Shown here one piece after another: positions 1 to 33,356 of a stretch of DNA of 33,356 bases. The stretch's first letter is position 1. Each line of letters opens with the position of its first letter. The position numbers were made by a program, and so were the translations under genes. A model generated the notes under the pieces. The model saw only the letters and a program-made list of their open reading frames with translations, did not search any database and had not been told where the DNA came from. Source of the stretch: a bacterium (GTDB lineage Bacteria > Patescibacteriota > Saccharimonadia > Saccharimonadales > Saccharimonadaceae). The DNA is taken from assembly GCA_030429935.1 (NCBI GenBank), contig JAUIGH010000006.1, positions 1-33,356 of the forward strand. Reading direction: 5' to 3'.

Positions 1-2
1 CG

Positions 3-1034
3 CAGACGAGGGAGAAGACCAGGCTCTACGATGTCAGGATCCTCCCGGCGATCAACGCACCGGGTGCGGTGGAGGCGGTCGCGGGGCTTACCCTCGTCGA
101 GGCGTTCCGGACGTTCCAGGCCAAAGTGCCGGCACCTGCACTGACGACCGAGCAGCTGTCGTTGCAGGCGGCCAAGGGTCTAGCGGACGCAACCATCATG
201 GAGTCACAGGCCTACAACGCTGAGCCTTCGCTGACAACCGGCTGGGTCTTTACACCGTTCGGCGTGCGACACGACAACCCACTAGTGGCACTTGGTGATA
301 CTACTACCGACGAGCAGCAAGCACTGGAGCTGTTCGCTGAGTTCGTTTCGACGGACGAGGCGCAGCGAGTGGCGTCCGACTTCGGGTTCAACCAGTATGA
401 CGACTACAGTGGCGTAGAGAATATGCTGAGCGGCGCTCAAATCTCTGGAGCACTTGGCGTATGGAAGGCGAACAAAGACGCCGGCGTACCACTGGTGTCG
501 ATGATCGTCGTCGATCGCTCTGGTTCGATGTACGACAGCAACAAGATCGAACAGGCACGCCAAGCGCTACTAGCAGGTGCTGGCGAGATCAGCACAGGTA
601 ATTACGTCGGACTGGTCAGCTACGCCAGTGACATTACAGTCGACGTTCCTATCGGGCAGTTCACTGACCAACAGCGTTCGTTGTTCGTCGGTGCTGTTAA
701 CAACATGGTCCCTGAGGGTGGAACTGCGACTAACAGCGCTATCGTCGCCGCACTGAACGAGATGCTAGCGTATGAAGTCGAGGCTGATGAAGTCAAGTAC
801 CGAATCATCTTGATCTCAGATGGTGCGACGAACGAAGGTCTCAGATTGGACGCTGCACTCGAAGTCGTCGGCGGACTCGGTGTTGCAATCTACAGTGTCA
901 GCTTTGAGACCGACGCCTCGCTCAATGAAATGCAGGCCTTGGCCAGTGTCGGTCGCGAGTCGGCCTCGGTGATTACTGCAAACTCTGAAGACGTCACGAT
1001 GCTCTTCAGAAACATGGCGCGTAACGCGCTGTGA
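3..1034 (+). CDS. VWA-domain protein with N-terminal region resembling an extracellular solute-binding protein (5' partial; frame open to window start)
   Basis: MIDAS-type motif VDRSGSM plus downstream GGTATNSAI and ISDGATNEG typical of von Willebrand A domains; the frame is open upstream of the listed GTG at 69 to position 3. Confidence 0.8.
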   Translation, partial: QTREKTRLYDVRILPAINAPGAVEAVAGLTLVEAFRTFQAKVPAPALTTEQLSLQAAKGLADATIMESQAYNAEPSLTTGWVFTPFGVRHDNPLVALGDTTTDEQQALELFAEFVSTDEAQRVASDFGFNQYDDYSGVENMLSGAQISGALGVWKANKDAGVPLVSMIVVDRSGSMYDSNKIEQARQALLAGAGEISTGNYVGLVSYASDITVDVPIGQFTDQQRSLFVGAVNNMVPEGGTATNSAIVAALNEMLAYEVEADEVKYRIILISDGATNEGLRLDAALEVVGGLGVAIYSVSFETDASLNEMQALASVGRESASVITANSEDVTMLFRNMARNAL

Positions 1035-1051
1035 TTTCCTGACCATCCACC

Positions 1052-1096
1052 GGGCCACCACACTATTCGTTTCTCGACTAGTGTGGTGGCCCTTTT
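1052..1096 (+). terminator. Rho-independent terminator after the VWA gene
   Basis: gggccaccacacta...tagtgtggtggccc perfect stem followed by TTTT. Confidence 0.85.
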
Positions 1097-1106
1097 AACT
1101 TTATAG

Positions 1107-1277
1107 CTAAATCGTGCCGCCCTGGCAGATGTAGCAGCGGCCGCAAAGTGAGTCGTAGGTGACGTTGCCGGTTTCGATGGCAACTTGATCGCCGTCGGAT
1201 ACGTACCGATTGCCGACTTTTCGGGTGTTGAATTCGGCTTGGCTACCACAAAAGCACATGGTAGGGAGTTTTTCGAT
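1107..1277 (-). pseudogene. 3' remnant of a second thymidine kinase gene
   Basis: Minus-strand reading IEKLPTMCFCGSQAEFNTRKVGNRYVSDGDQVAIETGNVTYDSLCGRCYICQGGTI* matches the C-terminus of the intact tdk (2311-2889) at 48/56 residues; no upstream TK body is present. Confidence 0.8.
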
Positions 1278-1301
1278 GCTGTTGGCGACCGCGACCGGTA
1301 T

Positions 1302-1353
1302 CTGCGGTACAATGCTTGGCTCATACTCCCCTTTTGTATCTATTGTACCGCAG
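1302..1353. repeat. 12-bp perfect inverted repeat with 28-nt spacer
   Basis: ctgcggtacaat (1302-1313) and attgtaccgcag (1342-1353). Confidence 0.75.
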
Positions 1354-1392
1354 CCGCCGTGATGTGTGCGTTGTCAAATTGTTGATGTATGC

Positions 1393-2274
1393 TTACGAAG
1401 CGCCGAGGGCTAGGATAATTGTTCCGAGTGTAATGATAGCCGCACCGGTTAGCTTGTTGCGAATGTTTGACTCGTTGAGAACTTTCCAGCCTAGAAGCAC
1501 ACCAAATAAACTGTCAAATCGTCGCAGTGCGACAGCGTAGCTCGAATAGGTCAATGACACGGCAACCAGATGAAGCAAGCCGCTGAGTACTGAGCTAATT
1601 GTCGAGCCGAGCACCTGACGGCCACTCTGCTGAACCGAAGATATGATTTGACGCCTTTGTTTGGTGACGAGTACGTAAGACATCAGGACGGCGGCCAGCA
1701 GATTGGTTGCGAAGAGCACTGTAACCACACCGTACCCAGCGTTTGTCGCGGATTTGAGGAAGACGGTGTTGATGGCATAACTCGCAGCCACACCGACGCT
1801 CAGCCACGCAGCAGGACTCTTGAGCAAGTGAACAAGTGGGTCAAACCACCGTACCTTGCTGGGTTGTATTGCCATGATGTAGGTGCCAATGATGATAACC
1901 CCTAGACCTATGAAACCTGATACCGGTGGTGCTTCGGCGAGGATAAATAATCCTCCAAGCAGTGTGAAGAACGGGATTAAACCGTTGAGAGGCGCGACGA
2001 ACGACAGTTCTTCACGCTCTAATGCCATGACATTGAGCAGCACTCCTAGCACAGAGAATACCGCTGCGCCAACTATAATTCCTAAGTCGTCACGAAATAT
2101 CAACAACAGATCAGCGTCTAGGTACATCGTGAGTGGCAGCAGTAATACGGTCGCAATGGACGCGTTGAGCCACGCAAACACTGACGCAGAGACGTTATGG
2201 GTTATTTGCTTACGAAATAGTCCTGTCAGAGACTTGAAAAACGCGCCACTGATTCCGGCGAGGATCCACAACAT
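1393..2274 (-). CDS. EamA/DMT-superfamily transporter
   Basis: About 10 hydrophobic helices in two repeats; GxxxG-rich DMT-type sequence. Confidence 0.8.
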   Translation of the reverse strand: MLWILAGISGAFFKSLTGLFRKQITHNVSASVFAWLNASIATVLLLPLTMYLDADLLLIFRDDLGIIVGAAVFSVLGVLLNVMALEREELSFVAPLNGLIPFFTLLGGLFILAEAPPVSGFIGLGVIIIGTYIMAIQPSKVRWFDPLVHLLKSPAAWLSVGVAASYAINTVFLKSATNAGYGVVTVLFATNLLAAVLMSYVLVTKQRRQIISSVQQSGRQVLGSTISSVLSGLLHLVAVSLTYSSYAVALRRFDSLFGVLLGWKVLNESNIRNKLTGAAIITLGTIILALGAS

Positions 2275-2310
2275 GAGTATATTTTAGCGTATTACGGATA
2301 AAATCGTGAC

Positions 2311-2889
2311 TTAGATTGTGCCGCCCTGGCGCAGGTGGCAGCGTCCACAGAGTGAGTCGTAGGTGACGTTGCCGGTTTCGATGGCAACTTGATCACCGTC
2401 GAACACGTACTGGTCGTCGACTTTGCGTTTGTTGAACTCGGCCTGGCTGCCACAAAAGCACATGGTTGGGAGTTTTTCGATGTAATCCGCAACTTCAAGT
2501 AATCGTTTGGCGCCGGGTTCGAATAATCGGTTACGAAAATCTGCCCTGAGGCCATGACAGATGACCGAAATGTCGTGCTGCTTGGCTAGAAGGAACAGCT
2601 GGGAGACGTGCTCAGCACTCAAGAATTGTGCTTCGTCGATGAGGACACAGTTCGTCTTCGGATAATCTTTTAGCACCATCTTTTCGAGATTCATTGAATC
2701 ATCGCTCAATATATCGGCGTGCCGGCTGTGCCCACCGCGCGCGACGATAAGGTCATCGCCTTTGGTGTCCAACACCGGTTTGATGACGACGACGCGCAAA
2801 CCGCGTTCTTCGTAATTGTAAGCCGTCTTGATCAGCGTGTCCGATTTGCCGCTGTTCATCGCGCCGTATTTAAAGTGCAGTTTAGCCAT
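2311..2889 (-). CDS. tdk: Thymidine kinase
   Basis: MAKLHFKYGAMNSGKSDTLIK P-loop, VLIDEAQFL, C-terminal CFCG...CGRC zinc ligands; start trimmed to MAKLHF. Confidence 0.93.
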   Translation of the reverse strand: MAKLHFKYGAMNSGKSDTLIKTAYNYEERGLRVVVIKPVLDTKGDDLIVARGGHSRHADILSDDSMNLEKMVLKDYPKTNCVLIDEAQFLSAEHVSQLFLLAKQHDISVICHGLRADFRNRLFEPGAKRLLEVADYIEKLPTMCFCGSQAEFNKRKVDDQYVFDGDQVAIETGNVTYDSLCGRCHLRQGGTI

Positions 2890-2891
2890 AG

Positions 2892-3317
2892 TTATGATTT
2901 GTCTGTTAGATATCCATGTCTGCGCAACCAAGGAATATATTTGTGTTGAATAGCTGGTGCGAGTTTCGATTTGCGCATGATTTCAATGTCGAGGCATGCG
3001 AGCTCTTTGATTTCGGCTGATGCCTCGGGCTGTTTGTGTACATTAGTGATGAGATATGAATAAAGTATGACCTTGTCGTATCGAGTTTTGTCGTACGAAT
3101 CTGCGACAAATCTACCAATATAACGTGTACTACAGAGACCGGTATCTATGCATAGTTCTTCTTGAAGCTCGCGACGCAGAGTCTCGTATGTGCTTTCGCC
3201 ATGCTCGGGCTTTCCGCCAGGTAGCGAAAAGGTTTCATAATCTCTCGACCGTACAAGCAACAGAGTGTTATTTTGTACAATTAGACCAACAGATACGACA
3301 ACATTCTGAGATTTCAT
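2892..3317 (-). CDS. Nudix hydrolase
   Basis: Nudix box GGKPEHGESTYETLRRELQEEL; start probably MKSQNVVV. Confidence 0.85.
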   Translation of the reverse strand: MKSQNVVVSVGLIVQNNTLLLVRSRDYETFSLPGGKPEHGESTYETLRRELQEELCIDTGLCSTRYIGRFVADSYDKTRYDKVILYSYLITNVHKQPEASAEIKELACLDIEIMRKSKLAPAIQHKYIPWLRRHGYLTDKS

Positions 3318-3339
3318 ACAGCTTATAACCTCAATCGAA

Positions 3340-3858
3340 CTACAACGACGCTTCAACAGCCGCCCAGGTGGCGTCGGGGTTGTCTTCGGGGACGATGATG
3401 GTGACTTGGTCTCCGATATTGATGCGGAAGTACGTCACGCTGGCCAGCAAGATGCGGTATTCGCGGCCGCTGGCTTCGACGTAGTAGGCGCCATCGTGTT
3501 GGGTCAGGGTGCCGATGATTTGCTTACGCTCGATCGGGCCGATTTGCTTGTAGATGAAACCACCGTCGTCGGCGATGGTAAGTTTCAGGATGTCGCCTTC
3601 GACCAGTTTTGATTTGCTGGCGTAGTTGGCTGGGACTGGGTAAGTTTTGCCGTCGGGGCCGATCATGACCTGGCCGTCAAAAACACCTTCGATGACTTTG
3701 CCGCTGACTTCTTCGCGGGGGCTGTGGGTGTTGGACACGACCGATCCATCGTCACCGACGATACTGATCAGCAGCTCTTTGGCCGCAGCTAAATTAGTTT
3801 CTGCCTCATTGATCAACGAGGTCAGTCGTTTGACTTGCTTCTCGGGTAATTCAGACAT
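3340..3858 (-). CDS. Conserved-looking hypothetical protein, N-terminal coiled coil plus beta-rich domains
   Basis: 172-aa ORF with a good promoter upstream; no family recognised. Confidence 0.65.
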   Translation of the reverse strand: MSELPEKQVKRLTSLINEAETNLAAAKELLISIVGDDGSVVSNTHSPREEVSGKVIEGVFDGQVMIGPDGKTYPVPANYASKSKLVEGDILKLTIADDGGFIYKQIGPIERKQIIGTLTQHDGAYYVEASGREYRILLASVTYFRINIGDQVTIIVPEDNPDATWAAVEASL

Positions 3859-3902
3859 ATTGCTCGCATTCCTTTGTCTGTTTTTGGGTGGTATTACCTC
3901 TA

Positions 3903-3949
3903 TATATACAGTTCGCGCGAGTATAAGTCAACGCCCCCGGGCTTGTCAA
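3903..3949 (-). promoter_or_regulatory. Two overlapping sigma70-type promoters
   Basis: Minus strand TTGACA-18-TATACT (3949-3920) and TTGACT-17-TATATA (3931-3903). Confidence 0.6.
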
Positions 3950-4107
3950 CTGGATTTTTTGCCCAGCTATCCACAGCCGTGACAGTAGCAGCAGCACAAA
4001 CGTTGTAAATAATGTGGTGCACGTGCAACCAAAAACTACTCCCGGCATAGATAGCAGAGAGCAGTCGATTTGGATTTCGTATAACGATGGTCACGGAGTG
4101 GTCAGTG

Positions 4108-4491
4108 TTAGGCGAGTTCGACAGTTGCGCCAGCTTCTTCGAGCTGCTTTTTCGCTGCTTCAGCTTCGTCTTTCGCGACGTTTTCTTTGACAGCTGATGG
4201 TGCGTCGTCGACGATCGCTTTTGCTTCGCCGAGGCCCAGGCCAGTGATTTCTTTGACGGCTTTGATGACAGCGACTTTTTGAGCGCCAGCGTCAGTCAAT
4301 TTGACGGTGAATTCGCTCTTTTCGTCGGCTGCGTCCGCACCAGCGTCACCGCCAGCAGCTGGACCGGCTACGACAGCTGCGGCTGCAGCTGGCTCGATAC
4401 CGTATTCGTCTTTCAAGACGTTTTTGAGTTCGTTTACTTCGAGTACTGTGAGCTTTGTCAGCTCTTCAGCAAGTTTCTTTACATCTGCCAT
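4108..4491 (-). CDS. rplL: 50S ribosomal protein L7/L12
   Basis: [34 protein letters not shown]...[42 protein letters not shown]. Confidence 0.97.
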
Positions 4492-4536
4492 AATGGGAGA
4501 TCCTTTCGTACTATGCTTTGTAGTGGGGTGCCTAGA

Positions 4537-5061
4537 TTAGGCGGTAGCTTTGGCTTCGACACCATCGAGCAACGCATGGAGGTTGCCAGATAGGCCGTTG
4601 GTGATGTCGTGTACTGGGCTGAGCAGCTGCGCAATTGTCTCGGCGATGAGCTGTTCTTTGCTCGCCAGGCCAGCCAAGTCTTTGACTTGATCAGCGCTGA
4701 GCAGTTCAGCGTCACCGGAAATTGCTCCGACGAACTGCAGAGCATCGTGCTCTTTTGCAAATCCATTGAGCACTTGAGCGGGTGCGACTTCGTCGCTATC
4801 ACTCATGGCGTAGAGCAGCTGTCCAGAGAGCACCGATGTGTCGACGTCAGCCAGCGCTTTTGTTTCAGCAACGGCGACGCGAACTAGTCGGTTTTTGACG
4901 ACTTTGATGACGACACCGGCTTCACGAGCACGAGCGCGCAGTTCTTGCATATCGGTGACGCACAGTCCCTGATATGCAGCAAATACGGTCATGCGTGAAT
5001 TTGCCAGTAATTCTGTCATCTCACCTACCAAAGCGTGTTTTTTATCGCGTGAAATAGCCAT
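4537..5061 (-). CDS. rplJ: 50S ribosomal protein L10
   Basis: MAISRDKKHALVGEMTELLANSRMTVFAAYQGLCVTDMQELRARAREAGVVIKVVKNRL. Confidence 0.95.
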   Translation of the reverse strand: MAISRDKKHALVGEMTELLANSRMTVFAAYQGLCVTDMQELRARAREAGVVIKVVKNRLVRVAVAETKALADVDTSVLSGQLLYAMSDSDEVAPAQVLNGFAKEHDALQFVGAISGDAELLSADQVKDLAGLASKEQLIAETIAQLLSPVHDITNGLSGNLHALLDGVEAKATA

Positions 5062-5074
5062 AAAACTCCTTCTG

Positions 5075-5250
5075 TTATGAGAGGGTTAGCTTTGTTGTGG
5101 GGTATCGTGTGACCAATCGTGTTAACGAACGACATGAACAAACCCGTAACGAGTTCGTACCAGTTGGACAAAACGTAGGAAGAAAATTCCCTCGGTAGCG
5201 GATTAAGCAGGTTACCCCGCGGCTACTGTCTTTGGTTATGTCTGTAAATT
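5075..5250 (-). ncRNA. Ribosomal protein L10 leader-type structured 5' UTR
   Basis: About 200-nt leader upstream of rplJ on the minus strand with accaaagacagtaGCCGCGGGGTAACCTGCTTAATCCGCTACcgaggg, consistent with L10 leader organisation. Confidence 0.65.
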
Positions 5251-5262
5251 ACTGTACCATTC

Positions 5263-6783
5263 TCATGCCCATTTTACAATGGCTTTTCGCGCTAACAGAA
5301 CAGCTCGTATGCGTTCACGCTCCGTCAGTTCATCACTAGAATCATAGAGGTCTCTTGCTCGTTTAGATCCGTTGAGACCGGTGCGAGAAACGAACTCAGG
5401 ATAAGCCATCATCCACCTCTGGCTAGGAATCAAGCCATCGTATGCCACATTCAGTAAATCATCAATTAATAATTGAACTTTTAAGTCGCCAACTTGCGCG
5501 TTTAACCCGTGTGCTACCGCTTCATCACGCAAGCTCATCAACTGAGTCCATGAATATTTTTCAAGTGTTTTCTCAGCAGCATCCAGATTGTTCACAATAC
5601 CAGCTTGCAGTGCGCTTGGAGATATCATGCATGATTTTGCAGCATCTAAATCCAATTCATATAATTGACTGTCTGCAAAATTTGCACCTGCATCCCTACC
5701 CTCGATATAAATAAACGAAGTCTGGTTTGTAAAAAAATCAGTTAGCTTGTCGTTACCAGAGAGTAATGCATCTGTATAGGCGGTGGGTTCGACATGATTG
5801 TCAAGAAAAGAGTATCGAATCCTAGCGCCTGAGAATTGCATGAACTGGTTTACTGAAAGATCATGTAACGATGGTCGAATGTGAGCGGTAAATTTATCTG
5901 GGTAGCTGTAAACAGCAGTAGATGGCGTGCGGAGATATGAGTGTAGGTCGGTCGCGATCTGCGGCACAAAACTCGTGTGGTTTCCATGCACATCTGGTCG
6001 AAGGACCGGAAACATAGTTGTTCCACTGCCGTGCACCCAATGGAAATAGTCAGACAGCTCTCGTATCGGAGTAGAGGGCGGTGAAGCAAGTTGTAGGTCT
6101 GAGGCATGAATAGATTGTCTAAAGTATGCGCTCCATAAACGCAACCGATTTTCATCACATCCAGTGACCTTACCATTGTGAAACGGACTATTTGCGTATA
6201 GCGCTATTATTGCTGCACCAAATCCAATGATTGAATTTAATGCTCTAGGCGCTTCTTCCGCAGATACACCTGTTGACGGGCTATTCTGCACCTGGCCCCT
6301 GATGGTCTCTTGATGTTTCCAGTTTCGGACTTCTCGAGCATAGGAACCTGGTTTAGGTAAAGAAAACTTTTGAACGGTGTCCCGATCTAGCGAGACTAAT
6401 GGACTGTTCGACATATTCACGACGTTCGCACCGCAGGCACCCAGTGAACGAATGAGTATTTCGTGCTGGGCGCTAACTAACTTCTCCATAGCAGCGAGGC
6501 CACCATCGTGTTCACAAATGGGCTTCGAAGAGCTCTCGCCGTTATTAAATGAGCCGTCTATACTTTCTAGACCGATAGGAGTTTGAACACCGACTATTCG
6601 CGCTCCTGAGTGTGTCAGAACGCCATCGACTCCTGACTTTCGATATTCGTTAAGTACGTGCATGAATGTATTGTCAGTGTGGCCGGCAGGAAGTCCATCT
6701 TCTGAAATAATTGCCTTTTCGCTTTCCAATCCATACATTCTTTGGCAAGCATCAATATTACATTGTTCAGTATCTATAGACAT
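5263..6783 (-). CDS. Divergent glutamate-cysteine ligase (GCS2-like) family protein, putative carboxylate-amine ligase
   Basis: YGLESE near the N-terminus (ExE), GQVQ..., and ALNSIIGFGAAIIALYANSPFHNGKVTGCDENRLRLW resembling the AL.ANSPF..G..TG..S.R...W motif of GCS ligases; FIYIEGRDAG. Confidence 0.6.
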   Translation of the reverse strand: MSIDTEQCNIDACQRMYGLESEKAIISEDGLPAGHTDNTFMHVLNEYRKSGVDGVLTHSGARIVGVQTPIGLESIDGSFNNGESSSKPICEHDGGLAAMEKLVSAQHEILIRSLGACGANVVNMSNSPLVSLDRDTVQKFSLPKPGSYAREVRNWKHQETIRGQVQNSPSTGVSAEEAPRALNSIIGFGAAIIALYANSPFHNGKVTGCDENRLRLWSAYFRQSIHASDLQLASPPSTPIRELSDYFHWVHGSGTTMFPVLRPDVHGNHTSFVPQIATDLHSYLRTPSTAVYSYPDKFTAHIRPSLHDLSVNQFMQFSGARIRYSFLDNHVEPTAYTDALLSGNDKLTDFFTNQTSFIYIEGRDAGANFADSQLYELDLDAAKSCMISPSALQAGIVNNLDAAEKTLEKYSWTQLMSLRDEAVAHGLNAQVGDLKVQLLIDDLLNVAYDGLIPSQRWMMAYPEFVSRTGLNGSKRARDLYDSSDELTERERIRAVLLARKAIVKWA

Positions 6784-6795
6784 ACCTGTCCGAAT

Positions 6796-6807
6796 ATACT
6801 ATAGTAT
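6796..6807. promoter_or_regulatory. Palindromic divergent promoter core ATACTATAGTAT
   Basis: Perfect 12-bp palindrome giving TATAGT/TATACT -10-like hexamers on both strands between two divergent genes. Confidence 0.6.
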
Positions 6808-6820
6808 TTAATGATTGACA

Positions 6821-8197
6821 ATGAGTGATACATACAAATTTTCAAAAGCCGAGCAGGTAGTTTCGCCTTTTATGGTCTACACAGCAAGTGACGCCGAGCA
6901 AGCGTCTATCAGTGAATTGGATTTGAGCACAGGACTGGGATTATTGTCACAACCAGTGGATAGTGCGGTACGGAATAAAGTAACTGCAAAAATCGCTATA
7001 GGTCCGCCACATGAAAAGACTTATTACGTGTCAGATGACAGCTCGAGAACTAGATTGACTCCGGATCGTCAAGCTGCGCTTGACATTACAGATGAGATCA
7101 TCGATAGGTCGAGTGGCTCGATTGATGTGTATACACTGGCACAAACAGCACTCTGTGACGGCAACCTCAGTATGATGCGGCAATCATCTTACCGTGGTTT
7201 AGATCTGTGGATAAGAGTTGAAGAAGGGTTAAGCTACGAAGCTGATATGCTTGCAAGCCTGGCGGAAAATGAAAGTGAGGCTACGTATTCCGACGACTAC
7301 GGCATCACCAAGGTTGGAGTTCGAGGTTTAAAACGTTTGATACAGACTCGAGGCTACGAGCTGAGAAATGGAGCTGAGAGTTGTGTTATTCCAAATATAC
7401 CATCTTGCGAATCGTACATGGCTGCCGCGGCTATTGATCAGACGAGGCTAGCAAACAGCAAGATCACGAGAATTCTGCCTTGGTTCATGGAAGACAGAGA
7501 AGAGGCCGCGCGCTTTCTGAGCACGCTAGCGCCTGAACTTGCGGGACATCCGCCTATCGAATCGGTAATTCTCGGACCGACCGGGGACATCAAACGTGTA
7601 TTTGGATGGAATGGATTTCAGCCAAAAGAAACACGGGAACTTTTATCATCACGAAAAGCGCATGCAGTCGCTTCACGCATGGTCGACGTTTCGCATGGCG
7701 CAGCTATGAGACGCTGGAGTGAAGGCCGCAATGGCGGTCAACCGGTTGACGAAATTATATCTAAGGAAATGACATTCTCGGAACGTTTACGATTGTTCTC
7801 AGAAGAACCGAACCGCATCGTGCCATTATTTACTGCAGTAATCAAACCTAACGCTGCCTATGAACAGGTGGCCTCTGTCTTTTCGGCTATAGATGGTCTA
7901 CTATCGGAGGTTTCAATGCCGGCTCAAACTACTATAAAAGAAGTTTCCTATATTGATGGTAAAAATACAAACGGTGTATTGTCGTTAGATTTTAGAACTA
8001 ATTTGACAGTGCCGCATCGTGAATCGAACATCAACATCAAGTTGATTTTTGAATCGGTTGGTGCTGGAGAAGCGCTTAAGGTTGAGCATTTAGCTAATTC
8101 ATCATCGGATGCTTACCGCGCTATCGTGGCGTATCTCGAATCTACCGGAGCATGTTTGAGGTACGCTCTCGCTGAAGTGGTAGATCCTGACTTTTGA
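6821..8197 (+). CDS. Orphan protein of unknown function (about 458 aa)
   Basis: Long ORF, MSDTYKFSKAEQVVSPF..., divergent from the GCS-like gene; no family recognised. Confidence 0.65.
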   Translation: MSDTYKFSKAEQVVSPFMVYTASDAEQASISELDLSTGLGLLSQPVDSAVRNKVTAKIAIGPPHEKTYYVSDDSSRTRLTPDRQAALDITDEIIDRSSGSIDVYTLAQTALCDGNLSMMRQSSYRGLDLWIRVEEGLSYEADMLASLAENESEATYSDDYGITKVGVRGLKRLIQTRGYELRNGAESCVIPNIPSCESYMAAAAIDQTRLANSKITRILPWFMEDREEAARFLSTLAPELAGHPPIESVILGPTGDIKRVFGWNGFQPKETRELLSSRKAHAVASRMVDVSHGAAMRRWSEGRNGGQPVDEIISKEMTFSERLRLFSEEPNRIVPLFTAVIKPNAAYEQVASVFSAIDGLLSEVSMPAQTTIKEVSYIDGKNTNGVLSLDFRTNLTVPHRESNINIKLIFESVGAGEALKVEHLANSSSDAYRAIVAYLESTGACLRYALAEVVDPDF

Positions 8198-8780
8198 GCC
8201 ATCGAAGCGCATTACTATAGACCTCTGCAGGCGTTAGTGATGAGGTGTCGATTAGGTAGCGTTTTTCATCAAAGTAATCCAGGTCACCGCTTCCTGCCTG
8301 ATTGTAAAAATCTATTGTTTGAGAACATTGTTTCTTCAGGTAGTCCAAACTTTCATATTTATCTCTATTTTTGTGATCCTTAACTCTGCTCCAGGCAATC
8401 GAAGGTTCACACACTAAATAGATAGTAGCGTCGGGCTTTGTTAACTCTGTAATTCGATTAAGTTTTAGCATTTCTTCGTAGTCGTATCCTTGTACCGCTC
8501 CGTGTATAAGCGAGTCCATCCAGCCGCGCTGAGATAAGAGGGTATCATTATCCTTGAGCATTGATTGAATTTTATAATTCGACAAACGGTTGTCGAGCGC
8601 GAAAATCAGTCTATCTGTCCACGTATCACCGTATTGCGTTCCATTACCAGATAGATTCAACAATTTGAGAGTAGAAGGTAGGTTCGGTAAATGGAGAGTA
8701 GTGGCGTTGAGTGCACTTGATAGCTTCAGCATCAACCCGGTCTTCCCTGCTCCATCCAATCCAGTAATTACTACATACAT
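8142..8780 (-). CDS. Thymidylate kinase-like / deoxynucleoside kinase-like P-loop protein
   Basis: MYVVITGLDGAGKTGLMLKL Walker A; DTLLSQRGWMDSL; PDATIYLVCEPSIAWSRVKDHKNRDKYE. Confidence 0.75.
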   Translation of the reverse strand: MYVVITGLDGAGKTGLMLKLSSALNATTLHLPNLPSTLKLLNLSGNGTQYGDTWTDRLIFALDNRLSNYKIQSMLKDNDTLLSQRGWMDSLIHGAVQGYDYEEMLKLNRITELTKPDATIYLVCEPSIAWSRVKDHKNRDKYESLDYLKKQCSQTIDFYNQAGSGDLDYFDEKRYLIDTSSLTPAEVYSNALRWLKSQDLPLQRERTSNMLR

Positions 8781-8833
8781 ACGAACTGTGCTAATTCATT
8801 GCTATAATTCATATTGTATTTTATAATACATAA

Positions 8834-9604
8834 ATGGATTTTTTACAAGACCGACGATTCCATCCACGAGAGCTTCGTGAAAATGAAGAGCGTGAAATGA
8901 ATGCAAAAGTGTTGCCCCCTCTTCAGTTTGACCCTCTAGATAAACAGGGCAATTTGCGTGAGGAAACTGAAGCCGCCATGGAGGCAGCTCGTGAACAAGC
9001 GGTAGAATACATAGGTGGGATATACCCAAGCGATATTGTACACACAGCGATCGAGGTCAACTACGCGGACAGAATTCGTAAAGCTGTGGAATCATTGCAA
9101 AAATTCTTCGATTCACGTGGAGCAACTGCTGCCTACAGAGAAATTTTCTCTCTGCACGAACACACGCGTGCAGAGCACGCTGCAGTGTTTTTTTTCGAAA
9201 AGTTCAAAGATTTACCATCGATTGATTTGGCATCTGCCATCTGTACACGTGATTCGAGAAACTTGGTCACGGAAACACTAGATATAGTCGGTCGTAACTT
9301 CTACAACGAAGCTGTAATCGATGATACGCCTCGTGTTACATCCTATGATCTGCAAAGCATCGACCACCACATGTACACAATTATCACTGCAAAAAAAATC
9401 ATCGCCCGTTCGCACGACGCAAATTTCAAACGACGTAAAACATACATAGCTAAGACATCAGGTCTAATAGACTGCAATTTGGATACTATTGGTACGATTC
9501 AAGAGGCTCTCGCAGGAAATAGTGTAACTCCTGACGTATTACAGCCTGTCATAGAATCAATCTTTGTTGAACGCGTTTCAATTGATGACCAGCTAAACTG
9601 TTAA
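8834..9604 (+). CDS. Orphan protein of unknown function (256 aa)
   Basis: Complete ORF directly preceded by TATAAT-6 nt-ATG; no family recognised. Confidence 0.65.
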   Translation: MDFLQDRRFHPRELRENEEREMNAKVLPPLQFDPLDKQGNLREETEAAMEAAREQAVEYIGGIYPSDIVHTAIEVNYADRIRKAVESLQKFFDSRGATAAYREIFSLHEHTRAEHAAVFFFEKFKDLPSIDLASAICTRDSRNLVTETLDIVGRNFYNEAVIDDTPRVTSYDLQSIDHHMYTIITAKKIIARSHDANFKRRKTYIAKTSGLIDCNLDTIGTIQEALAGNSVTPDVLQPVIESIFVERVSIDDQLNC

Positions 9605-9613
9605 GTCGAGTAG

Positions 9614-10294
9614 CTATTTATTAAGAAAGTTATTAATTTCGCGCAAAATCATTCGGTGAATTGATTCAATAGGCATCATTTGATGCTTATCCATGCAAGA
9701 GATAGGAGTAAATTCTTTCGGATACAGCTCGCAAAGTTCTTCGTAGTTGCGTTTAGCTTTTTCCAAGTGATCTGCGTCGGCTTCGTGGATGTCGCGCTTA
9801 GTGGTCGTGTATGAGCGTCGAGCTCGATTTTCCATGTTAGCATGTGCAATTGATGACGGTACGAGCAAAACGATGTTTACGTCTGCGCGAGGTATGCCGA
9901 GGACGTCATACTCCGTTGTCATAGTACGCTCGTAAAACTTTTTTCGTTCAGAAGCGTCGTCAATTTTTGCTCCTTGGTGAGCCAAATTGCTACCCATGTA
10001 TCGATCACAGATCAGGACGCTGTCAGGATCGGACAATATGTCGCGCATTTCTGCGCTGGCGGCGTAGCGATCGATAGCGTATGGTAGAACGCCCAGATCA
10101 GCCGGTACGTCGTTTGGGCCGCCATATTCACCGTTCAGGTATTTTTCGACATAGAACGCCGAGTCATTTCCGTAGCGTGGGAACTTTTGCCGGTACACTT
10201 TCTTGCCCTGAGATTCGAGGTATTTGACCAGCAGATCGGCTTGAGTGGATTTGCCCGAACCGTCACCGCCTTCGATGGCGATGAACTGGCCCAC
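9614..10294 (-). CDS. tmk: Thymidylate kinase (GTG start)
   Basis: GQFIAIEGGDGSGKSTQADLL, VLICDRYMGSNLAHQGAK; start overlaps the dcd stop as TAGTG, so the listed extension to 10591 is not real. Confidence 0.88.
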   Translation of the reverse strand: MGQFIAIEGGDGSGKSTQADLLVKYLESQGKKVYRQKFPRYGNDSAFYVEKYLNGEYGGPNDVPADLGVLPYAIDRYAASAEMRDILSDPDSVLICDRYMGSNLAHQGAKIDDASERKKFYERTMTTEYDVLGIPRADVNIVLLVPSSIAHANMENRARRSYTTTKRDIHEADADHLEKAKRNYEELCELYPKEFTPISCMDKHQMMPIESIHRMILREINNFLNK

Positions 10295-11016
10295 TACTTC
10301 ATACCTTTCGCGAGACCCTCGATAATCGGAGCCGATTTGCGGGCGTCTTTGAAGGCACGCGGTAGCATATCTTCTGGCTTCCAGGTAGCGATCAATTCGT
10401 CTAGGTCGTCGGTGTGCTGGTATTTGCCGCTCATGCCATCGCGGCCGCTGGCGTAACCACCTTCGACTGGCCCTGTATGATGAAAAATCAGCTGGCCGAC
10501 ACGCTCGCCGACCGGTAATACAACACTTTCGTGCATGTTCAAGTTGTAAATCTCGAGGGTGATGCGATTGACGTAGCCGGGATCGACCCAACCTGCGTCG
10601 AAACAGACCGCGACACCATTTCGCCCCCAGCTCGAGCGGCTTTTGACTTCACATGCACCGCCGTGAGCGCGGATACCAACGAACTCGTGGGTGTGACCGA
10701 GGATGCGTTCACCAGGACGCAAGACGATGATCGGGTGGTCGTCAGGAATGTTCTCAAACAGCTCGGTGTCATTTTCTTCACACCATTGTTTGTGCGGCAT
10801 TGCTTCGAGCGGACCTTTGAAATACCGATCAACATCCGATTTATCGAATGGATTATAGATACCGCTGGCTTCTGGCTGGTATTCCTGCTTGTAAAAATAA
10901 TGTCCTAGAGTGAAATCCAGGCTGGCTTCGGACACATGCGCCGGATCGAACGGCACACAGACGATGCGCTCATCATCAATCGCCGCCAGTATTTCGGTGT
11001 TACTGTATACTCCCAT
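10294..11016 (-). CDS. dcd: dCTP deaminase
   Basis: SLDFTLGHYFY, LRPGERILGHTHEFVGI, CEVKSRSSWGRNGVAVCFDAGWVDPGYVNRITLEIYN. Confidence 0.9.
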   Translation of the reverse strand: MGVYSNTEILAAIDDERIVCVPFDPAHVSEASLDFTLGHYFYKQEYQPEASGIYNPFDKSDVDRYFKGPLEAMPHKQWCEENDTELFENIPDDHPIIVLRPGERILGHTHEFVGIRAHGGACEVKSRSSWGRNGVAVCFDAGWVDPGYVNRITLEIYNLNMHESVVLPVGERVGQLIFHHTGPVEGGYASGRDGMSGKYQHTDDLDELIATWKPEDMLPRAFKDARKSAPIIEGLAKGMK

Positions 11017-11038
11017 AAACTCTCGCTATTGTAGCAGA

Positions 11039-11290
11039 TTATTTCAGTTGTCGGCGAGCGATTGCGCGTGTGATGAAATCGTACAGCGCGAATACGCCGG
11101 TAAAGATAAATCCGAGCATGATTCGATTCGCAATATCAATCGGTTCACGGACGAACAGGTCGATGACGATGAGTAGTAATACGAACAGCACTCCAGTGAT
11201 GATGCTGCGCACCATGATCTCGCTATCGGGCAGGTTTGCCAGCAATTCGAGTTGTTGCTTATTCGTCATTTTCGGAGCTCGGTTGGCCAT
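11039..11290 (-). CDS. Small membrane protein, two predicted TM helices
   Basis: VRSIITGVLFVLLLIVIDLFV and IMLGFIFTGVFALYDFI. Confidence 0.6.
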   Translation of the reverse strand: MANRAPKMTNKQQLELLANLPDSEIMVRSIITGVLFVLLLIVIDLFVREPIDIANRIMLGFIFTGVFALYDFITRAIARRQLK

Positions 11291-11314
11291 ACCTGGTAGT
11301 GTATCATGAGTGGT
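11291..11314. promoter_or_regulatory. 24-bp divergent promoter region with overlapping -10 elements
   Basis: + strand TATCAT (11302-11307) 7 nt before ATG 11315; - strand TACACT (11303-11298) 7 nt before ATG 11290. Confidence 0.5.
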
Positions 11315-11797
11315 ATGAAGACGATTGTTGTGGCGATGGACAAGAATAACGCGATTGGATTTGATAACGATCTACCGTGGGGGCGTTCGCTCAAGGATGA
11401 TTTAGCGCACTTCAAGCGCACGACACGCGGTGGCTCAATCATCATGGGCCGCAAGACATTCGAGAGCCTCGGTTCACGGCCGCTACACGAGCGCGAAAAC
11501 ATCGTGGTGACGCGCAATCCAACTGCCGCCAAAGGTGTGCTATCTGCACTGTCACTCGATGCAGCTTACGCTCTGGCCCGCAACGAGATATTCATTTGTG
11601 GCGGTGGACAGATCTACGAGCAAGCGATCACTGACGCCGATCGTCTCATCGTCACCCACGTCGACGCTGAGTTTCCGGACGCTACCGTGCACTTCCCTGT
11701 CATCGACTCAGGAATGTGGCTTGAAACCGCCCGTGAGCATTATGATGCCGATGACCGCAACGCATATGCGTTCGATATCGTCACATATTCACGATAA
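11315..11797 (+). CDS. folA: Dihydrofolate reductase
   Basis: MKTIVVAMDKNNAIGFDNDLPWGRSLKDDLAHFKRTTRGGSIIMGRKTFESLG...IFICGGGQIYEQAI. Confidence 0.93.
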   Translation: MKTIVVAMDKNNAIGFDNDLPWGRSLKDDLAHFKRTTRGGSIIMGRKTFESLGSRPLHERENIVVTRNPTAAKGVLSALSLDAAYALARNEIFICGGGQIYEQAITDADRLIVTHVDAEFPDATVHFPVIDSGMWLETAREHYDADDRNAYAFDIVTYSR

Positions 11798-12151
11798 TTT
11801 AGTAATTGCTGTTTTGATACTCTCAAGTAGCTCGGTAGTCGATGTGTATGGATTAACATCTGCGGTGACAAAGCGCAACGCGTCCGACGGTCGAGCAGTC
11901 GCTTTATGAACAGCTATGATTGGTATTTGCGCCGCATTCGCCCATCCTAGTTCGATTCCTTGTCCAGTGGATGGATATGTGACATCGGCAACGACGAGAT
12001 CGCTGATGGGAATTATCTCGCTAGCCAGTATACCTTCGGAACTAATACTGTGAGGTAGGACTAGCTCATGTTCAGACAGATTTTCTTGCAATGGCGCATA
12101 TAGTTCGGTCTGATAGTCAAAGCTGCTAGCGTGCGAAACATAAATTTTCAT
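11789..12151 (-). CDS. Nucleoside 2-deoxyribosyltransferase-like protein
   Basis: MKIYVSHASSFDYQTELYAPL, SDLVVADVTYPSTGQGIELGWA (DV..PS.G.G.E.G.A). Confidence 0.65.
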   Translation of the reverse strand: MKIYVSHASSFDYQTELYAPLQENLSEHELVLPHSISSEGILASEIIPISDLVVADVTYPSTGQGIELGWANAAQIPIIAVHKATARPSDALRFVTADVNPYTSTTELLESIKTAITKLS

Positions 12152-12153
12152 AG

Positions 12154-13074
12154 TTACACGGCGATTGGAGCTTTGATTGGTGAGTGCGGATCGTAATTTT
12201 CGAGGCGGATGTCGTCAAAGGTAAAGTCGTCGATACTGGTGATGTTGGGGTTGAGCCACAGTGTTGGAAGTGGGCGCGGATCGCGTGAGAGCTGCTCATC
12301 GACTTGCTCCATGTGATTCAGGTACAAGTGAGTGTCAGCGAGGGTGTGGACGAACTCGCCCGCTTTTAGACCCGTGACCTGCGCCACCATGGCTAGTAGC
12401 AAAGAATAGCTGGCGATATTGAATGGTACCCCCAAGAAGGTGTCAGCTGAGCGTTGGTAGAGGTGCAGGTCGAGCTTACCTTCGGCCACGTTGAACTGAA
12501 ACAGCGAGTGGCACGGCGGGAGCCCACCGATGCGGACGATCTCGTCGATCTCTCCTGCGTTCCAGGCACTGACAATGATGCGGCGGCTATAGGGCGTGTT
12601 TATGATCATGTCGATAGCTTTGGCGATCTGGTCGACGTAGCCGCCGTTGCCATCCGGCCATTTACGCCACTGGACGCCATAGACCGGCCCCAGGTCACCC
12701 CACTTCAACGCAAATTCGTGATCGCTCGCGATGCGATCAATAAACTCTTTCATCTGTGATTTCCACTCGTCGGAATTGACTTCTGGAATCGGCAGGTTGT
12801 TTTTTTCGAGGTACGCTTTAAACGGCCACTCGTCCCAAATGTGGACATTGTTTTGCGCGAGGTATTCGATATTGCCGGTGCCTTTGAGGAACCACAATAG
12901 CTCGTGGACGACGCTGTTAAAATATAGTTTCTTGGTGGTCACCGCCGGAAATCCGTCGGCCAGGTCATAGCGTACTTGGCGGCCAAACACGCTTTTCGTG
13001 CCCGTGCCCGTGCGGTCCGTCTTCGTCACGCCGTTTTCTTTGATGTCTCGAAGTAGGTCGAGATATTGTTTCAT
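12154..13074 (-). CDS. thyA: Thymidylate synthase
   Basis: [67 protein letters not shown]. Confidence 0.97.
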
Positions 13075-13091
13075 GTTTGCCTCCGTTATCT

Positions 13092-13520
13092 TTAGTCTAG
13101 CATAGGTCGTAGATGTTCACGAACTAGGGTTGGAATCTGTGAGCTATCACCGTATTCGTGGTAATTTATATGCTTTCTACGTTCAGCCGCTCCGAGCAAT
13201 AGTCGAGAGACACTTGACCCGATGCGCGCGACAATCAACGTCGGTATCTCGCGTTCATCAGCGACACCCAACTCCCAGCCTAGACCTGTGGCAGGATTAT
13301 CGGCTATCGCCAGAAACGCATCACAGCCACGAACATTCTCACTGATATCTTGATCGTATACATCACCCGCCGAGCCGGCTTTCAGTCCCAGGAAGCGCAT
13401 GATCTCCCACTCCGCAGCTAACTCAGTCTTTGTGGTCTCAACCTCATCGCGAAATTCGGCAGGCGCGTGGGTCAATCCGCAGCCAACGTAAAGGGTTGGT
13501 TTACCTATTTCGTACATCAT
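13092..13520 (-). CDS. Nucleoside 2-deoxyribosyltransferase-like / nucleotide-binding Rossmann-type protein
   Basis: [41 protein letters not shown]; start trimmed to MMYEIGKP. Confidence 0.6.
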
Positions 13521-13553
13521 AGGCAAGATTTTAGTTGACAGAGTAAGCATAAT

Positions 13554-13575
13554 CTAGGGTAATTTACTACCCCAG
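13554..13575. promoter_or_regulatory. Operator-like palindrome in the divergent thyA-operon / wHTH-Nudix intergenic region
   Basis: ctagggta-atttac-taccccag (7/8 arm match), overlapping the expected -35 regions of both divergent promoters. Confidence 0.5.
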
Positions 13576-13594
13576 ATCGTGCTATAGTCGGGGT

Positions 13595-14302
13595 ATGAAG
13601 TCAGTAGACGGTCTGCATAGAGACAAAGTTGCGATCTTGTACGCGCTGCGACATGAGAGCCGTGCCCGCTATAGCGAGTTGCTGCGCGAAACAGATAGTG
13701 AGAGCGATACGTTCAAATTTCACATACGAAAGCTGGCGAAGGTCGGCTATGTGCGGAAAGCGGACGATGGATTATATGAACTCACAGCCGTTGGTAAAGA
13801 GTTTGCCAACCGGCTCGATGAGCAAACTGGACATGAACTGGTGCAGCCAAAAACATCGATGCTGCTGGTGCTTGAGGCCCATCGGGATAGTATGCCTGTC
13901 TATCTGGTGCATCAGCGACTACGTGAGCCGTTTTATGGATACTGGGGCATCGCCAGTGGCCCCGTACCGCGTGGTGTGCCGGTGCAGACTGCTGCAGCGC
14001 ATGAAATCACAAAGCAGACCGGGATCGAAAGCCAGCCGGTGCATCGCGGTATCCTGCGGGTGACAGACATCGATGATCAGGGTGAATTGCTGGAGGATAA
14101 GTTTTTTCATATCATGCATGTACAGCTCGATAACCAACTACAAGCGCACGAGTGGCAAAGTGGCCGTAGTGAGTGGCTGACTCGCGAAGAGCTGCTACAT
14201 AAATCGCCGCTATTCCCTAGTACTGAGCAAACTTTCGAGATGTTGGCGAGCACAGCCATGTACAACGAGGTTGTGTGTCGGTATACCGACAAAGAGTATT
14301 GA
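13595..14302 (+). CDS. Winged-helix DNA-binding domain fused to a degenerate Nudix domain; putative transcriptional regulator
   Basis: N-terminal ALRHESRARYSELLRETDSESDTFKFHIRKLAKVGYVRKADDGLYELTAVG (wHTH); C-terminal GYWGIASGPVPRGVPVQTAAAHEITKQTGI (Nudix-box-like with catalytic Glu positions lost). Confidence 0.75.
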   Translation: MKSVDGLHRDKVAILYALRHESRARYSELLRETDSESDTFKFHIRKLAKVGYVRKADDGLYELTAVGKEFANRLDEQTGHELVQPKTSMLLVLEAHRDSMPVYLVHQRLREPFYGYWGIASGPVPRGVPVQTAAAHEITKQTGIESQPVHRGILRVTDIDDQGELLEDKFFHIMHVQLDNQLQAHEWQSGRSEWLTREELLHKSPLFPSTEQTFEMLASTAMYNEVVCRYTDKEY

Positions 14303-14500
14303 GACGCTAGATGCGGTGTAAAATCTAAAACGCTTGCGCTATGGATGCGAAAGCAGTATCGTAGGGCAATCGCACGTGATGGGGAACCGGTTAGGTGGAG
14401 TGATACTATCCTCCAGCTGACCCTGGCAATCAACAGCGCGCGTCGACGGTCTCTCGGGCTTGGTATGAGCCAGCCCGGGAGACCATTATAACGTCGGCGA

Positions 14501-15502
14501 CTAGTTACCAGCAGTTTCGAGGCGGATGCCTGGGCCCATTGTGGTAGCGACAGTTGAGCTGAGGATGTAGTTGCCTTTGAGGCTCGATGGTTTTTGGCTA
14601 GCCAGGCTGTTGAAGAACGCTTCGGCGTTTTCGCGCAGTTTGTCAGCACCGAACGAAACTTTGCCGATCGACAGGTGAACGATTGCTTGTTTGTCGACGC
14701 GGTATTCGACTTTGCCGGCTTTAGCTTCGGTGACGGCTTTGGCGACGTCAGCAGATACTGTGCCAGACTTTGGGTTTGGCATCAGGCCACGTGGGCCAAG
14801 TGTGCGGGCGTATTTGCCGAGTCGTGGCATGAACTGCGGAGTCGCGACCAGGACGTCGAAGTTAATTTCTTCTTTGTCGAGGCTCTTCAAGAAGTCGTCA
14901 TCACCGACGATGTCAGCGCCAGCTTTTTTGGCGGCGGCGTGCTGGTCTTCCGGGGCAAATACGGCGACACGCACGTCTTTGCCGGTACCGTGCGGCAAGG
15001 CAACAGTGGCGCGGATGTTTTGGTCGGCTTGCCGTGGATCGACGCCCAGGCGAACGTGCAGTTCTACCGAAGCGTCAAACTTGACCGTGCTGGTCTCGGC
15101 CGCCAGTTTGACAGCTTCAGCTAGTGGATACTGCTTGCCGGCTTCCAGTTTCTCGGCCGATGCACGGTAGTTCTTACCACGACGCTCCAGTCGTGAGCGA
15201 ACCTTTGGTGCGGGACCTTTTTTCTTGACTTCTTCGTCGTCGCCCTGCGCGCTGGTGTTGCCAGCTTCTTTGCGGGCTTCTTTTTCAGCAGCTGCTTCGG
15301 CTTCGTCGAGAGATTTTTGTGAGCGTTTACCCGCCTTTGCGACGTCTGCTTCGCGACTGGCGATCACGTCGGCGTCTTCGGCTTTTTTATCAGCCTTGGC
15401 GTCTTTGATAGCATCGTTGATCTCTGCAACGGTGTTTTTTGTTGTGACGTCGAGGTCTAAGCTTTTTGCTTCCTCGAGTAATTCAGCCTTTGTTTTGGCC
15501 AT
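14501..15502 (-). CDS. rplA: 50S ribosomal protein L1 with N-terminal extension
   Basis: C-terminal two thirds is L1 (DASVELHVRLGVDPRQADQNIRATVALPHGTGK, GLMPNPKSGTVS); N-terminal ~100 aa contains KTKAELLEEAKSLDLDVTTKNTVAEINDAI and a charged linker. Confidence 0.93.
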   Translation of the reverse strand: MAKTKAELLEEAKSLDLDVTTKNTVAEINDAIKDAKADKKAEDADVIASREADVAKAGKRSQKSLDEAEAAAEKEARKEAGNTSAQGDDEEVKKKGPAPKVRSRLERRGKNYRASAEKLEAGKQYPLAEAVKLAAETSTVKFDASVELHVRLGVDPRQADQNIRATVALPHGTGKDVRVAVFAPEDQHAAAKKAGADIVGDDDFLKSLDKEEINFDVLVATPQFMPRLGKYARTLGPRGLMPNPKSGTVSADVAKAVTEAKAGKVEYRVDKQAIVHLSIGKVSFGADKLRENAEAFFNSLASQKPSSLKGNYILSSTVATTMGPGIRLETAGN

Positions 15503-15613
15503 GATAGTAAAATCCTTTCTGTGGTACGAACGGCGGAGCAAAAGCTCGAGCGCCTCCCAACATTGATATGTAACTGAGCAATCATAGCAAATCTGACCCT
15601 GGCTGTCCAGTTC

Positions 15614-15814
15614 TCAGACCCAGCGCCAGCCACGACCGTGACGCTTGATCCAGTAATACCGGCCGCCACGTTTGAAACCGTAGCATGCGCCGTTTGTGGC
15701 TGACTGTAATCGATAACTGCGTCCGCCGCAGTCGATGCGCGTCGGTACAGTCCGCCCGCGCGTATCGAACCGCACAGCTGTGACGTGTATGGGCATAGTA
15801 AATAATCGCTGCAT
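15614..15814 (-). CDS. Small basic, aromatic-rich protein (66 aa)
   Basis: MQRLFTMPIHVTAVRFDTRGRTVPTRIDCGGRSYRLQSATNGACYGFKRGGRYYWIKRHGRGWRWV; strong SD ggaggt upstream. Confidence 0.6.
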   Translation of the reverse strand: MQRLFTMPIHVTAVRFDTRGRTVPTRIDCGGRSYRLQSATNGACYGFKRGGRYYWIKRHGRGWRWV

Positions 15815-15942
15815 AATAGCACCTCCGTTATGTTTATATGGTGAGATGCTACAAAGTGACAATGACTTGAAGTAGCGCGCTGAGCCGTAGCTCATGTGGT
15901 GTTATGCTTAGTATAGCGCGGTGATTTGGTGGCGTGTCAATA

Positions 15943-15974
15943 TAAAAACTGCCGCATGTAATCGTAGCGGCAGT
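15943..15974 (-). terminator. Rho-independent terminator (minus strand)
   Basis: ACTGCCGC...GCGGCAGT 8-bp stem followed on the minus strand by TTTTTATA. Confidence 0.75.
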
Positions 15975-15993
15975 ATACTATCTCAGGCCATGA

Positions 15994-16230
15994 TCAGTCG
16001 AAATTTGTCGGCTGATCATTTACGATGTCTAGCCAGTCAGCGGAAATAGTCGCGAGCCAGCCGAGCTCCTGAGCCGTAAGTTTGCTGAGATCAACTCTAT
16101 ATAGATCTGCCGTCTCTATCTCGCGAAGCTGCCTAGCTTGGTGTGGTGGCAGATGTTGCTCGGCAGGCAACGGCAGCCCTTGCCCCAACCTGCTAACGTA
16201 CTTTTTCGGGGTGGACAGCGAACCAGCCAC
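15994..16230 (-). CDS. Small hypothetical protein immediately downstream of rplK (GTG start)
   Basis: 78-aa ORF starting 4 nt after the rplK stop; no family recognised. Confidence 0.45.
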   Translation of the reverse strand: MAGSLSTPKKYVSRLGQGLPLPAEQHLPPHQARQLREIETADLYRVDLSKLTAQELGWLATISADWLDIVNDQPTNFD

Positions 16231-16234
16231 AGAC

Positions 16235-16660
16235 CTAGTCCTTTACTTCGACACCCATACTGCGTGCAGTACCGGCGATGACTTTGACGGCGCCGTCGAG
16301 ATCGATGGCGTTGAGTTGCTCCATTTTCTCGTTGGCGATTTCTTCGAGTTGTGCTCGAGTGATCGTGCCAACTTTCTCTGAGTGCGGTTTGCCGCTTCCC
16401 TTTTTGATGCCGATTTTTTCACGGATCATGTCGTCGACTGGTTGGCCGAGTGATTTCCAGGTGAAGCTGCGGTCTTCGTAGACTTTGATATGGACGATAA
16501 CGTCTTTGCCCATCATGTCTTTTGTGCCTTCGTTAAATGGATTGATAAAATCCATCATGTTCAGACCCCACTGACCAAGTGTCGAACCGACCGGAGGACC
16601 GGCAGTCGCGCGACCAGCTGGGATACGGAGTTTCAAGTTACCGATAACTTGCTTTGCCAT
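16235..16660 (-). CDS. rplK: 50S ribosomal protein L11
   Basis: LKLRIPAGRATAGPPVGSTLGQWGLNMMDFINPFNEGTKD. Confidence 0.97.
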   Translation of the reverse strand: MAKQVIGNLKLRIPAGRATAGPPVGSTLGQWGLNMMDFINPFNEGTKDMMGKDVIVHIKVYEDRSFTWKSLGQPVDDMIREKIGIKKGSGKPHSEKVGTITRAQLEEIANEKMEQLNAIDLDGAVKVIAGTARSMGVEVKD

Positions 16661-16881
16661 AATAAATTGTGCCCAAGGGCTTATGAGACAAACCTGCGGT
16701 TTTTCTCATCGCGCCGTGCGCCGAAATAAATTCGGACGCGCGGGCTGCTCTTTTCCCTCAAGCAGCTCCTTTCGTAGTTTAAAGTGATTACTGCTAAATT
16801 GTTGAAGCGATTTGCAGTGCGTAACGTTGCTATACTATCAAAAAAAGTTCTCGATGTATAGAGTGCTCAATTACACGTTGG

Positions 16882-17163
16882 TTAATTATCCCAGAGTTGG
16901 GTGGTGTCAAAAACTTGTACGTTATCTTCGGTCGCGAATAGTCCTCCTGCTTTGAGAGCACATATGCCTTTAGCCTGAGTATATGGATACACCTCTGGCT
17001 GCATGTCTACATCTAAATCTACTTTTATTGTAGAAGTACAGCCTTCGACAGCACACTCTACTGTTCTAGTGTTCGTGCTACATCCTGCTTGCAATCGGTC
17101 AATCTCAGGTATGCCGACACGATAAAAACAGTCCATGTTTCCGTATGGTGGTAAATCTGCCAT
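16882..17163 (-). CDS. Cysteine-containing small protein of unknown function
   Basis: 93-aa ORF MADLPPYGNMDCFYRVG... with five Cys, lying between nusG and rplK. Confidence 0.6.
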   Translation of the reverse strand: MADLPPYGNMDCFYRVGIPEIDRLQAGCSTNTRTVECAVEGCTSTIKVDLDVDMQPEVYPYTQAKGICALKAGGLFATEDNVQVFDTTQLWDN

Positions 17164-17235
17164 AATAATCTCCTAGTTAATAGTCGCTAATGATGGAATC
17201 TTACTCTTACCAAGCGAAGAACGCAAACATAAACG

Positions 17236-17784
17236 CTATACTTTTGTTACCTGTAACGCGTCCAGCTCCACTGGCGTGTCGCGGCCGAACATGCTGACCA
17301 TGACTTTGAGCTTGCCTTTGGCTGTGTCGATTTCAGATACAGAACCGTCGAAGCCTTTGAACGGCCCGTCGGTGATGTTGACGACTTCGCCTTCTTTGAA
17401 ATTGATCTGGTGTTTTGGATCTTCGACGCCCATGCGTTTTTTGATCTTTTTGATTTCGTTTTCAGAGACGGGTGTCGGCGTCGTATCCGCACCAACGAAT
17501 CCAGTGACCCCCGGCGTGTTGCGGACGATGTACCACGTCTCGTCAGTCAGCTTCATCTCGACGAGCGCGTAGCCCTGGAAGATTTTTTCTTCGACGACTT
17601 TGCGTTTGCCGTTTTTGATTTGGATTTGCTTTTCTTTTGGCACCATGACGTCAAAGATCTTGTCGGCCATGTCGACAGTCTGGATTCGCTGACGGATGCT
17701 GTCGGCGACCTTTTCTTCGTAGCCAGCGTACGTATGTATGGCGTACCAGGCACGCGTCTCGTCATATCGGTTGGTTTTTGGCAT
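17236..17784 (-). CDS. nusG: Transcription termination/antitermination protein NusG
   Basis: WYAIHTYAGYEEKVADSI, IFQGYALVEMKLTDETWYIVRNTPGVTGFVG, KOW FKEGEVVNITDGPFKGFDGSVSEID. Confidence 0.96.
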   Translation of the reverse strand: MPKTNRYDETRAWYAIHTYAGYEEKVADSIRQRIQTVDMADKIFDVMVPKEKQIQIKNGKRKVVEEKIFQGYALVEMKLTDETWYIVRNTPGVTGFVGADTTPTPVSENEIKKIKKRMGVEDPKHQINFKEGEVVNITDGPFKGFDGSVSEIDTAKGKLKVMVSMFGRDTPVELDALQVTKV

Positions 17785-17799
17785 AGTTTCCTTCTCCTC

Positions 17800-18270
17800 T
17801 TATCCTATAATCCATTCAAACATCGTGCCAAAGGCGCTGTCGAGCAACAAAATCAAGATGACGAAAAAGGCACAAAACAGCAGTAGCGCGCCAGTCATCT
17901 TCCAGGTGTTGGCGCGGTCAGGCCAGCGGACTTGACGCAGCTCGTACCAAGCACCGCGGAAATACGCGACCAGGCTGGCGAGCGGGTTGCCGATGCGTTT
18001 TCGCTGTTTCTCGGCTTTTTGGGCGTTGACTTCCGCTTCGGTCGGCGCGTCTTTTGATTTGCGCAGGCCCCGAGCTGTTCGGGCGGCGGCTTTTTCTTCG
18101 CTCGTCGCTTTATGAACGACAGTTGGCTTAGTGGCAGATTTGAGCGGTTTGCTCGATACTTTCGGCGCTTTGCTGTCGCTCGCCGAGATACGAGTCACGT
18201 TGGATGTTGATTTGCTGGCAGCCAACGCGCGCTTGGCGGTTGCTGCTTTCTTTGGTTTTTTATTGGCCAC
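17800..18270 (-). CDS. secE: Preprotein translocase subunit SecE with long basic N-terminal extension
   Basis: C-terminal FRGAWYELRQVRWPDRANTWKMTGALLLFCAFFVILILLLDSAFGTMFEWIIG; ~90-aa Lys/Ala/Ser-rich N-terminus. Confidence 0.9.
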   Translation of the reverse strand: MANKKPKKAATAKRALAASKSTSNVTRISASDSKAPKVSSKPLKSATKPTVVHKATSEEKAAARTARGLRKSKDAPTEAEVNAQKAEKQRKRIGNPLASLVAYFRGAWYELRQVRWPDRANTWKMTGALLLFCAFFVILILLLDSAFGTMFEWIIG

Positions 18271-18290
18271 GATGATTGATGCTCCCAATT

Positions 18291-18320
18291 TAAATAGTCT
18301 GCTTGGATGCAGACTGTCAA
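18291..18320 (-). promoter_or_regulatory. secE-nusG promoter with palindromic spacer
   Basis: Minus strand TTGACA-gtctgcatccaagcagac-TATTTA; the spacer is the inverted repeat GTCTGC-N6-GCAGAC. Confidence 0.6.
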
Positions 18321-18349
18321 GAATACTGTAGCGCTCCCAGCGGATTTCG

Positions 18350-20002
18350 TCAAGATTTTGCGGCTGTTTTCTTGACGAGTGGTAGTGTGATGCTGAATGT
18401 CGAGCCGTGATTGAGTCGAGATTTCATGTCGATCTCGGTATTCAGCTTGCGAGCGAGTTTGGCGGCGACATATAGCCCGAGTCCGGTGCCGCTATTTTCG
18501 CGGGTGCGGTAATCTTCGGCGCGGTAAAATTTGTCAAAGATACGCCGCTGGTCTGCTCGACTGATACCGATGCCACTGTCACAAACCGCGAACGTCACCT
18601 GACCGTCGCGCGAGCGTTTGACGTCGAGTTTGATCGAGCCCTCTTGGGTGTATTTAATGGCATTTGTGACAAAGTTTTGCAGCAATTCTTTGAGATACAG
18701 CCGACTAGCGCGGACAGTGCCAACTTTGCTCGGTAGATGCAAGTCAAAGCGCAGATTTTTGGCCGCAGCCTCTGACTCGTACTCGTGGTACAACGCTTCG
18801 ATCATCTCGTTAACATCTATCAGTTCGGCTTCGTCGGCTACTCCGCGTTCGGCGCGCGATAACGTGCTGAGATCATTGACCATCCGCGCTAGGAAAACAA
18901 TTTGTTCGTGAGCGGTGTCGATGGCTGATTTGATCTTTTCCTGGGCGATGCCATCACGACCCAGCATGACCTGGGCGTTGCTGACGGTGCCTTCGGCGAT
19001 GGTGATCGGCGTGCGCAGTTCGTGGCTGACCACACTGATAAATTCATCGCGCTCTTCCTCGAGTGATTTGGCGGTGGTGATGTCGCGCAGGATAACAATA
19101 AAGCCTGAGGCATCGTGATGCGGCTCATGCTCAAAACTACTACGGATTGGTGAATACGACACTTCCAGGCGGGTCGGCTCGTCGGATATCAAGGTCGTCA
19201 AGTCATCACGCGTCACCGCTGACGTCGCATCTACAAACGCGTCACTGAGTGCGACGGTGTTGGCGTCGTTGTCGCGCAGCTGCAGGACATCGTCGATGTG
19301 CTTGCGCTCTAGACTGGTGTTAGTGTCGAGCAGGTTCAGCACGGCGGCGTTGTACAGCAATATGGTGCCATTTTGGTCGGTGCTGATGACGGCGTCGGTC
19401 AAGTTGTTGATCAGAGTCGTGGTGCGGTCGCGCTGCAGTTGCGCCTGAGAGTGCGAATTATCGAGATCACGCTGATCTCGCAATGTTTGCAAAATCGTCA
19501 ACGCAGTGATGCCGCCAATAAACAAAGTGGACAATCCGGCAAAATACAGCACGAATAACTGCTCAATTTCTAGTGGCTGAACCGTAGCTACATAGGCGTA
19601 GACGGCGGCTAGGCCTGTCGCTGAATACACATAGCCGCGCAGACCAAAGTACATCGCTGTAGCCACCATCAGTAGCGCCCACATGTAGAGCAGCGGCCCT
19701 GTCGTGCCAGCGATCGCTACCAGATACCACGCGCTGATGATATGAAATACGATCAGCCGTAAAGCGAGCCTGGATGCATGTGTCGTGCTGTTGGCGTACT
19801 GCCACCATGCGAATAGCAACCATGCGGCGCCAACGATGTAGATCAGCGTTGCGTCGGGTAGCCGAGTGGCATGCGGCACCACACCAACCATCGCCAATAC
19901 ACTATAAATGACAAAAAATAATACATAGGCAATTGCACCCGCGTTGACAATTGTGTCATTGCTGTCAGATATGTGTCCGCGTGTGCTGCCTACCCATTTC
20001 AT
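18350..20002 (-). CDS. Membrane sensor histidine kinase with PAS domain
   Basis: N-terminal TM helices, PAS (LINNLTDAVISTDQNGTILLYNAA), H-box ISVVSHELRTPI, N/G boxes NFVTNAIKYT, DSGIGIS, GTGLGLYVA. Confidence 0.92.
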   Translation of the reverse strand: MKWVGSTRGHISDSNDTIVNAGAIAYVLFFVIYSVLAMVGVVPHATRLPDATLIYIVGAAWLLFAWWQYANSTTHASRLALRLIVFHIISAWYLVAIAGTTGPLLYMWALLMVATAMYFGLRGYVYSATGLAAVYAYVATVQPLEIEQLFVLYFAGLSTLFIGGITALTILQTLRDQRDLDNSHSQAQLQRDRTTTLINNLTDAVISTDQNGTILLYNAAVLNLLDTNTSLERKHIDDVLQLRDNDANTVALSDAFVDATSAVTRDDLTTLISDEPTRLEVSYSPIRSSFEHEPHHDASGFIVILRDITTAKSLEEERDEFISVVSHELRTPITIAEGTVSNAQVMLGRDGIAQEKIKSAIDTAHEQIVFLARMVNDLSTLSRAERGVADEAELIDVNEMIEALYHEYESEAAAKNLRFDLHLPSKVGTVRASRLYLKELLQNFVTNAIKYTQEGSIKLDVKRSRDGQVTFAVCDSGIGISRADQRRIFDKFYRAEDYRTRENSGTGLGLYVAAKLARKLNTEIDMKSRLNHGSTFSITLPLVKKTAAKS

Positions 20003-20036
20003 CGTTAGGGCTAGTATAGCGTATATGCTTTTGATA

Positions 20037-20747
20037 TCACAACGCCGGCGATTCGGCTTTGATGGCACGACGGTGCTGTTTGTAGTCGGGATCGGCTGCT
20101 TCAACCAATCGCCAAAATGCCGCACTGTGGTTCATCTCGCGGGTATGACACAGCTCGTGGATGAGTACGTAATCGATCAACTCGAGCGGTAATTTCATTA
20201 AAGCGATGTTCAGGCTAATTACACCGGCCGAGGTACAGCTGCCCCAGCGCGTACCGGTGTGCGGATAGCGGACGTTACTGTACTGGTAGCCGTATCGAGC
20301 GGCGAGGTGACGTAGTCGTCTAGATAAATACGTTTTGGCTTCTTTTTTGAGAGCCGAGATGACGGCGGATTGAATCAATCGCTGAATTTCGGTGGAATCC
20401 GCGTCGCTGCGCTCGGGTATCTGGACGGTGATGATGCGATCATGCGTTGCGGCATGTGGCTGGTCGATGTTTGCTGGGACGACACGCAGACGATGACTTT
20501 TGCCAATGAGTTGGCCGTCGGTGTAGCGCACTGACTGGCTGTACTCATCGATCAAGCGCTTGATGTCGCGTCGTGACCGCGCTGTAGCTTGTTTTATCAG
20601 ATACAGAGGCGTACGTGGCGCCGTGGTCGCCAGCAACTGACCTTTTGGCGAAACACGAAAGCGAATCCCGCGGGCATTGTGGTGGCGACGAATCTGGACG
20701 GTGCCAAGTACAGCATCCTCAAATTCGGTGGTTTTGGCTCTGGTCAT
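20037..20747 (-). CDS. YgjP/DUF45-type zinc metallopeptidase-like protein
   Basis: RWGSCTSAGVISLNIALMKLPLELIDYVLIHELCHTREMNHSAAFW (HELCH...H...FW). Confidence 0.88.
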   Translation of the reverse strand: MTRAKTTEFEDAVLGTVQIRRHHNARGIRFRVSPKGQLLATTAPRTPLYLIKQATARSRRDIKRLIDEYSQSVRYTDGQLIGKSHRLRVVPANIDQPHAATHDRIITVQIPERSDADSTEIQRLIQSAVISALKKEAKTYLSRRLRHLAARYGYQYSNVRYPHTGTRWGSCTSAGVISLNIALMKLPLELIDYVLIHELCHTREMNHSAAFWRLVEAADPDYKQHRRAIKAESPAL

Positions 20748-21331
20748 TGGACGATGACAGGTCGACGCGATGAACCGCCAGTGGCTCTGGGCGAGTCGTT
20801 GCTACTGGCGTCAGGACGATCGGTGCGTTGCTCGGTCAGTTTGCGCAAGACGGTCTTTGCCTGGGTGGCATAGGTGTGCATGCCGCTGATGACGACGTGC
20901 TTTTCAGGCTCGGCCGGCGGCGTAAAGCGACGAGTTTCGCGGTCAAATTCTTCGTCGCTCATCGGTGTCGGATTTGACCGAGTGCGCTTGGTGGCACGGG
21001 CATGAGTGATATTCGGATCGGTTTGCACCCAGATGAACAGAGGTTCGTAGCCGTGCTGCCTGGCCAGTTTGGCGATCTGTGTGCGCTCGGCTTTGGTGCC
21101 CGTCATACCTTCGTAGACGATGGTCTGCTTGGTTTTGTGGATCTGATCCAGCATATCGTAGGCTAACCCCAGAGCACTAGTAGCGTCGCCGGTGGCCAGA
21201 TGAAACTGCTTGGCGTCGAGGTACGGTGCATGAAACGTCTCGGCGAATCTGGTAGCAAAGGTCGTCTTACCGCTGCTCGGCCCTCCGATCATCACCAACA
21301 AATGGGGTTTGGCCAGGTGTAGTGCTTTCAT
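20744..21331 (-). CDS. P-loop AAA/kinase-like ATPase
   Basis: LLVMIGGPSSGKTTFATRFAE Walker A; overlaps the next gene by 4 nt. Confidence 0.8.
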   Translation of the reverse strand: MKALHLAKPHLLVMIGGPSSGKTTFATRFAETFHAPYLDAKQFHLATGDATSALGLAYDMLDQIHKTKQTIVYEGMTGTKAERTQIAKLARQHGYEPLFIWVQTDPNITHARATKRTRSNPTPMSDEEFDRETRRFTPPAEPEKHVVISGMHTYATQAKTVLRKLTEQRTDRPDASSNDSPRATGGSSRRPVIVQ

Positions 21332-21402
21332 TGCTGTCTAGTATAGCAAATAGTTGACCAAAAAAGCATCTTTCCCAGTCAAGCAATATCAGTATGTAGT
21401 AC

Positions 21403-21431
21403 TTGACAAAAGTAAACTGTAATGATACAAT
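21403..21431 (+). promoter_or_regulatory. Consensus sigma70-type promoter
   Basis: TTGACA-17-TACAAT upstream of the LPQTG protein. Confidence 0.75.
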
Positions 21432-21483
21432 TCTGACCATAATCTCAATAATCTCGTCAGTGGAGTGACGAAGAAGGAGTTAC

Positions 21484-23160
21484 ATGCGATTTACTACTAA
21501 TCTAAAGCTTTCGCTCGTCGGACTGGTGATAGCGGCCGCCTCATTTGTCGGCATCAACGCCATCCTCTCCGACGCCGACGCAACCAGTCGTGACGACTGT
21601 ACAGCGAATGCTGTCATCAAATGTGGTGTCGACAGTGTCGCCGACATGCGTGACGCCTACAACACCAACCGAACCAAGGACATCAAAGGCATCTACGGCC
21701 ACTCGTTCTTTGGTCTAAGTAGCGATGTGGTCAACAACTACACCGTCAAAACCGGTTCGGTCAAACGAAACGGTAACGTCTACGTTGGTGACAAACTCGT
21801 CGCCACTGGCGCCTACTCAGCTGGCCGTGACTACTACAGCGGTAGTACCAAGCGAACCACTGCGAACGGTACGACTTTTTACACTCGTTCAGTCGGTACT
21901 TGGCAGCAAGCTAGCTGGGATGTCTATGTCTTCCTCGACAAAAGCGGACGCTTCGTCGGTGCGGTCATGAAGTCATGTGGTAACCCAGTAACCGGTAAAC
22001 CAACCCAACCTAAACCTGTCTACAAATGTGTCTCACTGTCACGCATCAACAAAGACCGTACAACCTGGACCTTCCGCGGCAAAGCCCAGGAAAAGCACGG
22101 TGCCTCACTAGCTGGCTTTACCTTTAACTACGGTGACGGTACCAGCAAGTACGTCAAGTACACCGGCCACGACTCAGACGACGGTAGCTACAAATACGTC
22201 GACTCCACCAAGAGCTACACCAAAGCCGGCACCTACACCGTCAAGATTACTGCCCACTTTACCGTCAACGGTACCACCAAAAAGGTCACCAGCGCTGACT
22301 GTCAAAAACCAGTCACCGTCGAACCAAAACCTGAACCAAAGATGGTCGAAGTCTGTGACCTAGACGACATGACGGTCAAAGAGATCACGGAAGACGAGTA
22401 CAACGACAACCGTGAACGGTACACGACTGATTTGAGTAAGTGTGAGAAAGAGCCAGAACCAGAGATGGTAGAGGTTTGTGACCTGGACGACAAAACTGTC
22501 AAAGAAGTTACTCGTGAAGAACTGGAAGCAAATCCAGAACGCTACACCGAAGATTTGACCAAATGTGAGGACGAACCTGAACCAGAAATGGTAGAGGTTT
22601 GTGACCTGGACGACAAAACTGTCAAAGAAGTTACCCGTGAACAGCTCGAAGCTAACCCAGAGCGCTACACCGAAGACCTCGCTAAATGTGAAAAAGAGCC
22701 AGAACCTGAAATGGTCGAAGTCTGTGATCTAGACGACTACAGCATCACCGAAGTGACCCGCGAAGAACTGGAAGCAAATCCAGAACGCTACACAACTGAC
22801 CTCGAAAAATGTGACGACGTCGAAGTCTGTGATCCAGAAACTGGTGAGATCGTCGAAGTCAAACCAAATGAAGCTGACGAATACGAGCCTGTTGACTCAG
22901 ACAGCTGTAAAGAGCAGCCGCCTGTCGAACAAGAAGTTACGCGCTGTGACCCTGAGACTGGCGACATCGTCACCGTCAAAGAGTCAGAAGCTGACGAGTA
23001 CCTCGCCAAGGACGCCGATGAGTGTAAAGACGAACCAGAAGTCAGAGGTGAAGTCACTGAACTGCCTCAGACTGGTATCGCAAGCACACTGTCTGGCCTA
23101 TTCGGCCTGGGTGCGATGACAACTGCCGGTTATTACTGGCTAGTCAGCCGCCGATCATAG
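21484..23160 (+). CDS. Secreted, sortase-anchored surface protein with PKD-like domain and Cys-containing tandem repeats
   Basis: Signal peptide; FTFNYGDGTSKYVKYTG...YTKAGTYTVKITAHFTV (PKD-like); C-terminal LPQTG + TM + RRS. Confidence 0.88.
   Translation: MRFTTNLKLSLVGLVIAAASFVGINAILSDADATSRDDCTANAVIKCGVDSVADMRDAYNTNRTKDIKGIYGHSFFGLSSDVVNNYTVKTGSVKRNGNVYVGDKLVATGAYSAGRDYYSGSTKRTTANGTTFYTRSVGTWQQASWDVYVFLDKSGRFVGAVMKSCGNPVTGKPTQPKPVYKCVSLSRINKDRTTWTFRGKAQEKHGASLAGFTFNYGDGTSKYVKYTGHDSDDGSYKYVDSTKSYTKAGTYTVKITAHFTVNGTTKKVTSADCQKPVTVEPKPEPKMVEVCDLDDMTVKEITEDEYNDNRERYTTDLSKCEKEPEPEMVEVCDLDDKTVKEVTREELEANPERYTEDLTKCEDEPEPEMVEVCDLDDKTVKEVTREQLEANPERYTEDLAKCEKEPEPEMVEVCDLDDYSITEVTREELEANPERYTTDLEKCDDVEVCDPETGEIVEVKPNEADEYEPVDSDSCKEQPPVEQEVTRCDPETGDIVTVKESEADEYLAKDADECKDEPEVRGEVTELPQTGIASTLSGLFGLGAMTTAGYYWLVSRRS
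22342..22833 (+). repeat. Four in-frame tandem repeats of 123 bp (41 aa)
   Basis: MVEVCDLDD units begin at 22342, 22465, 22588, 22711, exact 123-bp period; two diverged CDPETG units follow to about 23035. Confidence 0.92.
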
Positions 23161-23191
23161 TCGAACATACGCTATCGACAAGCACAAATAA

Positions 23192-23221
23192 ACCCGCCCC
23201 TACAACAGAGGCGGGTTTTTT
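23192..23221 (+). terminator. Rho-independent terminator
   Basis: acccgcccct-acaac-agaggcgggt then TTTTT. Confidence 0.88.
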
Positions 23222-23241
23222 GGTATACTGACGGGTAGCGT

Positions 23242-23318
23242 AGGAGTGTAGCTCAGCTGGCTAGAGCATCGGTCTCCAAAACCGAGGGTCGTGGGTTCGA
23301 GTCCCCCCACTCCTGCCA
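23242..23318 (+). tRNA. tRNA-Trp (CCA)
   Basis: Cloverleaf AGGAGTG/CACTCCT, anticodon loop CTCCAAA, TTCGAGT T-loop, encoded 3' CCA. Confidence 0.93.
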
Positions 23319-23321
23319 TGC

Positions 23322-23350
23322 AAAATGCCCGGTGTAATGCCGGGCATTTT
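23322..23350. terminator. Bidirectional hairpin terminator
   Basis: aaaatgcccgg-tgtaatg-ccgggcatttt 11-bp perfect stem. Confidence 0.75.
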
Positions 23351-23376
23351 GTTTAGCGACATGCGCCGTGTACAAA

Positions 23377-25521
23377 TTACTTCTTGATCGGCAGCTTGAA
23401 CCCGAATACGCTACCCATGCCTTCGCGGGAGTGAAAGATGATCTCGCCGTCTTGGGCTTCGATGACTTTTTTAGCCAAGAATAATCCGACGCCCGTGCCG
23501 TCAGGGCGTTGTTTGCGGGCGTTTTCGGCACGGAAAAACTTGGTGAATAGCTGTGATTGTTTATCGCGCGGCACACCTATACCGTGATCGTGCACTTCGA
23601 ACACCACGCGACCACGCGCCGCATGCAGTTTGATCGTGATCGTTGTATCGCTTGGCGAATAATAAATCGCATTGTCGATAAAATTCATGATGACTTGGCG
23701 GGTTTTATCTTCGTCGATGTTAACCTGGAGCGGACCATCCGGCGCATGATAGTCGATGTGCTGGCCATGTGATTCGGCCATGGTTCGGATCGATTCGATC
23801 TCTTCGGCCACGACCTTAGCGATATTCACACTCTGGGCGTCGATCATAAATTTTCCAGTCTGCAACCGCGATACGTTCAGGAAATCGCCGATCAGCCGCA
23901 CCATGCGTTCGCTGCTGGTGTAGGCTTCGGTCAGCAGCTTTTCCTGTTGCTTGGTGATTGTGCCGGCGTCGCCTTCGAGCACCATGCTAATGTAGCCTTT
24001 GACACTGGTCAGCGGTGTACGCAATTGGTGTGATGCCATCGACACAAATTCGTCTTTGGTCTCGTCGAGTTTTTTGAGCTGCTTGTTCGATTGACGCAGT
24101 TCCTTGGTGGCGGCATCGATGCGCTGCTGTAGGGTCGTGTTGAGTTCACGCAGATTTTCCACTGAGCGCGCGTTCTGAATCGCAATTGTCAATTCATCAC
24201 TGACCGCCGCCAGCACACGCATGTCACGCTCACTATACGCCCCACCGAGCCGCTCACGGATCAAGACAAAACCAAGATCATCGCCGAGCGGTAATAGTAG
24301 TGAGTACCTTCTAGTAAGCAATTTTCTAATTATTGCGCTGTCATAGATCGTTTCTTCGCGCTCGATATCAACAATTGGCTCGCTCACCTCGCCGAGGTAC
24401 ATATGCAAACCATCTATATCTTCTCGATTAAGCGTAAGTTTCCTCCCCTTTGTCGATACTATGTCCGAACTATCTAGCCGGCGCACCACAAACGAAACGC
24501 TTGATGCATGCATGGTCCGCAAAATAATCTCGGCGGATTGGTCAAGTAACGAACGCAAGTGAACAGTCGACGTTAATGCAGAGCCGAGTTCGGCAATGAA
24601 ATCGTCTGTATTATACTGCGTATGATAGAATATTCGATCCGTAACCCGATCAAAAAACGCTTTAATGGGCTGAAAAAGAATTGCGAGCACTAGTGCTATG
24701 AAGATATTTATCGGACCGGCAATTGTAGTGGTAATATTCGCTGAACTAAACGCAATCTCAGATACAATGTACGCGCTAAAGAAGTATACAGCCCCTAAAC
24801 TTGCTATCGTAGCCAGATATCCAATCGTACGAATAGTTGCTAATCGAATGTCAAACAAATTGTGCTTGGCTATCGCATATACACTTGCACCGACAAATAG
24901 CAGCAACCCTACAGGGCCATACGCGACGAAATCGTAATTTCCCAGCATCGGCAATATCAAATTGCATGCTGCACCGATAGAGGCACCTGCCACAAATCCG
25001 TAAAGTAACACCCTGTACTGTTGTCTGGTCTTTTTTGCAGCATGTCTAGCTGCGTGCAATAATAACGCATTTCCTATCAATAACCCCCCTATAATTGCTA
25101 GTCCGTAGAAAATTAAGGGCAGAGTCTGGGTCTGTATCTGCCCGTCGACAATGCTAACCCCAATAAAACCTGGCATAACACTTGCACATCCGAGCAAAAT
25201 TGTCGCAATGTCCAGCAATTTGACAGTTTGTCGGTCGAGTTTATCGGGCACGATAGCATTACAAAAATGCACGAAGCTGACTGTCAACCAGGCAGCAACA
25301 CCGTAACTAATTAACGCAACCATGAACTGCATATTGCCCGTCGAGACTAGGTAGACCGCATTCGTCGTCACCCATGCGGCCATAGCATACGTCATCACCG
25401 CAAACAATATATTAACTTTGTTGCGACGAGCCTGTGTAAAAACCAGCGTACCAAGAAGTACATTTAGAAACGCAATTACAATCAAGGCTGCTGGCTGTGT
25501 ATCGATGCCCACGTCAGTCAT
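23377..25521 (-). CDS. Sensor histidine kinase with N-terminal 7TM-type region and GAF-like domain
   Basis: Multiple TM helices, H-box VSMASHQLRTPLTSVKGYI, NFIDNAIYYS, DHGIGV, GTGVGLFLAKKVIEAQDGEI. Confidence 0.92.
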   Translation of the reverse strand: MTDVGIDTQPAALIVIAFLNVLLGTLVFTQARRNKVNILFAVMTYAMAAWVTTNAVYLVSTGNMQFMVALISYGVAAWLTVSFVHFCNAIVPDKLDRQTVKLLDIATILLGCASVMPGFIGVSIVDGQIQTQTLPLIFYGLAIIGGLLIGNALLLHAARHAAKKTRQQYRVLLYGFVAGASIGAACNLILPMLGNYDFVAYGPVGLLLFVGASVYAIAKHNLFDIRLATIRTIGYLATIASLGAVYFFSAYIVSEIAFSSANITTTIAGPINIFIALVLAILFQPIKAFFDRVTDRIFYHTQYNTDDFIAELGSALTSTVHLRSLLDQSAEIILRTMHASSVSFVVRRLDSSDIVSTKGRKLTLNREDIDGLHMYLGEVSEPIVDIEREETIYDSAIIRKLLTRRYSLLLPLGDDLGFVLIRERLGGAYSERDMRVLAAVSDELTIAIQNARSVENLRELNTTLQQRIDAATKELRQSNKQLKKLDETKDEFVSMASHQLRTPLTSVKGYISMVLEGDAGTITKQQEKLLTEAYTSSERMVRLIGDFLNVSRLQTGKFMIDAQSVNIAKVVAEEIESIRTMAESHGQHIDYHAPDGPLQVNIDEDKTRQVIMNFIDNAIYYSPSDTTITIKLHAARGRVVFEVHDHGIGVPRDKQSQLFTKFFRAENARKQRPDGTGVGLFLAKKVIEAQDGEIIFHSREGMGSVFGFKLPIKK

Positions 25522-26264
25522 TATACACAGCTAACCAATCTCTTCCCGAGCTTGATCATACCAGCCGCTTTGCCAGCGTTGCTAGTAGCTGTATCTTTAA
25601 CTTTATCGAGAGCACTTGACGGACGAATCAAACAAAATTCTAGCGACATCCCCTCGTCATTTTCGCCTTTAACACGCGCTGACGGGATGATTCCGTAACT
25701 TTCCAACAATTCCACCGTTCGTGATTCAGCTGTAAAAAGCCAAACCACTTGGTCTTGTTTCAGCGCGGCTTCGTCGCTGATAGCGACTGCACCGCCGATC
25801 ATTGTCAGAAAATCGATACGCGGGTTCGCGCCTTGCTGTTTAGCTTCATGTGAGTATGCCCTGGGATTCACGACAAACCGAGTCATATCATACACGCTGT
25901 CATGCCCGGCCAAAACTCCACTTCGTTGCAACAACGATTTGGCATCGTTTTGCATGTCAGTTTCCTCACCAAGCATTTGTATACTTAGACAGGTTTCTGG
26001 CAATTGGCCTTTCGCTTGGTCAAGATATGTCAGACGTAAACAAGATCGAAAACGGTCATCGTTTCCCAGCACTGCAAGTGATCGCGTAAGATAAAGGCTC
26101 CCGTCGTCATAGTAATCTGGATCTTCAGCTTGATCCCAACCTTTCCTCGCTGCATATTCAGCCCTCAGCTGATACAGCTCCTGTACTCTAGGATGCGTAT
26201 AGTCGAGAGTGAGCAGACCGGGTGCATCCTGTTCGCGGCCTCTTGGTATTTCTACGGCGCTCAT
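25521..26264 (-). CDS. LuxI-like autoinducer-synthase-fold (GNAT-related) protein
   Basis: LRAEYAARKGWDQAEDPDYYDDGSLYL ... CLRLTYL ... YDMTRFVVNP matches in order the R..F...GW...D.YD...R...(E/D)..RF pattern of LuxI-family synthases; start trimmed to ATG 26264. Confidence 0.6.
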   Translation of the reverse strand: MSAVEIPRGREQDAPGLLTLDYTHPRVQELYQLRAEYAARKGWDQAEDPDYYDDGSLYLTRSLAVLGNDDRFRSCLRLTYLDQAKGQLPETCLSIQMLGEETDMQNDAKSLLQRSGVLAGHDSVYDMTRFVVNPRAYSHEAKQQGANPRIDFLTMIGGAVAISDEAALKQDQVVWLFTAESRTVELLESYGIIPSARVKGENDEGMSLEFCLIRPSSALDKVKDTATSNAGKAAGMIKLGKRLVSCV

Positions 26265-26320
26265 GGTAGTCACTATACACTAGTTTGCACCTGATACGAA
26301 AAGCTTATACACTATGAACC

Positions 26321-26689
26321 ATGACCAAGATCGCAATTATCGAAGATGATCCGGTGATTAATCAAATGTACCGCATGAAGTTTGAGGCGGATGGGTTCGA
26401 TGTCGAGATGGCGAGTGACGGCGAGCGTGGCGTGGCGCTAGTGCAGGATTTCAAACCAGACATTATCTTACTTGATCTACAGATGCCAGTAATGAACGGC
26501 GCCGAAGCCCTGACGAAGATTCGCGGCAACGATTGGGGCAAAGACATCCCCGTCCTGATCCTGACCAACCTCGGCGAAGAAGAGGCTCCCGAGCAACTGA
26601 AAAAGCTCGGTGTCACACACTACCTCGTCAAAGCCGACTTGACACCAAAACAAGTCGTGGCTCGCGTCAAAGACACACTAAAAATCTAA
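26321..26689 (+). CDS. Single-domain response regulator (CheY-like receiver)
   Basis: IAIIEDDPVINQMY, DIILLDLQMPVMNG, ILTN, YLVKADLTP. Confidence 0.93.
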   Translation: MTKIAIIEDDPVINQMYRMKFEADGFDVEMASDGERGVALVQDFKPDIILLDLQMPVMNGAEALTKIRGNDWGKDIPVLILTNLGEEEAPEQLKKLGVTHYLVKADLTPKQVVARVKDTLKI

Positions 26690-27501
26690 TCCGGAGATAC
26701 CCGCGCAAAACAGGCGCGGATGACATGATCAAACATCATGACGATCGTCAGCGGACCGACGCCGCCGCGCTGTGGCGTGATAGTGACGTCGCGCCTCTCA
26801 TAGACTTCGGGGTGGACGTCGCCGACGATTTTGCCGTCTTCGCTGACGGTGCCAGCATCGACGACGACTGCGCCGTGTGCGACATCAGCTGAGCGAACGA
26901 TGTGTGCGCTACCGGCAGCGCTGATGATGACATCGGTGGCCCGCAACATATCTGTCGTTTGATCGGTTTCCCGTGTGATGACTGACACATCTAGTCCACG
27001 CTGGCGCCATAGTGTTTCGAGTGGCGCACCGACCAGTTTGCCGCGGCCGATAAGTGTGATTTTTTTACCACCTAATTCGACGCCATGACCAGCCAGCAGC
27101 CAATCGATCGCTTCAGCTGTGGCGCTGATGTAGTCAGCGTTTTCACCCAGACCATCGACGTCTTTTTCGGGCGCGATGCTATCGACGATGGTCTGTGTCT
27201 TGGCTATATTCTCGAGTGGCAATTGAACGACAATACCTTGGATCGTGTCATCAGTATTTGCTCGGTGAATGTGTTCGACCATCTCATCATCAGCGCACGT
27301 GATAACGTCGACCGTGACGCCAATATCCTCGGCGTAGCGCTGTTTCATGCGCACATAGGTATCGATGACTGAGCCAGCCATGGTGGTTTTGAGGATCAAT
27401 AATTTCGGCTGGATGTGATCGGTTTGTTTGAGCCGGCGGACTTGTTTGGCTTGGCGGACTTTGATGTAGCTCGCCAGTTCTGCGCCGTCGAGCAATTTCA
27501 T
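26686..27501 (-). CDS. folD: Methylenetetrahydrofolate dehydrogenase/cyclohydrolase
   Basis: QGIVVQLPLE, PEKDVDGLGENAD, ITLIGRGKLVGAPLETLW, GAVVVDAGT, TPQRGGVGPLTIVMMFDHVI. Confidence 0.92.
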   Translation of the reverse strand: MKLLDGAELASYIKVRQAKQVRRLKQTDHIQPKLLILKTTMAGSVIDTYVRMKQRYAEDIGVTVDVITCADDEMVEHIHRANTDDTIQGIVVQLPLENIAKTQTIVDSIAPEKDVDGLGENADYISATAEAIDWLLAGHGVELGGKKITLIGRGKLVGAPLETLWRQRGLDVSVITRETDQTTDMLRATDVIISAAGSAHIVRSADVAHGAVVVDAGTVSEDGKIVGDVHPEVYERRDVTITPQRGGVGPLTIVMMFDHVIRACFARVSPD

Positions 27502-29067
27502 CTAGATCTCGTCCTTTCGTTCATCGATAAAGGCATTCCACTGCCGCACCAGTCGTAGCAACGTCTTCATCGGCAACTCGATCAGCATATCGAGGATGAT
27601 AGTAACGATGTTGATGCGACTGTATTTGTCACTCATCCACTGACCGACCACCACAAACGGTAAGTACAGGATGTCGCGCACAAATGTCATGCCATTCTGC
27701 GCGCTTTTGACGACTTCGAGTTCGCGGATAAATCGACTAAGCCGGAAGCCAAGGAAACTGGCAGCCGATAGAAACACGAAGAAAATCACGATGTGCAGGA
27801 ATGAGAATTGCAGTTGCAGCAGCAGATACGTTACGCCGGCAAAAATGACTAAACTGCTCATCACATATAGCGCTGAAAACGTCACGCTGCGCGAACGACT
27901 CCGCAAGCGCTGGGAGCTGAGTTGTGTCTGTGTGCCATAGAGCATCTGCTCGACACGGTCGACTAGCGCCGTGGTATTGGCACTGCCAGGCAATCGGTGC
28001 GTCGCCCGCAGCGCAATCATGTATAGCGGCGGGAACAGCAAGTTGATGATTAGCGGCAGCCAGATGATACCACCGTGTACGATGTAATCGTATGGCACTT
28101 CGATAGCGATGCCGATCAGGAATTTGGTGATGATCAAAAAAATCACACTGCGAACGATTGCGCGGTTGATGCGTCGGGCGGTCCGTTCATATTCTGTCGT
28201 GACTTGCTGTTCGTATTGGCTCAAGAATGCGTCTTTTCGAGAGAGCAACTGGTCGATGTCAGGATTGTCCTCCATCATACGACGCAGGATGCGCAGCGGC
28301 GCGCCCTGACGATCGACGATACGACGCAAAGTGTCGACTGCATCGGCCGCCAGCAGCGTATCGATTTGCTGATTGACCGCGATGTACTGCTCGAGGTTGT
28401 CTGGGCTGACTTGGTAGCGGTGCAATAGTCCGGCCCGGATCGACGCCACGTCAGCTTTCAGCAGTGCTTGGTGGATAGCAATGTAGAGTGCGGCACCAAA
28501 ATCACCATTGAGTTCATCGCCTAGCAACGCTTTTTCGTCGATCATTTGTTCGTACTGACCATAAGCAAAATCAACAAACACCGCGTCCTGAGCATGATCG
28601 TTGATCACCGACTCGGCTTCGACCGCCAGTACGTCGAGCGAATAGCGATAGGCATTTTCGGTCGAGACTGACTGATCGCCGAGCAAGGCTTCGTAGCAGC
28701 CATAGTATTGACGCGCCAACTGCGAGATCGTCTCGACTTGTGATGGCACCAGATGGTCGTTCGGGATGTAACCGGCCAGTGTCAGCTCGACCGCTAGTTC
28801 TTGGCCACTCTCGCGGATCAATGATTCATCACGCGTCAGAAATAGCTGGCGATAAAACCGTTTGATGGCATTTTGCAATAACAAGTGGTCTTCGGTGTTC
28901 TCGGCGGCATTGCGCAGCTGCTCATAGGCGGCCGTCAATGCACCACCAGCGCCGACGATATTGACCCGCTCTTCGCCACGACGTGACTCGTCCAACTGAG
29001 ACTGGTGCGCACGAAGCTGAATCAATCTGTCAGCCAGTTGCTGACCACTGGTGTTGAGAGGTTGCAT
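27502..29067 (-). CDS. Large hypothetical membrane protein
   Basis: Long helical N-terminus followed by about four TM helices; no family recognised. Confidence 0.65.
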   Translation of the reverse strand: MQPLNTSGQQLADRLIQLRAHQSQLDESRRGEERVNIVGAGGALTAAYEQLRNAAENTEDHLLLQNAIKRFYRQLFLTRDESLIRESGQELAVELTLAGYIPNDHLVPSQVETISQLARQYYGCYEALLGDQSVSTENAYRYSLDVLAVEAESVINDHAQDAVFVDFAYGQYEQMIDEKALLGDELNGDFGAALYIAIHQALLKADVASIRAGLLHRYQVSPDNLEQYIAVNQQIDTLLAADAVDTLRRIVDRQGAPLRILRRMMEDNPDIDQLLSRKDAFLSQYEQQVTTEYERTARRINRAIVRSVIFLIITKFLIGIAIEVPYDYIVHGGIIWLPLIINLLFPPLYMIALRATHRLPGSANTTALVDRVEQMLYGTQTQLSSQRLRSRSRSVTFSALYVMSSLVIFAGVTYLLLQLQFSFLHIVIFFVFLSAASFLGFRLSRFIRELEVVKSAQNGMTFVRDILYLPFVVVGQWMSDKYSRINIVTIILDMLIELPMKTLLRLVRQWNAFIDERKDEI

Positions 29068-29186
29068 AGTATCCCCTATTATACGCTCTATCGCGTACAA
29101 TCTCTAGTCCATCAGATTATGCTCACACACCGGCAAATATACCTATGTATTTACAATTACTTTCTAAAGTTATATAATATAAATTT

Positions 29187-29683
29187 ATGAAAATTGAAGT
29201 TACCAATGACTTAAGCGCGGCACAGGTCTCTGACGTGATGGGCGTACTGCGAAGACCTCGGATTTTGATCCCGACCGACCGAGACTACCCTCGGCACGCC
29301 GATTGGCTGGATAAAACCGAGGCTGCTATCGCGAAGGGATCAAAACGTGCAATGCTCGGAAAGTGTGATGGCCGTGCGGTCGGTGTTGTTGTCTACAGAC
29401 AAGGCGATGAACCGAGCGTGATCGATATACGCAACATATCGATTCTCGAAGAATTTCGCTCTCAACTATACGGTGCATTTTTGCTGAGACAGACCGAACA
29501 TGACGCTATGACAAATGATTATCCTGAGGCGAAATATGTACAGGTGATACCAAGTCTACCAATATCGGTATGATCGCATTTTTACACGCTCAAGGTTATG
29601 AAACTAGCAGGGTAGAAGACCTGTATGATGACGGGACTGGTCCGGACACAGTGCTGGTAAAAGATCTTAGACCGGCTACTTAA
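29187..29683 (+). pseudogene. GNAT-like acetyltransferase interrupted by a single-nucleotide frameshift
   Basis: Frame 29187-29573 ends ...PEAKYVQVIPSLPISV*, while the alternative frame from 29540 reads TGDTKSTNIGMIAFLHAQGYETSRVEDLYDDGTGPDTVLVKDLRPAT*, the expected GNAT C-terminus. Confidence 0.7.
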
Positions 29684-30018
29684 AGTATGGTAAACCAGAT
29701 AATTTTTACTTGTGTAGTCTTATCAACGCGAGTCTTATAGTAATTGCTATACGTAGCGTACATCTCTTCGTCACTGAGATAGCTTTCGTGCCCTTTCTTA
29801 TCCGCATCGGTCAAATCACGAAATGACTTTTCGACTACCTTTGTGATGCGTGCGGTCGCAAATACTATATCTGAGCCAGATTCACGGAGTTCAAGTGCAT
29901 CATCCTGGGATAAATTTTTATCATCAAACAGGCGCCAAGTTGAAACTTTTTCACCTGATAGTACGAGCGGCACGAGATTGCTTTGGAATCGCAGTATTTT
30001 CACTTGCATTACTTTCAT
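29680..30018 (-). CDS. ASCH-domain-like protein
   Basis: LRFQSNLVPLVLSGEKVSTWRLFDDKNLSQDDALELRESGSDIVFATARITKV. Confidence 0.75.
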   Translation of the reverse strand: MKVMQVKILRFQSNLVPLVLSGEKVSTWRLFDDKNLSQDDALELRESGSDIVFATARITKVVEKSFRDLTDADKKGHESYLSDEEMYATYSNYYKTRVDKTTQVKIIWFTIL

Positions 30019-30060
30019 TACCGAGGGTCATACCGTAGAGATACGACATGAAATCCATCA

Positions 30061-30137
30061 TATGGTACACCGGGAAGGATTCGAACCTACGACCCTCTGT
30101 TCCGAAGACAGATGCTCTAATCCGCTGAGCTACCGGT
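30061..30137 (-). tRNA. tRNA-Arg (TCG)
   Basis: Minus-strand cloverleaf GCACCGG...CCGGTGT, anticodon loop CTTCGGA, TTCGAAT T-loop, encoded CCA. Confidence 0.93.
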
Positions 30138-30209
30138 GCATATACGTGTCATTGTATCATACTGGCCTTGAAATATAAGGGGTTATTTGCTATATTTAGC
30201 CAGGTACAC

Positions 30210-30286
30210 GGGCCAGTAGCTCAGCTGGTTAGAGCACCTGCCTCTTAAGCAGGGTGTCGAGAGTTCAAGTCTCTCCTGGCCCTCCA
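30210..30286 (+). tRNA. tRNA-Lys (CTT)
   Basis: GGGCCAG...CTGGCCC acceptor, anticodon loop CTCTTAA, TTCAAGT T-loop, encoded CCA. Confidence 0.94.
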
Positions 30287-30300
30287 TGGACGTATCCGAG

Positions 30301-30327
30301 AAACTCGCCGCTGCGCGAGTTTTTTTG
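30301..30327 (+). terminator. Rho-independent terminator after tRNA-Lys
   Basis: aaactcgc-cgctgc-gcgagttt followed by a T run. Confidence 0.82.
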
Positions 30328-30340
30328 GTATGATACGAAC

Positions 30341-30592
30341 ATGAAGCGACGCACAGTCATCATCGTCACTATACTACTCATTATCATTGCCAGTGCGGCT
30401 GCCCTAGCTACGACCATGCCGATCGACCGCTACACTACGACACGCGGCTGTAACACCGAACCGATGCCGACCGTGCGGCTCAGTCTACTACGCGGCGGTT
30501 CACTGGACGACATCAAATCAGCTGATGCCGAGCCTGTCTCGCCCGTCGAAGGATGCTCACAGAATGCTGAATACGTGCTGTATTTCCTCTAG
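30341..30592 (+). CDS. Small single-TM/secreted hypothetical protein
   Basis: MKRRTVIIVTILLIIIASAAALATTMPIDRY...; TATGAT 6 nt before ATG; the listed start at 30254 lies inside the tRNA. Confidence 0.6.
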   Translation: MKRRTVIIVTILLIIIASAAALATTMPIDRYTTTRGCNTEPMPTVRLSLLRGGSLDDIKSADAEPVSPVEGCSQNAEYVLYFL

Positions 30593-30612
30593 TCATAGCG
30601 CTGGTGCTTAGT

Positions 30613-30641
30613 TTGACAAGCCTCTCGGGGCGGTCTATAGT
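30613..30641 (+). promoter_or_regulatory. Sigma70-type promoter of the pilin operon
   Basis: TTGACA-17-TATAGT. Confidence 0.75.
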
Positions 30642-30696
30642 GGCAGACAGATTTATATTGTAATCAGTACGCCGACACCAGCAGCAAAGGGCATCT

Positions 30697-31254
30697 ATGA
30701 ATACACACCGGTTCACGCAATCCATCTCGCAAATTCGCACGACACGCGGCTTTACGATTGTCGAACTTATCATCGTTATCGTTGTCATCGGTATTATCGC
30801 GGGCATCGCTATCCCGCAGTACAATGGTGTCACCGAGCGCACCCGTGACACTGAGCGCAAATCCGACATCAGCTCGGTATCAGCTCAGCTCGAATACTAC
30901 TATGGTCGACACGGCGCCTACCCAACACTCAGCCACCTGAACAACACCAGTTTTCGCACTGCCAACAACATCTCCGTCGACGATCGAGCCGCGATATTAG
31001 CAGACCCTAATAACGAATCCGTCACCACACTGTCGAGCACCGCCACACCAACCAACGACACCTACGGCTACGTACCATTGCCATCTGGCTGCAGCAGTCC
31101 GACGACGACATCTGGCGGTCAGAGTGGCACGTCAAATCCGTGCCGTTCGTACACATTGTCTGCACGCCTCGAAGATTTCAATGATGATGAAAAAGACGCG
31201 TCGTTAAGCACCAGCACCAACGCATTTTACGTCAAACGTAACGCAGCGAATTGA
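30697..31254 (+). CDS. Type IV prepilin / type II pseudopilin-like protein
   Basis: RGFTIVELIIVIVVIGIIAGIAIPQYNG prepilin peptidase motif. Confidence 0.92.
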   Translation: MNTHRFTQSISQIRTTRGFTIVELIIVIVVIGIIAGIAIPQYNGVTERTRDTERKSDISSVSAQLEYYYGRHGAYPTLSHLNNTSFRTANNISVDDRAAILADPNNESVTTLSSTATPTNDTYGYVPLPSGCSSPTTTSGGQSGTSNPCRSYTLSARLEDFNDDEKDASLSTSTNAFYVKRNAAN

Positions 31255-31649
31255 TGTCTATGGTCACTCACGACGCACCCACGACTAGCCGATCAGGATT
31301 TACTGTTGTCGAGATATTAGTCAGTGTCTTTGTGTTTGTGCTCATCGTCGCCATGGCCACCAGCATGATTCGGGCGCTAGTCCGCGCGAACGACGAGTCA
31401 ACGAATCTATTGGCAGCTGACGAATACGCATCGAGCGTTATCGAAGAAATCCGAAACAGCGACTATGCATCGGTGAGCACCGCGACTATTTCGAGTGACC
31501 TACCGTCGACACTGCCGCAGCCGCGCACCGCTACCCAGACCGTCTCGCAGCACACGACCACCATAAAGCGCGTCTTGATCGAGATCAATTACGGCGACCC
31601 AGCGACCACCCGCACCTATGAAACATTTGTGAGCGAACATGGTGCGTAG
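31251..31649 (+). CDS. Minor pseudopilin (prepilin N-methylation motif)
   Basis: RSGFTVVEILVSVFVFVLIVAMATSMI. Confidence 0.88.
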   Translation: MMSMVTHDAPTTSRSGFTVVEILVSVFVFVLIVAMATSMIRALVRANDESTNLLAADEYASSVIEEIRNSDYASVSTATISSDLPSTLPQPRTATQTVSQHTTTIKRVLIEINYGDPATTRTYETFVSEHGA

Positions 31650-32301
31650 ATCGTCTCAGTCCGGCTTTACGATTGTCGAACTGTTGCTCGCAGTCGTGCT
31701 GATCGGCTTCTTGATTGTATCGTTCTCGGTGGCATCGATCAGCTTTCTGAACGCCATGTACAACCGCACCACCGAAGCGCGCTTGACCGCTGAAGCGCAA
31801 ACATTGACACGCACCATCAGCGCTGACGTCCGCGGCGCCAGTGGCATCCTAGCAAACACCACAATCACCGACAGTAACCAGAGCGGCGGCTGGGCGACAA
31901 ATGCTAATACTCTAGTTTTGGCAGTGCCCGCCGAGACGACCAGTCGCGATATCTCGCTCGACGGCGCCAACAATCCACGCACCAACCAAGTCGTCTATTA
32001 CTACGACAGCGCTAGCCGCAGCCTACGCATCCGTAGCCTGGCAAATAGCAGCGTGTCGAATAATTTTGCTATCACTTCATGCCCGGTTGCCAGCGCGACC
32101 GCTAGCTGTCCAGCTGACGTCACGCTATCCGAAAACGTCAGCGCGTTCACACTGCAGTATTATGATGATGCCGATGCCGTCACGACTACATACGCCGATG
32201 CGACATCAGTCAGAGTGCAGCTGACGCTCGATGACAGCCGCGGCAACCAACCGATAACGATCACTAAGGAGCTTCGTATGAGCCTGAGGCCAACGTCATG
32301 A
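31639..32301 (+). CDS. Minor pseudopilin (PulJ/GspJ-like)
   Basis: QSGFTIVELLLAVVLIGFLIVSFSVASISFL. Confidence 0.88.
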   Translation: MVRRSSQSGFTIVELLLAVVLIGFLIVSFSVASISFLNAMYNRTTEARLTAEAQTLTRTISADVRGASGILANTTITDSNQSGGWATNANTLVLAVPAETTSRDISLDGANNPRTNQVVYYYDSASRSLRIRSLANSSVSNNFAITSCPVASATASCPADVTLSENVSAFTLQYYDDADAVTTTYADATSVRVQLTLDDSRGNQPITITKELRMSLRPTS

Positions 32302-33356
32302 TGTATCAACCGTCAACCAGCTATCGACCTCACCAACGCGGCGCTATGCTGCCCGTCGCTGTGATGGTGCTTTTTATGGTATTAGCAGTCGGACTGGTCG
32401 GTCTGACGATTTCGGCAGCAAACTACCGCTCGTCCAACAACGACCACCGCGAGCTCCAAGCTCAGTTGGCAGCTGACGCCGGTATCGACACCGCACTCGA
32501 GCAACTCACTCAAGATCCTGGATGGGCTGCACCGACCAGTGAAAGCGTCGTTATGAACGCCAACGGCGCACGGACGACGTACCTGATCGATGTCGCAAGC
32601 GTCTCGACAGGCTATGTCATAACGTCCACGGGTCGTACCTACTTCCCGGCCAGCGATACGAGCCCAGTCGCTGAGCAACAATATGAACTAATCATCTCAT
32701 CGGGCAGCAGCGGTCTCAGTGGCGACTTTGCTGTCGTGGCTGGTCCAGGTGGACTAAACATGACAAGCACTGCTGAGATTAACGGCGCATTGTACGTCGG
32801 TGGAGCCATCGACATGAACATTTCGGCCAGTATCATTACCGGTAGCGGCAAATCAGTCAGAGTGAGCGACAACCGCTGTCCACTATCGGGAAATATGTCG
32901 ACATATCCACGCGTCTGCACCTCAGCTGAATCATCTGATCCGATCGACATCAGTGGTGGCTCTGAGATCATCGGCAGTGTATACGCAAATAATCAATCCA
33001 ACGGTGCACGCATGACCAGCCCCGGCTTGCAGTCCGGATCTGTCGATGTCTACGATATGCCGCCACCTCCTAGCCGTACACCGATCAAAAACGCCATCAC
33101 CGCTACATCTTCGGGATCGGCAATGAGCTGTAATAACGGCTCGCGTACTTGGCCTGCAAACCGCCGTATCAACGGCGATGTCCGCATTCGTAACTGCAAC
33201 CTGACGATCCAGGGCAATGTTTGGATCACCGGCAAGCTCGAGTTTGTGAATACCAACACCGTGACTATTTCCAACAGCCTGAGCCAAAAGCCAATCATTA
33301 TGGTAGATGACGAAGATGGCGTCGAAACTGGCGGTAACCTGACCATCAACCCCAAC
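32298..33356 (+). CDS. PilX-like minor pilus-assembly protein with repetitive beta-rich C-terminal region (3' partial; missing from the supplied ORF track)
   Basis: ATGA overlap with the previous gene; MMYQPSTSYRPHQRGAMLPVAVMVLFMVLAVGLVGLTISAANYRSSNNDHRELQAQLAADAGIDTALEQL...; open frame for 353 codons to the window end. Confidence 0.8.
   Translation, partial: MMYQPSTSYRPHQRGAMLPVAVMVLFMVLAVGLVGLTISAANYRSSNNDHRELQAQLAADAGIDTALEQLTQDPGWAAPTSESVVMNANGARTTYLIDVASVSTGYVITSTGRTYFPASDTSPVAEQQYELIISSGSSGLSGDFAVVAGPGGLNMTSTAEINGALYVGGAIDMNISASIITGSGKSVRVSDNRCPLSGNMSTYPRVCTSAESSDPIDISGGSEIIGSVYANNQSNGARMTSPGLQSGSVDVYDMPPPPSRTPIKNAITATSSGSAMSCNNGSRTWPANRRINGDVRIRNCNLTIQGNVWITGKLEFVNTNTVTISNSLSQKPIIMVDDEDGVETGGNLTINPN

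Follow-up and report, generated by a model that had tools for sequence, protein, structure and literature searches.

In the ComQXPA system of Bacillus, the receptor domain varies on a conserved kinase core and regulator (PMC4008528), a polymorphism that the same paper credits to Tortosa 2001. For CPR bacteria, pairs of LuxI, CqsA or PpyS homologues with sensory kinases were predicted in 2020 (PMC7567580), and the adjacency of LuxI and kinase genes in these organisms is in that sense already known as a prediction. The locus examined here resembles both. Like ComQXPA, it has the gene of a putative signal-processing enzyme beside that of a polytopic kinase with a highly variable N-terminal membrane domain, and its kinase core and response regulator are conserved. 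As with the distinct communication groups of ComQXPA, the enzyme and the receptor domain would, judged from sequence comparison, constitute a pherotype, as both are variable and co-inherited where kinase core and regulator are conserved. The LuxI genes adjoining sensor kinases in the main text of PMC7567580 have their counterpart in the similarly ordered PF00765 matches obtained here from other CPR bacteria. In contrast to ComQXPA, the module is too tight to accommodate a gene for a peptide precursor (a gap of 56 bp on one side of the enzyme gene, an overlap with the kinase on the other), the receiver is divergently transcribed and carries no DNA-binding domain, and whole enzyme classes change instead of the alleles of one enzyme. 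The main text of PMC7567580 contains no receiver-folD chassis, no other slot enzymes and no exchange of enzyme with sensor, and a search of open-access main texts returned no publication on this locus or on an exchange of enzyme classes.

The window, i.e. the whole stretch of 33,356 nucleotides that was analysed, lies on contig C60; the MAG to which it belongs has 823 kb and is 88% complete, and its relatives at this locus are Saccharibacteria, in line with the CPR lineage proposed in the initial annotation. A putative synthase of 247 amino acids (25521-26264, minus strand) is followed by a kinase of 714 amino acids (23377-25521, minus strand), the stop codon of the former and the start codon of the latter sharing one base as TAATG at 25521. 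The kinase matches HisKA_7TM (PF16927) with 31.2 bits against a cut-off of 28.6, as well as HisKA (61.5) and HATPase_c (88.5) in Pfam, which places it among the HisKA_7TM kinases, and it is the sole PF16927 protein of the genome. Its 7TM sensor domain, residues 1-215 (24877-25521, minus strand), was delimited by PF16927, by the end of the association with slot class described below and by an AlphaFold2 model; the remainder (23377-24876, minus strand) consists of a variable linker or GAF-like region, HisKA (residues 489-556) and HATPase_c (603-713). On the other strand, 56 bp from the ATG of the synthase, a stand-alone CheY/DivK-like receiver begins with the ATG at 26321 (26321-26689, plus strand; PF00072), which lacks an output domain and is highly conserved in the family. 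It is adjoined by the convergent folD (methylene-THF dehydrogenase/cyclohydrolase, PF02882/PF00763; 26686-27501, minus strand), which serves as a marker of the locus. The overlapping stop and start, the 7TM histidine kinase and the receiver on the opposite strand had all been described in the initial annotation, and each of them was recovered.

The 56 bp of the divergent intergenic region (26265-26320) probably contain the promoters of receiver and synthase. Across loci this region is weakly cassette-specific (upstream 50 nt, same-slot versus different-slot pairs, z=5.6). In many loci TATAAT-like boxes lie some 5-15 nt before the ATG of the receiver, as if its mRNA were leaderless. The AlphaFold2 model of the sensor (24838-25521, minus strand; pLDDT 76) shows seven helices and, after TM4 and before TM5, a hairpin. 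The nearest solved folds are GPCRs, with E-values of 3e-4 and weaker and TM-scores up to 0.68, a likeness of a low-depth model that may only mirror a generic 7TM bundle and is no evidence of homology. Elsewhere in the source genome, a pair of neighbouring NRPS-type genes (G000:C49 17483-26270, L206:3484-12271), whose products of 1981 and 949 aa contain AMP-binding, condensation and PP-binding domains, is located near a recombinase and a histone-deacetylase-like gene; the pair may be misbinned.

The 247-aa protein carries R34-x2-Y37-x3-K41-G-W43, D50-x-Y-D53, R77 and D126-M-T-R129-F-V-V-N-P, i.e. all motifs that had been noted before, although the one given as D..YD actually reads D-x-Y-D. On its own, the protein has no match in Pfam, NCBIfam or the PDB, viral Nsp11 and cytochromes (E>0.6) being rejected as chance matches from the PDB, and a scan of genome contigs with this single protein returned nothing; family profiles alone worked. 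The family was built from whole-genome searches, which gave three distant relatives and then eleven rows including the protein of the window. Between the latter and its ten divergent homologues, R34, W43, D50, Y52, D53, R77, D126 and T128 are invariant, and R129 is kept in all but one member, which has Lys. The position of the catalytic Glu of LuxI is taken by the invariant Asp126, and the spacing from Arg to the aromatic residue in the 247-aa protein is +3, not +4 as in LuxI. The order of synthase and kinase recurs in the homologues wherever the contig extends far enough, except in G039, where the kinase reading frame lacks its N-terminus. The invariant residues and the recurring order both speak against a chance resemblance.

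When the profile of the eleven-row family was compared with all PDB sequences, five entries were found at E<=10, all of them AHL synthases: EsaI (4.6e-5), TofI (1e-4), the 4-coumaroyl-HSL synthase 6wn0 (RpaI, 0.003) and two sequences named autoinducer synthase (BjaI, 0.02). PF00765 does not match the 247-aa protein at E<=10, and its single match among the 11 family members, at 0.017, fails to reach the cut-off; PF21926 (FeeM) does not match it either, and scores four of the 11 members at 13.9-21.1 bits, under the cut-off of 27. With LuxI proteins from CPR bacteria, the family aligns in hhalign over some 163 columns at a probability of 93.5-94.8% (E 2e-7 to 5e-8). A fold search with the AlphaFold2 model of the 247-aa protein (pLDDT 70, pTM 0.72) has BjaI at the top, with TofI, EsaI, MesI, LasI and FeeM also at E<=1e-4, the TM-scores being modest (about 0.45-0.53 by query length); AHL synthases come first, and FeeM (TM up to 0.53/0.71) and other GNATs follow close behind. 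Since profile matches, alignment with the CPR LuxI proteins and fold search agree, with FeeM close behind, the protein is classified from sequence and model as a remote LuxI/FeeM-like acyltransferase. The LuxI-like synthase of the initial annotation holds remotely, at the profile level, and the HMM and fold comparison proposed there put AHL synthases first with FeeM nearly as close; that it is LuxI proper, or that it makes an AHL, is not supported in this way. With LuxI/LasI the protein shares fold, profile similarity and, for the most part, the residue signature; it differs from them by falling below PF00765 detection, by the exchange of Glu for Asp, by an Arg and an aromatic residue that stand one position closer together and by a longer insertion ahead of the DxTR motif. 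In the 88%-complete genome, no LuxR-type receptor domain (PF03472, Autoind_bind) was found. FeeM is not known to belong to a kinase cassette.

A true AHL system, in which a divergent LuxI would use SAM and acyl-CoA or acyl-ACP for an AHL that the kinase senses in the manner of LuxN, is a special case of, and compatible with, the cassette explanation preferred below, and I regard it as possible though rather unlikely. Besides the purely AHL-synthase profile matches and the conservation of R34, W43, D50, D53, R77 and, save the one Lys, R129, it is favoured by the top fold match, as BjaI is a CoA-dependent AHL synthase, and by the SAM synthetase of same-genus genomes, the source MAG (88% complete) having no detected one. 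Against it stand the missing PF00765 match, the invariant Asp in place of the catalytic Glu, FeeM-like matches that are equally good, and the fact that no free acyl carrier protein was detected in the source MAG. In other lineages of the Patescibacteria, PF00765 does find a few LuxI proteins. Four of these were inspected, and in each the gene immediately next to LuxI, or next to the ThiF that adjoins LuxI, encodes a 7TM-type kinase.

Because the synthase family, used in an alignment scan, yielded no conserved stretch, the receiver was taken as bait instead, which revealed the slot. The bait yielded 80 Saccharibacteria loci; folD adjoins the receiver in 71 of the 76 that have enough flank, and among the 245 genomes and 61 genera of the family, 151 and 49, respectively, carry the receiver (E<=1e-40). 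The receiver, folD and the cytoplasmic part of the kinase constitute a conserved chassis, with a slot between receiver and kinase whose content differs among loci and comprises various small-molecule enzymes. The neighbourhood, whose conservation the initial annotation had proposed to check, recurs as synthase-kinase order in homologues and as the chassis across the Saccharibacteria; that annotation had missed that this folD-receiver-kinase core is fixed and that the synthase is one of many types of slot enzyme. The commonest slot protein is methyltransferase-like (PDB profile matches to SAM-dependent methyltransferases, best 2e-4); as another relative of LuxI it was rejected, at an hhalign probability below 1%. 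No other kind of enzyme accounts for as many slot families as the LuxI/FeeM-like one, which is found by itself, with ThiF as fusion partner or neighbour, or next to a SAM decarboxylase. Other slots hold a polyprenyl synthetase with UbiA, a PLP decarboxylase, or a pyruvoyl arginine decarboxylase with an LPG-synthase-like protein. ComQ, too, belongs to the polyprenyl synthase fold class. Tandem modules occur in some loci (e.g. L090, L099), and in some that have no slot gene a shorter kinase of about 450 amino acids with few predicted TM segments lies directly beside the receiver. Some slot genes match no known enzyme family and a few loci have longer operons; these cases, the loci that lack a slot gene, and the SAM synthetase and free acyl carrier protein not detected in the source MAG were counted against the cassette reading.

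Several slots are of interest in their own right. A small SAM decarboxylase-like gene (PF02675) lies beside a LuxI-like family in L029, L048, L077, L092 and L109; this family lacks the second Arg motif and found no match in a PDB search. The pair suggests that decarboxylated SAM or an amine like it is acylated, a chemistry that is not known to serve as a signal. LuxI-like proteins that adjoin a ThiF/E1-like protein or form a fusion with it occur in L017, L018, L020, L025, L031, L044, L060 and L099, and such pairs are also found in other CPR lineages, beside 7TM kinases. The slot regions of L175 (3246-5449) and L084 (2756-4907) contain ABC transporter genes (permease-like and ATPase), possible signal exporters.

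The slot enzyme and the sensor are inherited together. In a first set of 42 loci, with kinase residues 1-235 taken as sensor, sensor identity was 30.8% for pairs with the same slot and 20.1% for pairs with different slots, whereas the identities of kinase core, folD and receiver were the same for both kinds of pairs; the sensor effect persisted when folD, receiver and kinase were regressed out (0/5000 permutations). The set was then enlarged by 100 whole-genome loci and cleared of duplicates (n=66, MAG data, with slot classes set by BLAST clustering and several of them singletons). Here the nearest neighbour by 7TM sensor was of the same slot class in 60 of 61 cases, as against 22/61 for the kinase, 24/61 for folD and 21/61 for the receiver. 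Sensor identity was 27.5% for same and 16.7% for different slots (z=20, 0/2000 permutations); these permutations do not account for all of the tree structure, and the three chassis proteins as negative controls argue against a phylogenetic artefact. Among the 24 loci outside the first set the result was replicated (sensor 19/19, chassis proteins 7-10/19). Slot class changes five times on the 7TM tree, the minimum for six states, compared with 17 times on the tree of the remaining kinase and 16 times on that of folD and receiver. Without the methyltransferase class, kinase core and receiver are also slightly associated, with z of about 3 versus 20 for the sensor. Plain phylogeny as the cause was rejected, since folD, receiver and kinase core do not track slot class. 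For the four kinases beside LuxI in other CPR lineages, scores against the Saccharibacteria sensor classes did not separate the classes.

Sliding windows along the kinase show association with the slot (z about 8-18) up to residue 210 or so and none from about 216; the fast-evolving stretch 341-400 has none either. The association ends at residue ~215, at a conserved LFDIR motif that closes the 7TM domain. Pairs of loci with recent swaps agree with an exchange on an otherwise unchanged chassis: L034 and L038 share 96% identity in folD, 95% in the receiver and 97% in the kinase, with 14% in the sensor and different enzymes, and over this pair and L092/L143, whose cassettes are likewise unrelated, the values are 95-96%, 95-100%, 96-97% and 14-18%, respectively. 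In these pairs the coding sequence of the receiver is alike from about its first codons, whereas the upstream region and the enzyme differ. As the kinases of recent swaps differ up to about residue 450, i.e. into the linker, the unit of exchange is variable at its kinase end, and enzyme plus 7TM domain as the sole unit was rejected.

The explanation I consider likely is a pherotype-like cassette, in which a synthase and its cognate 7TM receptor domain are swapped on a fixed two-component circuit. The LuxI/FeeM-like acyltransferase would make a small diffusible, probably N-acylated molecule, which would be secreted and bound by the 7TM domain of the co-translated kinase, and the kinase core would pass phosphate to the divergently encoded stand-alone receiver. 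Enzyme and receptor domain, often with the intergenic region, would be exchanged as a unit by recombination on the chassis of kinase core, receiver and folD; related Saccharibacteria would therefore drive the same circuit with different signal chemistries. Signalling itself is what I infer here, and the module of signal production and sensing proposed in the initial annotation gains support, on comparative grounds, from the co-inheritance of enzyme and sensor. A bolder form, which I hold to be somewhat more probable than not to apply, is a plug-in platform on which whole small-molecule chemistries are swapped with the cognate 7TM domain, so that dialects switch between close relatives; with a similar, slight leaning, these chemistries would comprise acylation, alone or with ThiF-type activation or SAM decarboxylation, as well as methylation, prenylation and decarboxylation.

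The same co-inheritance would result if the slot enzyme made or modified an intracellular or host-derived metabolite that the 7TM kinase monitors for the same cell, without any communication, and the slot decarboxylases and methyltransferases could indeed act on polyamines or other metabolites. However, if one specific metabolite had to be monitored, it would be difficult to see why the chemistry is exchanged wholesale while the circuit stays as it is, and LuxI/FeeM-like families are the most numerous in the slot; metabolic sensing of this kind appears improbable. Overlapping genes and strict pairing could also mean that, instead of making a ligand, the enzyme binds its 7TM domain as a protein and is co-inherited because of this physical contact, but the unrelated folds and multi-gene sets in the slot (polyprenyl synthase with UbiA, SAM decarboxylase with LuxI-like, LuxI with ThiF) and the retained signature residues R34, W43, D50, D53, R77 and D126 make this very improbable. 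Hitchhiking at a recombination hotspot, with the enzyme travelling by proximity and no functional link, is hardly credible, for although adjacency alone gives some linkage and the conserved motif at one boundary might promote recombination, hitchhiking predicts common unrelated cargo and broken pairs, and what is observed is one enzyme class per sensor clade with the minimum of changes, in a pairing that holds over classes with only ~28% sensor identity.

Under the preferred reading of a synthase and receptor cassette, the joint swapping of an enzyme and the membrane domain of its receptor suggests an interchangeable device for chemical communication. For the question of how ultrasmall bacteria that depend on hosts perceive one another or those hosts, this locus offers a circuit that is conserved, defined by its genes and modular at its input, together with a catalogue of matched enzyme-receptor pairs; ligands are therefore predictable from the enzyme and testable on the adjacent receptor. 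If the reading is true, pherotype exchange would widen from the alleles of one enzyme to whole signal chemistries, and the locus would provide a route to new small-molecule signals and their 7TM receptors.
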